From assembly GCA_016787485.1 (NCBI GenBank), contig JAEUUL010000024.1, forward strand, positions 62,001 through 126,000: a stretch of 64,000 nucleotides of DNA, written 5' to 3'. Position 1 is the stretch's first letter. Every line of letters begins with the position of its first letter. The notes below the pieces were generated by a model. That model saw nothing but the letters and a program-made list of their open reading frames with translations, had not been told where the DNA came from and searched no databases. The translations under genes and the position numbers were made by a program. Positions 1-64,000 of the stretch are shown piece after piece. The DNA is from Bacteroidota bacterium. GTDB taxonomy: Bacteria > Bacteroidota > Bacteroidia > NS11-12g > UBA955.

Positions 1-651
1 AAAATGATTCAGGTGAAATTGTCTACCAACGGCGGAACTGCCGGCGTGGTTAAAGACACCATCACCAGCGCCAAAACCATTACCTGGGTTTACAAATACA
101 AAGTACAGGGTACTGTAGGTGATGTGCTTACACTGACTGCTCTGGTTACTGACGACAATGGTGAAACTGCAAGCCAGAGTTTCAACATTGAGATTGTTCC
201 TCCCCAGGCTCCTGTAAAACTGGTTCAGAACCAACAAGTATGGAATCTGCAAGGCCCGAACAAAGGTGCTTATGACCTGAACCTCGAAGCTGAAGTAGGT
301 GCAGGACAACCTCCTCTGACCAAAGATTTGCTGGATAAAACCACAAGCACTGCTCCTATTACTTTCTCCAAAGCATGGACCAGTGGCAATGGTACTACCA
401 AATTTGTACGTGTTACCAAAAATGACTGGGACAACACCACCAATTCCAACTACCTGTGGAACCTTTACAAAACCAATGCTGCGAATACCACCACCAGCAT
501 TTCCAACCTTGCTTTGGGTGACTACATCCTGGTAAAAACCGGACAAAGTGTACCTTTCAGTATTTACATTATCCGTGTGGATGAGGTGAAAGACACCCCT
601 TCAGACAACAACGACTACGTAAAATTCAGCTTTTACAAAGCCGATATCTGA
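1..651 (+). CDS. 3' part of exported beta-rich protein (partial)
   Basis: The reading frame is open from the first base of the window and ends at TGA 649-651, so the true start lies outside; the ATG at 4 is probably internal. About 215 residues are visible. The first 65 read like an Ig-like/PKD-type beta sandwich (repeated VT, LTALV and DDNGE segments ending in a Pro-rich linker PPQAP). The rest is a Thr/Asn-rich beta domain with no cysteines. There is no T9SS YPNP-type sorting motif at the C-terminus, so it may be a lipoprotein or surface protein anchored elsewhere. Composition (many Thr, Asn, Gly) fits an exported protein. I do not recognise a family and assign no function. A strong terminator follows directly. 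Confidence 0.7.
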   Translation, partial: KMIQVKLSTNGGTAGVVKDTITSAKTITWVYKYKVQGTVGDVLTLTALVTDDNGETASQSFNIEIVPPQAPVKLVQNQQVWNLQGPNKGAYDLNLEAEVGAGQPPLTKDLLDKTTSTAPITFSKAWTSGNGTTKFVRVTKNDWDNTTNSNYLWNLYKTNAANTTTSISNLALGDYILVKTGQSVPFSIYIIRVDEVKDTPSDNNDYVKFSFYKADI

Positions 652-676
652 TTTCGTACGACGAAGATTGTTACTG

Positions 677-709
677 GAAAACCTGCCCGCAAGGCAGGTT
701 TTCTTTTTG
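677..709 (+). terminator. Rho-independent terminator
   Basis: An 11-bp perfect stem (GAAAACCTGCC at 677-687 and its complement at 693-703) with a CGCAA loop is followed by a T-rich tract. It ends the transcript of the upstream exported-protein gene before pfkA. Confidence 0.9.
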
Positions 710-748
710 TGTACAGCTTTCGCCCCGAATTGCTTTTTTTTGTAGCCA

Positions 749-1717
749 GTGAAAAAGATAGGGGTTTTTACATCAGGGGGAGATTCTCCGGGCATGAATG
801 CCTGCGTAAGGGCTGTGGTAAGAACCGCCGTACACAATGGGTTACAGGTATTTGGCATTCGGCGCGGATACCAGGGAATGATAGAAGGAGATATTACCGA
901 ACTTTCGGCTCCCAGTGTGGCAAACATACTCCAATACGGAGGTACATTACTGAAAACAGCCCGGAGTGCAGATTTTTTAACTCCTGAAGGCCGAAAAATC
1001 GCCGCAGACCAGTTGCACCGGCATGGAATCGAAGGCCTTGTATGTATAGGAGGCAATGGTACGTATACCGGTGCCATGGTTTTTGAAAAAGAATACGGTA
1101 TTCCGGGTATTGGCTGCCCCGGCACCATAGACAACGATTTGTACGGAACCGATTATACCATTGGGTTCGATACGGCCATCAATACCGCCATGGAAGCCAT
1201 AGATAAAATACGTGACACTGCAGACAGCCATAACCGTGTTTTCTTTGTGGAAGTAATGGGACGGCATGCAGGTCATATTGCCCTGCTATCAGGCATTGCC
1301 GGCGGAGCTGAAGGCATTTTTGTGCCTGAAAGACAAAATGAATTTGAAGCGGTGATACATACATACAGTCAGAAAAGCCGCAACAAGGAATTTTCGATTT
1401 TTATAGTGTGTGAAGGGGATGAAGAAGGCCATGCCTATGAGGTGGCACGCCGTTTTCAGGAAGTGTACCCGGATACGGACTGCCGCATTACGGTTTTGGG
1501 GCATGTACAACGTGGTGGCAGCCCCACCGCTATGGACAGGATACTTGCATCCCGGTTGGGTGCCCATGCTGTAAAAGGCCTGCTCGAGGGCCGGAAAAAC
1601 TGCGCCGTGGGTGTGGTGAGCAATGATATTGTTTTTACCCCGTTTAGTGAAGCCATTTATAAAAAGAAGGATATCCCGGAAAACCTCTGGTCTCTGAATG
1701 CAATGATTAGCCGCTGA
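749..1717 (+). CDS. pfkA: ATP-dependent 6-phosphofructokinase
   Basis: Phosphorylates fructose-6-phosphate to fructose-1,6-bisphosphate in glycolysis (cytosolic). 322 aa, the normal bacterial PfkA length. Start is GTG at 749, which gives the canonical N-terminus KKIGVFTSGGDSPGMN. The catalytic TIDND motif, the substrate-binding MGRHAGH segment and the late HVQRGGSPTAMDR motif are present. One deviation: the nucleotide/Mg loop usually written GGDGS reads GGNGT here (near residue 102), so the Asp is Asn. This could alter phosphoryl-donor or Mg handling, or be a lineage-normal variant. TGA at 1715-1717 overlaps the ATG of recN by one base, implying translational coupling. Confidence 0.95.
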   Translation: MKKIGVFTSGGDSPGMNACVRAVVRTAVHNGLQVFGIRRGYQGMIEGDITELSAPSVANILQYGGTLLKTARSADFLTPEGRKIAADQLHRHGIEGLVCIGGNGTYTGAMVFEKEYGIPGIGCPGTIDNDLYGTDYTIGFDTAINTAMEAIDKIRDTADSHNRVFFVEVMGRHAGHIALLSGIAGGAEGIFVPERQNEFEAVIHTYSQKSRNKEFSIFIVCEGDEEGHAYEVARRFQEVYPDTDCRITVLGHVQRGGSPTAMDRILASRLGAHAVKGLLEGRKNCAVGVVSNDIVFTPFSEAIYKKKDIPENLWSLNAMISR

Positions 1718-3375
1718 TGTTACTGAATCTCACTGTAAAAAACTTCGCCCTGATAAGGGAACTGTGCTACGAGCCGGGCAAAGGCTTCAATGTTGTTACC
1801 GGCGAAACGGGTGCTGGTAAGTCAATATTGCTGGGCGCACTGGGTTTGGTGCTTGGTAACCGGGCAGAATCAGGAGTGTTGCTGAATGCGGAACAAAAAT
1901 GTATTGTGGAAGCTACCTTCAATATCGAGGCACTCCAATTGCATGACTTTTTCCAACAGGAGGAACTTGACTATGAGCCTACGACCCTATTGCGCAGGGA
2001 AATTTCACCCCAGGGAAAAAGCCGGGCCTTTATCAACGACACCCCTGTTTCGCTGAACACCCTGCGGGCACTGGGAAGTCAGCTCATTGAAATCCATACT
2101 CAAAATACCGGTTTGCTCATTACCCAGGCCGATGAGCAATTGCAGTTGCTGGACGATTATGCAATGCATCCAGACCTCCTTGGAGAATATAAGCTTGCAT
2201 GGAAAAACTGGCGTATGGCAAAAGAACAATTAACACACGCTTTGCAGGTAAGGGAACAACTGAACCGTGAACGGGATTATCTGCATTTCCAGTACCAGGA
2301 ATTGGATGATTTTCAGCCAATAATGGACGAGGAAAGTACATTGCTTCAGCAAATACAGTTGCTGGAAAACGCCGGTGAAATTGGTGAAGCTTGTCAGGAT
2401 GTTCAATTTCAGCTTACGGAGAAAGAACTTTCCGTTTCAGACATACTGGGTCAACTAAGGCAGCGGCTTCGCAATGCGGCAAGGCACCTGCCAGCCATAG
2501 AAGAAATCACACAACGACTGGAATCTTCCCTGGAAGAATTGAGGGATTGCAGCCTCGAACTGGGTAAAATTGCCGCTGAGGCAGAATCGGATCCAAACCG
2601 ACTGGAACAACTGAACGGCCGATATGCACGATTGCAGCAACTGCTGAAAAAGCACGGAGCTGAGCAAGGCAGCGAACTTATACAGATTAAGAACGCACTT
2701 TCGGAAAAACTGCAGCAAAGCGACATGGCTGACCATGCCGTGGAAAAAGCAGACGAATTGGTAAAGCATACACGCAATCTGCTGGGCAGTGTGGCGGGGA
2801 AACTGCATTTATCCCGGGTAAAGGCTGCCCAAAATCTGGCATCAGAAGCTGTATTGCTGCTTAAAAAACTTGAAATGCCTGCTGCCAGATTGGAAATACA
2901 ACTAAGTGAACTGCCCGAACCAGGACCAGTCGGGGCAGATGGCATCGATATCCTGTTCAGTGCCAACGAAGGTAAGGCTCTGCAGCCCCTGGAGAAAGTA
3001 GCCAGTGGTGGTGAAGTAAGCAGGCTCAACTTCTGTTTCAAAGCCCTGTTGGCTGCCTGCAAAAACTGCCCAACGCTGATTTACGATGAAGCTGACACGG
3101 GTATAAGCGGAGCTGTGGCAGACCGGATGGGGCAAATGATGCGTGAACTGGGTCAGAAGCACCAGATTATCAGTATTACGCACCTGCCGCAGGTTGCGGC
3201 CCTGGGAGAGTATCATCATTTTGTGTACAAATCCACTGCGGACGGAGAAACTGAAAGCAGGATAAGACTGGTAAGCGGAGACGAAAGGGTACGCATAGTG
3301 GCCGAAATGCTGAGTGGCAGACAACCCGGAGAGGCGGCCATTGCGAATGCGCGGGAACTGCTTGCCGCGCAATAG
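1717..3375 (+). CDS. recN: DNA repair protein RecN
   Basis: SMC-like ATPase that acts early in double-strand-break repair by recombination. 552 aa, the usual length. Walker A GETGAGKS lies at residues 29-36, the ABC signature ASGGEVSRL near residue 429 and Walker B LIYDEADTGISG near 455. The middle (about 150-380) is a long helical, coiled-coil arm rich in Glu, Gln and Leu, as expected for RecN. It overlaps pfkA by one base (ATGA) and ends 2 nt before the stop of the convergent rnhA gene. No independent promoter is evident, so it is probably read through from pfkA. Confidence 0.97.
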   Translation: MLLNLTVKNFALIRELCYEPGKGFNVVTGETGAGKSILLGALGLVLGNRAESGVLLNAEQKCIVEATFNIEALQLHDFFQQEELDYEPTTLLRREISPQGKSRAFINDTPVSLNTLRALGSQLIEIHTQNTGLLITQADEQLQLLDDYAMHPDLLGEYKLAWKNWRMAKEQLTHALQVREQLNRERDYLHFQYQELDDFQPIMDEESTLLQQIQLLENAGEIGEACQDVQFQLTEKELSVSDILGQLRQRLRNAARHLPAIEEITQRLESSLEELRDCSLELGKIAAEAESDPNRLEQLNGRYARLQQLLKKHGAEQGSELIQIKNALSEKLQQSDMADHAVEKADELVKHTRNLLGSVAGKLHLSRVKAAQNLASEAVLLLKKLEMPAARLEIQLSELPEPGPVGADGIDILFSANEGKALQPLEKVASGGEVSRLNFCFKALLAACKNCPTLIYDEADTGISGAVADRMGQMMRELGQKHQIISITHLPQVAALGEYHHFVYKSTADGETESRIRLVSGDERVRIVAEMLSGRQPGEAAIANARELLAAQ

Positions 3376-3377
3376 AA

Positions 3378-3863
3378 TCAAAACAAATCCGGAGGGGTTT
3401 CCAGAGATTTTTCATACCCCAGATCCACAGAGTTCGGACTTTTGGCTGCAGCAAACGTAGCCAGATAGTCGCACCGTTCATTCTCTGCATTGCCGGCATG
3501 ACCTTTTACCCAGTGAAAATGCGGCTTATACCGGGCATACAACTGTAAAAAGTGTTTCCACAGATCTGGGTTTTTCACCTTTGCCCAGCCCTTGCGCTGC
3601 CAATTTTGCAACCAGCCTTTCAGCACCGCATCGCATACATATTTGCTGTCGCTGTAAATATGAATTTCCATGCCGGGTTGCCTTATTTTTTCCAGGGCCC
3701 TGATAACGGCAAGCAATTCCATACGGTTGTTTGTGGTGAGCCGGAACCCTTCAGCTATCTCTTTTCGGTGCCCGTTATACATCAGCACCGCCCCGTAACC
3801 ACCCGGGCCGGGATTCCCCAGCGCAGCCCCGTCTGTGTAAATCACAATCCTGCCAGCAGTCAT
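3378..3863 (-). CDS. rnhA: Ribonuclease HI
   Basis: Cleaves the RNA strand of RNA-DNA hybrids (Okazaki primers, R-loops). 161 aa. The four catalytic acidic residues are visible: D11 in YTDGA, E49 in NNRMELLAV, D72 in YSDSKY and D132 in NERCD. The HVKGH-type loop appears as HWVKGHAG at 117-124. The C-terminal tail past residue 140 is a short extension. The window therefore carries both RNase HI (here) and RNase HII (5207-5812). Upstream on the minus strand, TTTCTTTG (one mismatch to TAnnTTTG) ends 5 nt before the ATG, so the transcript probably has almost no leader. Confidence 0.96.
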   Translation of the reverse strand: MTAGRIVIYTDGAALGNPGPGGYGAVLMYNGHRKEIAEGFRLTTNNRMELLAVIRALEKIRQPGMEIHIYSDSKYVCDAVLKGWLQNWQRKGWAKVKNPDLWKHFLQLYARYKPHFHWVKGHAGNAENERCDYLATFAAAKSPNSVDLGYEKSLETPPDLF

Positions 3864-3952
3864 CGCTGCAAAGAAAATGCAGGCTGGATTTGTACACAGG
3901 CGCTGTGAACAAGTGCCCTAAAAAAGTGTATAACCTGCCTAAGGCCGTCGGG

Positions 3953-3960
3953 TATGTTTG
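3953..3960 (+). promoter_or_regulatory. -7 box TATGTTTG of the 3966 gene
   Basis: Exact match to the Bacteroidota -7 consensus TAnnTTTG. The box ends 5 nt before the ATG at 3966, so the predicted start of transcription falls on or next to that ATG. It contains the upstream in-frame ATG at 3954, ruling that codon out as the start. No clear -33 TTG is seen. Confidence 0.6.
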
Positions 3961-3965
3961 CAGTT

Positions 3966-4349
3966 ATGAATCCGGATAAACCCATAGTATTTGTAAAAAG
4001 AAACAAGCTGCAGGACCTGTTTGACTATTGTCTGGACAGCAAAATTGAATTTTCGGTAAAAGAACGTGAATTGGGAATTGATGAATTTGAAGTTGCCCTG
4101 GAAGTTGTGAACATAAAAAAAGCCGTATTGCTGGGCATGTTTCTGCGTGAGAACCGCATGGAACTTGCTGGTGCTGCAGCCGAACCAGCGCGGACTGCTG
4201 TTAAAAAACCTGCACCTGCGCGCAAAACCACCGAAACACCTGCAATCAGCAATCCCCTGCTGAGTACCGATACGGTAGCAGTATCCAGTGAACAGGAAAA
4301 CACTGCACCCGCTGCAGAAAACCCTTCACTGAGTTTTGATCTGAACTAA
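3966..4349 (+). CDS. Small conserved-type protein of unknown function
   Basis: 127 aa from ATG 3966. The first 65 residues look folded: an alternating hydrophobic/charged segment starting NPDKPIVFVKRN, then a helix-rich part with an acidic stretch and a Leu/Val strand. The remaining 60 residues are an Ala/Pro/Thr/Ser-rich tail with no signal peptide or membrane segment, so it is probably cytosolic. It stands alone between divergent rnhA and the glycosyltransferase gene, with its own -7 box and its own terminator. I do not recognise a domain and propose no function. The in-frame ATG at 3954 is unlikely to be used because it lies inside the promoter box. Confidence 0.75.
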   Translation: MNPDKPIVFVKRNKLQDLFDYCLDSKIEFSVKERELGIDEFEVALEVVNIKKAVLLGMFLRENRMELAGAAAEPARTAVKKPAPARKTTETPAISNPLLSTDTVAVSSEQENTAPAAENPSLSFDLN

Positions 4350-4376
4350 ATCATTGGCAGATGATTTTGAATAAGG

Positions 4377-4410
4377 AAAGCTCCGGTTCGTCGCCGGGGC
4401 TTTTTCTTTT
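4377..4410 (+). terminator. Rho-independent terminator
   Basis: Ten-base stem AAAGCTCCGG (4377-4386) pairs with CCGGGGCTTT (4394-4403) with one G-T wobble, loop of 7 nt, followed by a T-rich tract. It ends the monocistronic transcript of the 3966 gene. Confidence 0.85.
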
Positions 4411-4455
4411 ATGGTCCCCTCTGCCCTTTCATTTTGTATTCGTTATTTTGCCCTG

Positions 4456-5220
4456 ATGATACCCCTCTCGGTTGTAATCATTACCTACAACGAAGAAGCC
4501 TCCATTGCAGATTGCATCCGGAGTGTATCAGCCATTGCCGATGAAGTGCTGGTGCTGGACAGTTTCAGCACCGACAATACCGGAAAAATTGTAGAGAAAC
4601 TCGGAGGGCGTTTTGAACAACATACCTTCGACGGACATATTCAACAGAAGAACCGGGCCAAAGAAACGGCTGCAAATGACTGGGTATTGTCGCTGGACGC
4701 GGATGAAAAACCGGATGCAAATCTGCTGGAAGCCATCGGGCAGTGCAAAAACAATGGTTTCCAAGCTGATGGCTACACCATGAACCGTCTCAATTATTAT
4801 TGCGGACGACCTGTCAGAACCTGTGGCTGGTACCCTGATACCAAATTACGGCTTTGGAACCGGCGAAAAGGCGGCTGGACAGGAACCAATCCGCATGACC
4901 GTTTCGAAATGCAGCCCGGATGCAAAATCCTGCATTTACCGGGAAATCTTTTGCACAACACCTACCCCACGCATGAAGATATGGTGCGGCAATGTCGGAA
5001 ATTTGCCCGCATCGCAGCCGGTCATCTGCAATCCAAACCCTGGGCATACCTGATTGGAAAAATTCTCTTTGCTGCTACCAGCCGGTTTTTCCGGAATTAC
5101 TTTCTGAAACTTGGCTTTACCGACGGGATGGCCGGATGGCAGATCTGCCGTTACCAATGGCTGGAGGTAACCCTGAAATACGGTCTGGCTATGAAAATGA
5201 AATGGAATGGCACTGAGTGA
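4456..5220 (+). CDS. Family 2 glycosyltransferase, WaaE/KdtX-like
   Basis: 254 aa from ATG 4456; an in-frame ATG at 4411 would prepend 15 residues that do not belong to the GT-A fold. The N-terminus IPLSVVIITYNEEASI is the classic GT2 nucleotide-sugar entry, and the metal-binding DxD is D81-A-D83 in LSLDADEKPD. The family around lipopolysaccharide core transferase WaaE shares the VLDSFSTDNT segment and the basic, aromatic C-terminal part, so transfer of a sugar to the LPS core or another envelope glycan at the inner-membrane face is likely. The donor and acceptor cannot be told from sequence. Its end overlaps the start of rnhB by 14 nt. Confidence 0.88.
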   Translation: MIPLSVVIITYNEEASIADCIRSVSAIADEVLVLDSFSTDNTGKIVEKLGGRFEQHTFDGHIQQKNRAKETAANDWVLSLDADEKPDANLLEAIGQCKNNGFQADGYTMNRLNYYCGRPVRTCGWYPDTKLRLWNRRKGGWTGTNPHDRFEMQPGCKILHLPGNLLHNTYPTHEDMVRQCRKFARIAAGHLQSKPWAYLIGKILFAATSRFFRNYFLKLGFTDGMAGWQICRYQWLEVTLKYGLAMKMKWNGTE

Positions 5221-5812
5221 GAAATTCAGTTCTTACTCCCTCGAGGCAGGTTGTGATGAAGCTGGCCGGGGTTGTCTTGCCGGTCCTGTTTACGCGGCAG
5301 CGGTGATTCTCAAACCCGGTAGTACTCATCCTCTGCTCAATGACAGCAAACAGGTGAGCAAAGCAAACCGGAATGACCTGCGGGAATGGATAGAAGCCGA
5401 AAGTCTGCATTGGGCCATTGGTGTTTGCAGTCCGGCAGAAATAGACAAAATAAATATCCTCAACGCCAGTATTGAGGCCATGCACCGTGCCCTCGCTGCA
5501 CTGCAGGCCGAGCCCGAATTTATTCTGGTGGATGGCAACCGGTTCAAACCTTTCAGAAATATACCCTATGCCACAATGGTGCAAGGCGATGCCCGTTTCC
5601 GCAACATCGCGGCTGCGAGCATTCTTGCAAAAACCCACCGTGATTCCTTTATGGAGAAATTACATGTGCAGTTTCCACAATACGGCTGGATATCTAACGC
5701 CGGCTACCCCACGCCACCACACCGTGCAGCCATTGCCCGATACGGTATAACCCCTCATCACCGCAAAACTTTCCGGCTGTTGCCTGACCAATTGGATTTG
5801 TTCGGTCATTAA
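5207..5812 (+). CDS. rnhB: Ribonuclease HII
   Basis: Removes ribonucleotides misincorporated into DNA. 201 aa. The catalytic DEAGRG motif is at 17-22 (GCDEAGRGCLAGPV), a further acidic residue lies in LVDGN near 108, and the ASILAKTHRD segment follows. The ATG at 5207 lies inside the glycosyltransferase gene (14-nt overlap), so expression is probably coupled. The C-terminal FRLLPDQLDLF ends the protein at the usual length. Confidence 0.96.
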   Translation: MALSEKFSSYSLEAGCDEAGRGCLAGPVYAAAVILKPGSTHPLLNDSKQVSKANRNDLREWIEAESLHWAIGVCSPAEIDKINILNASIEAMHRALAALQAEPEFILVDGNRFKPFRNIPYATMVQGDARFRNIAAASILAKTHRDSFMEKLHVQFPQYGWISNAGYPTPPHRAAIARYGITPHHRKTFRLLPDQLDLFGH

Positions 5813-5842
5813 TTTGACGGATATTTAACGAAATTTGCCAGG

Positions 5843-8605
5843 ATGATGTTCAGATACTCCGGCCGGTTGTTGCCTTTATTCGCATTTTCCGTTTTGATCT
5901 GGAATTGCAGTTCACGTCGTGAAATGGCAAACAATGCTGCAATGGAAAGCATGGGTAATGAAGCGGAAGAACGCATGGCCTGGGAAGTTTCCCGACTGCG
6001 TGATCCGGAAAACGGTCGTATTCCGGATTTTATACGGCAGAAAGAACTCGCATGGGCTGCCACACAACCCTCAGATGCGGACTATGTCAATCGCCGAAGC
6101 GGCCCACCGGTTACATTCACCAATCGGGGTCCATGGAATGTGGGTGGCAGAACACGCGCTTTTGGTATAGATATAGCCAATGAAAACAGGCTCTTGGCCG
6201 GCTCCTGCAGCGGAGGCATGTGGCTGAGCACAGACCGGGGGGAATCCTGGAAAATGACCAATACCATGAGTCAACTGAAAAATGCCACCTGCCTGGTTCA
6301 GGATAAACGGGCCGGACACCAGCAAAACTGGTATTATGGCAGCGGAGAAGCTTACGGAGCCTCGGCCAGCCGCAATGGCAGCTATTACCTTGGAGATGGA
6401 CTTTTTCAAAGTTCAGACAGTGGTAAATCCTGGCAATCTGTGGTAAGCACCTCTGCTGGCAGTGCCGAAGCCTTTTCTGTCAATTGGCAGCTTGTATGGA
6501 ACGTAACCATGGATTATTCAGCACCAGATTCGGTGACCGAATTATACGCCGCTACCTACAATACCATTTTCCGCAGTGCAAACGGAGGTAAAACCTGGGC
6601 CGCAGTGCGCAACGGTTCTTCGTATTTTACCGATGTGGCTGTTTCTCCCACTGGCATTGTATACGCCACCATGAGTTCAGATGGCGGCCAGAAAGGAATC
6701 TGGAGATCTGAGGATGGCATTGCATTCACAAACATCACCCCACCCAATTTTGCACCAAAATACAACCGCATTGTTATCGGAATTGACCCAAATGATGAAC
6801 GAAGGGTTTATTTCCTGGCCAACACCCCCGGGTTTGGCAAAGGCACTAAGAATTTTCAGGGTGAACTGGAGTACAATAGTTTTTGGCGGTATACTTACCT
6901 CCGCGGAGATGGAAAAGACACCAATGGCCTCTGGTTGAACCTCACCCCGAATCTGCCGAACAGTGGGGGACAATTTGACCGCTGGCAGGTACAAGGCTCT
7001 TATGATATGGTGGTACAGGTGCAGCCCGGCGACAGCAACCGGGTTTTTATAGGCGGCACCAACCTGTACCGCAGTGACAATGCTTTTAAAGACAGCACCC
7101 ATACCACTTTCATCGGCGGATATGAAGAGTTCAGCGCATTGCCGGTCATCAACAGTTACCCGAACCATCATCCGGACCAGCATGTCATAGCCTTCAGCCC
7201 GTCGAATCCCCTAATCATGTACAGTGCCAATGACGGCGGACTTTTCCGTACAGACAACAGCAAGGCCGACAGTGTGTATTGGGAACCGCTGAACAATGGG
7301 TATGTAACCAGCATGTTCTTTACTGTGGCGCTGGATCATGCATCGCCGGGAAACCCGGTGGTTATAGGAGGGGCTCAGGACAACGGGAGTTGGTTTGTAA
7401 ACAACACCGATCCCAAAGCGTCCTGGGTATCACCCCGGGGCGGTGATGGCAGCTATTGTGCTATATCCGCAGGGCGCAAATTCTATTATTTGTCCATTCA
7501 AAACGGGAAAATGATGAAAGCTACCCTGGATGCAGCAGGCACCCGAACTGCGTTTACCCGCATTGACCCCATCGGGTTGAAAAAACCCCGTTTCATCAAC
7601 CCGTATGCACTGGACCCAAACCAGAACAAAATCATGTACCTGGCAGGCGGCAAATACCTTTGGAGGAATGACGATGTGGAAACCCTGCCTCTCAATGGCA
7701 GTTGGGATAGCATAAGTACCGGCTGGATCCGGTGGAAAGATTCTGTACCGACCCCTAACAGTTATATTACCGCAGTTACACCCTGCATGTACCCGCTGAA
7801 CCGGGTATACTACGGAACAGACAACCGCAGGGTTTACAGGGTGGATGATGCCCAAAGTGGTACTCCAAAACCAGTAGATATCACTTCAAACGGGATCGGG
7901 GTAACTTTTCCCTCAGGTGCCAGTGTGAGTTGCCTGGCAGCAGACCCTTCGGACGGCAATAAAATGATCGTGGCATACAGCAATTACAATGTATACAGTC
8001 TGTTTTATACCACGGATGGCGGCAGCAACTGGCAACGGGCCGGGGGCAACCTGGAACCCACCGATGGTACCGGCCCCAGTGTACGGTGGGTGAGTATTCT
8101 GCCTGTATCCGATGGTAAAATTTACCTCTGTGCTACCAGCACCGGGTTATACGCCACCACAGCCCTTAATGGCAACCAAACCGTATGGGTACAACAGGGC
8201 GCCAACACAATAGGCAATTCAGTATGCGATATGATAGATACCCGCGTGGGTGATGGCCTTGTGGCGGTTGCGACCCATGCCAACGGGATATTTACCGCCC
8301 GCTACACATCGGTTTCGCAGGTTGTATCCGCACAGGAAATAGCGGACATTCAATGGCCGGTAACTTTATACCCAAATCCTGCAAAAGATGAAGTATACCT
8401 GAAGTTTACCACCAGTAAAATGTGCCGGGCAGCCTGGGAAATCTGGGATGAATGCGGGCGGATTCTTGCAGAAAAGCAAAACCTTACCCTTCAACCCGGT
8501 TTTCAGAATTTGTCCATCGTATTGCCAAAGGGCAAAGCCGGACTGTATTTTGTGCGGCTGCAAGCCGGCAATCAGGTACGTACACTGCCGGTATACCGCC
8601 AATAG
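5843..8605 (+). CDS. Large secreted BNR/sortilin-type beta-propeller with T9SS sorting domain
   Basis: 920 aa. The N-terminus has a hydrophobic signal segment ending LIWNCSS; a Cys follows the signal, but Asn before it is atypical for a lipobox, so lipid anchoring is uncertain. The body (about 85-830) contains repeated propeller blades with the BNR/sortilin pattern of Ser-x-Asp-x-Gly-x-x-W, for example STDRGESW, SSDSGKSW, SANGGKTW and TTDGGSNW. Residues from about 840 form a type A T9SS sorting domain: VTLYPNPAKDEVYL, WEIWDECGRILAE and a final GLYFVRL. It is therefore probably exported through the T9SS encoded at 16371-22475 and displayed on or released from the cell. Substrate unknown; such propellers bind glycans or proteins. 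GAAATTTG, one mismatch to TAnnTTTG, lies 5 nt upstream of the ATG. Confidence 0.9.
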   Translation: MMFRYSGRLLPLFAFSVLIWNCSSRREMANNAAMESMGNEAEERMAWEVSRLRDPENGRIPDFIRQKELAWAATQPSDADYVNRRSGPPVTFTNRGPWNVGGRTRAFGIDIANENRLLAGSCSGGMWLSTDRGESWKMTNTMSQLKNATCLVQDKRAGHQQNWYYGSGEAYGASASRNGSYYLGDGLFQSSDSGKSWQSVVSTSAGSAEAFSVNWQLVWNVTMDYSAPDSVTELYAATYNTIFRSANGGKTWAAVRNGSSYFTDVAVSPTGIVYATMSSDGGQKGIWRSEDGIAFTNITPPNFAPKYNRIVIGIDPNDERRVYFLANTPGFGKGTKNFQGELEYNSFWRYTYLRGDGKDTNGLWLNLTPNLPNSGGQFDRWQVQGSYDMVVQVQPGDSNRVFIGGTNLYRSDNAFKDSTHTTFIGGYEEFSALPVINSYPNHHPDQHVIAFSPSNPLIMYSANDGGLFRTDNSKADSVYWEPLNNGYVTSMFFTVALDHASPGNPVVIGGAQDNGSWFVNNTDPKASWVSPRGGDGSYCAISAGRKFYYLSIQNGKMMKATLDAAGTRTAFTRIDPIGLKKPRFINPYALDPNQNKIMYLAGGKYLWRNDDVETLPLNGSWDSISTGWIRWKDSVPTPNSYITAVTPCMYPLNRVYYGTDNRRVYRVDDAQSGTPKPVDITSNGIGVTFPSGASVSCLAADPSDGNKMIVAYSNYNVYSLFYTTDGGSNWQRAGGNLEPTDGTGPSVRWVSILPVSDGKIYLCATSTGLYATTALNGNQTVWVQQGANTIGNSVCDMIDTRVGDGLVAVATHANGIFTARYTSVSQVVSAQEIADIQWPVTLYPNPAKDEVYLKFTTSKMCRAAWEIWDECGRILAEKQNLTLQPGFQNLSIVLPKGKAGLYFVRLQAGNQVRTLPVYRQ

Positions 8606-8641
8606 CTTCAATTGCAGGCAGCAGGCAAAGGCGTTTATCTT

Positions 8642-8649
8642 TACCTTTG
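8642..8649 (+). promoter_or_regulatory. -7 box TACCTTTG of guaA
   Basis: Exact TAnnTTTG match whose last base is 10 nt before the ATG at 8660. It fixes that ATG as the start, because the alternative in-frame start at 8612 lies upstream of the box. No TTG is seen at the expected -33 spacing. Confidence 0.6.
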
Positions 8650-8659
8650 CACCACGTTC

Positions 8660-10192
8660 ATGACCGAAAAAATTCTCATTCTGGACTTCGGTTCCCAGTA
8701 TACCCAACTCATTGCCAGAAGGGTGCGCGAACTGAATGTGTACTGTGAAATCCACCCTTACAATCATTATCCGGCGCCAGACGCATCGGTAAAGGGCGTT
8801 ATCCTTTCGGGTGGCCCCAGCTCTGTAAACGACACCGATGCTCCTGATCTGGACCTGCAACCGTTTTTGCAAGGCTTTCCAACCCTGGGCGTGTGCTATG
8901 GTGCCCAACTCATGGCGAAAAAAGGAGGAGGAGAAGTATCAAAAAGTGCGCACCGTGAATATGGACGGGCCACCCTGGTGCAATGTGGTGAACCCAATGC
9001 ACTGCTGGATGGACTTAGCTACGAAAGCCAGGTGTGGATGAGCCATGCTGACACCATTACCAGACTGCCCGAAGGAACCACCATCATTGGCACTACACAG
9101 GCAATCCCGGTTGCTGCATTCCGGCTGGATGCCTATAATCATGCCTACGGAATTCAATTCCATCCGGAAGTTTATCATAGTACTGAAGGCAAAGAATTGC
9201 TGCACAATTTCCTGTTTAAAATCTGTGGTTGCACCGGAGACTGGACACCGGGTCATTTCATTGATGAATCGGTAGAAACCATTCGTCGCCAGGTGGGGTC
9301 TGATGCCGTAATACTGGGTCTCAGCGGGGGTGTGGACAGTTCTGTAGCAGCACTCTTATTGCATAAAGCCATCGGGCAGAAACTGCACTGTATTTTCATC
9401 AACAATGGTCTGCTCCGCAAAAACGAATATGAAGAAGTACAGGAAGCCTACCGCGAACTCAATCTGAATGTTCACGCAGTAGATGCCAGCGAACAGTTTT
9501 ACTCCGAACTGCACGGTGTATCTGATCCTGAAACCAAGCGCAAAATTATCGGCAGGGTATTTGTAGAAGTGTTTCAACAGGAAGCGAAAAAGATACCCGA
9601 TGCCAAATGGTTGGCCCAGGGTACCATTTATCCCGATGTAATTGAAAGTGTAAGCGTGAAAGGACCCTCAGCAACCATTAAGAGTCACCACAATGTGGGC
9701 GGACTGCCTGAAAGTCTGCACCTGGGCATAGTAGAGCCCTTGCGCAGCTTGTTCAAGGATGAGGTGCGCCGCGTGGGTGCTGCACTCAATCTTCCGGCAA
9801 ACATACTGCACCGGCATCCATTTCCCGGTCCCGGCCTTGCTATTCGTATTATCGGTGAAATCACAAAAGACAAGATAAAACTGCTTCAGGATGCAGATGC
9901 CATATACATCGGCAAGCTCAAAGAACATGGCTGGTACGACCAGATCTGGCAGGCAGGAACCATTCTTACACCCATACAAAGTGTAGGGGTGATGGGCGAC
10001 GAACGCACCTATGAAAATGTGGTTGCTTTAAGAGCTGTGACCAGCACAGACGGGATGACCGCAGACTGGGTACATATTCCCTATGAACTGCTCGCAGAAA
10101 TCAGCAATGCCATCATTAACCAAACCAAAGGAATAAACCGGGTTGTGTACGATATCAGCAGCAAGCCCCCGGCCACGATAGAATGGGAATAA
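8660..10192 (+). CDS. guaA: GMP synthase (glutamine-hydrolysing)
   Basis: Converts XMP to GMP using glutamine and ATP. 510 aa in a single chain. The N-terminal class I glutamine amidotransferase domain has nucleophile C79 in GVCYGAQL and the HPE triad part in [11 protein letters not shown]. The ATP pyrophosphatase domain starts near residue 215 with the PP-loop SGGVDSSVA, and the C-terminal dimerisation domain ends KPPATIEWE, as is standard. The start was placed at ATG 8660 to give the conserved [16 protein letters not shown]-terminus and because the promoter box lies just upstream. It overlaps the following gene by 10 nt. Confidence 0.97.
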
Positions 10193-11271
10193 TCCGCACA
10201 TACCGTATTTATATCCTGTTCCTGTTTCTGACAGGATCTGCAATGCATCTGGGTGCTCAACCTTTTAAGCAATCCTATAAGGCTGCCCTGATTCTGCCTT
10301 TCAAAAGCGGAGGAAACCATGGTCAGTTGGGTGAAGCCATTCTCGATTACTACGAAGGATTCAAAATGGCCCTTAAAGACCTGGAAAATGAAGGTCTGAA
10401 AATGCAGCTCTATGTTTTCGACAGTGAGAAAGACAGTTTGGCGATGGATGAAATTCTTCTGCATCCGGATCTGGGAAAAATGGACCTCATCATTGGACCT
10501 GTGAGTGAAAAAGGCATGGCAAAACTCGACGTATTCTGCCAGGAAAAGAACATTGTGCTCATTTCACCACTGAAATACTACAAACCGCATACAGGTGGTG
10601 CAAAGATTTTCAACTTTTTCATACCCGACTCACTGCGTGTAGCCGCATCAGCCAAAGCCGTGTATGAATTGTACCCAAAACACCGCTATTATTTACTCAC
10701 TGATAACAGCGCCAAAAGCAAAGAGAATGCAGCCATTTTGAAACGCCTAAAGTGGATTCCCTGGAAAACGGTAAATCTTGTGAATGGAAGGCCCACTCCG
10801 GCCATAGCACGCACAGACAGTGTAATCGTGGTTACCACCATCCCTTTGTCTTCTGCAAAATCAGGATTGCTTGCTGCGGTGAAGGGCAAGAAGAACAGTT
10901 GGGCTCTGGGATTTCACGATTGGTATCCGGAAATTGAGAGTTTCTATAAAATAAATGAACCTCAACTCCTCTACCCCGCAGTCAATTACATCAATGAATC
11001 GGATACAGCCGTGGTAGATTTTGAAAACCGCTTTACCGAGAATTACGAGGGTGAGCCAAGCAAATATGCCTTTCAGGGTTACGATCAGGCGCTGTGGCTC
11101 GGTTATTCACTCATGACCTGGGGCCCGGATTTTTACCTGCACAATCCCGATGCTGCCAACCATGGCCTCATCAATGTCATTCACATGCAACAGGAGAAAA
11201 ACGGGTATCTCAATGCCGGAATCAACCTGGTGCGTATTCTGGACGGGGAAAGCACAGCCTTTAAACCCTGA
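10183..11271 (+). CDS. Periplasmic binding protein type 1-like exported protein
   Basis: 362 aa. A signal peptide covers about 1-26 (basic start GIIRTYR, hydrophobic core, cleavage after LGAQ). The rest resembles the type 1 periplasmic-binding fold seen in branched-chain amino acid receptors and LppC-like proteins: [12 protein letters not shown], a [12 protein letters not shown] helix, [13 protein letters not shown] and the following [10 protein letters not shown]. In Bacteroidota such proteins are often fused to LysM domains; none is seen here. No permease or ATPase gene is adjacent, so a role in classical uptake is doubtful; envelope or cell-wall sensing is possible but not shown. It overlaps guaA by 10 nt at its start and the next gene by CTGA at its end. 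Confidence 0.72.
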
Positions 11272-12431
11272 ACCTGCTCGACCGTAAACTGGATATTGTC
11301 TCTGCCCTGATTCAGGGGTATGAACTTGCATCGCCCTTTCACCTGTATCTTCATGAACAGTTTCGAAAAAACAAACAATTTGGCAGCCGCGACCGCCGCT
11401 GGTACCGGGAAGCTACTTACGCATACTGGCATGCAGCGTTTGAACCGGCTGTTCCTGTAAAAACAGCTGTGGCAGTTGCCCTTTACCTGCGAAATCCCGG
11501 AGACAGAGACCTGATTGAATGGCTTACTTCCAATCTCACCGGTTTTGTTACCGGTATGAATTCCACGCAAATCGCATCCCTTGGTCTGTCTTTCGGGAAA
11601 CCGGTTTCTTCTCTGTCTGCTTTCGTGGAAAGGGAAATTTCCGTTACCGTGGCCGATGAGTGGTTTTCGCACAATGCTCCTGTGTGGTTGTTTGTTCAAC
11701 CCGGGTGTGAAACAGAAACAGACGCGTGGCTGCACCAACAAGCCATTCCGTTCAGTACAGACGGACAAGCGAGAAAACTGCCCGCAGGAACCGGTGTTGA
11801 TCCCCTTTTACAGACAGGCAAAGCCTGGGTGCAGGATTTGGGTTCACAGCGCTGTTTGCATGCTTCCTGGTTTGCGCCTGGTGGCGCCATTTGGGACTGT
11901 TGCTGCGGTGCTGGCGGTAAATCCCTGCAACTGCGCAGCATGCTTCCTGAAGGCATTCTGTATGCCAGTGACAAACGTCCCGGCAGCATCCAAAATCTGA
12001 AATCACGCTTTGCAGCCTTAAAAATTGAATTACCGGTCTGTGGTACACTGGATCTGTATCATCCGCAACCGACATTGTGTATCGGGACAGCTGTATTTGA
12101 CAAACCCGTATTCGACACCATCGTGGCAGATGTGCCCTGCACCGGAAGTGGAACATGGCGCAGAAACCCGGAAAACAGACATACCTTTCAATCTGAATCC
12201 ATTCAGGAATACACCCGGTTACAACGCAGAATTGTGGCTCATGCCCTGCCTTTTCTCAAACCCGGAGGAAGACTGATTTACCTTACCTGTTCGTTGTTTC
12301 GGGCAGAAAACAGTGAAAATGTGGAGTGGCTTTCACAAAATCATTCGCTGCAGGTTCTGGAACAGGGTTTTTCCGGTGGTGCCGCATTGGATGCAGATTA
12401 CATTTACTATGCAAGTCTGGTAAAACCGTAA
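11268..12431 (+). CDS. RsmB/NOP2-type rRNA (cytosine-5) methyltransferase, probable CTG start
   Basis: SAM-dependent m5C methyltransferase of the RsmB family. The SAM site is near WDCCCGAGGKSLQL, the motif IV cysteine in DVPCTGSG (about residue 291) and the nucleophile in LTCSLF (about 341, counted from 11268). The conserved N-terminal RNA-binding segment (LLDRKLDIVSALIQGYEL, then KQFGSRDRRWYREATYAYWH) is encoded upstream of the first ATG/GTG/TTG in frame (GTG 11469). The frame opens after TAA 11262-11264, and the only plausible start codons are CTG 11268 or CTG 11274. CTG 11268 overlaps the TGA of the previous gene (CTGA), so coupled initiation at a rare CTG is my best reading. From there the protein has 387 aa, a normal family length. 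Confidence 0.85.
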   Translation: MNLLDRKLDIVSALIQGYELASPFHLYLHEQFRKNKQFGSRDRRWYREATYAYWHAAFEPAVPVKTAVAVALYLRNPGDRDLIEWLTSNLTGFVTGMNSTQIASLGLSFGKPVSSLSAFVEREISVTVADEWFSHNAPVWLFVQPGCETETDAWLHQQAIPFSTDGQARKLPAGTGVDPLLQTGKAWVQDLGSQRCLHASWFAPGGAIWDCCCGAGGKSLQLRSMLPEGILYASDKRPGSIQNLKSRFAALKIELPVCGTLDLYHPQPTLCIGTAVFDKPVFDTIVADVPCTGSGTWRRNPENRHTFQSESIQEYTRLQRRIVAHALPFLKPGGRLIYLTCSLFRAENSENVEWLSQNHSLQVLEQGFSGGAALDADYIYYASLVKP

Positions 12432-12450
12432 GCCACAAGTAACCCGGTTA

Positions 12451-13368
12451 TCAATAAAAATCCAGTCTGGAACTGATTCTCTCCCAGAACCGCGGCGCAT
12501 ACACAAATACATCATCCTTTGTATAAGGCACATTGTCTGCACCGGCATAAATCTGTATCAGATGCGTGGTATTGAAACTCAGTGAGCCTTCCATGGTCAC
12601 AGTTTCCTTATCTACAGGGGCCTTGTACAGCATCGCTTTATATTTATGACTGCGAATGATCAAACTGTTCAGCGGTGAATTGGACATCGGGTTGTCCTTC
12701 GAAGCGCCCGGTATCATTTCCCCGTTTGGGTTTGCCACAAAGGTTGAGTCCGTGTTTCCCAGATAAAAATTGAAGCCCCACCCGGTATTGGCATTCGGGA
12801 AAACCTTTTTTATCATAGCCACCTGATCAATTTTCAACACATTGTTTTCTATCGAATCTGCTGGAAACATATCCGGCTTGATGCCGTTATATTCGGGAGG
12901 GAGCTGCACAATCTGGTAAAAATACCTGGGCAAAAAACCAAAATAGGCAAAGTTTATCTGCTGGTCTAGAAATTTCCCTTCATTGTTTATCAGGCTTCCG
13001 GTCATAGGCTGAAACGTGACCACTGCATTGTTCGAAAAGTCTACAATCCTTGCCGGGTCGTTCAATGGCACTTTGGTTACATTTCCATTGATGAATGATA
13101 TCTCCTTTGCCTCAGCTGTACCCGGAACAATCACACGGTCTGCATATCCCACCATCCAAATCAGTGAAATAAATTTTGAAGGGGTAAGACTTGTAATGTA
13201 GCTCCCGAAACCCGTATATAAACTGTCGGCACTACCAGAGCTCCTTTGCAACGAAATCTCCTCACTGGTAAATTTCAGTTTGTAAATGACATTTACCCTT
13301 GTTTTCTTTTTGCAGGCAACCATGGTGCCCATGAGCAAAATACTGCAAATGAGAATAGCATGTTTCAT
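12451..13368 (-). CDS. Lipoprotein of unknown function
   Basis: 305 aa from ATG 13368; an in-frame ATG at 13395 would only add residues before the signal. The signal peptide KHAILICSILLMGTMVAC has a good lipobox (MVAC), followed by KKK, as in many Bacteroidota lipoproteins. The mature part is beta-rich with many Asn, Thr and aromatic residues and no recognised domain. The gene has its own promoter (13433-13440) and lies convergent to the methyltransferase gene, 19 nt from its end. Probably anchored in the inner or outer membrane; the function is not inferable. Confidence 0.78.
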   Translation of the reverse strand: MKHAILICSILLMGTMVACKKKTRVNVIYKLKFTSEEISLQRSSGSADSLYTGFGSYITSLTPSKFISLIWMVGYADRVIVPGTAEAKEISFINGNVTKVPLNDPARIVDFSNNAVVTFQPMTGSLINNEGKFLDQQINFAYFGFLPRYFYQIVQLPPEYNGIKPDMFPADSIENNVLKIDQVAMIKKVFPNANTGWGFNFYLGNTDSTFVANPNGEMIPGASKDNPMSNSPLNSLIIRSHKYKAMLYKAPVDKETVTMEGSLSFNTTHLIQIYAGADNVPYTKDDVFVYAPRFWERISSRLDFY

Positions 13369-13432
13369 ATACACTTTCCGCCGGTTTGGTTTCACTTTTT
13401 CAATTGAAAATCAGGAATTCCGGTAACACAGA

Positions 13433-13440
13433 CAAATTTA
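13433..13440 (-). promoter_or_regulatory. -7 box TAAATTTG of the 13368 lipoprotein gene
   Basis: Exact TAnnTTTG match on the minus strand, about 64 nt upstream of the ATG; a TTT triplet lies 19 nt further upstream where a -33 element is expected. Confidence 0.5.
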
Positions 13441-13547
13441 CACAGGGTCTGGTATGGATAAAGATAATAAAAGGAAATCTGCTTGTTCCGGAAGGCTTGT
13501 AGAAACCGCTATCAGCCGGAAAGCAAAGCGACAGCTCCGGGTGCAAC

Positions 13548-14546
13548 CTAGCGCGGATCGTAGGCCCATTTCACCAGGATACTGCCCCAGGTGAAACCAC
13601 CACCAAACGTACTGAGAATGAGATGGTCTCCCTTGCGGAACTGTTTCTCAAAATCGTACATACACAAGGGTAAGGTGCCCGCTGTGGTATTGCCATATCT
13701 GTCAATGTTCACCAGTACTTTTTCCTTGGAAAGACCCATGCGTTCCGCTGTGGCATCAATAATGCGCAGGTTTGCCTGATGCGGCACCAGCCAGTTCACA
13801 TCATCACTGGTGAGTCCGTTTCTTTCCATGATTTCATAGCTCACATCGGCCATATTGGTCACGGCAAATTTAAATACAGCCTTTCCCTCCTGGGTAACGT
13901 AATGCTCGCGGTTGGCCACTGTTTCTGCCGTTGGCGGATTCATAGACCCACCGGCTTTCTGATACAAATACTGTCTTCCGCTGCCATCCATGCGCAAAAT
14001 GCTGTCCACCACTCCAAAGCCTTCGTAATTGGGCTCAAGCAGCACACATCCGCCGCCATCCCCGAAAATAATACAGGTATTGCGGTCAGTATAGTCAATG
14101 ATTGTGCTCATCTTATCCAATCCGCACACCAGCACTTTCTTGTATGCTCCGGACTGCACCAGACGGCTTCCGGTTTCCAGGGCAAAAAGGAACCCCGAAC
14201 AGGCAGCAGCCACATCAAATCCCCAGGCATTCTTTGCCCCTATTTTATCACCAATGATATTTGCACAGGCCGGAAAAATGTAATCACCTGTAATGGTTCC
14301 GCACACAATCACATCTATCTCTTCCGGATCTATACCCCGTTTTTCCAGCATGGGCATAATGGCACGCACGGCCATATCACTGGTGGCCTTACCCGGCTCA
14401 CGCAGCAGGTGGCGTTCTTTGATTCCGGTACGGGTGGTAATCCACTCATCTGTGGTGTCCACCATTTTTTCCAGGTCAGCATTGGTCAGCACCGTTTCCG
14501 GCACATACCCGCCAACAGCGGTAATTGCAGCAGTAATTTTTTCCAT
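13548..14546 (-). CDS. fabH: Beta-ketoacyl-ACP synthase III
   Basis: Condenses acetyl-CoA with malonyl-ACP to start fatty-acid synthesis. 332 aa. The catalytic triad is C116 in AAACSGF, H256 in VPHQAN and N286 in YGNTTAG. The GDGGGCVLL glycine-rich loop is present. It is the last gene of yceD-rpmF-plsX-fabH; its ATG at 14546 overlaps the plsX stop by one base. This operon order is widespread and couples ribosome assembly to lipid synthesis. Confidence 0.97.
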   Translation of the reverse strand: MEKITAAITAVGGYVPETVLTNADLEKMVDTTDEWITTRTGIKERHLLREPGKATSDMAVRAIMPMLEKRGIDPEEIDVIVCGTITGDYIFPACANIIGDKIGAKNAWGFDVAAACSGFLFALETGSRLVQSGAYKKVLVCGLDKMSTIIDYTDRNTCIIFGDGGGCVLLEPNYEGFGVVDSILRMDGSGRQYLYQKAGGSMNPPTAETVANREHYVTQEGKAVFKFAVTNMADVSYEIMERNGLTSDDVNWLVPHQANLRIIDATAERMGLSKEKVLVNIDRYGNTTAGTLPLCMYDFEKQFRKGDHLILSTFGGGFTWGSILVKWAYDPR

Positions 14547-15511
14547 CAGGCAGTTGCGTGCGTGCTGCCAAAACCGGCCAAAGACTCGCGGATTTTCTCC
14601 ACCAGCTTGTTTTGAACCTGTGCAGCAGCCATCTCTATCATTTTCACAAAGGTATCTGCTTTTGAGATACCATGACCCACTATAACTGGTGCATTTACCC
14701 CCAGTATGGCACTACCACCGTAGTGCTTGAAATTAAACTTGTCCAGATACTCGTCCTGTATGCCGCGCTTTGCTAAGCGATAGTACATGCCTTCACACAC
14801 TTTTATGATGACATTGCCGGTAAACCCGTCACATACCACGACATCAAATGCATCACTGAAAATATCCCGTCCTTCCACATTTCCTTCAAAACGGATCCCG
14901 GCAGTGTTTTTCAGCAAGCCATGGGCGGCGCGTGTAAGAATACTTCCCTTCTCTTCTTCTTCTCCCAGATTAAGCAAACCCACCTTGGGCGAGGATACTC
15001 CATATACAGCGCTGTAAAAAAGAGAACCCAGCACTGCAAATTGCTGTATATGTTCTGGTTTGCAATCAGCATTGGCCCCCACATCCAGCAACAATCCAGG
15101 ATTGTTATTCATACGGGGAAGCACTGAGGTAAGGCAAGGCCTGAGAATACCTTCCACAGCCTTTACGGACTGAAGGCTGCCTACAAGCATGGCACCGGTG
15201 TTACCCGCACTGAGCCACGCATCAATGCGACCTTCAGCCAGATGTCTGAAACCAGTCATTATGCTGCTGTCTGGCTTGGATGCCAGTGCACGCACAGGGT
15301 GTTCACTCATTTCCACGATCTGCGGACAGTCCACTACTTCCCAGCCCGGCGATTGCAGGTTTTCTGCAGTGCACACGGCCTCTATTTCGGCAGCTTTGCC
15401 GAAGAGCACAAGTTTCCATTCGGGATGAGCCAACTGCGCCAGGTATGCACCCTTCACAGCCTCGGCAGGAGCAAAGTCCCCGCCCATGGCGTCAATACCG
15501 ATTTTCATCAT
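14546..15511 (-). CDS. plsX: Phosphate acyltransferase PlsX
   Basis: Makes acyl-phosphate from acyl-ACP for phosphatidic acid synthesis. 321 aa. The N-terminus KIGIDAMGGDFAP, the LSAGNTGAM motif and the late VVCDGFTGNVIIK segment are characteristic. Two adjacent ATG codons (15511 and 15508) could start it. The stop overlaps the fabH ATG, and the start overlaps the rpmF stop by one base, so all four genes are tightly coupled. Confidence 0.97.
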   Translation of the reverse strand: MMKIGIDAMGGDFAPAEAVKGAYLAQLAHPEWKLVLFGKAAEIEAVCTAENLQSPGWEVVDCPQIVEMSEHPVRALASKPDSSIMTGFRHLAEGRIDAWLSAGNTGAMLVGSLQSVKAVEGILRPCLTSVLPRMNNNPGLLLDVGANADCKPEHIQQFAVLGSLFYSAVYGVSSPKVGLLNLGEEEEKGSILTRAAHGLLKNTAGIRFEGNVEGRDIFSDAFDVVVCDGFTGNVIIKVCEGMYYRLAKRGIQDEYLDKFNFKHYGGSAILGVNAPVIVGHGISKADTFVKMIEMAAAQVQNKLVEKIRESLAGFGSTHATA

Positions 15512-15696
15512 TATGCCTCGTTGCGGCCCTTCATGACCTTCTGGCCACGGTACATGCCGGTTTCGAGGTTCACCCTGTGGTACAGGGAAACATCTCCGGT
15601 AACCGGGTCTGCGATCATGGGGCGTACTTCCAGCTTGTCGTGTGTGCGGCGCTTGTCGCGGCGTGTGCTTGATATTTTCCGTTTAGGATGTGCCAT
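15511..15696 (-). CDS. rpmF: 50S ribosomal protein L32
   Basis: 61-aa ribosomal protein starting AHPKRKISSTRRDKRR. It contains no cysteines, so it is a zinc-independent L32. It sits 6 nt downstream of yceD and overlaps plsX by one base. Confidence 0.96.
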   Translation of the reverse strand: MAHPKRKISSTRRDKRRTHDKLEVRPMIADPVTGDVSLYHRVNLETGMYRGQKVMKGRNEA

Positions 15697-15702
15697 TTTT
15701 TC

Positions 15703-16254
15703 TTATTTTAATAAATCTTTCAATTTGTCCCAGCGTGGGTCCGGATCTCCATCCCCACTCTGATTTATTTCGTCCAGTTTCTTCAGCATTTCCTGATTAC
15801 AGGGCTTGTTCTCCAGTCCGTCACAATTCCGAATCATTGGAACATCCAGCAAAACCGACTCATACACCGGCTGGGCTAAATTGATCCTGATTTCCTGTGG
15901 CTTCAGAAATATCAACTCCTGCGAATCTGATTCAGTTACCCTTTCTCCATCCGTAAGCAACTTATATACAAGGCGATACTGGGTATCTACCGGCATATTG
16001 ATTCCTTCCAGACAACGGTCGCAGGGCAACTGTATGGTTCCGTATGCATGCAGTTGAACATGAATCATGGCCGGAAATTTCTCCAGTGCAATGTCCAGTT
16101 CTACCCGTGCATCCAGTACCTCAGTATTCTCAAATGCTTCAAAGAACAACTTTCCAAGCGTATACCTGAATGTGTGCAGCCCGTCTTTTAATTTAACGAA
16201 CTCAATATCCAGATCTTCAATCGCTGTAGGAACGTCTTTCAAAACGAACGGCAA
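15703..16254 (-). CDS. yceD: YceD/DUF177 family protein, 23S rRNA accumulation factor type
   Basis: 183 aa. DUF177 proteins are found just upstream of rpmF in many bacteria and affect 23S rRNA accumulation. Cysteines at LPCDRCLEG (about 77-80) and a second pair in RNCDGLENKPC (near 142-150) form a likely zinc site, as in the family. The C-terminal NQSGDGDPDPRWDKLKDLL is the typical DPRWxxLxxL ending. First gene of the yceD-rpmF-plsX-fabH operon. Confidence 0.92.
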   Translation of the reverse strand: MPFVLKDVPTAIEDLDIEFVKLKDGLHTFRYTLGKLFFEAFENTEVLDARVELDIALEKFPAMIHVQLHAYGTIQLPCDRCLEGINMPVDTQYRLVYKLLTDGERVTESDSQELIFLKPQEIRINLAQPVYESVLLDVPMIRNCDGLENKPCNQEMLKKLDEINQSGDGDPDPRWDKLKDLLK

Positions 16255-16312
16255 AGGTACGAATTTTCAATGATTTATCAAAGAGGTACGCGTAAAACAC
16301 CCGCCGTCAACA

Positions 16313-16351
16313 GGATAAAAAAAATCCCCTGTCCTTTCGGAAGGGGATTTT
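16313..16351 (-). terminator. Terminator after gldN
   Basis: A 10-bp perfect stem (16321-16330 pairs with 16342-16351) carries an inner TCC/GGA pairing. On the minus strand it is followed by a run of eight T. It lies about 20 nt beyond the gldN stop, separating the T9SS operon from yceD. Confidence 0.88.
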
Positions 16352-16370
16352 ATATTCTCTTTGATTTGAA

Positions 16371-17399
16371 TCAATACTCCCACAAATCATGCTCGAAAAT
16401 GAAGAGATCATTCTTGATGTTCTCTCCTTCCAGCAAAGCAGCCAGGCCGTCTTGCTGGAATTCAGGCTTCTGGGCGATATAAAGGTCGTCCCAGTCGGTT
16501 TGTTTTACGATATAACTATCGAACAGGCGGTATTGATTGAAAAGGTCGTCCCAGCTGATGCGCATAACATCATTATAACGGTTATACACTTCACATTTGG
16601 CCAACGTGGGACGCAGGTCATTCATTTTGATCCAGAAAAGGGGCATCTCATAGGTCATACCGTTCGGGTACTTTTCCTCGTACAATGGCGCTATCGCTAT
16701 GATACGCGGAAAGAATTCAGAGTGTTTATAGTCGAAGATCCAGTCTTCCATTACTTCAAACTTCTTCACATCACTCCATTTGAAGATGTTGTAAAAGGCT
16801 GTATCAACAAGATCGGTAGGATCTTCCGGGTTGCGCCAGTTCTGAATCTGGGTAACCACCAGCTTACTGCCCTCTTTGTAGCAATCTTCCGGAGTTTTCA
16901 AACGGTTCAGCGAATCAGTCCAGTATGCCATAACCTTACCTTTGGTAGCCAGGTCATAAATAATCTGGGTAATAGGGTTTTTAGGCCAGGTAAAGGACTT
17001 GTTCATTTTCTGGCGTGTATCAATGCGGCGCCAAACACGGCGTTTGAACTTTGCATCGGCTTCACGCAGGTAAGGGTAGTTTACAACCACACCCTGATCT
17101 ATTCCGGGTCTGCCATCGTTTACAGTATGAGGAGTTTCATAATGCGATTCAGCAGCATCGTCATAGTGGGTTCCAATGGTAGGAATGGCCAGTTTGGGAG
17201 CCTCTGCTTTTGGTGCACCTGCGCCGGGTGAAGTACTTCCCGATGTGCCCGAAGACCCGGAAGAACCTGAACCTGAACTGCCTGATGAACCGGAAGATCC
17301 GGAGGAACCACCGGCTTCTCCGCCTCCACCCCAATCCCACTGCGCTGAGGCTGAACCCAGACACAGACTTACTACGGCTAAAATCAAAATCCTCTTCAT
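16371..17399 (-). CDS. gldN: T9SS component GldN/PorN
   Basis: Periplasmic ring partner of GldK in the type IX secretion/gliding machine. 342 aa. Signal peptide 1-20 (KRILILAVVSLCLGSASAQ). Residues about 22-57 are a Gly/Ser linker built of repeated GSS units, then Pro/Ala/Lys; this low-complexity stretch is longer than I expect for GldN. From about residue 90 the conserved body follows: RRIDTRQKMNKSFTWP, then DSLNRLKTPEDC, IWDDLF-type and a C-terminal IFEHDLWEY. Last gene of gldKLMN, 40 nt after gldM, with a terminator directly downstream. Confidence 0.94.
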   Translation of the reverse strand: MKRILILAVVSLCLGSASAQWDWGGGGEAGGSSGSSGSSGSSGSGSSGSSGTSGSTSPGAGAPKAEAPKLAIPTIGTHYDDAAESHYETPHTVNDGRPGIDQGVVVNYPYLREADAKFKRRVWRRIDTRQKMNKSFTWPKNPITQIIYDLATKGKVMAYWTDSLNRLKTPEDCYKEGSKLVVTQIQNWRNPEDPTDLVDTAFYNIFKWSDVKKFEVMEDWIFDYKHSEFFPRIIAIAPLYEEKYPNGMTYEMPLFWIKMNDLRPTLAKCEVYNRYNDVMRISWDDLFNQYRLFDSYIVKQTDWDDLYIAQKPEFQQDGLAALLEGENIKNDLFIFEHDLWEY

Positions 17400-17439
17400 G
17401 TGATTGTTCTTTTCTTACTTAACTGAAATCTGACACTTT

Positions 17440-19065
17440 TTATTGCAGGGTTGTACTTGCATTTTCAAGATATACCTGTTGTCCGCCCGGTCCTACTGCA
17501 CGAATGTCTGTAAACATGACAAACTCGCCGGGACGCAGACCACTGAGGATACCTTTGATAGGCTGCAGGCTTGCATTGGGGCTCACAGCTTTCTTAGGAC
17601 CCTGACGACCAATTCCGATAAAGGTATAACCAGTAACCACATACTTTACGCCGTCATAGATAAAGTTATCCAATACGGCCGCTGCGGTAGACTGTGCACT
17701 CAGTTGTGCAAGACCCATGGGCTTGTCAAAAGACAATGCACCGGCACGGAAGGTAGGACGGGGTACATTGCGCACTTTGAACAGTTTTGAGCCCATATTC
17801 ACCACGCGCTTGTCGGGCAATGTAGCTGTTACATTCACAGTACATTCGTTGCCGTTACGCACAGGGATTTTCACGAAATATTTACCTTGTCCGGGGCCCG
17901 GTACCAATTGCGCACCGCCACCTGAAACTGAAACATGCACCTGAGACTGAGCCACACCGGGCACAGCCACAGTTATGGGGTTGTCCAGACCTACATAGAA
18001 TACATTCAACTGATCGGCAGAGATGGAGGCGAAAGAAGCCATACCAAGGAATTTACCTTCGGCGGTCTTCACGTCTACCCCACCACCCGGCTTGGGTACA
18101 CTGATAGATACCTTATAGCTGTTTTCTCCTACGGTCTGAGGGGTAACTTTGTATTTACCCACACCATCTTTTACCTCAATGGGACTGCCATTCACAGTCA
18201 TGGTCATATTGGCTTTGGAGTTGTAAGCAGCCATGATGATATCCGCTTCGTAAGTCTGACCGGTAAATACAGCACTGGTAGGTGCTGATATTACAGCCTG
18301 AATCTGGTCGAATTTGAAATCAAGTGCACCTACAGTTTCAGCGGTTGTCTGCAACAACTCTGTTTCCAGGTTGCGGCAATCATTCTCCACTTTGCTGAGG
18401 ATTGCCATTACACCAGCCAGAGGTGAGTGCTCCAGGTACATGGAAACCCATGTTTCAGGCGTACCGTCAGAGTTTTTACCGTCTTTGGCAAACAATGAAG
18501 TGTTTTTAATGATGGCAGCTTTTTTACCCGCCAGTAATTCCTTCATTTCTGGTGTGTTGGCAATGCGCGGATCATCCAGGAACTTGATCAGCTTCTCGCG
18601 GGTATCGTTCACCAGTTTCTGGAACTCTTTACCGCGGTTACCGCCATTTTCTTTGATGAAATAACGTGCATGCTCTTCCATACCGTCACCGGATTTCAGC
18701 TCAGGCTTGCCGCCTTCAACCAGAATGGCTTCCTTCTCTGTTTTACGGCCACCTGTGCGGTCTTCCAGTTCTTTCTTAATCTTATCAATGGCATCGTACA
18801 GGGTTTTTGCTGTTTTCGATATATCATCGGCTACAGCTTTGGCGCGGCTTGCAGCTTCATTCTTCTCAGCTACCTGACGGTCCAGAAACTCCATAACGGC
18901 CTTATTCTTCTTGGTAATGTTTATAGAGGATTTATCCAGGGAATTTTCCATCAGGTTAAACGCCTTGATGATTTCCTTGGATACGTTCAATGCCAGAAGT
19001 GCAATCAACACGAGATACATCATGTTGATCATTTTCTGACGTGGTGATAATTTGCCACTTGCCAT
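17440..19065 (-). CDS. gldM: T9SS motor/ring protein GldM/PorM
   Basis: Spans the inner membrane and periplasm and, with GldL, transduces proton-motive force to the secretion ring. 541 aa. N-terminus ASGKLSPRQKMINMMYLVLIALLALN contains the single transmembrane helix (about 12-30). A coiled-coil periplasmic part follows (about 40-200), then the beta-rich D2-D4 domains, ending with a conserved GLRPGEFVMFTDIRAVGPGG segment. Lies 47 nt after gldL and 40 nt before gldN. Confidence 0.96.
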   Translation of the reverse strand: MASGKLSPRQKMINMMYLVLIALLALNVSKEIIKAFNLMENSLDKSSINITKKNKAVMEFLDRQVAEKNEAASRAKAVADDISKTAKTLYDAIDKIKKELEDRTGGRKTEKEAILVEGGKPELKSGDGMEEHARYFIKENGGNRGKEFQKLVNDTREKLIKFLDDPRIANTPEMKELLAGKKAAIIKNTSLFAKDGKNSDGTPETWVSMYLEHSPLAGVMAILSKVENDCRNLETELLQTTAETVGALDFKFDQIQAVISAPTSAVFTGQTYEADIIMAAYNSKANMTMTVNGSPIEVKDGVGKYKVTPQTVGENSYKVSISVPKPGGGVDVKTAEGKFLGMASFASISADQLNVFYVGLDNPITVAVPGVAQSQVHVSVSGGGAQLVPGPGQGKYFVKIPVRNGNECTVNVTATLPDKRVVNMGSKLFKVRNVPRPTFRAGALSFDKPMGLAQLSAQSTAAAVLDNFIYDGVKYVVTGYTFIGIGRQGPKKAVSPNASLQPIKGILSGLRPGEFVMFTDIRAVGPGGQQVYLENASTTLQ

Positions 19066-19112
19066 TTGTTGTGCTCCTTAATTAATATGAATTACAGGGA
19101 ATCAACAATGGC

Positions 19113-19778
19113 TTAGCCTTTGCTTCCACCCATGGCAGAAAGCATATTTCCGTAAATGGTATTCAAATTACCCAGATTGCGGTTCAGTTTGCCCAGTTCA
19201 TCGCGGAAGTCGCTGGTAGCAGCTTCAGATGCATTCAGGTTGGTAAGAACACTGTTCAAACCACCGGTGAAAGAACTCAGGCTATCAGATACCATTGCAG
19301 TGCTCTTGGAAATTTCTTCCATGTTTTTGGCTGCACGGTTAGCACTGCTTGCGTATTCTGTAGTTGCAACTGCTGCACCAGACAAGTCTGCCATATCCTT
19401 TACATTGGTGCTCAGTGAACTCAAACCAGTTCCAAGAGATTGAATCAATTCAGGACCGATTTTGGCTTCAGACAACATGTTGTCCAACTGCTGGGTAATG
19501 CTACCCTTATTGGCCTGTTTTTCGCTGCGGGTAGTGGGTTCGCCGCCAGCCAGTTCAGGATAAACCAGACTCCAATCCGGATCCTGGTGAACAGGTTCAA
19601 AGGCAGAAATCATAAAAATACCGGCTTCGGTCAGCAGACCTACCATCAGCATTAAATCGGCACCCGGAAGGTGAAGAATTTTGAAAAGCGCACCTACGAT
19701 TACAACTGCGGCGCCCATACCATAAATAAAATTCATGGTTTGCTTCCATCTTTTTGATTCAAAGAAACTTTTACTCAT
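19113..19778 (-). CDS. gldL: T9SS motor protein GldL/PorL
   Basis: Inner-membrane motor subunit. 221 aa. Two membrane helices: FIYGMGAAVVIVGALFKIL (about 18-36) and a second around 42-60, with the conserved Glu in LLTEAGIFM that is implicated in proton flow in the family. The C-terminal 160 residues are a cytoplasmic helical tail (SSLSTNVKDM, NRNLGNLNTIYGNML). It follows gldK by 85 nt. Confidence 0.95.
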   Translation of the reverse strand: MSKSFFESKRWKQTMNFIYGMGAAVVIVGALFKILHLPGADLMLMVGLLTEAGIFMISAFEPVHQDPDWSLVYPELAGGEPTTRSEKQANKGSITQQLDNMLSEAKIGPELIQSLGTGLSSLSTNVKDMADLSGAAVATTEYASSANRAAKNMEEISKSTAMVSDSLSSFTGGLNSVLTNLNASEAATSDFRDELGKLNRNLGNLNTIYGNMLSAMGGSKG

Positions 19779-19863
19779 TTTGATATTTGGTTTTTAGGTT
19801 TTGTATTTGATAAGTGATTGAAATTCTACAATTTAAATGTACATATAAGCCCCCCGGCCAGGA

Positions 19864-21219
19864 TTACTTGCGATCCTTATTGGAACGACCTATGTAGGTT
19901 TGCACACAACGGAAGCCAACATACGATTTGCTGGTATCCTGATATTCGTAAGTACGCGCACCGTTTTCGATGAAATAGGCTACGTCTTTCCAGGAGCCAC
20001 CGCGAATTACCTTGCGCTTCTTGCTGATGTCCACGTTGGCACCTGCTCCGCGTTCCGGAACTCTCTTGTAGTGTTGTCCGTTCAAATCGTGTACGATACT
20101 GTTGTTGGCTACTTCCCAGTGGGTACTTGTCCATTCGGCTACGTTTCCGGCCATGTTATACAGACCATAGTCGTTGGGGAAATAGCTGTCGGCACGCACG
20201 GGATATACACCACCGTCTGCGCCATAGTTGCCTCGCAGGGGCTTAAAGTTGGCCAGCATACAACCCTTGCTGTTGCGGGTATATGGACCACCCCAGGGAT
20301 ATTTGTTGCCTATGCGGCCACCACGTGCTGCATATTCCCATTCGTATTCGCTGGGCAGGCGGAAGTCTTCCGTATTGGGCAGGTATCCGTTCATTTCCCA
20401 GTAGCTGGATTTGCGGATGGTTCTCCATGCACAGAAAGCAGTAGCCTGATGCCAGTTTACACCCACAACCGGATAATCATCGTATTTGGGGTGCCAGAAA
20501 TATACGCGGGCCATGGGCTCGTTGTATGAATAGGTGAAGTCACGCACCCAGCAAAGGGTATCAGGATAAATGAGGGTTTCCTCATCCTTGATAAACTTGC
20601 TGCGATCCATGGGCGCATACTTGTCGCGGTCCAGATTGGCGGCGCTTACGTAGTCGAACCACTGATACTTGTACATGAGTTTGCGGGTGTCAATCTGGTG
20701 TTTGCCACGGAAACGTTCGTTGCCCTGGTAGTACATATCGGCCAGATCTTCTTTGTGTTTTTCCCAGTCCATGTCCTTATCGTAATTAATAAGGCGTGTA
20801 CCCTCCTCGTCTTCAGGGTGGAAATACTGGTCATCGTCCAGCTTGTAGCGGGCGATGGAGTCAATCACATAAGCCACAAACTGACGGTACTCGTTGTTTG
20901 TGATTTCGGTTTCATCCATCCAGAATGCCACAACTGTCATTTGTTTATTTGGCTCTATGTAGGACTGGAACACGTCCTGAGCAGCCTGACCAGTGTGGAA
21001 GGTACCGGAAGGAATGTACACAGTACCCGGAGGTTGCGGGTGAAACCAGGGGCGACGGCCCTGTACACCGGTAAGGTCCCCGGTATCTGCCGGACTGCAG
21101 GCCAAAACGGCTACAGCAGCAATGATACCGGCAACGCGTACATGCCGGTTGCCCAACGTGTTCCGCACAGCTTTCACAAAACTGTTTTCAGAGATAACCC
21201 TCATCAACTTTCTTTTCAT
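19864..21219 (-). CDS. gldK: T9SS outer-membrane lipoprotein GldK/PorK
   Basis: Lipoprotein with an FGE/SUMF1-type domain that forms the outer-membrane-associated ring with GldN. 451 aa from ATG 21219 (alternatives 21222 and 21204). The lipobox VLAC sits at residues 38-41 after the hydrophobic AGIIAAVAVLAC. The FGE-like domain shows TVYIPSGTFHTG, DETEITNNEYRQFV, WHQATAFCAW, LPSEYEWEYAARGG and the closing IRGGSWKDV and VGFRCV. An in-frame ATG at 21279 lies upstream of the predicted promoter box and is rejected. The catalytic Cys pair of true formylglycine enzymes is not evident, as expected for a structural GldK. Confidence 0.95.
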   Translation of the reverse strand: MKRKLMRVISENSFVKAVRNTLGNRHVRVAGIIAAVAVLACSPADTGDLTGVQGRRPWFHPQPPGTVYIPSGTFHTGQAAQDVFQSYIEPNKQMTVVAFWMDETEITNNEYRQFVAYVIDSIARYKLDDDQYFHPEDEEGTRLINYDKDMDWEKHKEDLADMYYQGNERFRGKHQIDTRKLMYKYQWFDYVSAANLDRDKYAPMDRSKFIKDEETLIYPDTLCWVRDFTYSYNEPMARVYFWHPKYDDYPVVGVNWHQATAFCAWRTIRKSSYWEMNGYLPNTEDFRLPSEYEWEYAARGGRIGNKYPWGGPYTRNSKGCMLANFKPLRGNYGADGGVYPVRADSYFPNDYGLYNMAGNVAEWTSTHWEVANNSIVHDLNGQHYKRVPERGAGANVDISKKRKVIRGGSWKDVAYFIENGARTYEYQDTSKSYVGFRCVQTYIGRSNKDRK

Positions 21220-21259
21220 CATTTGGCAGATTCGAATAAGTATATTTACTGTGAAGTTG

Positions 21260-21292
21260 CAAAAATAATCCATTCGCACGAATGCGCAAGGA
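21260..21292 (-). promoter_or_regulatory. gldK promoter with palindromic spacer
   Basis: On the minus strand TATTTTTG (21260-21267) matches TAnnTTTG, and a TTG lies 19 nt upstream at 21287-21289. Within that spacer is the inverted repeat CATTCG-CA-CGAATG (21271-21284). The predicted leader to the gldK ATG is about 35 nt. The position of the repeat between the two promoter boxes would let a bound regulator control transcription. Confidence 0.6.
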
Positions 21293-21353
21293 TTTTTTCA
21301 ACCTCATTATGTATAACGTGACCTGAATGTAATTATTGTGTAAATCTTTTGAA

Positions 21354-22475
21354 TTAATCCAAATCGGGGTTCCTGAGCATGTACCGGGGATGGCGATACA
21401 CCTTCTCAGGCCTTACAGGAAGAGCAATCTTAAAGCAATAGTTCACCTGCAACTCATGGCTACCATTGCTGTTGCGGCGCAGAGACTGCAGGGTGATATC
21501 ATAGGAATACCCCACACGCAACAGTTGCTGGGCATCGGGTCCGGGGCTGTTGCCCTTGATGGGAGGATAGTAACCGAGCATGATTGAAGCAGCATCGATA
21601 CCTACTCCATAGTTGCGCAGTGCAAGACCACCGGCAAACATTTCGTTCCAGGTTACCATACCCTGCAAATCGAGCTGGGGTTTTACCGGGCCGCCTCCCA
21701 TTACTGTTTTTACGAGCAGGGCCGGGTCCAGAGAAAGGGCGGGATTGCCCAGAAAGTTATTGATGCGGAGACCGGACATCAGGTAAAAGTGGCGTGCCGT
21801 GGTAATGCTTACGGTTCCTGCCGGGGCCTGATATTGGTATTCTTTTGGCATCATGTGCGATACAGACAGGCCGGCGTAAAAATCCTTGAAATTCGGGTTG
21901 TTGTAAAACACACCTGCACCCAACGCCGTTTTGGTGGCACCAGACTTGGTGGTGGGAATACGCGGGTCGTTCGGGTCATGTGCACGCATTTTGGTTCCGT
22001 CCAACTGCTTGGTGAGACTGGTAAAGTCAACCCCCACCCTGATAGAACTTCCATTGGCCATATTGTAGGCACCTGCCACACCGCCACGCATATAGGTATT
22101 CACTTCATATGCCACTACATCGCTGATGAAACCCAGGTAAACACCTCCGTAGTTGATGCTTTCCTTGGCAGCATTCTTTATATTGATTGGAGCAGAAAAT
22201 CCGAAACCCGTGGTTTTGGGAGCAATCTGGTTCAGCAGATTGTCGGAAATCGGCAGGCCACTCTGTGTTTTATATGAAGCGGTCTGCTCCTGAAAACCAC
22301 GCCACTGCTGGTGGGTGACCGCATTGATACAAAAGCGGCCGGAGGCACCTGCGTAAGCAGGATTCAGGAATACCTTGTTGTAGGCAAAGTGGGTGTAATA
22401 CGGGTCCTGCTGGGCTTTTACAAGCGCCGGGATACAAACAACAGCCCCCAGTACAATTGGTATAAGTTTCTTCAT
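21354..22475 (-). CDS. porP: PorP/SprF family T9SS outer-membrane protein
   Basis: Beta-barrel protein of the T9SS/gliding system that typically precedes gldKLMN. 373 aa from ATG 22475, giving the signal peptide KKLIPIVLGAVVCIPALVKAQ. The family N-terminus QDPYYTHFAYNKVFLNPAYAG is clear (QDPxYTxYMfNxxxxNPAYAG pattern), and repeated amphipathic strands follow. The upstream in-frame extension to 22793 is not coding: it covers the promoter and lacks any protein-like composition. It ends 135 nt upstream of the gldK start, with a separate gldK promoter in between. Confidence 0.94.
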   Translation of the reverse strand: MKKLIPIVLGAVVCIPALVKAQQDPYYTHFAYNKVFLNPAYAGASGRFCINAVTHQQWRGFQEQTASYKTQSGLPISDNLLNQIAPKTTGFGFSAPINIKNAAKESINYGGVYLGFISDVVAYEVNTYMRGGVAGAYNMANGSSIRVGVDFTSLTKQLDGTKMRAHDPNDPRIPTTKSGATKTALGAGVFYNNPNFKDFYAGLSVSHMMPKEYQYQAPAGTVSITTARHFYLMSGLRINNFLGNPALSLDPALLVKTVMGGGPVKPQLDLQGMVTWNEMFAGGLALRNYGVGIDAASIMLGYYPPIKGNSPGPDAQQLLRVGYSYDITLQSLRRNSNGSHELQVNYCFKIALPVRPEKVYRHPRYMLRNPDLD

Positions 22476-22498
22476 ATAGTCTTTGCAGGGAAACCCCG

Positions 22499-22538
22499 CG
22501 AATGCACAAATTTGGGCATTCGGGTGAAAAGTCGCAAA
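22499..22538 (-). promoter_or_regulatory. porP promoter overlapped by a 24-bp near-perfect palindrome
   Basis: On the minus strand CAAATTTG (22507-22514) matches TAnnTTTG with one mismatch, and a TTG lies 19 nt upstream (22534-22536). The box is itself palindromic and sits at the centre of arms CGAATGC (22499-22505) and GCATTCG (22516-22522). Eleven of the twelve base pairs of the whole 24-bp element match. Its position over the -7 box is that of an operator. Confidence 0.6.
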
Positions 22539-22805
22539 TTTTTTTTCGGTGTTGTGGATTTCAGGGCTTGATTTTTCAGCACAATTTGCGGGTTCGGTAC
22601 CAACCCATCGGGCGGTTTTAAAAACTTTGCTGTCCATATGGATTATAGAGTTTTGGGATTTGTGAAGTAAAACGCAGCGCCCGAAAAATGTTACATAAAA
22701 GGCAGAGAAATCCATGATGTGTGCCCGGGGGGTGGAAAACTGGGGGAAAAACCAGGCCGAATGTCCAAAAAAAATAACATAGAATTGTAACAAATTTTAT
22801 ACACC
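22523..22805. other. Intergenic region between divergent porP and response regulator genes
   Basis: The whole gap is 330 nt (22476-22805). Besides the porP promoter it holds several A8/T8 runs, a G-rich patch near 22718-22746 and a further CGAATG half-site at 22759-22764. I find no exact TAnnTTTG box for the response regulator gene; AAACTTTG near 22622 and GAGTTTTG near 22647 are one-mismatch candidates. No sigma54-type GG-N10-GC site was seen. Confidence 0.5.
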
Positions 22806-24161
22806 ATGCCCGAAATACTGGTAATAGACGATGAATCCGCCATCAGGGAAACCCTGAAAGAGATACTTGAATACGAAAAATACACCGTAACCACCGCCGA
22901 GGATGGAACCAAAGGACTGGCCCTGTTGCAAAAAGGTGAGTACGATGCAGTGCTTTGTGATGTAAAGATGCCAGGCATTGACGGTATGGAGTTGCTCGAC
23001 CGCGCCCAGGCTTTGGTGCCCGACGTTCCGTTCATCATGATCAGCGGACATGGGAACGTGGAAATGGCCATAGAAGCCACCAAAAAGGGTGCCTATGATT
23101 TTATCACCAAGCCACCGGATCTGAACCGGTTGCTGATAACCATACGCAATGCGGTAGACCGCAACAACCTGGTTACCGAAACCAAGGTATTGAAGCGCAA
23201 GGTGGCCAAGACCTTCGACATTATCGGTGAAACCCCGGCCATACAGAAAATTAAGGAAACCATAGAGAAGGTTGCGCCCACCGAAGCACGTGTACTGATA
23301 ACCGGGGAAAATGGAACCGGTAAGGAACTGGTGTGCCGCTGGATTCACGAAAAAAGCACCAGGGCAGCCATGCCACTGGTAGAAGTGAACTGCGCGAGCA
23401 TACCTACCGAATTGATTGAAAGTGAACTGTTCGGACATGAGAAAGGCAGTTTTACCAGTGCCATCAAACAGCGGATAGGTAAATTTGAGCAGGCCCATGG
23501 CGGCACATTGTTTCTGGACGAAATCGGCGACATGAGCATGGCGGCACAAGCCAAAGTATTGCGGGCCATTCAGGAAGGTAAAATAGCCCGTGTAGGCGGA
23601 GACAAGGAAATTAAAGTGGATGTGCGCATCGTGGCGGCCACCAACAAAAACCTGCAGGAGGAAATTGAACGCGGCAATTTCCGCATGGATCTGTACCACA
23701 GGCTTTCGGTCATTCTCATCCATGTGCCCACACTGAATGAACGCACCGAAGACATTGCGCTGATTGCAGATAATTTTCTGGATGAGATTTGTGCGGAAAA
23801 TGGCATACCCCGCAAATCCTTTACCCCGGACGGTTACGCCGCAATGAAAGAAGTAAACTGGACCGGAAATATCCGTGAGTTGCGCAACGTGGTGGAACGC
23901 CTCGTAATCCTTTGCGGCGAGCAGATAACCGGGGAAGATGTGTACATGTACAGCAATCCTGCACAGCGCGGCAGCGACCCGTTTGGTGTGGTTGATAACT
24001 ACGCCACCTTGCAGGATTTCCGTGACTGGGCAGAAAAAATCTTTATCGAACGCAAGCTGATACAGAACAACTGGAATGTGGCAAAAACAGCGCAGGAGAT
24101 AGATATCCAGCGCAGTCACCTTTACAATAAGATAGAAAAATACAATCTGAAACGACGCTGA
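22806..24161 (+). CDS. NtrC-type response regulator with atypical GAFTGA loop
   Basis: 451 aa. Receiver domain 1-120 with acidic residues D9/D10, phospho-acceptor D52 (LCDVKMPGIDG) and K102. AAA+ domain about 140-370: Walker A GENGTGKE (167-174), Walker B TLFLDEIGDM, arginine-finger region FRMDLYHRLSV. C-terminal Fis-type helix-turn-helix (about 405-450, WNVAKTAQEIDIQRSHLYNKIEKY). The sigma54-contacting GAFTGA loop reads GSFTSA (214-219), so sigma54 activation may be altered or lost. No histidine kinase is adjacent. It is divergent from porP, making a regulatory link to the T9SS possible but unproven. Confidence 0.92.
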   Translation: MPEILVIDDESAIRETLKEILEYEKYTVTTAEDGTKGLALLQKGEYDAVLCDVKMPGIDGMELLDRAQALVPDVPFIMISGHGNVEMAIEATKKGAYDFITKPPDLNRLLITIRNAVDRNNLVTETKVLKRKVAKTFDIIGETPAIQKIKETIEKVAPTEARVLITGENGTGKELVCRWIHEKSTRAAMPLVEVNCASIPTELIESELFGHEKGSFTSAIKQRIGKFEQAHGGTLFLDEIGDMSMAAQAKVLRAIQEGKIARVGGDKEIKVDVRIVAATNKNLQEEIERGNFRMDLYHRLSVILIHVPTLNERTEDIALIADNFLDEICAENGIPRKSFTPDGYAAMKEVNWTGNIRELRNVVERLVILCGEQITGEDVYMYSNPAQRGSDPFGVVDNYATLQDFRDWAEKIFIERKLIQNNWNVAKTAQEIDIQRSHLYNKIEKYNLKRR

Positions 24162-24162
24162 T

Positions 24163-25107
24163 ATGGCCCGTTTGGGTGATAGTGTGGCGGAAGCAGCCCA
24201 ATGCCTGCTAAAGGGGGAATTGGCCGGCATACCCACAGAAACCGTGTATGGACTTGCAGCGAATGCACTGCAGCCGGAAGAAGTACTTAAAATTTACAAG
24301 GCAAAGAACCGGCCGGCATTTGATCCGCTGATTGTGCACCTGTCCTCGGCCAGCGAGATGGAAAAGTATGCGGTGGAAATACCCGATATGGCATGGAAAC
24401 TGGCTCGCGAATTCTGGCCGGGCCCCCTCACCCTGGTGCTGAAAAAGAGCCCTCTGATTCCAGACATAACCACCAGCGGCAGCAACACGGTTGCGCTGCG
24501 GGTTCCCTCCCACCCACTTACGCTGGCACTGTTGCAACAATTGCCTTTTCCGCTTGCAGCGCCCAGTGCAAATCCTTTTGGGTATGTGAGCCCCACCACA
24601 GCGGCACATGTGCAGGCCCAACTGGGTCATGCAATTTGTTATATTCTGAATGGCGGACCCTGCACCGTTGGCCTGGAAAGCACCATACTGGATCTGAGTG
24701 GTGCAGAACCGGTTTTGCTCCGGTTAGGGGGACTGCCCAGAGAAATTCTGGAAACGGTAACTGGAAAACTGACCGAACGACTTACACAAAACAGCAATCC
24801 CTCAGCTCCCGGCCAACTGGATTCCCACTATGCACCCGGTTGTAAAATCAACTTGTACCCATTTGGTAGTGAACCTCCACTTAAACTGCACCAGCTGCGT
24901 ATGTTTTCAGTATGGCCTAAAGCTGCCATGCCTCAATGGATTCTGGCTCCTGATGGAAGAACTGAAACAGCAGCCTCTGCCCTGTTCGCAGCACTTCGCC
25001 GGCTGGATGAGGAGAGCATTCAGGAAGCTGAAATAGAAATGGCAGAGGAAACCGGTCTGGGAAGGGCCATCAATGACCGGCTGCGCAGGGCGGCTGCAAA
25101 ACGCTGA
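24163..25107 (+). CDS. L-threonylcarbamoyladenylate synthase, Sua5 type
   Basis: First enzyme of tRNA t6A37 synthesis: makes threonylcarbamoyl-AMP from Thr, bicarbonate and ATP. 314 aa. The TsaC/YrdC domain covers 1-195 (GIPTETVYGLAANAL, the KAKNRPAFDPLIVHL motif, SANPFGYVSPTTA, and GLESTILDL). The extra C-terminal Sua5 domain (about 215-314) has the linker SPSAPGQ-like NPSAPGQLDSHYAPG. It starts one base after the response regulator stop, so both are probably on one mRNA. Confidence 0.94.
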   Translation: MARLGDSVAEAAQCLLKGELAGIPTETVYGLAANALQPEEVLKIYKAKNRPAFDPLIVHLSSASEMEKYAVEIPDMAWKLAREFWPGPLTLVLKKSPLIPDITTSGSNTVALRVPSHPLTLALLQQLPFPLAAPSANPFGYVSPTTAAHVQAQLGHAICYILNGGPCTVGLESTILDLSGAEPVLLRLGGLPREILETVTGKLTERLTQNSNPSAPGQLDSHYAPGCKINLYPFGSEPPLKLHQLRMFSVWPKAAMPQWILAPDGRTETAASALFAALRRLDEESIQEAEIEMAEETGLGRAINDRLRRAAAKR

Positions 25108-25115
25108 ACAATATT

Positions 25116-26384
25116 CTACTTATAACCATTTCCGGCCCAGGTTAAAAATTTCAAAGCCTTTTCGTGGTTGTTGGCTATGAAATGGGTGAATTGCCCATGG
25201 GTGTCCTGGTGCATGTTAAAAACAAGCACATAGCAGTCCAAAAAACCTTCCTCCTGTGCACGTCGCGCCAACGCGAATTCTGTTTTTGGTGCCTTAGCCA
25301 ACATTTGTTTCCAGCAATGCAAATCCAGGTATTTGTCCGCATGTTCAGCAAGCAAACCGGCTGAGTCTGACTGCGACTTCATATTCTCGCGTGCTTCGGT
25401 GTAAAATTTCCAGTGCGGATTCTTTTTCAGCGTATTATCTATGTCTTTGAAATCTTCAGAATTGTCATCAATGGGTTGTGCAAAACGGGCAACTCTCGGG
25501 TCAGGGGCAGCTTTTCCCAAATTGTGCACAATAATTCTCCATTTATAAATCATTCCGATATCAGGATAAATGAGTAAAGCATCGTTACACACTTCGAACG
25601 CAGCTTCCCAGCTTTTCTGATTGATAAGGGCGTCAACCAGGTATTTTCTCGCTTCGAGCAGATAAGGACGCATGGCAATGGCGCGTTTATACCCTTTTTC
25701 GGCAAACTCATACTCTTTCTGCCTGTAGTATGCATCCCCCATGTAGGCCGCGGCCTGGTAGTGATTGCTGTCTTTTTCAAGGGTCTTTGAATAATACATT
25801 GCGGCTTTTCCGTAATCCCCATCGCTAAAATACTTTTCTGCTTCTGCGAAGTAGCTTTTTGCCATTACGTTGGTTACGGTATGTGTGTCTTTCTGATTGG
25901 AGAAGAGGGTTCTGATGAGCACTGAGCTCCACTCAGCGGTTGCGCAGTAAGCGGTTGCCCTGCGCAAAACAGCAAGTAATTTTTCTTCGTAAATTCTACC
26001 CAGATAATTTCCGGTAAACAATTTACTCAAACTCTGACTCAAAGAATCAGCCTTCTTCTTTGCAGTCTCTGATGTATCCCCGCCAGACACTTTGGTTTCT
26101 ATCTTGATATTTCCAAAATTGACTTTTTTCATGTTTTCCCATTCCTGGTAGGCCATTCGGGACCTCATATCCCAGGCCTCACCGCTGTTTGGATATTTTG
26201 CCAGCAATTTATTCAGTTTTTTCTCTGCCTCTTGTTTTTTGCCTTTCTGGTAGGTTTCGGCAATTTTTTTCAGTAAAGGTTTTGCTTTTTCATCCTGTTC
26301 CCAGGATTGAGCCTGCAGAAATACAGGCGCAAAAAGAAACAACAAAGCGTAGAGCCCTTTCATTAAAATTTTCGGTGTTTTCAT
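25116..26384 (-). CDS. Exported TPR-repeat protein
   Basis: 422 aa. Signal peptide about 1-25 (MKGLYALLFLFAPVFLQAQ). Tetratricopeptide-type helices recur, for example around KKLNKLLAKYPNSGEAWDMR and then AKSYFAEAEKYFSDGDYGKAAMYYSKTLEKDSNHYQAAAYMGDAYY. TPR proteins scaffold complexes in the periplasm; no partner is evident. The gene lies 9 nt after the alpha/beta hydrolase and is likely cotranscribed. Confidence 0.82.
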   Translation of the reverse strand: MKTPKILMKGLYALLFLFAPVFLQAQSWEQDEKAKPLLKKIAETYQKGKKQEAEKKLNKLLAKYPNSGEAWDMRSRMAYQEWENMKKVNFGNIKIETKVSGGDTSETAKKKADSLSQSLSKLFTGNYLGRIYEEKLLAVLRRATAYCATAEWSSVLIRTLFSNQKDTHTVTNVMAKSYFAEAEKYFSDGDYGKAAMYYSKTLEKDSNHYQAAAYMGDAYYRQKEYEFAEKGYKRAIAMRPYLLEARKYLVDALINQKSWEAAFEVCNDALLIYPDIGMIYKWRIIVHNLGKAAPDPRVARFAQPIDDNSEDFKDIDNTLKKNPHWKFYTEARENMKSQSDSAGLLAEHADKYLDLHCWKQMLAKAPKTEFALARRAQEEGFLDCYVLVFNMHQDTHGQFTHFIANNHEKALKFLTWAGNGYK

Positions 26385-26393
26385 GGTACTGTT

Positions 26394-27230
26394 TTATACA
26401 ATAAATGATGCTGTGTTTGAAAATACGGATACCATTGCCGTCGTAAATGTTGATTCTTCGGTAAAAGGGTGCCCGGCTCCAAAAGTATGGTCTGTATTGT
26501 CAATTTCTATAAAAATGGAATGAATACAGGCCTCATAAATTTCAAGGGCATGACTTACGGGCACGCTGGTATCGGCAGCACCATGCAGGATGAGCAATGG
26601 AATTTCCAGTTCTGCAGCCCGGTCCGGAATGTTGAATTCGGCGGCATGCTCCTGTATGTCCTGCCAGTAAGAATAATTCAGCGGCATGGTTTGTCCGGTT
26701 CTCTGGTTAGGGATGAGTATATGGCCGTTTTCTTTCCACGCATGCTTATCCGCACCGGCAAAAGAGAAACCAAAAGCGGAAATGGCAGCCCATGTCACCA
26801 CTTGTTTTATCCGTTTATTCTTTGAGGCTGCGAGAATTGCCAGCGCACCACCGCGGCTATGTCCTGTCAGACATATCTGATCCGGATCAAGGCCGAAATG
26901 CACACCATCGCTGCAAACCCAGTCAATCACATTGTTGATTTCTGCCAGATCTCCTGAAACAGTTTGTGCGGCAAATCGTTCCGGATGTACAAACTCCATT
27001 GGGTGTTCTGCGTCTGTGCCATTGTGTGAAAAACCGATGTTGAGCACTGCAATTCCCTGTTCGCAGAAAAATTTGTGCATATGCGGAAACCAGCCCCAAT
27101 CCTTAAACCCTTTGAAACCATGACAAAACATGAGCACGGGCCAGGGACCAGCGCCAATGGGTGTAAACAGGTCTGTAAGCACGGGTAAAGCAGAAACGGA
27201 GGGGATGGCAATATTCTTCTGTATAGGCAT
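26394..27230 (-). CDS. Alpha/beta hydrolase, dienelactone hydrolase/peptidase-like
   Basis: 278 aa from ATG 27230. Catalytic pattern: nucleophile Ser in LTGHSRGGALA (near residue 123), acid in LILHGAADTSVPVSHAL, and His in IDNTDHTFGAGHPF. The oxyanion region is VLMFCHGFKGFKDW. No signal peptide, so cytosolic. The substrate is unknown; esterase or acyl-peptidase activity is likely. The upstream terminator of tRNA-Leu lies directly before it, and no exact -7 box is seen. Confidence 0.85.
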   Translation of the reverse strand: MPIQKNIAIPSVSALPVLTDLFTPIGAGPWPVLMFCHGFKGFKDWGWFPHMHKFFCEQGIAVLNIGFSHNGTDAEHPMEFVHPERFAAQTVSGDLAEINNVIDWVCSDGVHFGLDPDQICLTGHSRGGALAILAASKNKRIKQVVTWAAISAFGFSFAGADKHAWKENGHILIPNQRTGQTMPLNYSYWQDIQEHAAEFNIPDRAAELEIPLLILHGAADTSVPVSHALEIYEACIHSIFIEIDNTDHTFGAGHPFTEESTFTTAMVSVFSNTASFIV

Positions 27231-27246
27231 AGTGTAAGCGAAAGGC

Positions 27247-27278
27247 AAAAAAAATAGCCCTGAAAAACAGGGCTATTT
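27247..27278 (-). terminator. Terminator of tRNA-Leu
   Basis: 11-bp perfect stem (27252-27262 with 27268-27278), AAAAA loop on the plus strand, then eight T on the minus strand. It ends the monocistronic tRNA transcript. Confidence 0.9.
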
Positions 27279-27288
27279 GGGTTCGGAG

Positions 27289-27375
27289 TGGTGCCCAGGA
27301 CCGGAGTCGAACCGGTACGGGGGTGAACCCACAGGTGTTTGAGACCAGCGCGTCTACCAATTCCGCCACCTGGGC
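27289..27375 (-). tRNA. tRNA-Leu (anticodon CAA)
   Basis: Class II tRNA. Acceptor arms GCCCAGG and CCTGGGC pair over 7 bp; discriminator A73 and an encoded CCA (27289-27291) follow. The anticodon loop CTCAAAC gives anticodon CAA, decoding UUG. A long variable arm and a perfect T arm (ACCGG-TTCGACT-CCGGT) are present. The anticodon stem CTGGT/ACCTG has a T-T mismatch at the second pair (28-42). A -7 box TACTTTTG lies at 27393-27400. Confidence 0.96.
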
Positions 27376-27392
27376 AGGACAAATCCGGGTTG

Positions 27393-27400
27393 CAAAAGTA
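27393..27400 (-). promoter_or_regulatory. -7 box TACTTTTG of tRNA-Leu
   Basis: Exact TAnnTTTG match on the minus strand, 17 nt before the mature tRNA 5' end. It supports the box as the organism's real promoter signal, since a stable RNA needs no ribosome start. Confidence 0.65.
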
Positions 27401-27431
27401 GGGAAAATTTTGAAGTGAAAACCACAGAAAA

Positions 27432-27950
27432 TCACGGTAAAACCCGTTTTCCAAATTCAATGACGGCCATATCTGTGAGTCCGGCCGGAGAAATGGTAAA
27501 ACGGATGGCGGTGCGCACAAGGTGGAAACCCTGCATGCCACAGGAACCCGGATTGAGGCACAGCATATTTTTCAAAGCCGGGTCACGCACTATTTTCAGG
27601 ATGTGGGAATGCCCGCAAATGAATACATCAGGTGGATGATTTTTAAGTGCCGGCATGATTTTCGGATTGTATTTTCCCGGATACCCGCCAATATGGGTCA
27701 TCCAAAACCGGATACCCATCAATTCGAACCGATTGTGCAATGGAAAAATCCGGCGGATCTCCTGACCGTCCACATTTCCCCAGCAGCTGCGTACAGGTTT
27801 GCCCGATTTTTCAAGTTCGTGAAACAAATCCAGATTGAGCCAGTCTCCGGCATGCCATACCTCATCTGCTTCTGCGGCATGATGCAAAATGGCCTGGTCG
27901 TGCCAGGCATGGTTGTCGCTGATTAACAGTATTTTCAGCTTGTTTTCCAT
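27432..27950 (-). CDS. YfcE/MJ0936-type metallophosphoesterase
   Basis: 172 aa from ATG 27950. Metal-binding motifs: ISDNHAWHDQ, the following HAGDWLN, then CWGNVDG, MTHIGGYPG and CGHSHI, all typical of calcineurin-like phosphodiesterases of this small family. Note that the first motif reads DNH where DTH is typical. It overlaps the membrane glycosyltransferase gene upstream by 16 nt, so it is cotranscribed. The substrate (small phosphodiesters such as cyclic nucleotides) is unknown. Confidence 0.88.
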   Translation of the reverse strand: MENKLKILLISDNHAWHDQAILHHAAEADEVWHAGDWLNLDLFHELEKSGKPVRSCWGNVDGQEIRRIFPLHNRFELMGIRFWMTHIGGYPGKYNPKIMPALKNHPPDVFICGHSHILKIVRDPALKNMLCLNPGSCGMQGFHLVRTAIRFTISPAGLTDMAVIEFGKRVLP

Positions 27951-29197
27951 TTCGGAAATGAATATGCCACACCTGCCGCGGCAAGGGCAATTATAAATGG
28001 AATAACCGGCAGGATATAGCGGGCACTTCCAACCGGTCCTGTGAGGACAACGATGTAGACTACAGGTAAGGCAAGCCACCAAACCCGCGCGGGGCCACGC
28101 AGCAATGCAAGCACAGCCATTATCAGACGTATAGCAGCGAACAACGTAAAAACCATGATGTAAAAAAGGTAATACCTGGGCTGCCGGACCAATGCCCCCA
28201 AGCCCCCACCCTCTTTGATTCCCATAAGTCCTTCTGCCTGAGGCAATTGAAAAAATGCGACAAAATCATATCTGCCGGGATCAATCAGCGCAAGTAGTCC
28301 TCCTCTTAAATGTAACCACAGATACTGCCACATATTTCTTTTTAATACTTCGGTAGTTTGTGATCTCATATAGCTGTATTTTTCAGCAAAAGTCCTGTTC
28401 AGCATGGCAGAATCACCAGACTTGTAGAATTGCTCTGCATCGCTTAGCAATGGTCTGATATTGTATTCATAGGCATTCACAACAGGTATTGAACTATAAT
28501 GAAATACATCTGTATTTTTTTCATTGATAAATGAGAATGCGAACACCAGACCTGCGGGCAACAATGCAGTTGTTTTCTTCCATCCGGGCAATAAGACTAC
28601 ACCTGCCAGTGCCAACCAGGCCAGAGGCATAAATACGGGTTTGAGCAGTACCAAACAACACAAGAACAAAATAGCGGAAATCCATTGTCGGTTCTGGCAG
28701 GCTGAAAAAAGGAACAGGATACAGACCAGAACTGCAATTTCGGGCATAACCATAGGAGAGTAATAGAAAAGCAATGGAAATGAGAGGAATAAAAGAAACA
28801 GCAGTTTCTCTGAAAACAACAACTTCGCTTTTCTCAGAATACGGAGAGTAATGACCGGAACAAATAGGGCCAGAATGGTTTGCAATAAACAGGTAAGCCA
28901 CATCCATTGTGTAAGCAGCAACCACAGCGGATAACCAACTGTGCGCCGGGTTTGGGGCAACCAGATTTCACACTCAGAATGAGCAAAGTCACAGACACTC
29001 CATGTACCATTTGCAGTCAGGTTATGCGCAGCCTGCAGATATTCTCTGCTGTCTGTAAGTGTTGCAGGGTAAGCCAGTTGTTTCAGCCAGGCGAGTATCA
29101 GCAGCAACACATACCCCTTATAGGCATTGGAAGATTTCCAGGATTGGATACAATCCCTGAAAAGCGAAAAGTCCCGGTTTTTCAATGAAAATACCAA
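27935..29197 (-). CDS. Polytopic membrane protein, GT-C/ArnT-like glycosyltransferase
   Basis: 420 aa with about ten hydrophobic segments. A long loop with TLTDSREYLQAAHNL after the first helix has an acidic residue where GT39/ArnT-type lipid-linked sugar transferases carry the catalytic Asp. The C-terminal GPVGSARYILPVIPF pattern (xRYxxPxxP) is typical of this superfamily. It probably transfers a sugar from a polyprenyl-phosphate donor on the periplasmic side. Overlaps the downstream phosphodiesterase by 16 nt and the upstream 157-aa membrane gene by 16 nt. Confidence 0.72.
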   Translation of the reverse strand: MVFSLKNRDFSLFRDCIQSWKSSNAYKGYVLLLILAWLKQLAYPATLTDSREYLQAAHNLTANGTWSVCDFAHSECEIWLPQTRRTVGYPLWLLLTQWMWLTCLLQTILALFVPVITLRILRKAKLLFSEKLLFLLFLSFPLLFYYSPMVMPEIAVLVCILFLFSACQNRQWISAILFLCCLVLLKPVFMPLAWLALAGVVLLPGWKKTTALLPAGLVFAFSFINEKNTDVFHYSSIPVVNAYEYNIRPLLSDAEQFYKSGDSAMLNRTFAEKYSYMRSQTTEVLKRNMWQYLWLHLRGGLLALIDPGRYDFVAFFQLPQAEGLMGIKEGGGLGALVRQPRYYLFYIMVFTLFAAIRLIMAVLALLRGPARVWWLALPVVYIVVLTGPVGSARYILPVIPFIIALAAAGVAYSFPKWKTS

Positions 29198-29655
29198 AAC
29201 CGTGCTGCCGATAAAATGACCAGAAAAAATGCCAAACCCACAGCAATTTCAAACCGGTTGATGAATTGAACGCCGAGGGCAAGCAGTATTCCCAAACCAC
29301 TTAATGCCAGGCTCATTCGTCTGGGTCCATGGGGATTGCCGGCCATATATTCTTCACCGTCCTGAAAACTGATATAACCGATGCCTTTTATCCCATGAAA
29401 CAGTGGTGTGGCATATAGGGTAATGGTATCTCCAGTTCTGATTTCGTTAAACATGATGGATGAGATTGAAACGGCATTTCCGCTGCGGGTAATCATTTCT
29501 ATATGATTTCCATATTTCGTTGTCGTATGGTAAAAGTCTGCAACAACTTCCTGATGTTCCCGTGCAGGTAAAAAATCATCCACCAAAAACACCAGGGTGA
29601 GTGCAAGTAACCCTATGGAAAGATAACGCGCCAGGCGAAGGATTTTCAGTTCCAT
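29182..29655 (-). CDS. Small membrane protein of unknown function
   Basis: 157 aa from ATG 29655. Helix one is about residues 9-26 (YLSIGLLALTLVFLVDDF). A soluble central part of about 80 residues follows, and two further hydrophobic segments (MSLALSGLGILLALGVQF, then IAVGLAFFLVILSAARFWYF) close it. The stop overlaps the downstream GT-C gene by 16 nt, which suggests a shared role with it. I do not recognise a family. Confidence 0.72.
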   Translation of the reverse strand: MELKILRLARYLSIGLLALTLVFLVDDFLPAREHQEVVADFYHTTTKYGNHIEMITRSGNAVSISSIMFNEIRTGDTITLYATPLFHGIKGIGYISFQDGEEYMAGNPHGPRRMSLALSGLGILLALGVQFINRFEIAVGLAFFLVILSAARFWYFH

Positions 29656-29671
29656 TGCCTGAGGTTCCGGG

Positions 29672-30994
29672 TCAGATTTCGCGGTTAATGTCCCACTGTT
29701 CAAGATAGTCGGCCACACGGCGTACAAACATCCCTCCCAATGCACCATCCACCACGCGGTGATCGTAGCTGTGGCTCAGGAACATCATGTGTCGCACCGC
29801 GATTACATCTCCGTATTCGGTTTCGAGCACTGCGGGTTTCTTGCGAATGGCACCAATGGCCATAATAGCTACCTGCGGTTGATTGATTACCGGAGTTCCC
29901 ATCACATTGCCAAATGAACCCACATTGGTTACGGTGTAAGTGCCACCCTGAATTTCATCCGGAGAAAGCTTGTTCACCCTGGCACGGTTGGCCAGATCGT
30001 TTACCACACGGGTAAGTCCCAGAAGATTCATGGTATCGGCATTCTTGATTACCGGCACTATCAGGTTTCCGCTTTGCTGTGCCACAGCCATACCTACGTT
30101 GATGTTTTTGCGTTTGATGATATTTGTGCCGTCAACAGACACATTGATCATTGGGAAATCTTTAATGGCACGGGCAATGGCTTCCACAAAAATGGGCGTG
30201 AAGGTGATATTCTCCCCTTCCCTTTTTTTAAAGTCATTCTTTACTTTGTCCCTCCACATCACCATGTTGGTTACATCTGCTTCTACAAAACTGGTAACGT
30301 GCGGACTCACATGCTTGCTCATCACCATATGATCGGCAATCAGTTTGCGCACACGGTCCATTTCTATGATTTCATCACCGGCATTTACTGCAACAGCGGG
30401 AGCTTTAATTTCTACTGTTTGAGCCGCAGTGGTTTTAGCGGCTGGGGCAGCAGGGGCAGAAACAGGGGCCGGGGCGGAAGGGGCACTGCTGCGGTTTGCA
30501 ACATATGATAAAATATCGGCCTTGGTAACCCTCCCCTCTTTGCCGGTTCCCGGTATCTGGTCGAGTTCATCCATGCTGATGCCCTCTGTGCGTGCAATAT
30601 TGATGACCAGAGGTGAATAAAACCGGCTTCCTTCACTGGCCGCCAGTGCTGGAGCCGGTTTGGCGGCTTCTATGGTTTTTTCTATTTGTGCGGCTGCTTT
30701 TTCCACAACAGGTGCGGGGTTCTCCACCACCGGAGCAGTTGCACCGGCAGCACCACTGGTTTGAATCATGGCAACCGGATCACCCACTTTTACCACATCT
30801 CCGTCATTGTAAAGCTTGCGCGCCAGGATACCGGCTTCGGTGCTGGGAATTTCGCTGTCTACCTTGTCGGTGGCAATTTCAACGATGGGTTCATCCTTTT
30901 CTACGCGGTCTCCTTCGTTCTTCAACCAGCGTATAATGGTGGCTTCGGCAATGCTTTCGCCCATTTTGGGCATCAGGATGGGTTTTTCTGACAT
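29672..30994 (-). CDS. 2-oxoacid dehydrogenase E2 (dihydrolipoyl acyltransferase)
   Basis: 440 aa. Lipoyl domain 1-75 with the lipoylated Lys in EIATDKVDSEIPS (near residue 43); Ala/Pro-rich linker; E3-binding domain RFYSPLVINIARTEG... (about 125-165); second Ala/Pro linker; catalytic CAT domain about 210-440 with His in SYDHRVVDGALGG. It could belong to the branched-chain 2-oxoacid or 2-oxoglutarate complex; the ATDKVDSE lipoyl motif is common in branched-chain E2. E1 and E3 genes are not in the window. GATTTTTG upstream is a one-mismatch -7 box. Confidence 0.93.
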   Translation of the reverse strand: MSEKPILMPKMGESIAEATIIRWLKNEGDRVEKDEPIVEIATDKVDSEIPSTEAGILARKLYNDGDVVKVGDPVAMIQTSGAAGATAPVVENPAPVVEKAAAQIEKTIEAAKPAPALAASEGSRFYSPLVINIARTEGISMDELDQIPGTGKEGRVTKADILSYVANRSSAPSAPAPVSAPAAPAAKTTAAQTVEIKAPAVAVNAGDEIIEMDRVRKLIADHMVMSKHVSPHVTSFVEADVTNMVMWRDKVKNDFKKREGENITFTPIFVEAIARAIKDFPMINVSVDGTNIIKRKNINVGMAVAQQSGNLIVPVIKNADTMNLLGLTRVVNDLANRARVNKLSPDEIQGGTYTVTNVGSFGNVMGTPVINQPQVAIMAIGAIRKKPAVLETEYGDVIAVRHMMFLSHSYDHRVVDGALGGMFVRRVADYLEQWDINREI

Positions 30995-31063
30995 AGGTAT
31001 TGAGGTGCAAAAATCTGCTTTTTCGGCCGCAAGCCCAAATTTTAACCGAATACAAACTGAAAC

Positions 31064-32002
31064 TCAGTCTTCGCTGCTGTCAGAACCGGCGTCCAGTTCC
31101 CCCATCATGCCCAGCTGCCGCATAAAGGACTCCACCTTGTTTTGTCCGGCTACATTGCGAATTTCGGAGTATGCGTAGTGCAAATTCCGGAGCATTCGTT
31201 TCAGAATTTCAACATTTGCGCAGGGTTCATAAAAAACCGGATCCTGCTCCACTTTTATAACCTGCAGGAAATCGTCAATGTTTTTTTGAACAAAAATCTG
31301 TCCGCGGCTGAAAGGATTGAGGTAGAATAGCACATCTCCGTACCACTCGCGTTGCAGTATCCCATCCGTTTTCAGAGGAACTCCTCCGGCAATATGGCTG
31401 TCATCGCACCAGGCCAGCACAAAATGCTGGGGAAGATTTACACCAAAAACCGGCATACCCAGACGCTGGGCAATCACTGAATACAGAATACATAACGTAA
31501 TGGGATTGCCCCTGCGGGTTTCGATAACGCGGTTGATGAGTGAATTGTCCGGTGCATGGTAATTTTCGTTGTTTCCCGTCATACCCTGCCGGTCAAAGAA
31601 AATATGATTGAGTGCGTGTACCTTATCATAGGGTGATTGAGCATTGAACAATGCTGGCCAGGCATCCGCCTTCACTTTTTCAATAAAATGATGAACCAGA
31701 TGGGTATTGAGACCCGGATACTGGATTCTGGCCACCATGATTGCGGCCTCAAGCAAATCGGTACCCCCTTTATCCAGCCATTTGGCTATATCAGTATGCA
31801 ATGCATTTTGCTGAATGGCCTGAATGATTTCTTCAATCCGGGCGGCTATCAACGGGTCCTGGTTTGTTTGCCAATAAGCTTCCAGCGAGGGCAAGACCTC
31901 CATACCCTCGGCAAAAAAACGGCTTTCCACGGCCTTCACGATTCCCTCATCCGTGTCATCCAGCAGAAACAGCATGGCCTCAATTTCAGTGGGTCTGAGC
32001 AT
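31064..32002 (-). CDS. SirB1/transglutaminase-like domain protein
   Basis: 312 aa. Conserved segments of the SirB1 family (Transglut_core2): a Trp/Asn-rich LNHIFFDRQGMTGN, then RRGNPITLCILYSVIAQRLG (the active-site Cys region) and VNLPQHFVLAW (His region). Cytosolic, no signal. SirB1 proteins associate with isoprenoid/LPS regulation in some proteobacteria, but the role in Bacteroidota is unknown. A SirB1 protein is about 250-290 aa; this one has a longer N-terminus. Confidence 0.84.
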   Translation of the reverse strand: MLRPTEIEAMLFLLDDTDEGIVKAVESRFFAEGMEVLPSLEAYWQTNQDPLIAARIEEIIQAIQQNALHTDIAKWLDKGGTDLLEAAIMVARIQYPGLNTHLVHHFIEKVKADAWPALFNAQSPYDKVHALNHIFFDRQGMTGNNENYHAPDNSLINRVIETRRGNPITLCILYSVIAQRLGMPVFGVNLPQHFVLAWCDDSHIAGGVPLKTDGILQREWYGDVLFYLNPFSRGQIFVQKNIDDFLQVIKVEQDPVFYEPCANVEILKRMLRNLHYAYSEIRNVAGQNKVESFMRQLGMMGELDAGSDSSED

Positions 32003-32046
32003 ACAATCGTTCTCCTACATAAATGTAAAACGATGAACCGGTATAA

Positions 32047-34608
32047 TTATTTTTTCTTTGTGGTACGGGGAGCTTTGGAAGCCGCTTTTTTCACTGTGCT
32101 TTTTGCGCCTCCTCTTGCCGCCCCTTTTGCGCCGGCTTTCGCAGTTGTTTTGGGGGTTGCTTTAGAAACCAGTTCCATGGCATTTTCAAAAGTGAGTGAT
32201 TCCGGATCGGTTCCCTTGGGCAATGGGATATTCTGTTTTTTATAGCTCAGATACGGGCCGTACCGGCCCTTCAGTACCTGAAGTTCCTTGTCCTGATCGA
32301 AGACCTTTAAGGTTTTGCTTCTGTCCGACTCTTCTTTGGCCTTTATCAGTTCAATGGCTCTGTCCAATTTTATACCAGAGGGGTCTTCTCCACGCGGAAT
32401 GGATATAAATGCGCTTCCGAATTTAATAAATGGACCAAAACGACCTTTGTTTACAGTAAGAGTCTCTCCTTCATACACCCCGATTTCAATGGGAAACTGT
32501 GGTGCTGATAAGGCTGCACGCAATAGTATTTCTGCTTCATCCGGAGTCATCGCCACCAAATCGGTTCCCCGGGGCACAGAGTAGAACTTTTCGCCCAGTT
32601 TCAGATATGGTCCGTAGCGGCCAATGCCAGCAATGACGGGTTGTCCTTCAAATTGCATCACCTCGCGGGGCAGAGCAAACAATTTCATGGCATCATCCAG
32701 GGAAATGGTTTCAATACTCTGTCCTTTCTGGAGGCTGGCGAACTGAGGCTCATCCCCATCTTCTTTCGTGCCTATCTGCACCAGCGGGCCAAAACGACCT
32801 ATACGCACAATGACCTTGCGACCAGTCTTGGGATCCGTTCCCAAGGCTCGTTCCCCTGTAACCCGGCTGGCTGTTTCGGTAGTCTTTTCCACACTTTCAT
32901 GAAAAGGATTGTAAAAGCCATCTATCATAGACTGCCAGCCTTTCATCCCCTGCGCTATCTCGTCAAATTCCTTCTCCACCGAGGCCGTAAAGCCATAATC
33001 CATGATTCCGGTAAAATTGCTCAGTAAAAAATCGGTAACCAATATTCCGATATCAGTAGGAAACAATTTGTTCTTCTCATACCCATAGTTTTCAGACCTG
33101 GATTCTGCCTTTATCTGGTCGTTGATAAGACTCAACACCTGAAAATTCCTCTTTTTGCCATCCCGGCTTTCCGTTACTACATAGCCTCTCTTCTGAATGG
33201 TGCTTATAGTAGGTGCATATGTGGAAGGTCTGCCTATGCCCAACTCTTCGAGTTTCTTTACCAGGCTTGCTTCTGTGTACCGGGGGGCGGGTTTGCTGAA
33301 ACGTTCAGTGGCAACCACGGATTGAGCTTTCAACACATCACCGTCATTTACCCTGGGCAACAAACCGGACTCTTCCTCTTCCTCATCTTCATCGCTGCTT
33401 TCCAGATATACTTTTAGAAATCCTTCAAACTTTATGACTTCACCTTCAGCCACAAACTTCTCCTTGTTGCCGGAGTTCCCGATTTCTATGATGGTTTTTT
33501 CAAGCTCAGCCTTTGCCATTTGGCTTGCTATGCTGCGCTTCCATATCAGTTCGTACAGTTTGCGCTGTGCATTGTCATCACCGGCACTCTGATTTTCAAA
33601 GTAAGTGGGCCTTATAGCTTCGTGCGCTTCCTGGGCATTTTCATTTTTGGTGGTAAAATTCCTGGGCGAAGAAAATTGGGCCCCAAACAGAGAAGTAACC
33701 TCTTTTTTAGCAGCCTCAATCGCCGTCTGACTCAGGTTTACAGAATCGGTACGCATATAGGTTATGTGTCCGTTTTCGTACAGTCGCTGTGCCAGCTGCA
33801 TCGTGCGGCTCACATCGTAACCCAGTTTACGGCTTGCTTCCTGCTGCAGGGTGCTGGTGGTAAACGGCGGCGCCGGGCTGCGGAAAGCAGGTTTCACCTC
33901 GGTGCCCAATACCTTATAACCGGCTCCCACCAGACTTTGCAGAAATGCATGCGCTTCTTCGGATGTTTTGAACCTCTTGGGGCACTCCGCTTTGAGCAAT
34001 TTGCCTTCAGGTGTCTGAAACTCAGCGGTTACCCGAAATTCGGATTTGGAGTCGAATTCATTGATTTCCCGTTCACGTTCCACCACAAGACGCACAGATA
34101 CAGATTGCACCCTTCCGGCAGACAACTGGGGTTTTACCTTTTTCCACAATACCGGCGACAATTCGTACCCTACCAGACGGTCAAGCACCCTGCGGGCTTG
34201 CTGGGCATCGACAAGGTATTTATCAATCTTTCTGGGATTCTCAATGGCTTTCAGTATGGCCGGTTTTGTGATTTCGTTGAATACAATCCTGCGTGTGCTG
34301 CTTTCTTTTAATCCCAAGGCATCGAACAAATGCCAGCTGATGGCTTCCCCCTCGCGGTCTTCGTCCGTTGCCAGCCATACAACTTCTGCATCAGTGGCCA
34401 ACTTCTTCAGTTCCCTGACAAGGTCTTTCTTATCCGGAGATATCTCGTACCGGGGCACATAGCCATTCTTTACATCTACAGCATCATCGCCTTTGGAAAG
34501 GTCGCGGATATGTCCCATACTGGACTTTACCGTAAAATCCTTACCCAGGTATTTTTCGATGGTTTTGGCTTTGGCCGGGGACTCGACAATTACTAAGTTT
34601 TTAATCAT
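32047..34608 (-). CDS. topA: DNA topoisomerase I
   Basis: Relaxes negative supercoils via a 5'-phosphotyrosine. 853 aa from ATG 34608. N-terminal Toprim (LVIVESPAKAKTIEKYLG, then LATDEDREGEAISWH); active-site Tyr in GHITYMRTDSVNLS; FTTSTLQQEASRKLG nearby. The C-terminus has four Toprim_Crpt-type repeats (GRFGPLVQIG, GRYGPYLKLG, GRFGPFIKFG, GRYGPYLSYK) in place of Cys4 zinc fingers, then a Lys/Ala-rich DNA-binding tail. An upstream in-frame ATG (34653) is rejected because the -7 box follows it. Confidence 0.97.
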   Translation of the reverse strand: MIKNLVIVESPAKAKTIEKYLGKDFTVKSSMGHIRDLSKGDDAVDVKNGYVPRYEISPDKKDLVRELKKLATDAEVVWLATDEDREGEAISWHLFDALGLKESSTRRIVFNEITKPAILKAIENPRKIDKYLVDAQQARRVLDRLVGYELSPVLWKKVKPQLSAGRVQSVSVRLVVEREREINEFDSKSEFRVTAEFQTPEGKLLKAECPKRFKTSEEAHAFLQSLVGAGYKVLGTEVKPAFRSPAPPFTTSTLQQEASRKLGYDVSRTMQLAQRLYENGHITYMRTDSVNLSQTAIEAAKKEVTSLFGAQFSSPRNFTTKNENAQEAHEAIRPTYFENQSAGDDNAQRKLYELIWKRSIASQMAKAELEKTIIEIGNSGNKEKFVAEGEVIKFEGFLKVYLESSDEDEEEEESGLLPRVNDGDVLKAQSVVATERFSKPAPRYTEASLVKKLEELGIGRPSTYAPTISTIQKRGYVVTESRDGKKRNFQVLSLINDQIKAESRSENYGYEKNKLFPTDIGILVTDFLLSNFTGIMDYGFTASVEKEFDEIAQGMKGWQSMIDGFYNPFHESVEKTTETASRVTGERALGTDPKTGRKVIVRIGRFGPLVQIGTKEDGDEPQFASLQKGQSIETISLDDAMKLFALPREVMQFEGQPVIAGIGRYGPYLKLGEKFYSVPRGTDLVAMTPDEAEILLRAALSAPQFPIEIGVYEGETLTVNKGRFGPFIKFGSAFISIPRGEDPSGIKLDRAIELIKAKEESDRSKTLKVFDQDKELQVLKGRYGPYLSYKKQNIPLPKGTDPESLTFENAMELVSKATPKTTAKAGAKGAARGGAKSTVKKAASKAPRTTKKK

Positions 34609-34622
34609 ATACCAGCTGGTGG

Positions 34623-36716
34623 TCAGGGTGCAAAAGTAAGGGGTTTGGTCCATTGACCACCGGGAGTGGTTACCCGGACAAAATAGATTGATGCTGCAGA
34701 AGCACCCGGGTTGGGTATCCGCAACTCCTGTCTGCCGGCCTGCAAATCACCGTCGAACACACGTGTTACCACACGTCCCGCCATATCAAGCAATTCCACC
34801 GTGGCTCTGGTATTCTGTACAGGTTCCAGTTGCAGCAGTGCATGGTCAGTGGCAGGGTTAGGGTACAGTGCCAGGGTAATTCCGGACACACCCGTAGGTT
34901 CCAGTCCGGCAAACCAGGCTCCGATATTCAGATTGTCCAGATACACAGGATTGCCTTTATCGCTGATAACATCAATTTTAAAGATGGCATATTTAGCCGT
35001 GTCCAGACTCAGACTGCCCAACGATGGCACGGCCAGCAGTTTCCATTGCGATTTGCCAGTGGGTGCGAAATTGGCAGTTACCGGGGCTCCTGCGTACGCC
35101 AGCCCTGAACCGGATCTTTCAAGTATTTGTACAAAGCTGTTTCCGCAGTCTGTACTCACATAAACCCTTAATGTTTCAGTGCTTGTGGTATAGGCCGGTG
35201 CATAGGCGCAATAAAAAGAAATCCGGCTTGTGCCACCTTTGAGTGAAGACAAATTCAACGGCGGGGTGCGGAAACTATATACCGTGCCCAATGCATCGGT
35301 ATTTTTCACCGGTGCTTTGAAACACTGACTACCGGTATAGGAAACAGCATTGGTGGTAGTCCACACAGCGGGAGACGGCGATACTGCGATATATCCTCTG
35401 GGTGAAGGATCAGACTCAAAACCTTCTTCTACATTGGGCAGACCAGCACTGTTGCGGCTGATCACAGTAATATAGTCAGTAACGGATTTGTTGTTGCTGC
35501 CTTTCGCATTTTGCACAGTAAGCGATACGGTGTATTTACCAGGGGTTTGGTATACCACTGTTGGGTTCGCATCTGTGCTGCTGCTGATGTTTGCACCGGC
35601 AAAGGACCAACTGCGTGCTGCAACAGACGCCTTGCAGCTTACATCATAGAATTTTACCGGAGTCCCTGCACAAACCACGGTCTGACTGCTTACAAAATTG
35701 GCAAGAGGGGCGGAACTGCCCGGTGTTATTCCAGTCGCTATCAGATTGTTTGCCGAAACGATGTTGCTGCGGTTAAAGGATGTACCCGTTTTCAGGTAAG
35801 CGTGCATTCTCGCTTTTTGCTGCAGTGTAAACATCGCCATACACTTTCCGTCGCTGTAGTCCATATAATTCTCCCACTGGTCAGGAAGGTCAGGTTGGTC
35901 TGTGCTGCAGGAATTTCCTGCGGAAGGGCAGTTGGCATTGGTTGTACTGCTGAAAACAGGAGGCGTATCCGAGCACAAATCATCATCACCGCATCCACCC
36001 TGAAAAGTATGGTACAAGCCCAGCCAGTGGCCCACCTCATGGGTCAGGGTTCTTCCACTGTCACTTAATGCTCCTGTTCCTATACTTCCTACCCGGTCAC
36101 TGCGCACCACGACCCCATCCCGGTTGGTCATCCACGGAAAAACAGCGTAACCAAGTGTGGTAGATCCTGCCTGAGTGCTTGCGATGGAAGAAACCACCCA
36201 AATATTGAGGTATTTGGTTTTGTCCCAATAAACCAGATTCTTTACCTCTTCGGTAGACATATTCACCTCTATACCTGCTGTGGAATAAATGCGGTTAATA
36301 CCATCGGTACAGGCGCCATTGGGATCCACACTTGCCAGCTTGAATTGTATCTGGCAATCCGCGGCAACCGAAGTAAACTGGGACCTTATTTTGTTTTTAT
36401 TCCAATTCAGATAGTTAAAGTCGTTGTTCAATATTCTCATCTGATCCAGAATTTGCTCGCGGCTGATATTCTCCGGACCACCTGTATGCACTACATGAAA
36501 TACCACTGGTATCGTAAAGATGGCGGCGCGGCTGGCAGGCCCTTTCTGAGCCTGGGCGGCAGACATATTTGCAGAAAATTCCCGTGCCTTCAGCGCCGGA
36601 TCCCTATCCAGCATCATCTGGTAATAGTCTTCAGTACCGCAATGATGGGTTTGTGCATGTACACGTCCGGTCAGGCCGCTGAGCAGCATTCCACCCCAAA
36701 TCAACCATTTGTTCAT
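34623..36716 (-). CDS. Secreted M43 (pappalysin-type) metalloprotease with PKD domain and T9SS sorting domain
   Basis: 697 aa from ATG 36716. Signal peptide 1-22 (LIWGGMLLSGLTGRVHAQ). M43 zinc motif HEVGHWLGLYH at 226-236, with the downstream Met-turn in NYMDYSDGKCMAMFT. A PKD-like domain follows (around 390-480, PTVVYQTPGKYTVSLTVQNAKG). The C-terminal sorting domain contains LALYPNPATDHALLQL and a closing SIYFVRV. Exported extracellular protease, probably T9SS cargo. The upstream part of the open frame (to 36959) lies over yraN antisense and is not coding. TTAATTTG, one mismatch to the -7 box, is 13 nt upstream. Confidence 0.93.
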   Translation of the reverse strand: MNKWLIWGGMLLSGLTGRVHAQTHHCGTEDYYQMMLDRDPALKAREFSANMSAAQAQKGPASRAAIFTIPVVFHVVHTGGPENISREQILDQMRILNNDFNYLNWNKNKIRSQFTSVAADCQIQFKLASVDPNGACTDGINRIYSTAGIEVNMSTEEVKNLVYWDKTKYLNIWVVSSIASTQAGSTTLGYAVFPWMTNRDGVVVRSDRVGSIGTGALSDSGRTLTHEVGHWLGLYHTFQGGCGDDDLCSDTPPVFSSTTNANCPSAGNSCSTDQPDLPDQWENYMDYSDGKCMAMFTLQQKARMHAYLKTGTSFNRSNIVSANNLIATGITPGSSAPLANFVSSQTVVCAGTPVKFYDVSCKASVAARSWSFAGANISSSTDANPTVVYQTPGKYTVSLTVQNAKGSNNKSVTDYITVISRNSAGLPNVEEGFESDPSPRGYIAVSPSPAVWTTTNAVSYTGSQCFKAPVKNTDALGTVYSFRTPPLNLSSLKGGTSRISFYCAYAPAYTTSTETLRVYVSTDCGNSFVQILERSGSGLAYAGAPVTANFAPTGKSQWKLLAVPSLGSLSLDTAKYAIFKIDVISDKGNPVYLDNLNIGAWFAGLEPTGVSGITLALYPNPATDHALLQLEPVQNTRATVELLDMAGRVVTRVFDGDLQAGRQELRIPNPGASAASIYFVRVTTPGGQWTKPLTFAP
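34631..34638 (-). promoter_or_regulatory. -7 box TACTTTTG of topA
   Basis: Exact match on the minus strand, 22 nt before the topA ATG and inside the last codons of the M43 protease gene. topA therefore seems to have its own promoter despite the short gap. Confidence 0.6.
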
Positions 36717-36798
36717 TCTCAAATTTTTGCAAATTAACACTGTTTTACATGGTAAACAACCAACGGCGCCGGAATGTTGCAAAGCCCTGATAATTGTT

Positions 36799-37173
36799 TC
36801 AATTCCCGCCCAATGGGAAAAACGCATCGGGGAAATGCTGCAATTGCCTGCCCCATGGCAGATAAATAATGGAAATGACATCAAAGCGCACAGGACCCTC
36901 GTGATTCCGCAATTCGGCATAGGCCATACCCGCCTCCAGCATGCCTTGCTGCTTGGCATATTTTACAGCTTCTTCCGGCATTCCATGCCTTTCGGTACTG
37001 CGTGCTTTTACTTCCACAAAAATCAGTCGCCGGCCATCGGTGGCTATCAAATCCAGTTCATGCCGGCCATGCCGCCAGTTGCGTTCCAGCACCTGCAATC
37101 CTTTCCGCTGCAGCCACAGTGCGGCATCGTCTTCACCGCGCATACCCAGTTCTTTTTTCTCACCGGCTGCCAT
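36799..37173 (-). CDS. yraN: YraN family (UPF0102) endonuclease-like protein
   Basis: 124 aa. Motif pattern of the Holliday junction resolvase-like fold: GMRGEDDAALWLQRKGLQVLERN, the acidic ELDLIATDGRRLIFVEVKAR with D-(x)n-ExK catalytic residues. Function in cells unknown. Divergent from lipB; its ATG (37173) has a one-mismatch -7 box TTAATTTG at 37182-37189. Confidence 0.92.
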   Translation of the reverse strand: MAAGEKKELGMRGEDDAALWLQRKGLQVLERNWRHGRHELDLIATDGRRLIFVEVKARSTERHGMPEEAVKYAKQQGMLEAGMAYAELRNHEGPVRFDVISIIYLPWGRQLQHFPDAFFPLGGN

Positions 37174-37210
37174 TCCGGCAGCAAATTAAGCATTGCACCC
37201 CACAGCTCCC

Positions 37211-37218
37211 TACCTTTG
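37211..37218 (+). promoter_or_regulatory. -7 box TACCTTTG of lipB
   Basis: Exact match ending 4 nt before the lipB ATG at 37223. Transcription would begin at or within a base or two of the start codon, so the mRNA would be essentially leaderless. It also rules out the upstream in-frame ATG at 37193. Confidence 0.6.
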
Positions 37219-37222
37219 TGCC

Positions 37223-37900
37223 ATGCAATCCTGTGTACTATCCGATTTAGGCATGATGGACTATGCCAAGGCCTGGGATCTGCAAAAACAACTCTTTCAG
37301 GGAAAAATAACCCAGAAAAGCAATGGAGAAAAACCATTGCATCACCTGTTAATGGTAGAGCATCCGCACGTATACACCTTTGGGAAAAGTGCAAACAGGG
37401 AGAACCTGCTCGTGGATCCGGAGCAACTGGCAGCGCTTGGCGCGAAAGTATATGACATTGAACGGGGCGGTGATATCACATACCATGGTCCCGGACAACT
37501 TGTGGCCTACCCCATTTTCGATCTGGAGCAATTGGGTGTAGGGGTGAAAGCTTTTGTGGAAGGGATAGAAACGGCCATAATCCGCACGCTGGCGGCCTGG
37601 AACATACAGGGGGAAATCATTCCCGACCGCATAGGTGTATGGATTGACAAGGACACCGACAAGGAAAGGAAAATTGCAGCCATCGGCATCAAATGCAGCC
37701 GCTATGTGAGCATGCATGGCCTGGCACTGAACGTAAATACAAATCTTGACATGTTCCGCCATATTGTCCCTTGTGGCATTGCAGACAAAGCTGTGGCAAG
37801 CATGCAAAATGAAATTACCGGAAAAATTGACATGTCTGACGTAAAATTGGAATTGGGCAAACAATTTGCCTCTATCTTTGGACTTAAATACCTTACATGA
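37223..37900 (+). CDS. lipB: Octanoyltransferase LipB
   Basis: Transfers octanoate from octanoyl-ACP to lipoyl domains, such as that of the E2 at 29672-30994. 225 aa. RGGDITYHGPGQLVAYPI is the family hallmark; the catalytic Lys lies in KIAAIGIKCSRYVSMHG and the Cys in HIVPCGIADKAVAS. ATG 37223 fits the conserved start and the promoter box. Its TGA overlaps the lemA ATG by four bases. Confidence 0.96.
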   Translation: MQSCVLSDLGMMDYAKAWDLQKQLFQGKITQKSNGEKPLHHLLMVEHPHVYTFGKSANRENLLVDPEQLAALGAKVYDIERGGDITYHGPGQLVAYPIFDLEQLGVGVKAFVEGIETAIIRTLAAWNIQGEIIPDRIGVWIDKDTDKERKIAAIGIKCSRYVSMHGLALNVNTNLDMFRHIVPCGIADKAVASMQNEITGKIDMSDVKLELGKQFASIFGLKYLT

Positions 37901-38493
37901 ACACAAAAAATATTGGATTGCTGATTACCGCCGGACTGGTGGCTATTCTGCTGATGGTAGGCTGCGGTGGCTATAATGGCCTGGTGCGTGGCGACGAGAA
38001 TGTAAAACAAGCCTGGGGTAATGTGCAGGTGCAATATCAGCGCCGTGCAGATCTTATTCCCGGTTTGATCCGCACTGTGCAGGAAGCTGCCAAAAATGAA
38101 AAAGACATTTTGTCTACCGTTACCAAAGCCCGGGCAGGGATTACTGAAGCCAAATCTGAAATAGACAAAGCGACCTCACCGCAGGAAATTGAAGCAGCAA
38201 ACCGCAAAATCACCAGTGCACTGACTATTGCTGTTGAAGCATACCCACAGATACGCAGTACTGAGGCCTTTCTGAAATTGCAGGATGACCTGAACGGAAC
38301 AGAAAACCGCATAGGAACCGTGCGCAGCGACTACAATGCTGCTGTAAAAGAATACAATGTATCTGTGCGGAGTTTCCCCAGAAACATTCTGGCCGGCATG
38401 TTTGGTTTCAAGCAGAAAGAAGAGTTCAAAGCCAAAGAAGGCGCAGAAGATGTGCCGGATTACGACAAGCTCTTCGACAAAGGCAAGAACTAA
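37897..38493 (+). CDS. LemA family protein
   Basis: 198 aa. N-terminal hydrophobic anchor with a lipobox-like LLMVGC at about 16-23, then the LemA core: YNGLVRGDENVKQAWGNV, RRADLIPGLIRTV and YNAAVKEYNVSVRSFPRNILAGMFGF. Coiled-coil helical bundle exposed outside the membrane. Overlaps lipB by ATGA and precedes the first TPM gene by 5 nt; LemA and TPM proteins frequently co-occur. Confidence 0.93.
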   Translation: MNTKNIGLLITAGLVAILLMVGCGGYNGLVRGDENVKQAWGNVQVQYQRRADLIPGLIRTVQEAAKNEKDILSTVTKARAGITEAKSEIDKATSPQEIEAANRKITSALTIAVEAYPQIRSTEAFLKLQDDLNGTENRIGTVRSDYNAAVKEYNVSVRSFPRNILAGMFGFKQKEEFKAKEGAEDVPDYDKLFDKGKN

Positions 38494-38498
38494 ACCCC

Positions 38499-38945
38499 AT
38501 GTGGTTTACCCTTTCAAAAAAACCTTCCCTGCCAAAGGAGGAAGAATACCGTATTGTACAGGCCATACGCCATGCTGAAAGCCAGTGTACTGCTGAATTG
38601 CGCGTGCATCTGGGAGGTAAACCAAAAGAAAGTCCGTTGCAGGAAGCGACCCGTTTATTTCATAAACTGGGAATGCAAAAAACCGCTGCAAGAAACGGGG
38701 TGCTGATTTACGTGTCACTCGCCAGTCGTCAGTTTGCCATTATCGGAGATGAAGGCATTCATAAACATGTGCAGGAAAATTTCTGGCAGGATGTAAAAAC
38801 AGAAATGCAGGTCCTTTTTCAGAAAGAACAAGTTGCCGATGCCATTATTCATGGAATTCAGCGGGCGGGCGAGCAGTTGATGATTCATTTTCCGGCCACA
38901 GGCCACAACCCCAACGAACTCACCGATGAAATATCACGCGGGTAA
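38499..38945 (+). CDS. TPM domain protein (TLP18.3/Psb32/MOLO-1 type), cytosolic
   Basis: 148 aa without a signal peptide. TPM pattern: EEEYRIVQAIRHAESQCTAELRVHL, RNGVLIYVSLASRQFAIIGDEGI, then a C-terminal helix region. The TPM fold is alpha/beta and its biochemical role is not settled (phosphatase or membrane-protein maintenance). Overlaps the following TPM gene by 20 nt. Confidence 0.86.
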   Translation: MWFTLSKKPSLPKEEEYRIVQAIRHAESQCTAELRVHLGGKPKESPLQEATRLFHKLGMQKTAARNGVLIYVSLASRQFAIIGDEGIHKHVQENFWQDVKTEMQVLFQKEQVADAIIHGIQRAGEQLMIHFPATGHNPNELTDEISRG

Positions 38946-39672
38946 ATTCGGCTTGATACTGGGGTTGCTGTGCAGCAGTATGCTCTGCGCCCAGGAACGT
39001 AAACCTGTGCGCGATTATGTGGGACTGGTGAATGATTTTGCCGGTGTGCTTTCTGCCGGAGACAGGCAATTGCTTGAAACAAAACTGCGGAAATACGAAG
39101 ACAGCACCAGCACGCAGATTGTTGTTGTTACCGAAAAATCACTCAACGGCCGCGATCAGTTCGACCGAAGCATGGATTTTACACGGGGATGGGGCATTGG
39201 CGGCAAGAAAAACAACAATGGGGTATTGCTCTATGTCGCTTTGGATGAGAGAAAAATAAGTATACGTGCCAGTGATGCAACTACCGGAACACTTATCGAC
39301 AGCAAATCCGGAGAAATCATCCGGAATGTAATAGCTCCGCACATGCGCACCGGTGCATATTATCAGGCTTTTGATGCTGGTACAACCGCCATCATACAAG
39401 TACTGGGAGGAGAATTCAAAGCCGGTGGAAAACCCAAACCCAAAATGCCCACCGGTCTGATTGTGATGATTATCATCATTGTGATTTTTATCATCATCTT
39501 CAACAACAGGGGTCCCAACAGGGGTTTCCGCAACACCGGTGCCTACTGGTGGGGTGGTGGCGGATTCGGCGGCGGCAGCTGGGGCGGTGGCGGCAGCAGC
39601 GGTGGCAGCAGTTGGGGCGGTATGGGCGGTGGCGGCGGCTGGAGTGGCGGCGGTGCCGATGGAGGCTGGTAG
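38926..39672 (+). CDS. Exported TPM domain protein, YgcG-like, glycine-rich tail
   Basis: 248 aa. Signal peptide 1-22 (LILGLLCSSMLCAQ). TPM domain about 25-160 (YVGLVNDFAGVLSAGDRQLLETKL, STQIVVVTEKSLNG, NNNGVLLYVALDERKISI). One transmembrane helix near 175-193 (LIVMIIIIVIFIIIF), then a Gly/Ser/Trp-rich tail with repeated GGGSWGGG units, typical of YgcG. Membrane-anchored in the envelope; together with LemA and the soluble TPM protein it forms a three-gene set. Confidence 0.9.
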   Translation: MKYHAGKFGLILGLLCSSMLCAQERKPVRDYVGLVNDFAGVLSAGDRQLLETKLRKYEDSTSTQIVVVTEKSLNGRDQFDRSMDFTRGWGIGGKKNNNGVLLYVALDERKISIRASDATTGTLIDSKSGEIIRNVIAPHMRTGAYYQAFDAGTTAIIQVLGGEFKAGGKPKPKMPTGLIVMIIIIVIFIIIFNNRGPNRGFRNTGAYWWGGGGFGGGSWGGGGSSGGSSWGGMGGGGGWSGGGADGGW

Positions 39673-39807
39673 TTGGTCGTTCACCGTTACCGACCAGGTA
39701 AGGGTTAGTCCGTCACGGGATAATATCCCCACAAAAGCCTGAACAAACATCCTTTCGGGGTAAACAATTGGTTAACTTCGCGGTTTATAGAGGGGATCAG
39801 ATTTTAC

Positions 39808-42654
39808 GTGGAAAATCCAGAAGTATTTACAGACCGGGGTGAGATTGAAATCATCGGCGCCCGTGAGCATAACCTGAAAGATGTAGACCTGGTCATACCC
39901 CGGAATAAGCTGGTGGTATTCACCGGTTTGTCGGGTTCCGGCAAAAGCAGTCTGGCCTTTGATACCCTGTTTGCGGAAGGGCAGCGCCGTTATCTGGAAA
40001 GTTTCAGTGCATATGCCCGTCAGTTTATCGGCGACATGAAGCGGCCGGAAGTGGACAAGGTGTCTGGTCTGAGTCCGGTGATTTCCATAGAACAGAAGAC
40101 CGTAAGCCGGAATCCGCGGAGCACCGTGGGCACGGTGACCGAAATATACGATTTTTTGCGCCTGCTCTTTGCCCGTGCCGGTGAAGCCTTCAGCCATGTT
40201 ACGGGTGAAAAAATGGTGCGGTTTACCGAAGAGCAAATTATTCAAACGCTGGCAGAAAAATTTCAGGGGTCGAAAATCACAGTTTTGGCACCTGTGGTGC
40301 GCGGCAGAAAAGGACATTACCGGGAATTGTTTGAACTGGTGAAAAAACGGGGTTACAACAAGGTGCGCATTGACGGGGAAATTGCCGAAATCAAGCCAGG
40401 CCTGCAGGTAGACCGTTATAAAATCCATGACATTGAAGTGGTGATAGACCGGGTGGATGCCAATCCGCTGAGCACCTCACGTTTGGCTGAAAGTGTAAAA
40501 ACCGCTTTGAAAATGGGTGAAGGCAATATGCTGGTATTGGAAGGAGAAACGGCCCACCCTTACAGCAAATTCCTTATGGACCCGGTCAGCGGCATCAGTT
40601 ATGATGAGCCCCAACCCAATACCTTTTCTTTCAACTCCCCCTATGGCGCCTGTGAGGAGTGCGAGGGACTTGGCGAAGTGGCCGAAGTGAATATTGATTA
40701 CATCATTCCGGACCGCAGCAAGAGCATCAATAAAGGAGCCATTATTCCCATCGGTGAATTTCGCGAGAACTGGACGTTTATGCAATTGCGCGGCCTCGCC
40801 AAACACCACAAATTCAGCCTGGCTGACCCGGTGGAAAAACTCACAAAAGCCCAGTTGGATGTAATTCTGTATGGCAGCAAGGAATCCTTTATACTCGAAT
40901 ACACCGGCTCAGACGGGAAAAAGCACCGGCACAACAGCACCTACAAAGGAGTAGTGCACTATATCGCAGAGAATTACTACGAAAGCGAGGATGACAAACT
41001 GAGGCAGTGGGCCGAAGAATTCATGCATCAGCAGGAATGTCCGGTGTGCAATGGCAGCCGCCTGAAACCTGTAGCCGCCTGGTATCGCTTTGGCAATAAA
41101 AACATTTCAGAACTGGGTCGCATGAGCATCGGAGATCTCACACGCTGGTTTGAAAAAGTTGACAAGGACATCACCGAAAGGCAGCGCATCATCAGCGCAG
41201 AACTGCTGAAGGAAATCCGCAGCCGGCTTGGCTTTCTCACCGGTGTGGGACTGGATTACCTGAGCCTGAACAGCCCTGCCCGCACCCTCAGTGGTGGCGA
41301 AGCCCAGCGCATTCGGCTTGCCACACAAATCGGCAGCAAACTGGTCAATGTGCTGTACATCCTGGATGAACCCAGCATTGGCCTCCACCAGCGCGACAAT
41401 GAAAAACTGATAGAAAGCCTGAAAGAACTCCGTGATCTGGGAAACACAGTGTTGGTAGTGGAACACGACAAAGACATGATGCTGGAAAGCGACTGGCTGG
41501 TGGAAATCGGTCCGGGAGCCGGAGTACACGGAGGCCGCATAGTAGCCAATGATACGGTGCAGGGCTTTATGAAATCCGCATCGGTTACTGCCGAGTTTCT
41601 TGCAGGCAAACGCAACATTCCTGTGCCTGCTGAAAGGCGGGTTCCCGGTAAGGAAAAGCTGGTAATCAAAGGTGCTACAGGCCACAACCTGCAAAATACC
41701 GACCTGGAAATTCCGCTGGGATTGTTTGTATGTATTACCGGGGTGAGTGGCAGTGGGAAAAGTTCCCTCATCAATGAAACCCTCTACCCCATTCTGCAAA
41801 ACCATGTGTACCGCACCCATTACCGTCCCCTGCCCTACAAATCAGTAAAAGGACTGGAGCATGTGGACAAAATCATACGCATAGACCAGAGTCCCATTGG
41901 CCGCACCCCGCGCAGCAACCCTGCAACGTATGTAGGTGTGTTTACGGATATCCGCAACCTGTTTGCGGAGTTACCCGAAGCCCGGATCCGCGGATACAAA
42001 CCCGGTCGCTTTAGTTTCAACGTAAAGGGAGGTCGCTGCGAAGGCTGCTCCGGTGGGGGACGCAAAGTGATAGAAATGAATTTCCTTCCCGATGTGGAAG
42101 TATTGTGTGATGTATGCCATGGCAAGCGTTTCAACCGCGAAACCCTGGAAGTGCGATACCGTGGTAAAAGCATTTACGATGTGCTGGAAATGAGTATTGA
42201 ACACGCCGTGGAATTCTTTGAAAACATGCCCCATATAAGGCGCAAAATCAAAACCATGGCCGATGTGGGACTGGGTTATATTACCCTCGGACAAAGCAGC
42301 ACAACCCTCAGCGGTGGAGAGGCGCAGCGGGTAAAACTGGCCACCGAACTGAGCAAGCGCGACACCGGAAATACCGTTTATATTCTTGATGAGCCCACCA
42401 CCGGACTGCATTTCGACGATATACGCCAGTTGTTGCAGGTGTTGCAGGAACTGACCGACAAAGGCAATACCGTAATTGTGATAGAGCACAATATGGATGT
42501 GATCAAAGTGGCCGATTATGTGATTGATCTGGGGCCGGAAGGCGGCATAGGCGGAGGGCGCATTATTGCCAAAGGGACACCGGAAGAAGTTGCTGCCACC
42601 AAAGGAAGCCACACCGGCCGATTCCTGAAAAAGGAACTCAAACCCGGTAAATAA
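39808..42654 (+). CDS. uvrA: Excinuclease ABC subunit A
   Basis: Damage-recognition ATPase of nucleotide excision repair. 948 aa. GTG start at 39808. Two ABC modules: first Walker [15 protein letters not shown], second [14 protein letters not shown]; signatures [12 protein letters not shown] and [12 protein letters not shown]; Walker [15 protein letters not shown] and [11 protein letters not shown]. Zinc-finger cysteines: CEECEGLG and CPVCNGSRL in the first module, CEGCSGGG and CDVCHGKRF in the second. TAACTTCG (39773-39780), a one-mismatch -7 box, lies 27 nt upstream. Confidence 0.98.
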
Positions 42655-42722
42655 GGGTGAATTGTTCTATTCGGTTTATTGTCATTTTCCGCCGGACTGT
42701 AACTTTTGAACCACCAGTGGCG

Positions 42723-42730
42723 TAATTTTG
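42723..42730 (+). promoter_or_regulatory. -7 box TAATTTTG of the 42735 gene
   Basis: Exact TAnnTTTG match ending 4 nt before the ATG; predicted leaderless transcript. Confidence 0.55.
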
Positions 42731-42734
42731 ATAT

Positions 42735-43151
42735 ATGAAACACCGCAACCTGCTTCTGATGCTTCCCATGCTGCTTTTTTCTTTTTGCAAAAAGGATAAA
42801 ACCAGGGATTCCATGTTGCAAAACATTGGACCGGAAAAACCCCTGACCATTGTGTATGACTTCACCGGCTGTTTCAATATGGGTTCTGAGACCATCACCA
42901 TAAAGCAATCGGGCAATGGTTATGCCTATACCCTGAAGAGAAAAGATACAACCCTGCAGGGCTCATTCACCAAACAGGACGAAATCCGGTATGCCGCCTT
43001 TGAACGGGCCGGGAAAAAACTTTCCAGTCAGATCAATTGCACCACAGTGAGTGATTTCAACCTGAAATGTGGTTCAAAAGAAATTTATTTCCGCGACGGC
43101 AATTGTGCGTTTCCGGAGTGGGGTGAGTTTTATCAGGGCTTGAATAAATAA
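42735..43151 (+). CDS. Small exported (possible lipo)protein of unknown function
   Basis: 138 aa. Signal segment KHRNLLLMLPMLLFSFC followed by KKDK. The Cys is at the lipobox position, but Phe precedes it where Gly/Ala/Ser is usual, so lipidation is uncertain. The mature domain has four more cysteines (near 45, 101, 111 and 123), suggesting disulfides in the periplasm, and ends EFYQGLNK. No family recognised. Convergent with the thioredoxin operon. Confidence 0.72.
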   Translation: MKHRNLLLMLPMLLFSFCKKDKTRDSMLQNIGPEKPLTIVYDFTGCFNMGSETITIKQSGNGYAYTLKRKDTTLQGSFTKQDEIRYAAFERAGKKLSSQINCTTVSDFNLKCGSKEIYFRDGNCAFPEWGEFYQGLNK

Positions 43152-43171
43152 GGGATAAATTATACATCATA

Positions 43172-43480
43172 TCATCCGCCGTGTTGCTTTATCACCCGCT
43201 GTATTTCTGCAGCCTGCACCACCCCACTCTGCCGCCACAACACCTTTCCGTTCCGGAATAAAATCAGGGTAGGCACACCCTGAATCTGGTATTTGGCCGC
43301 GGCCTGCGGATTTTTATCTACGTCTACTTTAAGAATTTTCACATCCGCATCCATCTGATTTTTTACCTGTTCCAAAATGGGCGACATCACCTTACAGGGT
43401 CCGCACCAGGTGGCAAAAAAATCTACCAGAACGGGTTTGTCACCCGAAATCAATTCCTGAAAAGAATAAGTACCTGACAT
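43172..43480 (-). CDS. trxA: Thioredoxin
   Basis: 102 aa, no signal peptide, so cytosolic. Active site WCGPC with C26 and C29, followed by cis-Pro in GVPTLILF near 69. Lacks the leader helix of long thioredoxins and starts directly with YSFQELISGDKPVLVDF. Last gene of a four-gene operon (44320 to 43172), 2 nt after the small membrane gene. Likely reduces the persulfide or disulfide formed on the two rhodaneses upstream; inferred from context. Confidence 0.95.
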   Translation of the reverse strand: MSGTYSFQELISGDKPVLVDFFATWCGPCKVMSPILEQVKNQMDADVKILKVDVDKNPQAAAKYQIQGVPTLILFRNGKVLWRQSGVVQAAEIQRVIKQHGG

Positions 43481-43482
43481 AT

Positions 43483-43752
43483 TTATTTGAATTGTTTTGG
43501 ATTGGATTTTACTTCTTCAAAAACAACCGTTTCCTGTACATCTTCCATTCCGTGAGATTTCCGGGTATCACAGGATCCGGCACTGCAGCAACCCGTATTC
43601 GAAATGGCCTGAAACAACAACAGTCCGCCGAATAATGCAGGAAATACACCGCCACCACTCACAGACTGAAACACAAACGACACACCGAGTACCAGGCGCA
43701 AAATGCGCACCCAACTCCATGAACTTTGAATTGCTTCTATGAAAAATTTCAT
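43483..43752 (-). CDS. Small membrane protein, DUF2892/YgaP-like
   Basis: 89 aa with two hydrophobic segments (VRILRLVLGVSFVFQSV, about 16-32, and VFPALFGGLLLFQAI, about 37-51) directly followed by a cysteine motif NTGCCSAGSC. This resembles the membrane part of YgaP-like rhodanese fusions (DUF2892); here it is a separate gene beside two rhodaneses. Its start overlaps the upstream rhodanese stop (43749-43752). Confidence 0.7.
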   Translation of the reverse strand: MKFFIEAIQSSWSWVRILRLVLGVSFVFQSVSGGGVFPALFGGLLLFQAISNTGCCSAGSCDTRKSHGMEDVQETVVFEEVKSNPKQFK

Positions 43753-44063
43753 CCCAGTTTATTTCTCAGACTCATCCATCCCCCGCCGTTGTGTACCTGG
43801 GTAAATCCTTTGGATTTAAGCAAACCTTTTGCAGAGGCACTGCGCATTCCACTAGCACAACAGGTGATAATGGGTTTGTCTTTTTTCAATTTGCCCAATT
43901 GTGAAGGAAGCACATCCAGAGGAATATTCACAGCCCCATTGATATGGCCGCCGGCAAATTCGCCTTTGCTGCGCACATCAACAATCACCGCCCCGGATTT
44001 TAATAACTCTGCAAAGTCCACTGCTGGTGTTCCACCAAATAATTTTTTCAATATCTGCAACAT
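43749..44063 (-). CDS. Rhodanese-like sulfurtransferase B
   Basis: 104 aa from ATG 44063. Single rhodanese domain: AVIVDVRSKGEFAGGHINGAVNIPLD and the active-site loop CCASGMRSASA with the catalytic Cys. The ATG at 44120 would overlap the preceding rhodanese gene and is not preferred. The same active-site octet CCASGMRS occurs in the neighbour, pointing to duplication. It is 11 nt after that gene. Confidence 0.9.
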   Translation of the reverse strand: MLQILKKLFGGTPAVDFAELLKSGAVIVDVRSKGEFAGGHINGAVNIPLDVLPSQLGKLKKDKPIITCCASGMRSASAKGLLKSKGFTQVHNGGGWMSLRNKLG

Positions 44064-44074
44064 CTCCTGCTGAA

Positions 44075-44320
44075 TTATACGGTTGCATTTACATCCAGCC
44101 AGCTTCCACCGTTGCTGCAATCAATACCTGCCTGTTTTAAGAATGCAGTGGCCTGACTGCTGCGCATGCCACTGGCACAGCATAGTACCAGCGGTTGTTG
44201 CATGTTTTTTAACTCATCCAGCCTTGCGGGAATTTCGTTCAGGGGAATGTTGATACTTCCTGCTACATGTCCTCCCATAAACTCCTGAGGGGTGCGTACA
44301 TCTACAATGGTTTTTGTCAT
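44075..44320 (-). CDS. Rhodanese-like sulfurtransferase A
   Basis: 81 aa, shorter than its neighbour. KTIVDVRTPQEFMGGHVAGSINIPLN and the active-site loop CCASGMRSSQAT are present; it lacks the N-terminal extension. First gene of the four-gene operon (rhodanese A, rhodanese B, small membrane protein, thioredoxin). GAAATTTG, one mismatch to the -7 box, is at 44343-44350, 22 nt upstream. Confidence 0.9.
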   Translation of the reverse strand: MTKTIVDVRTPQEFMGGHVAGSINIPLNEIPARLDELKNMQQPLVLCCASGMRSSQATAFLKQAGIDCSNGGSWLDVNATV

Positions 44321-44402
44321 ACTTTTATTATCAATCTGACTGCAAATTTCCTGCTGGAATTCCTGAAGTTTTGTGCCAATTGTTACAGAGTTATAAAATC
44401 AT

Positions 44403-44438
44403 AAGAAAACAACAAAGCCGCCCCAAATGGAACGGCCT
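44403..44438 (-). terminator. Terminator of the sigma/anti-sigma operon
   Basis: Stem AAGCCGCCCC (44415-44424) pairs with GGAACGGCCT (44429-44438) with two G-T wobbles, loop of 4 nt. On the minus strand a T-rich tract (TTTGTTGTTTT) follows. Confidence 0.75.
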
Positions 44439-44469
44439 GTTGTATACCTATGAAGTAAACAATTGTGAA

Positions 44470-46164
44470 TTAACTCTTGATCCGGATACCACCGCTTCCA
44501 CCGCTTTTGATACCGGGGAAGGACGATTTGCCTCCACCTGTGCGGATACCGGAACCGCTGCTGCTGCGGGTGCGACCGCTGCCGGGGGAGGTTGGTATTC
44601 CACTGCCGGGGATAAGGATGATTTTAGAATTGCCTTCGTATGCCTGACCTGCTTTGCGGCCGGGCTGCACATTCAGCGGGTCGTAGTCCTTGCTCTCCGG
44701 CATGGATTTGATCAGTGAGTCGGGCACCTCTTTGCGGGTACTGTCGCAGTTGCACGGACAAAGTGGCACATTGCGTCCTTTTTCTGCATCGTAGTAATAA
44801 TAGTATGCGGGCTGCCTGTAGGAAGTTTGCTCATTGCTCTGGTTGTTGTTTTCCTCACGGCGATCCTCATCGGATTCCGATAAATCAAACAGCAGACCCA
44901 GTTTGAGCTGTGCATATTCCGGGGTGAGTTTTCTGCGGTACAAATCATAGCTCAGACCGTTGAATGAACTGCGGTTCATATCCACAAGACTTACCGGTGT
45001 TCCGGTCATATATTCACCGCGTACATCCAGCGATACCACTTTGCCCAGGCGCATTCTCACACCAGCAGCGGCGCCATACATGAGGCTCACATTGGTGGCG
45101 GCATTGTGGCTGGCGCTGCTTTCGGTATTTTTCAGCTGCAGGTAAGAGGCCACATACTGTCCGGTAGAATACAGGCGTGGACCGGCGAAAACATTTAAGT
45201 AAGGTTTAATCCGGCCGGGACCGAACTCAAGGTGTCCGCGCAGAAGGAAATCAAAACTCATAGAGTGAAGCCGGGTAAAGCCGCTGTCCTGGGTGGTGTT
45301 GTTCAGCACCACTCCGTTGTTCTTGCCTCTTCCATAAAACTGCATGCCGAAGTCGAATCCGAAATTGGCGCCGAAATACGGACTCTTTGAAAGGTTGCGG
45401 CCCATAAACTGCACATTGAATCCTGCTGGCTGACGTGTGCTGTCCATTTGCTGCAATTCCTCGGAGAGGGAGTACTGGCGTGTAAAGTGCACCCCGATAA
45501 AGCCCCCGTCGAAATATCCGCCACCGGGGTATCGGGTGGAAGGCAGGGGTGATTTCAGGCCAAAATCGGGATTGTTGGTGAGTGCTGGTGTTTGATACAG
45601 GGATAAACCACGGCTGAGCCCCTGAAATCCCTGACGGGCAGCTGCAATGGGGGCCTTGCCATTGGCTGCTTCAAAGTCAGGCTCCGTTTTTCCGATTCCC
45701 GGATTTGCATCAGGTACGGCAGACAAATACCGGCTGATGCTGCCGGCAGTAACGCTGTTTCCGGTGCCGGATACAGTGGGGTTAACTACCCCATCAGTAT
45801 TGCCGTAATAGGCCGCTTTATCCTTTTTCTCAGCGGTGGTAAGCTTTTCAGATTGTTGAGATTCAATACCCTTTCCTTTTTGGGTTGCAATGTGGGAAGA
45901 GGTATGTGCGATGTTTGATTTGTCATCGGCATCGGTTGCCAACCAGGCAATAGCAGATGCCACGGTGATTAAGATCATGGTGATTGTGATTTTCTTTTTG
46001 GTGGATGAATTTGAAATGGGCAACAACACAACAGGCTTGCGATGTTCCTCTTTGTCGAGCATGGCCTGCATATGTTCCCAGGCCGCATCCTCAAAGGGTG
46101 CTTCGAAGCTGTCCAGGTGCTGCCGGAACAACTCGTCGGGTGTTAGGTTCTTTTCGTTTTTCAT
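44470..46164 (-). CDS. Membrane-anchored anti-sigma-like protein with C-terminal outer-membrane barrel-like domain
   Basis: 564 aa from ATG 46164, which overlaps the sigma-factor stop (ATGA). Residues 1-57 are a short acidic cytosolic head (LTPDELFRQHLDSFEAPFEDAAWEHM); 59-76 is one membrane helix (ITITMILITVASAIAWLA). A low-complexity linker to about 200 leads into a region of alternating strands (GGYFDGGFIGVHFTRQYS, YFGANFGFDFGMQFYG, YGAAAGVRMRLGKVVSL) that looks like an outer-membrane beta-barrel. The tail is a Ser/Gly/Arg/Pro-rich repeat. Gene order and overlap suggest the head binds the sigma factor; topology across both membranes would be unusual. I rate the barrel as probable, the anti-sigma role as inferred. 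Confidence 0.75.
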   Translation of the reverse strand: MKNEKNLTPDELFRQHLDSFEAPFEDAAWEHMQAMLDKEEHRKPVVLLPISNSSTKKKITITMILITVASAIAWLATDADDKSNIAHTSSHIATQKGKGIESQQSEKLTTAEKKDKAAYYGNTDGVVNPTVSGTGNSVTAGSISRYLSAVPDANPGIGKTEPDFEAANGKAPIAAARQGFQGLSRGLSLYQTPALTNNPDFGLKSPLPSTRYPGGGYFDGGFIGVHFTRQYSLSEELQQMDSTRQPAGFNVQFMGRNLSKSPYFGANFGFDFGMQFYGRGKNNGVVLNNTTQDSGFTRLHSMSFDFLLRGHLEFGPGRIKPYLNVFAGPRLYSTGQYVASYLQLKNTESSASHNAATNVSLMYGAAAGVRMRLGKVVSLDVRGEYMTGTPVSLVDMNRSSFNGLSYDLYRRKLTPEYAQLKLGLLFDLSESDEDRREENNNQSNEQTSYRQPAYYYYYDAEKGRNVPLCPCNCDSTRKEVPDSLIKSMPESKDYDPLNVQPGRKAGQAYEGNSKIILIPGSGIPTSPGSGRTRSSSGSGIRTGGGKSSFPGIKSGGSGGIRIKS

Positions 46165-46763
46165 TTTTCCGACAGTTTGAGGGTTTCGATGCGGCTTTTC
46201 AATTGCTTTCTTGCTTCGGCCACGTGCCATTTGCTTGTTCCTGTTTGTATCCCCAGTGTCTTTGCGATTTCTTCATGTTTATACCCTTCCAGGGCAAACA
46301 TGTTGAAAACGAGACGTGTGGTTTCCGGAAGTTCGTTCAGCAGTTTCAGCAGGTCCCGGGCATACAGTTGCTGTAATCCGGAATGGGAAACGTAGTGATC
46401 TTCCTCGCGGCCGTCCAGACTATCCTTTTCACGGTATTTAACCCTGGACCGGATATGGTCTATCACAGCGTTGCGGATGATGTTGTACACCCAACCTTCA
46501 AACGCACCCTGACCGGAATACTGCTGCAGGTTTTGAAACACTTTCAAAAATCCTGTATTCAGCACTTCAAGGGCATCATCCTGATTGGAAAGGTAGCGCA
46601 TGCACAAGCCCATCATGCGTCCATATAACTTCTTGTACAGAATCCCCTGCGCCGCGCGGTCGTTTTTCAGGCACCCTTCCAGTATATCGTTCCACTCCGG
46701 AGTGTAGCGACCTGCTGTGGTGGTGTTCTGTTCAAGTGATATGGTGCTCATAACGAGGTCCAT
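46161..46763 (-). CDS. ECF-type RNA polymerase sigma factor
   Basis: 200 aa from ATG 46763 (the frame extends to 46856, but the extra residues are not sigma-like). Region 2 covers about 30-95 (LYGRMMGLCMRYLSNQDDALEVLNTGFLKVFQNL, WVYNIIRNAVIDHIR) and region 4 about 130-185 (LNELPETTRLVFNMFALEGYKHEEIAKTLGIQTGTSKWHVAEAR). No N-terminal sigma region 1. Overlaps the downstream membrane gene by 4 nt (ATGA), the usual arrangement of a sigma factor with its cognate anti-sigma. Confidence 0.92.
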   Translation of the reverse strand: MDLVMSTISLEQNTTTAGRYTPEWNDILEGCLKNDRAAQGILYKKLYGRMMGLCMRYLSNQDDALEVLNTGFLKVFQNLQQYSGQGAFEGWVYNIIRNAVIDHIRSRVKYREKDSLDGREEDHYVSHSGLQQLYARDLLKLLNELPETTRLVFNMFALEGYKHEEIAKTLGIQTGTSKWHVAEARKQLKSRIETLKLSEK

Positions 46764-46928
46764 GCCTGCCTTTTTTGGTTTCCCGGTTCCGGTTTTCAGA
46801 ACCGCATCTGAATACCATGACGGGAACCTTTTCAAAAAGGTTGGGGAATTCTTCACAAAAAACCAAAAAATATGCCGTAACCCCTAAAAAACAAATGAAA
46901 TCATTCCTTCAGGGTTCTTCTCTATCCT

Positions 46929-46936
46929 TATTTTTG
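46929..46936 (+). promoter_or_regulatory. -7 box TATTTTTG of the Kir-type channel gene
   Basis: Exact TAnnTTTG match, 11 nt before the ATG at 46948; the in-frame GTG 46936 is the last base of the box and is not the start. Confidence 0.6.
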
Positions 46937-46947
46937 TGCAACCCGAA

Positions 46948-47946
46948 ATGGCAAAACGCAAAAACCCGAAAGAGCTCGGCTTTGGTACACTGGCTGCCGC
47001 CAACAGCCAGCGCATCATGAATACCGATGGCACTGCCAATGTTTCCCGCCACGGAGACCCGCGCTGGAGTACCTCAGACATCCTGCACAAACTCACAGTG
47101 ATGAGTTGGTCCCGTTTCTTCTTCATCGTGTTTATCAACTACCTGGCTGCCAATCTCGTTTTTGCCGTTTTCTACTATATAACCGGTGTGCAGCATTTGG
47201 GTATAACCCCCAGCGGAAATCCCTGGATGGATTTTCTCGAAGCATTCTTTTTCAGCACCCAGGCGTTCACCACCATCGGATTCGGGCGGGTAAATCCCCA
47301 GGGCACCATGGCCAATATCCTTTCCAGTCTGGAAGGTCTGGTAGGATTGCTGAGTTTTGCCCTTGCCACAGGCCTCATGTATGGCAGGTTCAGCCGGCCA
47401 CGGGCCCAATTGGTGCATTCGGAGCATATGCTGATGGCGCCTTACAGGGCAACCGGCCGGGCCATTATGTTCCGCATAGCCAGCAGGCGCAAGCACAGCT
47501 TGCTCATAGAAAATTCTGTCTCGGTTTCACTGGGTATCAACCAAATGGAAGACGGGGCTTTGGTGCGAAGGTTTTATGTGCTGGATCTGGAACTGGACCG
47601 CATCAATTTCCTCACCACCAGTTGGACACTTGTGCATCCCGTGGTGCCAGGCAGCCCGCTGTATGGCATGAGTTACGATGAAATTGTGGATGCCAGGGCA
47701 GAGTTCATCGTCCTTTTCAAAGCCATAGAAGAAACCAACTCGCAAACCGTATTTGAGAAATTCAGCTATTTTACCGACAACCTGATATGGGCAGCACGCT
47801 TCCTGCCTGCCTTTGGCAGCGACAAGGATGGGAAACGCGTGCTGCTGATGGACAAAATCGGAGCCTGGGAAGCTGCAGAACTGCCTGAACTGCAAAAACA
47901 GGCTGCTGCGGAAGATGAACTGCCGGAAGTGGCCGGACAAGCATGA
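46948..47946 (+). CDS. Inward-rectifier (KirBac-type) potassium channel
   Basis: 332 aa. Amphipathic slide helix and first TM helix (about 50-80, FFFIVFINYLAANLVFAVFYYI), pore loop with selectivity filter TTIGFGRV (near 109-116), second TM helix (about 124-143, LVGLLSFALATGLMYGRFSRP), then the cytoplasmic Kir beta-sandwich (about 150-310, MLMAPYRATGRAIMFRIASRR). The filter reads GFG rather than GYG and has Arg where Asp or Glu usually follows; GFG channels still conduct K+ in some families. Transports K+ down its gradient under cytosolic control; the regulator is unknown. Confidence 0.92.
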   Translation: MAKRKNPKELGFGTLAAANSQRIMNTDGTANVSRHGDPRWSTSDILHKLTVMSWSRFFFIVFINYLAANLVFAVFYYITGVQHLGITPSGNPWMDFLEAFFFSTQAFTTIGFGRVNPQGTMANILSSLEGLVGLLSFALATGLMYGRFSRPRAQLVHSEHMLMAPYRATGRAIMFRIASRRKHSLLIENSVSVSLGINQMEDGALVRRFYVLDLELDRINFLTTSWTLVHPVVPGSPLYGMSYDEIVDARAEFIVLFKAIEETNSQTVFEKFSYFTDNLIWAARFLPAFGSDKDGKRVLLMDKIGAWEAAELPELQKQAAAEDELPEVAGQA

Positions 47947-47991
47947 TGTAGAACTTATTTTTTGTATCTCTATTAAATGTTCAAGATAAAC

Positions 47992-48717
47992 CTACTTTTT
48001 CCTCTTATTCAATCCCATAGTATACGTAAAATTCAATCCTGCCATATAATACCATCGGTCACGATCATGCTGGTTATACCACTCCCCAAAACTTTTTCCC
48101 TTGTGCCGCAGCCGTTCCGCCCCAAAGTTGATACCGGCGCGATAGCGGTCATTCGAACTGCGGACGGTAAAATTCAGTCCGCCATAGAAGGCACCTGTGC
48201 GCTGATACCAATATTCACCAAACGTTTCTACACTACCTGCATTATCAATACGCTTTATTTTGCGTAAATAATATCCAGACTTGGCGGGTAAAGCATAAGA
48301 TATTTGAATTTTTGAAAATAAATTTTTTCTATCAATAACTCTGCATTCCAGTTTTACGCGGTTTATGAACAATTTTGTATCATATATCCAGGTAAATGTG
48401 TCCTGTGTAAAATATTCTATTGTTTTATTATGAATAGATTGTACGCGAGTATCAAAGCCAAATGACCAGGGTTTTCTCTCTATTAACACTGATATTCCCG
48501 AATGAAAAGCCGGATTATACTTTCTAATCAAATATTTCAGTTGAGACCCCGCAAAATCTTTCTTTTCACATTTGGACCAACTAAATCCGGAATATGGCTC
48601 AATCAATATCTTTGAGATTGTCTGCGCCTGAAGAGGATAATAAATAACAATTATGAATAGGCAAATAAATTCCCTTAATCTGACATACCAATGTACAATA
48701 AAAGAATAATTATTCAT
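47992..48717 (-). CDS. Putative outer-membrane beta protein, unknown (AT-rich block)
   Basis: 241 aa. N-terminal hydrophobic segment (REFICLFIIVIYYPLQAQ) that fits a signal peptide with a long basic n-region. The mature protein alternates charged and aromatic residues (Tyr, Trp, Phe), ending in GLNFTYTMGLN, as in small beta-barrels. Base composition is more AT-rich than the core genes nearby. It is the last gene of a four-gene block and starts 3 nt after the previous gene. No family recognised; its relation to the 224-aa neighbour was not tested. Confidence 0.65.
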   Translation of the reverse strand: MNNYSFIVHWYVRLREFICLFIIVIYYPLQAQTISKILIEPYSGFSWSKCEKKDFAGSQLKYLIRKYNPAFHSGISVLIERKPWSFGFDTRVQSIHNKTIEYFTQDTFTWIYDTKLFINRVKLECRVIDRKNLFSKIQISYALPAKSGYYLRKIKRIDNAGSVETFGEYWYQRTGAFYGGLNFTVRSSNDRYRAGINFGAERLRHKGKSFGEWYNQHDRDRWYYMAGLNFTYTMGLNKRKK

Positions 48718-48720
48718 GAA

Positions 48721-49395
48721 TTATAACTTCAAGCGAAATAAATTATACCCAATTCTAAAATTAAATCCATAAGCACCACGAGGATAAGGTTCCAACGCAT
48801 CCACATAAGTGGTATTTTTCCAATAAGACCTGAGTAAAACTTCAGAAAACACCCCAACTGTAAAATTCAAACGGCCATAGGGGTATGTAACATTGATGCC
48901 CGAACGCAAGCCAATCCCTGTTCTGAAAATTTTATTTGACCCCGAAAGGGTGTCTTTATCACGCTTGCCGTTGGGACCAAAAGCATCTATATATGCAGTG
49001 CCCCATTTACCCAATATCAGTGCATTCTCCATGTATATTTTCACCTTTCGGTCCATTAACATGTTACCCATTCCTACTTTAAAGGCATTTCTTTTAATCT
49101 GATATTTTACTGTATCAAAATACTCAAATGATCTCCAGTCATCCCGCACCACGTCCATATACCCTTCGTGTACATAAGACCATCCCAGCAACAAATAACT
49201 TTTGGGCAAGGCAAACCTGGCACTGAATCCCAATGCATGATTTTTGCCCTGAATCTTCCGCAGGTATTCCATATTATCGTTGCGCAATTGCCTTTGCAGG
49301 TCATAATCCAGCTGTAAGGCGACATTGAGCTGACTACGCACTGCTTGATGCATGCCAAGTGAAACCATGAATATCACAATTCTGCTATTCAACAT
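48721..49395 (-). CDS. Putative outer-membrane beta protein, unknown (AT-rich block)
   Basis: 224 aa. Signal peptide about 1-22 (SRIVIFMVSLGMHQAVRSQ). Mature part alternates aromatic and polar residues with Gly turns (LGFSARFALPKSYLLLGWSYV, RLNFTVGVFSEVLL), ending in GYNLFRLKL with an aromatic near the C-terminus, as outer-membrane barrels often do. It lies 3 nt before the 241-aa gene and 3 nt after the GH16 gene, so it is cotranscribed with both. The function is unknown. Confidence 0.65.
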   Translation of the reverse strand: MLNSRIVIFMVSLGMHQAVRSQLNVALQLDYDLQRQLRNDNMEYLRKIQGKNHALGFSARFALPKSYLLLGWSYVHEGYMDVVRDDWRSFEYFDTVKYQIKRNAFKVGMGNMLMDRKVKIYMENALILGKWGTAYIDAFGPNGKRDKDTLSGSNKIFRTGIGLRSGINVTYPYGRLNFTVGVFSEVLLRSYWKNTTYVDALEPYPRGAYGFNFRIGYNLFRLKL

Positions 49396-49398
49396 AAT

Positions 49399-51189
49399 TC
49401 ATGATTTACGATTTTCAATGTAAACTCGCTTAGTATTGGTTTCACCCCGGGAATTCACCATTACCAGATAATAAACACCGTTTGATATTTGATCAGTCGC
49501 AAATGTAAGATCTCCATTATTGTTCTCCTGAAGATTGAATTTCATCATTCTGCCTTGTATATCATAAAGTTGGATTCTTAAATATTTATTTGGAATATAG
49601 GATGTTATATGCAATATATTGCTTTCCTGATATATTCTTATATTTTGTATATCTTTATTAGGCGCCGATTTAACAGGCATCAGGTTCTCATGTATTTGCC
49701 TCCCTCCGGTGATTTCTGAAAACCTTCGGTTAACACCTACCCCTTTAAAGTCAAATGCATCTTTACATAAATCATCCATGGTAGTTTCAATTTCTAATGT
49801 TCCATTCGCCGGGTCCACAGCTATTTCATTGAGTTCTACATAATCATTAGCCAGAATTTTCAGGTATTTCCCATCCGTTATATCATATGCAGAGGTACCT
49901 GAATGGTCCATATCTACCTCAACCTTTTTAGCTGCAATCACATTGTATTCGCATGATTTGAGATTCAATTGTGAAGGGTACTCAATCTTTTTGAAGTCAA
50001 GACATGCAAGTTTGCGCCACACACGAATATAATCTACTTCCATCGTAGCATTAACCTGATTGTTAGGCTCCGGATGATTGCCATTGTTACTGCAATATAC
50101 ATGGGTGTTCAATACAATACGCATGGGCCGGTCGCAATACCTGACACGTTCACCCCAGTATTCATTCTTTGAAACATCACAATCAAAATGCGATAATGCG
50201 CTATGCCTTCCTCCATGGTGTTTTTGCCATTTCAATTTGCCATCCAGAAAAACGGCCAGTGAGTAATCTGTATAAAAGAACGTGAATGTATGAAACGCAT
50301 CAAAAAATGCCCTTCTCTCCAGACTGGAACTATTGTCATACAAGTTCTTTGTCTCCCTGCATTGAATGCTCGCATCAGCTCCTCTGTGGTGTATGGTCAT
50401 CTTCAGCTTATTCCATTCATTGTCCATAAATTCAAAAATATCAAATTCATCTGATTCACCATCAATGGTATTCATCCAGAATGCCGGCCAGAGGCCATCT
50501 TTATCAGGTACCTTTAATTTGGCTTCTACGATTAATCCATCTCCGGTAAAATTTTCACCTCTTGAAAATGCCCAAGTTGTCTGTGCCCTGCCGGAAGTGT
50601 AGAAATAATTCACATTTCTATAATTGTCGGTACAGTCCTGAGCATTATAAATAAAACGGGAATTCCCGTTCCCACACCATGGAACCGCCCATGCCACCGG
50701 TTTTGTATCTATTTTCAAATACCCATTATCTGCGCGTACATTATCCCGCATATATAGTTGTTGACCCTGCATGTTGTTTCTACCGTCATAATAACCTGGT
50801 GAGTTGGGTTCTAAGCATAGTCCGCTGTAATTATCGGAATTCCACCAGTCCCAATCGAATCCTGCGCCATTTCTCTGAAACCACATATTTTCATCCAGTG
50901 TGTTGAATTTATCATGAAAAATAAGCACGTAGGGATTTGTATTACATAGGTTAAATCCAGGGTCTCTTCGCTTCCAGGTTTTGTCTGTACAGTTTTTTAA
51001 CTGGCTTGCCATCGCATTATTCGTAGTATCAGCAATAAAATCTATCCAGTCAGATGTATCTGTGTACATTTGGTAATACATAGAATCCGTATTTAACATT
51101 GAATCTCTGTCCTGACACTGAGTATTACCCGGAGAAAGAAAAATAGTAACTAGCAATAATACAATCAGCTGTTTCATTATTGATTTCAT
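49399..51189 (-). CDS. GH16-type glycoside hydrolase with T9SS sorting domain
   Basis: 596 aa (ATG 51177 is an alternative start). Signal peptide about 1-24. The GH16 domain spans about 85-400: VLIFHDKFNTLDENMW entry and catalytic motif E248-F-D250-I-F-E253 (nucleophile, helper and acid/base of the ExDxxE pattern); the aromatic GLWPAFWMN strand precedes it. The family cleaves beta-1,3/1,4 glucans, agar, porphyran or similar; the exact substrate is not readable. The C-terminus from about 520 has sorting-domain features (NILHITSYIPNKYLRIQLYDIQGRMM, GVYYLVMV) without the usual YPNP. Exported through the T9SS and acting on the cell surface. Confidence 0.9.
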   Translation of the reverse strand: MKSIMKQLIVLLLVTIFLSPGNTQCQDRDSMLNTDSMYYQMYTDTSDWIDFIADTTNNAMASQLKNCTDKTWKRRDPGFNLCNTNPYVLIFHDKFNTLDENMWFQRNGAGFDWDWWNSDNYSGLCLEPNSPGYYDGRNNMQGQQLYMRDNVRADNGYLKIDTKPVAWAVPWCGNGNSRFIYNAQDCTDNYRNVNYFYTSGRAQTTWAFSRGENFTGDGLIVEAKLKVPDKDGLWPAFWMNTIDGESDEFDIFEFMDNEWNKLKMTIHHRGADASIQCRETKNLYDNSSSLERRAFFDAFHTFTFFYTDYSLAVFLDGKLKWQKHHGGRHSALSHFDCDVSKNEYWGERVRYCDRPMRIVLNTHVYCSNNGNHPEPNNQVNATMEVDYIRVWRKLACLDFKKIEYPSQLNLKSCEYNVIAAKKVEVDMDHSGTSAYDITDGKYLKILANDYVELNEIAVDPANGTLEIETTMDDLCKDAFDFKGVGVNRRFSEITGGRQIHENLMPVKSAPNKDIQNIRIYQESNILHITSYIPNKYLRIQLYDIQGRMMKFNLQENNNGDLTFATDQISNGVYYLVMVNSRGETNTKRVYIENRKS

Positions 51190-51198
51190 TTTTCCGGA

Positions 51199-52413
51199 TT
51201 ATTTTGACTCTCTATTAGAAAGCTCGTTTATTTTCTCAGATAAGCCATCAACTTTCTGCTCAAGAAATTGAATCTGCTCATTTTTCCATATTAAATAAAG
51301 TACAAGTTCTTCGATTTTCTGTTGTTGCAATTGTTGCAGATTACACACATCCTGGCCGGATTTCAATATTTCATCCATGGAGGGAAAATCCGGCAAATGT
51401 TTATTGTTATTTATGTAGTGCTTTAATGAATCCAAGGTAATTAGGTTATAGTCCTTTTCAAACACAAAATCAGGCCACCATTTGGGCTTGGCTAACAATC
51501 CATTGCATTTGAGTTTTCCTTGTAATTCAAAATCTCCTTTAACAAGCACATTTCCTGCGGCATCCATGCGTAACCCCCCTCCGCTTCCGTTCATGGGTAC
51601 AATCGCCAAACCTGCACTGGCATTGGTGCCATTCCACGCAGGGCCAGAACCGGGACCGGTGCTGGTGGTGGTCTGTCCCTGTCCATCCGTATAGCTGATC
51701 ACCAAATCTCCCTGTTGGGTAAGACTGTTCAATGTGCCGGCACTAACCCCGCTATACAGCGCTATATGCCGGCTGTAAAAATGATCCAGAGATATGGTGT
51801 TTGGGGCTGTGCCCACTGTAAGATTCACATTCCTCGCCTTTTGTCCGAATATCGCGGTGGGTTTGTTGGTGCTGCCGCCCATTACATCCAGCATGGCGCG
51901 GGGGCTGGCACTGTTTATCCCTGTGCTGCCGTCAGGCAATACCAAAAACCGGGCATTGTCCATGGCTGGTGTGGGATTGGGCATGATATTGCCAGGTGCC
52001 GTAAGATCCCGCACCAGAAACAGGGGCTCTCCCCTGTTTACTGTGCCATAACCCATTCCGGAGGGAAGAATTACAGGTAAGGATGGCAAAGATGCCGAAA
52101 TGGGAATGTACGGCACATCACCTCCGGTGCCGGGTCCGCCAATATCTCCACCTATCGTTCCTCCACCCGGAGGACCGCCGGAACTACAATAGTCCGTAGC
52201 AGTTACCACCAGCCCTTTTACCGGAACCATGGCATTGCAAAAACGGATTTCCTGCCAGCCGGCCGGAATGCCTATTCCTATGCCTACGGCACTGTTGGTA
52301 AGTGTTGTAGTGCCTGTGCCGCCAGGGTCAGGTGCCCAGTTGCCCGGAATCTGGGCATTTACAGCAGTCACAGTGGCCATTGCAGCAAAGGCAATTGCAA
52401 GGATTTTCAACAA
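51199..52413 (-). CDS. Tail-fibre-like surface protein, lead gene of a putative phase-variable operon
   Basis: 404 aa if started at TTG 52413, where the signal peptide LKILAIAFAAMATVTAVNAQ is weakly charged. With one C fewer in the upstream C10 tract, ATG 52459 would be in frame and add 15 residues ending NHKRLL, giving a much better basic n-region. The body has Gly/Pro/Thr-rich linkers (about 78-95), a phage-tail-like NSASPRAMLDVMGG repeat and a C-terminal segment WWPDFVFEKDYNLITLDSLKHYINNNKHLPDFPS found in many Bacteroidota surface proteins, then a coiled coil (about 362-400). No sorting domain is seen. Probably trimeric and outside the cell; exact function unknown. Confidence 0.75.
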   Translation of the reverse strand: MLKILAIAFAAMATVTAVNAQIPGNWAPDPGGTGTTTLTNSAVGIGIGIPAGWQEIRFCNAMVPVKGLVVTATDYCSSGGPPGGGTIGGDIGGPGTGGDVPYIPISASLPSLPVILPSGMGYGTVNRGEPLFLVRDLTAPGNIMPNPTPAMDNARFLVLPDGSTGINSASPRAMLDVMGGSTNKPTAIFGQKARNVNLTVGTAPNTISLDHFYSRHIALYSGVSAGTLNSLTQQGDLVISYTDGQGQTTTSTGPGSGPAWNGTNASAGLAIVPMNGSGGGLRMDAAGNVLVKGDFELQGKLKCNGLLAKPKWWPDFVFEKDYNLITLDSLKHYINNNKHLPDFPSMDEILKSGQDVCNLQQLQQQKIEELVLYLIWKNEQIQFLEQKVDGLSEKINELSNRESK

Positions 52414-52428
52414 CCTCTTATGGTTGTA

Positions 52429-52438
52429 GGGGGGGGGG
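52429..52438 (-). repeat. C10 homopolymer in the 5' coding region
   Basis: A run of ten C (minus strand) is placed 7 codons after ATG 52459. With ten C the frame stops at TAA (52418-52420) after 13 residues. With nine or twelve C it is open into the lead protein; with eleven it stops at TGA shortly after. It is the longest homopolymer in the window. This is the layout of a slipped-strand phase-variation tract; an assembly error is the alternative. Confidence 0.7.
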
Positions 52439-52459
52439 TGTATTTTGTGCGTGCTTCAT

Positions 52460-52824
52460 TGAATAAAATGCACTACAAAGGATACATATAAAAAGGAGAA
52501 AAACATGAGTATAATGTACAAAGGTTCAAAAAAATGTTCATTTCGATTATTCATTACACCCCGTTTTCATAGAATCAGAATGACATGGTCTTTGTAAAAA
52601 ACAAAAAGCTATCTCTTATGTCCAAATCTTATCAAGGATATTGATAATGTATTGGGAATGGTTGTAAATATTTTGTAAAGAATAACTATTCGCAGTATTC
52701 TTGCATATCACCCAGTTTGAAAGGTTAATTTTATAGAATTCCAAGTAATCAACATTATTGGATTCAATATAATGATTAAGGAAAGCTTCTTCCCTATTTT
52801 TATCCGTAATTTCGCGCTTCCTGT
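52460..52824. other. AT-rich intergenic region between the phase-variable block and purB
   Basis: 365 nt without a gene. It holds the likely promoter of the minus-strand block (TATCCTTTG, one base longer in the spacer than TAnnTTTG, near 52474-52482, about 15 nt before ATG 52459) and, at the right end, TAATTTCG (52807-52814), a one-mismatch -7 box of purB. Otherwise it is A/T-rich with no repeat, tRNA or integration signature that I can recognise. Confidence 0.5.
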
Positions 52825-54186
52825 ATGGAACTAACTACCCTCAACGCCATTAGTCCTGTCGATGGTCGGTACCGCAAGTCTACCGAGCCGCTTGCCCCCT
52901 ATTTTTCCGAAGCCGGATTGATCCGTTACCGGATACGGGTGGAAGTAGCCTATCTGCTGGCATTGGCCGATTTGCCAGTGCCGGGAGTGGATTTTACTGC
53001 TCTGCTTCAAGCCCGCCAAACGCTGGAAACCTGGGGCAACCATTGCGGGGATGCTGAAATTCAGCGTGTGAAAGAAATTGAGAAAACCACAAACCATGAC
53101 GTAAAGGCTGTAGAGTATGTGGTAAAGGAAAAACTGGATGAACTGGGCCTGCAGAGTTACCGTGAATGGGTTCATTTCGGGCTCACCAGTCAGGATATCA
53201 ACAACACCAGCATACCGCTTAGTTGTAAAGAAGCACTGCAGGGAGTTATCCTTCCTGCCATTGAAAACCTGGTGTCCCGCCTGCGGGCAATGGGCCGCGA
53301 TTGGGAAAAAGTAACCCTTCTTGCCCGCACCCATGGACAGCCCGCCTCTCCTACCCGGCTGGGAAAAGAGATTCTGGTGTATGTAAACCGGCTTGAAGCC
53401 CAGCTGAAACAAGCCCAAGCTGTGCCTTACAGTGCAAAATTCGGTGGGGCAACCGGCAATTTCAATGCCCATCATGTGGCTTTTCCTCAGGTAAACTGGG
53501 AATCTTTTGCCAGAGACTTTGTCAATCAGCGCCTGGGACTGGATCGCAGCAGAATCACAACCCAGGTGGAACATTACGACAATCTGGCGGCCCTCTGTGA
53601 TGTCTTTAAACGAATCAATACCATTTTCACCGACCTGTGCCGTGATGTTTGGTCCTATGTGAGTATGGAGTATTTCCGCCAGAAAATCAGGGAAGGCGAA
53701 GTGGGCAGCAGTGCCATGCCTCATAAAGTAAACCCCATTGATTTTGAAAATGCTGAAGGAAACCTGGGAGTAGCCAACGCCTTGTTTGAACACCTGGCGG
53801 CCAAACTGCCGGTAAGCAGGTTACAGCGTGACCTTACAGACAGTACGGTTCTGCGAAATCTTGGAGTACCATTCGCCCACAGCCTCATCGCTTACAACAG
53901 CATATTGCGGGGATTGGATAAACTGCTGCTGAATGAAGAAGCCATAACCCGGGACCTGGAAAACAACTGGGCGGTAGTGGCCGAAGCACTGCAAACTATC
54001 TTGCGCAGAGAGAATTACCCGAATCCCTATGAAACATTGAAAGAACTTACCCGTAAAAACGAAAAAATGAACCGGGAATCTTTCTCTGCTTTTATTGATA
54101 CGCTGCAGGTTTCGGATGAAATCAAAGCGGAATTGCGCAACATTTCCCCGCATAATTATACCGGCATTGAAATCCATCCGGACTAA
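52825..54186 (+). CDS. purB: Adenylosuccinate lyase
   Basis: Cleaves SAICAR and adenylosuccinate in purine synthesis. 453 aa of the PurB class of about 450 residues. Start LTTLNAISPVDGRYR; catalytic His in TNHDVKAVEY and ARTHGQPASPTRLGKE; the signature loop GSSAMPHKVNPIDFENAEGN carries the mobile catalytic Ser. TAATTTCG lies 10 nt before the ATG. It overlaps the GT51 gene at its 3' end. Confidence 0.97.
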   Translation: MELTTLNAISPVDGRYRKSTEPLAPYFSEAGLIRYRIRVEVAYLLALADLPVPGVDFTALLQARQTLETWGNHCGDAEIQRVKEIEKTTNHDVKAVEYVVKEKLDELGLQSYREWVHFGLTSQDINNTSIPLSCKEALQGVILPAIENLVSRLRAMGRDWEKVTLLARTHGQPASPTRLGKEILVYVNRLEAQLKQAQAVPYSAKFGGATGNFNAHHVAFPQVNWESFARDFVNQRLGLDRSRITTQVEHYDNLAALCDVFKRINTIFTDLCRDVWSYVSMEYFRQKIREGEVGSSAMPHKVNPIDFENAEGNLGVANALFEHLAAKLPVSRLQRDLTDSTVLRNLGVPFAHSLIAYNSILRGLDKLLLNEEAITRDLENNWAVVAEALQTILRRENYPNPYETLKELTRKNEKMNRESFSAFIDTLQVSDEIKAELRNISPHNYTGIEIHPD

Positions 54187-56185
54187 CATTGTCGATGCAC
54201 TCCGCCACCCCGGGGTACGAAAAACACTGAAATGGACTGGCATTTCTGTGCTGATACTCACTATTCTGTTTCTTGCAGGCTGGTTTCTGTTTCGTGGTCA
54301 GATTCTGAATTACGCATGGAATAAAGCAGCCAGGAAAGTACAGGAAAAAGGCTACCTGCTGCAATGTTCTCAAAAAGGGTTCAGCGGCGTTTTTACCGCT
54401 GAAATACAAAACCTTACCCTCTCACTCACAACAGATACAGTGGCCAAGGCCCGCAAGTTGGAAGCGGAAATTGCGATATGGGCCAGCCTGTGGAATGGTC
54501 CAACCCTTGATGGGCTGGAGCTGACCTCCATGCATCTGAATCTGGTGCGGACTCCTGCCTATTGCAATTTCTGTGGCTTAAGCAGCAGCGAACGAAAAAC
54601 TGAAAAAAGCAGCGACCCATTGGCACAGCGATTTTTCAACCTCGTTCGCCGCAGTGTGGCACGCATACCCGGCAAGCTGCTGCTTACCGATTTCCGGCTT
54701 CGTTACCGCGACACTGCTGATACCCTCGGTCTTTATATACCCAATCTGAGCTACCGGCACAATGATCTGAAAGGCAGCATCACCCTTCAGGAAAACGATC
54801 ACAGCACAGGGTTTGCCATTCAGGGCGAATTGAGGCGCAGCAACATCACAGGCCGGCTGAGTTTGCAACCCACCACAGGCAAATGGGCTGCATTGCCTGT
54901 ATTGAAGAGGAAATTCAACCTGCTTGCGGGGTTTGAAAAAGCAGATTTCGCCCTTGAGGAACTCGACATGCGTGGAGGTGTGCTGCATCTGGTTGCCGAT
55001 GGCAAAGTGACTGGCGTAACAGTAAACGACCGTCGTCTTGCCGACACCAATGTAATTATAAGAAACTGCGAAGGCAAACTGGTAGCCCATTTGGGTAAGG
55101 ACTATTTTGAAATCGACAGCGCAACCACCCTTAGTCTGAATAAAATAAAAACCCATCTTTATGCCCGGGCAGATTTGGGTATTGAGAAAAAATACACCCT
55201 TAAATTTCAGGCACTGCGCATTCAGGCGAACGATTTTTTCCAATCACTGCCCGAAGGCATGTTTAAAAACCTGAAAGGCCTGCAGGCCAAAGGTGAACTT
55301 GAATACAACCTGTATGCCCATCTGGAGGATGCCAAACCATACGATTGTATTTTCCAGAGTGAACTAAAACCTCACGGATTTGCCATAACCCAAATGGGAG
55401 AAACAGATTTGCGAAAAATGAATGGTCAGTTTCAGCATACGTTTTATGAACGAGGCAGACCTGTGCGCAGTTTTGTGGTGGGCAGTGGGGCTTATACCCC
55501 GCTGGATGCCATACCGGAAGTACTGCAAAAAGCGGTGATGACCGGAGAGGACCCGGCCTTTTACGGACATAATGGATTTTACCAGGAGGCCATTCGGCAA
55601 AGTATTGCCCAGAACTACGTGCAAAAGCGGTTTGCCCGGGGAGGCAGTACCATCAGCATGCAACTTGTAAAAAATGTATTCCTGAGCCGGCGCAAAACCC
55701 TGGCCCGCAAAGCCGAAGAAATTCTGTTGGTTTGGCTGATTGAGAGCCAGCGGCTTACTTCCAAAGCCCGCATGTTTGAAGTATACCTGAACATCATTGA
55801 ATGGGGTCCCGGTGTCTTTGGAATCGGTGAGGCCAGCACCTTCTATTTTTCCAAACCAGCGGCTGAATTGAATCCGCTGGAATGTGCATTTCTTGCCAGT
55901 ATCATTCCCTCACCCAAGAGTTACCGCTATTTTCTGGACAGTGCTGGCTATGTGAGTAAAAGAAACTGGAATTTTGTTGCCATACGCAATGCCATGATCA
56001 AGCGAGGCGATCTGAATGAAGCAGATACTGCCAGTTTCGATGTAAAAATCACCGGACCAGCAGCGGCCTACCTCAATGAGGAGGAAGATGAAGGGGAGGA
56101 TGAGGAAACCAAAGAGGAATTGATACCCCTGGATGGATTGCCCATTGATCCCGCAGATTTAAAAAAGAAAGTAACCAAAAAATGA
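54167..56185 (+). CDS. GT51 peptidoglycan glycosyltransferase with N-terminal AsmA-like domain
   Basis: 672 aa if started at TTG 54167, which gives a basic start (KSIRTNIVDALRH) right before TM helix LKWTGISVLILTILFLAGWFLF. ATG 54095 or 54116 would overlap purB by 71-92 nt and add a non-conserved stretch. A periplasmic AsmA/DUF-like region of about 380 residues (60-440) precedes the GT51 domain: catalytic Glu in VMTGEDPAFYGHNGF, then RGGSTISMQLVKN and RKTLARKAEEILL. It has no transpeptidase domain, so it polymerises glycan strands only. The C-terminus is a Glu-rich tail. The stop overlaps the DUF2027 gene by ATGA. Domain order could be confirmed by a fold search. Confidence 0.85.
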   Translation: MKSIRTNIVDALRHPGVRKTLKWTGISVLILTILFLAGWFLFRGQILNYAWNKAARKVQEKGYLLQCSQKGFSGVFTAEIQNLTLSLTTDTVAKARKLEAEIAIWASLWNGPTLDGLELTSMHLNLVRTPAYCNFCGLSSSERKTEKSSDPLAQRFFNLVRRSVARIPGKLLLTDFRLRYRDTADTLGLYIPNLSYRHNDLKGSITLQENDHSTGFAIQGELRRSNITGRLSLQPTTGKWAALPVLKRKFNLLAGFEKADFALEELDMRGGVLHLVADGKVTGVTVNDRRLADTNVIIRNCEGKLVAHLGKDYFEIDSATTLSLNKIKTHLYARADLGIEKKYTLKFQALRIQANDFFQSLPEGMFKNLKGLQAKGELEYNLYAHLEDAKPYDCIFQSELKPHGFAITQMGETDLRKMNGQFQHTFYERGRPVRSFVVGSGAYTPLDAIPEVLQKAVMTGEDPAFYGHNGFYQEAIRQSIAQNYVQKRFARGGSTISMQLVKNVFLSRRKTLARKAEEILLVWLIESQRLTSKARMFEVYLNIIEWGPGVFGIGEASTFYFSKPAAELNPLECAFLASIIPSPKSYRYFLDSAGYVSKRNWNFVAIRNAMIKRGDLNEADTASFDVKITGPAAAYLNEEEDEGEDEETKEELIPLDGLPIDPADLKKKVTKK

Positions 56186-57126
56186 ACCTGCTCTTGGGCG
56201 ATAAAGTCCGCTTTTTAAATGAAAACCTGGAGGGAACTGTAACCTCTCTCAAAGCCCAGGGACTGGTGGGTGTGACCATAGAAGATGATTTTGAAATCAC
56301 CGTGCAGGCGCGGGAGATTGTAGTTGTGGAACGCAATGTGTTGCAAACCTCAGAGCACAAATCTGTGGCAGTGGCGGAGCCGCCCAAAGTGGTGCAGGGA
56401 TTGAAACCCGGCCTGTATTGGGTCATTACAGAAGAAGCCGGACAGTTTCATGTGCAGATGACCAATACCTGCAGTTATCCGTATTTGTTTACGGTTTACC
56501 GCAAAGGGATTACCGCCATAGAACTGGTGGCTGAAGGGCATCTCAGCAGCATGGAATACCGCACCCTGGCGCATACCAAAGGGCGGGAACCAGAAAAATG
56601 GGGACAGTTTGATGCTTTTTTTCTTCCCTTGCGCAATTTGCCTTCCACCCTTCCACAACCCTTGAAATCCACCCTTGAACTGCAGGCACAGGATTTGTCG
56701 AAACCCGCCACCAAACTGGGTGAAAAACCGGCATGGATACTGGATATGAATGCACGAAAGGCTGAACTTCAAACAGAAAAAACAGTCCCTGAACCCAAAA
56801 CGAAAGAGGGACAACAGTTGCCAGCCGCACCCAATCTGGAAAAACCCGCCGGCGTTGTAGACCTGCATGCCCAGGCTCTGGGTCTGGAAGGGCTGGATGG
56901 CGATGCAATCCTGAAGGCGCAGATGGAAACTTTTCACCGCAATCTGGAACTGGCCATTGCCTGGCAAATGCCATCCATCGTTTTTATTCACGGTGTAGGC
57001 AGTGGCGTACTGAAAAATCTGGTTTATCTGGCGGTAAGAGGTCACAAACACATCCGCACATACCGGGAAGCAGACCATGCCAGGTATGGGTACGGAGCTT
57101 TGCAGATAGATCTGAAAAACACCTGA
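56182..57126 (+). CDS. DUF2027 and Smr domain protein
   Basis: 314 aa. DUF2027-type N-terminus (LGDKVRFLNENLEGTVTSL), a central variable part with a Lys/Glu/Pro-rich stretch, and a C-terminal Smr domain (VVDLHAQAL, then VFIHGVGSGVLKNLV, YGYGALQIDL), the nuclease-associated domain of MutS2/SmrA. Possible role in nucleic-acid processing; not proven. Overlaps the GT51 gene by 4 nt and ends in TGA directly abutting the stop of the convergent minus-strand gene (TGATCA). Confidence 0.88.
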   Translation: MNLLLGDKVRFLNENLEGTVTSLKAQGLVGVTIEDDFEITVQAREIVVVERNVLQTSEHKSVAVAEPPKVVQGLKPGLYWVITEEAGQFHVQMTNTCSYPYLFTVYRKGITAIELVAEGHLSSMEYRTLAHTKGREPEKWGQFDAFFLPLRNLPSTLPQPLKSTLELQAQDLSKPATKLGEKPAWILDMNARKAELQTEKTVPEPKTKEGQQLPAAPNLEKPAGVVDLHAQALGLEGLDGDAILKAQMETFHRNLELAIAWQMPSIVFIHGVGSGVLKNLVYLAVRGHKHIRTYREADHARYGYGALQIDLKNT

Positions 57127-57918
57127 TCAGGGTTTGGGTTCCGGTTTCGGTTCGGAGTCCGTGCTGCCGGTGGCCTTCTTTTGCTTGCGTTCCTCTTCTT
57201 TCAGCTTGATTTTGTTGTTCACGGTATTGATATCCGATTTCAGCTGAATCATCAGATTGATTCCCGCTTTTTTGAATTTTTCCTTTACCGGTTTCAACTT
57301 CTTTGCAGTCTCTGAATTGTTGACCAAAAGGGTAATATTGCTCTGCTTTTCCTGCTTCAGCTTACCTATGAGTTCCCCTACTCCCAGAATCTGGCCGTTG
57401 TACATAAACTTGCCGTTTTTAAGCATTTGGATATGCGGGCCACTCAGCCATGAAACCGGGTCGGCCGGGGTTTTGTAGGCAAAACGCACCTCTGGCATTG
57501 CTTTCCCCTTGGCCTTCAGTTTATCCAGCGTATCCACCATATACAGTGTGGCGTTGTAGTACTGCACAAATCCGAGGTAGGGCGAATTCCAGCGAAACAC
57601 TGCCGTGTCTTTCACCGGAATATCTTTCAGGCTGAACATAGCCTGGGCTGCAAATTTTTTCGAGCTTACCCATGAATTCATCCATAGCAGGGAATCACCG
57701 TTCTTGTTCACCCCGATTTCGAACATATGGCATTTGGGGCCAAAGGGGTAATTGCTCGGACTGAAATGGGCCAGTGCCCGGGTCATGTGCACTGAGTCGA
57801 GATCACTGCCGGTGCTGGCGAGTTTCAATTGAGAAAAACCCAATACCGGCAAGGAACTGATAAGTATGACAGACAAGGATTTTGCCTGCTTTCTAATGTT
57901 TGCGCAACCGAATTGCAT
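57127..57918 (-). CDS. Exported protein of unknown function with charged tail
   Basis: 263 aa from ATG 57918, which gives the signal peptide QFGCANIRKQAKSLSVILISSLPVLGFSQ; CATCTTTG (57922-57929), a one-mismatch -7 box, lies 3 nt upstream. The longer in-frame start at 58014 would move into the region before the box. The body has aromatic beta-like segments (NSPYLGFVQYYNATLYMVD) and a helical stretch near 180-240, ending in a Ser/Pro/Glu/Lys repeat (SEPKPEPKP). Not recognised. Possibly shares a transcript with the WG-repeat gene upstream, but a 96-nt gap separates them. Confidence 0.7.
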   Translation of the reverse strand: MQFGCANIRKQAKSLSVILISSLPVLGFSQLKLASTGSDLDSVHMTRALAHFSPSNYPFGPKCHMFEIGVNKNGDSLLWMNSWVSSKKFAAQAMFSLKDIPVKDTAVFRWNSPYLGFVQYYNATLYMVDTLDKLKAKGKAMPEVRFAYKTPADPVSWLSGPHIQMLKNGKFMYNGQILGVGELIGKLKQEKQSNITLLVNNSETAKKLKPVKEKFKKAGINLMIQLKSDINTVNNKIKLKEEERKQKKATGSTDSEPKPEPKP

Positions 57919-58014
57919 GCTCAAAGATGCAACTACTTTTGCGGATTTTGACAATGGCCTCATATTTCCGTTCAATTTTCCGTACACCTGCATGCAATGA
58001 AAGAATCGTGCCAA

Positions 58015-60372
58015 TCAGGGTTTAATGATTCCCCATTTGCCGTTTTCGTGCACCCAGATAAGACCATTCATCCCCGGTGTAACGGCTTCCCATTCAGGTG
58101 CATGTATTTTCATTCCCCTGAACCGGTCTAAGACCGCATACCCTTTTTTGCCATCGCTTTCCACAATATAGGTGTAATTGTACAATGCCCAGTCTCCGGC
58201 CTCATAATACCCTGATTTTACATCTGTTTTTATTGCAGTTATGTTGCTGTAATTCAGCGGAATGAGCACCATTCCATATTTAGAAATCAATCCCCGCCTT
58301 CCTTCATTTGCTATAAGCCAGGTACCCGCCACACCGGGACTGTAACTTTGAAAGGAAAGGGTATCCAACCTGAAAGTATCCCTGCCTGTTTGCGGTATAT
58401 GCAGGATATTGTATTTTCCTCTCTTACCTGTAAAATAGAATTTGGGATTTGGATTGTCGATACTTTTCGGCAGCACAAACGTATCCATTTCACGAATTTC
58501 AATCTCAGGACCCGGCCAGGAAATGAGGCTGTACCCTTGATCTGATCTATACCAGCGATCCATGATCTTGTTCCAGTATTCTCCTCTGTCCTGTTGAACA
58601 TACGCCTTCTGGTTTACCAAAACAGGACCATTTTGTTCAGGGGCATACACATCAAATGTGCCCTTTTTCCATGCATGAAACGTACTTTGGGTGCGCACCA
58701 TTTCCACCCCGTCCATTGTGGGTTCACCATAGCTTGTATTTCTCAGAGAATATGCGTGTATACGGTCGTATTCAGGGGCTATCATTACCCTTCCGGCACC
58801 GTTCATCAATCCTGTCCTGCCTTTTTCTGTATAGGTAAAATATGGTAATGGGACAGAGTCTCCCTTTTTCCCTTCATTGTAATTCCACAGGGAATTAGCA
58901 ATCACAGGTTGAATATTGTCAAATTCTTTTTTACTCCATTTTCCGGTTTTCAGATTGAAGAAACCCCAGTTTTTCCCTTTTTGAACAAGGATGGTATCTG
59001 CCGATTTTGGAGTAACTGACAGATTTTTGCACCTGATTTTTTTGTGTGCTTTTTCTTTAGAATACAAGTAATATTTCCTGTCATTTTCCAACACAATAAC
59101 GCCATTTTTTGTCTCCGAGAGAACCCTGCTGTCGGGCTCTGTTTCGTAATTGATGGAGGTATGTATATTGTAAAACCAGGTGCGGTTGCCCTTCCATATT
59201 TTTACCGTAAACAATCCTGCGGGTTTGATGCTGTCATTTTCAAACGGAATGAGAATGCGGTAAGCACTGTCAAGCAGGCCCATCTTATCACCGGACACCG
59301 CCGTAAAAACCGTTTTGCGTAAAACAGCTGAAACACCCGAAGACCAGTAATATTTCCGGAAAAATGGGGTAAAAGCCGCGCCTGTGGTATCAAATACCTT
59401 CATTTCCGTGCCTTGTTTCACATTCCGTGAACATAAAATCTGTTCCGTACCCTGAATGAATCCTATATTGTTAAACATGGCCGGGACAATCAATGCAGGG
59501 GGAGATAAGCGGTACACTCCGGTTTTGTAGTCCCATTTTCTGGATACCACAGCAAGATTCTCATTGAGTTTGCGTGCGAACGAAAAACTATCGGAAAAGT
59601 GATTGTCTTTCAGGGATTGTTTCACCCTTTCCACATACAGATTTGTTTTATAGATATTAGCCCGGTCGTCACGTGAAATAGCAATTGGTCCCGGATCGCC
59701 AACCATCTCTTCTGCCGGAGCTGTGCGACCCGGCTTGCCTGCACTGCCTGTATGCCTGACATGACCAGGACCTGCACCCGGCCTGCCATACGGGTCACCT
59801 GTGCCACTGCCGTTTCTTTTTCCCAACCTCGCTTTCAACCTCTGATTCCCTTCGTCCCACGATACCGGCGGGTTAATCGGAGGAAGCTCAGCTGTATACC
59901 GTGGTTCTGTCTCAACTTTCTCTATCTGTCTGCGACTCTGGTGAAACTGCACCCATTTTTTTCCCTTATACAACCGTATATATTCCTCATCTGCAACTAC
60001 GATGGAATCGTACACACAGGGCAGATTCTTTGTTGTGTCCAGGGCCGCATACAATCCCCATTTCCCTCCGGATTTTACTTTAAAATTCCAGTCACAATAC
60101 TTCCCATAATCCATTTCTGAATACAATAAATTGCCATCATACTCTATTGTGTAACCAGGCGGTATAAGCAGTTCAGATGCATCAAACCGCACCGGAACAA
60201 ATAAACCATGTTCAAAATGAAAATATCCGGTTTTCCCGTTTTGATATAGAGGAAAATGTTTCTGCTTGAGTCCCTTCGCGGGTAAAGTATCCAGCATGGG
60301 CGGCAGCAGATATTGCTGTGAATAAAGCCAACCCGGCAGCGTAAAAAGAGCAGCTAAAAAAAAGTGTCTCAA
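58015..60372 (-). CDS. Exported WG-repeat protein
   Basis: 785 aa with probable TTG start at 60372 (RHFFLAALFTLPGWLYSQ signal peptide); TTG 60393 or 60390 are alternatives. WG-type repeats: GGKWGLYAALD, KNWGFFNLKTG, GRTGLMNGAG, GRRGLISKYG, GKKGYAVLD and a final GKWGIIKP. Residues about 170-235 are a Gly/Pro/Arg-rich insertion (NGSGTGDPYGRPGAGPG) that breaks the repeat pattern. WG-repeat proteins are cell-surface or periplasmic and often bind glycans or proteins. It begins 21 nt after cphA and may be cotranscribed with it. Confidence 0.8.
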   Translation of the reverse strand: MRHFFLAALFTLPGWLYSQQYLLPPMLDTLPAKGLKQKHFPLYQNGKTGYFHFEHGLFVPVRFDASELLIPPGYTIEYDGNLLYSEMDYGKYCDWNFKVKSGGKWGLYAALDTTKNLPCVYDSIVVADEEYIRLYKGKKWVQFHQSRRQIEKVETEPRYTAELPPINPPVSWDEGNQRLKARLGKRNGSGTGDPYGRPGAGPGHVRHTGSAGKPGRTAPAEEMVGDPGPIAISRDDRANIYKTNLYVERVKQSLKDNHFSDSFSFARKLNENLAVVSRKWDYKTGVYRLSPPALIVPAMFNNIGFIQGTEQILCSRNVKQGTEMKVFDTTGAAFTPFFRKYYWSSGVSAVLRKTVFTAVSGDKMGLLDSAYRILIPFENDSIKPAGLFTVKIWKGNRTWFYNIHTSINYETEPDSRVLSETKNGVIVLENDRKYYLYSKEKAHKKIRCKNLSVTPKSADTILVQKGKNWGFFNLKTGKWSKKEFDNIQPVIANSLWNYNEGKKGDSVPLPYFTYTEKGRTGLMNGAGRVMIAPEYDRIHAYSLRNTSYGEPTMDGVEMVRTQSTFHAWKKGTFDVYAPEQNGPVLVNQKAYVQQDRGEYWNKIMDRWYRSDQGYSLISWPGPEIEIREMDTFVLPKSIDNPNPKFYFTGKRGKYNILHIPQTGRDTFRLDTLSFQSYSPGVAGTWLIANEGRRGLISKYGMVLIPLNYSNITAIKTDVKSGYYEAGDWALYNYTYIVESDGKKGYAVLDRFRGMKIHAPEWEAVTPGMNGLIWVHENGKWGIIKP

Positions 60373-60393
60373 GATGCAGGAAGTATCCAACAA

Positions 60394-63021
60394 CTATGCC
60401 ATGGCTACTACACCTTCTTCTTTTTCCTTCAGTCGTTTCACCTGCTCCAGCGCATCGGGAACCACATCGCTGATAATGGTGATAAAGGAATCTTTGATGG
60501 CATTGTTAATGGCAAAATCAATGGCTTCAGATTCTTTTTTAATTACATGGATGGTACAATCGGGTTTCACATTGCGTATTCCGGTAGACAGCAGTTGAAT
60601 GATTTCTTCCTCTGAACGGCCCCGCAGGTTTTTATCCTGCCGGATGATGATTTCATCAAATACACGCGCTGCTTCTTCGGCCAGTTCGATGGTATCCTCG
60701 TCCCTGCGGTCTCCTACTCCGGCAATGATACCTACTTTCCTGGATGCCTCTATGCGGCCCACCAGTTTACCAATCGCCCGCATGCCATGCGCATTGTGGG
60801 CATAATCCAGCATCACACTGAAATTGCGGAAGTTGAACATATTCAGGCGGCCGGGGGTTTGTGCAGGCGAGGGCACAAAAGTTTGTAAAGCTGCACGAAT
60901 GTCTTCGATTTTAAAGTCGCGGGTAAAGCAGGCCAGCACGGCACCCAGCGTATTGGCAATATTGAATTCTGCTTTGCCTCCGAAGGTGATAGGAATATCG
61001 GTTACTTTTTCCACCCGTATTTTCCAGGTGCCTTTAAGTATGCTCACATAACCATTTTCATACACGGCTGCCAGACCGCCCTCTGCGCAATGGGCTTTGA
61101 TTCTTGGATTGTTTTCGTCCATGCTGAAAAGGGCAACCCGGCATTCCAGATCGCTGCGCATATTGTAAACCAGGTCATCATCGGCGTTGAGTATAGCATA
61201 TCCATCTTTCAGCACCGTGCGTGGCACCACGGACTTAACCCTGGCCAGTTTTTCTATGGTATCTATTCCACCCAGTCCCAGATGGTCCCCGGCCACGTTG
61301 GTTACAACAGCCACATCACAGTTGTGAAAACCCAGTCCGGCGCGCAAAATGCCGCCTCTGGCGGTTTCCAGCACCGCAAAATCCACAGATGGGTCCTTAA
61401 GGATAAATTCGGCAGAAACAGGTCCTGTGCAATCTCCCCGCATCATCAGCTGGTTCTGCACATACACCCCGTCTGTGGTGGTATAGCCTACTTTGTAGCC
61501 CATTTGTTTCACAATATGCGCAATTAAACGGGTGGTGGTGGTTTTTCCGTTTGTTCCGGTAACTGCAATGATTGGAATGCGCGCGCTGCTGCCCGGAGGA
61601 TACAGCATGTCAATCACGGGTTCGGCAACATTACGCGGTAAACCTTCGGTGGGTTCTATATGCATTCGGAAACCTGGTGCGGCATTTACTTCCAGTATGG
61701 CTCCCCCGTTTTCGCTGATAGGTACGGTCAGGTCAGGCGCCATAATGTCTATTCCACAAATATCCAGTCCGATAATTCGGGCAATCCGTTCGCACATAAA
61801 CACATTGTCGGGGTGCACCAGATCGGTTACATCCGTTGCCGTACCTCCGGTACTCAGGTTTGCAGTGGGTTTCAGCCACAATTCTTCCCCGGCAGGTAAT
61901 ACGGTGTCAAGTGTATAACCTTTGGCCTGTAATATATTCTCGGTAAAACTGTCCACCTTGATGGAGGTGAGCACTTTTTCGTGACCGTAACCCCTGCGCG
62001 GGTCGCTGTTTACAATATCTATCAGTTGCTGCAGGGTATGTTTGCCGTCGCCGGTCACAGCGGCGGGTGTGCGTATAGCGGCACATACAAATTTGTAATT
62101 GATGACCAGCACCCGGTGGTCTCTGCCTGTTATGAATTTTTCGCAGATGACCGCACGTGAGTATTGTTTGGCAGCGGCCATTGCCTCCAGTGCCTCCTCC
62201 CATGTATTGATGTTGGTGGTAGCACCCTTGCCATGGTTTCCATTCACCGGTTTTAACACTACAGGATATCCTATGCGGTTGATTACCCTTTCCAGATCGA
62301 TGTCGTCATAGATTATGGTACCGCGGGGCACGGGTATTTGCGCTGCCTCCAGCAGGTTCTTGGTTTCTTCCTTGTCACAGGCTATTTCTACGGCAATGCT
62401 GCTGGTACTGCTGGCAATGGTAGCCCGTATGCGTTTCTGGTTCACACCATAGCCCAGCTGCACAAGACTGTGCCTGTTCAGCCGGATATATGGTATTTTT
62501 CTGCGAATGGCTTCTTCTACGATACAACCGGTGGAAGGACCCAGCCTTTCTTCTTCCCGGATTTCCCTCAGTTTCTGTATTTCGTAATCCAAGTCAAATG
62601 GTTCACCGGCTATCAAAGCCTCGGCAATACGCACACTGGCTTTGGCTGCATGGATTCCCGCCTTGGCTTCGTAATAACTGAAAACCACATGGTACACTCC
62701 TTCCCTGCCCCCATCGCGTGTGCGGCCGAATCCACACTCCATGCCTGCGAGGGTTTGCAGTTCCAGGGCGATGTGTTCTATTACATGCCCCATCCAGGTG
62801 CCATGTTCCACCCGCTTGAAAAAACCACCCTCATGTCCTTCCGAACAGCGGTGTGTGTACAAGGAAGGCATAAGGGCCTTCATGCGTTCCAGAAAACCAT
62901 CTATTTTGTTTGTTGGCCTTTGTTCCAACTCTCCAATGTCCAGGAGCATGACAATGAGTTTGTGTCTTTTCACACTCCAGTAGTTGGGGCCGTTCATTAC
63001 TTTGATATCCAGAATCTGCAT
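60394..63021 (-). CDS. cphA: Cyanophycin synthetase
   Basis: Makes multi-L-arginyl-poly-L-aspartate (cyanophycin), a nitrogen reserve, from Asp, Arg and ATP. 875 aa. The ATP-grasp domain (about 215-475) has GYPVVLKPVNGNHGKG and later GAILEVNAAPGFRMH; the Mur-ligase-like half begins near 490 with ATP loop AVTGTNGKTTTTRLI and later DYAHNAHGMRA. The Mur-like C-terminal domain ends at 875. No cyanophycinase (cphB) or isoaspartyl dipeptidase gene lies in the window. Confidence 0.96.
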   Translation of the reverse strand: MQILDIKVMNGPNYWSVKRHKLIVMLLDIGELEQRPTNKIDGFLERMKALMPSLYTHRCSEGHEGGFFKRVEHGTWMGHVIEHIALELQTLAGMECGFGRTRDGGREGVYHVVFSYYEAKAGIHAAKASVRIAEALIAGEPFDLDYEIQKLREIREEERLGPSTGCIVEEAIRRKIPYIRLNRHSLVQLGYGVNQKRIRATIASSTSSIAVEIACDKEETKNLLEAAQIPVPRGTIIYDDIDLERVINRIGYPVVLKPVNGNHGKGATTNINTWEEALEAMAAAKQYSRAVICEKFITGRDHRVLVINYKFVCAAIRTPAAVTGDGKHTLQQLIDIVNSDPRRGYGHEKVLTSIKVDSFTENILQAKGYTLDTVLPAGEELWLKPTANLSTGGTATDVTDLVHPDNVFMCERIARIIGLDICGIDIMAPDLTVPISENGGAILEVNAAPGFRMHIEPTEGLPRNVAEPVIDMLYPPGSSARIPIIAVTGTNGKTTTTRLIAHIVKQMGYKVGYTTTDGVYVQNQLMMRGDCTGPVSAEFILKDPSVDFAVLETARGGILRAGLGFHNCDVAVVTNVAGDHLGLGGIDTIEKLARVKSVVPRTVLKDGYAILNADDDLVYNMRSDLECRVALFSMDENNPRIKAHCAEGGLAAVYENGYVSILKGTWKIRVEKVTDIPITFGGKAEFNIANTLGAVLACFTRDFKIEDIRAALQTFVPSPAQTPGRLNMFNFRNFSVMLDYAHNAHGMRAIGKLVGRIEASRKVGIIAGVGDRRDEDTIELAEEAARVFDEIIIRQDKNLRGRSEEEIIQLLSTGIRNVKPDCTIHVIKKESEAIDFAINNAIKDSFITIISDVVPDALEQVKRLKEKEEGVVAMA

Positions 63022-63172
63022 GGGTAAAATCGGGTTAGGGCTGCAATTTAGAAAGATTTCCTTCAGTTCAATCTCCCGGCCAGGCGAAACTGAACAATTT
63101 GATTGGCAAAGCTGTAAAACACCTGTAATTTCCTGCCTTTGAAAACTGAGGGTGTTTAGGTATCATTGTGCT

Positions 63173-64000
63173 ATGAAAATGAGAATAGTCTTGCTCTTTG
63201 CAGCCTTGGCGACATCTGCAGCGAATGCCCAGATTGTGAACCCGGGTGCTGTGCTGAAACGCAATGTTGAAAACCGTGTCAACAGCAAAATCGACCGTGG
63301 CATCAATCAGGGACTGGACCAGGTAGAGAAAGATGCAAAGAATTCCAACAAGAAAACGGATACTGCTGCTGGCAAAAAAGGCGCATCCTCTGGAAACGGA
63401 CAATCCAAAACACAGGGCGCATTGGGATCACAGGGCTCTTTGATATCCTACAGCAAATTCGATTTTATTCCCGGTGAAAAAATTCTGGTGACCGATCAAT
63501 TCACTGAAACCAGCATCGGTGATTTCCCCGTAAACTGGAACACCAACAGCACCGGTGAAATTGTAAATGTGGATGGAAAAACAGGCAAATGGTTTTCCCT
63601 GTCCAAAGAAGGAACATGGCTGCAGGAAGACATCAATTCACTGCCGGAAAATTTCACCTATCAGTTCAAACTCATGTGCAATCCGGAGTTCAGTTACTAC
63701 TCCACTGCCCTCAATCTGGTATTTGCCAAACTGGCGAATCCGGCCAGCGATTTTAACAAATGGAAGAATTACAGTCATCCCGGATCGGCAGTGACACTGC
63801 AGTTTCACCCCACCGACGCTGGCGGACAGAACGGAACGGCCGGTTATATTCTTTACTCCAATGGCACAGAAACCATGAAAAACACCGTAACGACCCCAAA
63901 ATTTCATGCCAAAACCGCCAATTATGTGGAAGTGAGCATCTGGCGGCAAAAGACCAGACTGAGGGTATATCTGAATGATGAAAAGGTGATAGACCTGCCA
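63173..64000 (+). CDS. OmpA-family protein, N-terminal part (runs off the window)
   Basis: The frame is open from ATG 63173 to the window end (276 codons). Signal peptide about 1-19 (KMRIVLLFAALATSAANAQ), then a Lys/Asp/Asn-rich helical segment with internal repeats (about 25-85). From about residue 90 a beta-sandwich begins with YSKFDFIPGEKILVTDQFTE and IGDFPVNWNTNSTGEIVNV. This order is typical of Bacteroidota OmpA-family proteins whose C-terminal peptidoglycan-binding OmpA domain would lie beyond the window. TATCATTG is a one-mismatch -7 box 10 nt before the ATG. Divergent from cphA. Confidence 0.78.
   Translation, partial: MKMRIVLLFAALATSAANAQIVNPGAVLKRNVENRVNSKIDRGINQGLDQVEKDAKNSNKKTDTAAGKKGASSGNGQSKTQGALGSQGSLISYSKFDFIPGEKILVTDQFTETSIGDFPVNWNTNSTGEIVNVDGKTGKWFSLSKEGTWLQEDINSLPENFTYQFKLMCNPEFSYYSTALNLVFAKLANPASDFNKWKNYSHPGSAVTLQFHPTDAGGQNGTAGYILYSNGTETMKNTVTTPKFHAKTANYVEVSIWRQKTRLRVYLNDEKVIDLP

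Follow-up and report, generated by a model that had tools for sequence, protein, structure and literature searches.

The analysed window is a stretch of 64,000 nt from the Bacteroidota bacterium assembly GCA_016787485.1 (contig JAEUUL010000024.1, positions 62,001 to 126,000 of the forward strand; GTDB lineage Bacteria; Bacteroidota; Bacteroidia; NS11-12g; UBA955). Its minus strand carries a four-gene operon, in which a run of ten C separates an ATG from the body of the lead gene. The following features are distinguished, from upstream to downstream:

52496..52513, minus strand: 18-base upstream box TATACTCATGTTTTTCTC, shared without change by a paralogous operon on contig C8 and almost unchanged in the related genome MAG-330
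52418..52459, minus strand: ATG (52457-52459) and the 13-residue abortive frame that it opens at C10, ending at TAA 52418-52420
52429..52438, minus strand: C10 tract (G10 on the plus strand), putative slippage site
51199..52428, minus strand: body of the lead secreted protein, an open reading frame joining ATG 52459 at C9 or C12
52411-52413, minus strand: TTG, possible weak internal start, in frame with the lead body
49399..51189, minus strand: second gene, GH16 family protein with a T9SS C-terminal sorting domain (PF00722 2.2e-10, PF18962 8.9e-6, TIGR04183 1.6e-5)
48721..49395, minus strand: third gene, small secreted or outer-membrane protein with a crude signal peptide, open reading frame 3 bp after the GH16 gene
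47992..48717, minus strand: fourth gene, small secreted or outer-membrane protein, open reading frame 3 bp after the third gene

The body of the lead protein comprises, in order, the remainder of an n-region (YNHKRLLK), a hydrophobic core, an AXA-like site, the mature part and a C-terminal coiled coil. No Pfam or NCBIfam family was found for it or for the products of the third and fourth genes, and an AlphaFold2 model of the lead protein, built from an alignment of two sequences, had a mean pLDDT of 31. In most of the homologous loci with enough sequence, the lead gene heads a run of secreted or membrane genes: the next gene is again a GH16 protein with a T9SS-like tail in G039 and G077, which belong to two families, and a lipoprotein-like gene or another T9SS protein in others. 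Since the intergenic gaps of the window operon measure only 3 to 9 bp, polarity of the lead gene onto the three genes that follow (GH16 enzyme, two membrane proteins) is plausible.

The C10 tract is preceded by seven codons, ATG included, and the minus strand reads ATGAAGCACGCACAAAATACA-CCCCCCCCCC-TACAACCATAAGAGGTTGTTGAAA here. As assembled, the frame yields the 13-aa product MKHAQNTPPPLQP and ends at the TAA, so that the gene is OFF from ATG 52459, as the sequence-only reading had it; both the coordinates and the abortive product given there were recovered on the minus strand. Its further claim that nine C would run into the lead surface protein also holds: removal of one C gives a product starting with MKHAQNTPPPYNHKRLLKILAIAFAAMATVTAVNAQ, continuous with a 404-aa open reading frame ending at 51199. 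At C11 the abortive product has 17 residues. Because the other two frames entering the tract contain no ATG, GTG or TTG, the gene is ON only at C9, C12 and so on, and a change of one unit decides between the full protein and an early stop (C9/C12 versus C10/C11). The N-terminal peptides expected are MKHAQNTPPPYNHK for the ON form and QIPGNWAPD for the mature form. The tract lies inside a coding frame, above the usual G/C cut-off of 9 (phase-variable loci of Neisseria are defined with tracts of at least 9; PMC5953494). It is indeed, as had been stated, the longest homopolymer of the window, the next C/G run having 6 bases and the longest A/T run 8. This frame arithmetic explains the tract without an inverton.

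In the whole genome of 3.41 Mb, one C/G tract is longer than C10 (11 bases) and one is equal to it (10 bases). All seven C/G tracts of at least 9 bases were inspected. All three tracts of at least 10 bases, and four of the seven of at least 9, are located within the first 30 or so codons of genes for secreted proteins. These four candidate switch loci, with tracts of 11, 10, 10 and 9 bases at signal peptides, comprise three that are one base out of frame and one that is in frame:

Locus (a), window: C10; OFF, ON at C9
Locus (b), G000:C8:74508: G11 inside the signal peptide MKSKFLPLRRGKHLFIAFGITLAGGGLKAQ; OFF, ON at G10
Locus (c), G000:C26:119767: G10; OFF, ON at G9; at the head of a gene for a secreted protein of 539 aa, after which a PKD protein of 1364 aa is encoded
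Locus (d), G000:C29:62975: G9, ON (in frame) as assembled; the signal peptide reads MKNSIKSNCKISHFAVLFGIAFAGGGYSQ, and the next gene encodes a CHU_C (T9SS type B) protein

A signal peptide is present in the ON frame at all four loci, and surface exposure of the products is predicted. Locus (b) is the paralogous operon, with a lead protein about 75-77% identical to that of the window, a GH16/T9SS protein (PF00722 9e-18, PF18962 8.9e-12) and two small membrane proteins. Loci (a) and (b), although paralogous, differ in the base and the position of the tract, which implies a separate origin of each. For the lead proteins of loci (c) and (d), on C26 and C29, MAG-330 gave no match. The remaining 9-base tracts, which are intergenic (contig C9, position 19527), in an enoyl-CoA hydratase-like gene (contig C14, position 156055) and mid-gene (contig C38, position 78571), look like background. 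The same genome contains, in addition, an in-frame G8 in a gene for a secreted and possibly porin-like protein, just past its signal peptide (G000:C8:48707; L016 at 1501).

Length alone is only moderately surprising, since Markov models trained on the window allow 0 to 2 C/G tracts of at least 10 bases per 3.41 Mb (about two at order 2) where three exist. It is the position of the tracts, rather than their length, that constitutes the strong signal. Where a gene has a crude signal peptide, its first 120 nt were counted as the relevant zone; such zones occupy about 3% of the bases, as estimated from the window, and the chance of finding three of three tracts in them is roughly 3e-5 if the window is typical. 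A search of viral contigs for the C10 tract and its flank gave no match.

Among the scanned genomes, MAG-330 (JAEUTN010000005.1, L064) holds the single close orthologue, with a lead protein 68-70% identical and the same gene order as in the window (lead, GH16/T9SS, two small membrane proteins). At the homologous site it carries C12, which is followed by the identical flank TACAACCATAAG and is the longest C/G tract of that genome. Tract length, which the sequence-only reading had proposed to compare among related genomes, thus differs in the one comparison available (C10 versus C12). This difference, together with the three further secreted-protein genes having G/C tracts at a similar place, supports the phase-variable switch that it had suggested. 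The upstream ATG of MAG-330 occupies a different aligned position from that of the window and is OFF at the assembled C12; it would be ON at C10 or C13. The tree gives no branching order for the split of the paralogue versus that of MAG-330.

Homopolymers are error-prone and the body of the lead gene is intact, and a miscounted tract, with a true length of C9 in all cells and a gene that is permanently ON, therefore has to be weighed. Such an error could not, however, place long tracts selectively at the signal peptides of four genes, nor account for the C12 that a separate assembly has at the corresponding site. The contigs of MAG-330 bear k141 names, which we take to denote MEGAHIT assembly of short reads; if so, a miscount is less likely there. 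We consider this explanation very improbable.

A second alternative places the tract in a non-coding 5' leader, neutral or only tuning expression, with translation starting at TTG 52413. This codon would be followed by a good signal peptide (MLKILAIAFAAMATVTAVNA) and has AAGAGG just upstream, yet MAG-330 reads TTT TTA at this place, with no start codon, and its first in-frame downstream ATG leaves no basic n-region. The paralogue likewise lacks a start there and reads through its signal peptide from a far-upstream ATG. Comparison of the 5' ends, another check that had been suggested, showed that YNHK upstream of the TTG is conserved and that the TTG itself is not. A start at the TTG thus carries as small a probability as the miscount.

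A related arrangement was found in another genus of the family. In G011, a lead homologue on contig C23 (41% identical) has an ATG and 13 codons, then C8 before the signal peptide, and is OFF as assembled and ON at C9. A paralogue on contig C20 of the same genome has non-repetitive sequence at the tract site and an intact frame, and homologues elsewhere in the family and the order are mostly without tracts. In a third alternative, steady slippage of RNA polymerase or the ribosome at C10 would provide a constant low yield of full protein, the tract being a recoding site and no heritable switch. A precedent exists in Buchnera, where poly-A transcriptional slippage, in work cited in PMC2831843, gives in-frame mRNAs of frameshifted genes. 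A recoding site would, however, be expected to keep its base, length and place, and the tracts described here consist of C or of G, range from 8 to 12 bases, differ in place and in one locus are in frame. We regard recoding as the least probable of the three alternatives.

Eighteen other genomes of the family contain 37 tracts of at least 10 bases, of which 35 were inspected (two at contig ends being left out); of these 35, only the one of L116, which is in frame, is next to a signal peptide. Several tracts of other kinds were encountered among the relatives. G025, of the same family, possesses very long tracts (G12, C13, C14 and G23; L079 at 1501 and 1649, L107 at 1501, L106 at 1501), and those of L079 and L107 are located towards the 3' end of an open frame; a change in length there would affect the C-terminus rather than turn the gene off. 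G011 has another candidate tract gene, with an in-frame C8 inside the lipoprotein signal peptide MITKGYKKIAIIIPPLVLFMFFISCSKK (G011:C10:296290; L127 at 1501). In MAG-330, a G10 (G070:C11:135606-135615; L070 1501-1510) directly abuts TATATTTG; a TTTG precedes it by about 22 bases, and a small secreted protein is encoded downstream. As TATATTTG matches the Bacteroidota -7 promoter consensus TAnnTTTG (PMC7366714), this G10 is a possible promoter-spacer switch.

The 18-base box upstream of the ATG is probably part of a shared promoter region; it is no genome-wide motif, exact copies occurring only in the two paralogous operons. A small upstream open reading frame (MNNRNEHFFEPLYIILMFFSFLYVSFVVHFIQ), the stop of which overlaps the ATG as ATGA, was weighed as a coupled leader peptide and rejected, because in MAG-330 its length differs by one base: the DNA is conserved and the peptide is not.

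BLAST comparison of the window operon, its paralogue and MAG-330 gave about 68-75% identity for the lead protein, 24-30% for the GH16 protein, and no detected similarity for the small membrane proteins. Such very uneven divergence within one operon (47992-52413 versus L012 3578-8018 versus L064 7959-12005) suggests cassette exchange or diversifying selection. A conserved lead gene in front of diverging cargo would, in our interpretation, be a sensible site for a switch.

We interpret the C10 tract as a simple-sequence contingency locus that acts as a frameshift switch of the lead gene, and assign this reading a probability of roughly 0.84. Slipped-strand mispairing at replication would lengthen or shorten the run of C that separates the start codon from the signal-peptide core; C9 and C12 would give the full secreted lead protein, and C10 and C11 abortive peptides. 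Through translational coupling and Rho-type polarity, the OFF state may in addition reduce the amounts of the GH16 enzyme exported by the T9SS and of the two small membrane proteins. With four candidate switches in one genome, cells of one clone would differ in their surface sets; a sufficient slippage rate, switching within the population and a benefit from it are presumed. The loci are OFF in the assemblies in three of the four cases of the own genome, in MAG-330 and in G011, which is possible with two of every three lengths being OFF but could also reflect decay. A wider proposal, on which we are evenly divided, is that this lineage has a multi-locus slipped-strand phasome, in which C/G tracts were gained repeatedly in signal-peptide codons of the lead genes of T9SS/GH16 operons, so that a conserved lead would toggle fast-diverging cargo.

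In Neisseria, Campylobacter and Helicobacter, it is well established that repeat tracts switch surface genes by frameshift (PMC5953494, PMC6321876, PMC11868660). For the Bacteroidota, switching is cited mainly as DNA inversion (PMC11868660), and in Bacteroides fragilis slippage at a run of four C's was put forward as no more than a possibility (PMC3090145). Searches of the open-access literature yielded no account of secreted proteins being switched by tracts in Bacteroidota, which is only weak evidence of absence. The mechanism is thus already known, the loci are new and the lineage is probably new, a tract-type on/off switch being seldom described in this phylum. A review from 2025 lists as an open question why genomes with multiple switch loci seem restricted to pathogens (PMC11868660). 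A tract-based set of several loci in an uncultured member of the Bacteroidota is relevant to it. The exact length predictions at four named loci make this question testable from metagenomic reads.

The repeats of the Neisseria opa genes are located in the leader peptide. The poly-C tract of Neisseria nalP is genic, with 9-13 bases (PMC5953494). As in nalP and opa, the tract described here is located early in the coding sequence of a surface or secreted gene, the frame of which shifts when a unit is gained or lost; unlike in Neisseria, the proteins and the phylum are unrelated, the gene is the first of an operon that also encodes a T9SS-exported GH16 enzyme, and the switch is a prediction from sequence. 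Bacteroides invertons, which include invertible promoters and capsule switches, are responsible for phase variation of surface structures and glycan-related genes (PMC11868660). They share with the present loci the phylum and the surface- or glycan-related genes, but invert by recombinase, whereas homopolymer slippage is proposed here. The Gardnerella sialidase NanH3, as cited in PMC11868660, has a slipped-strand switch, which resembles the present one in that tract-driven switching affects a secreted glycan-active enzyme; there the enzyme itself is switched, whereas here it lies downstream of the switched lead gene.
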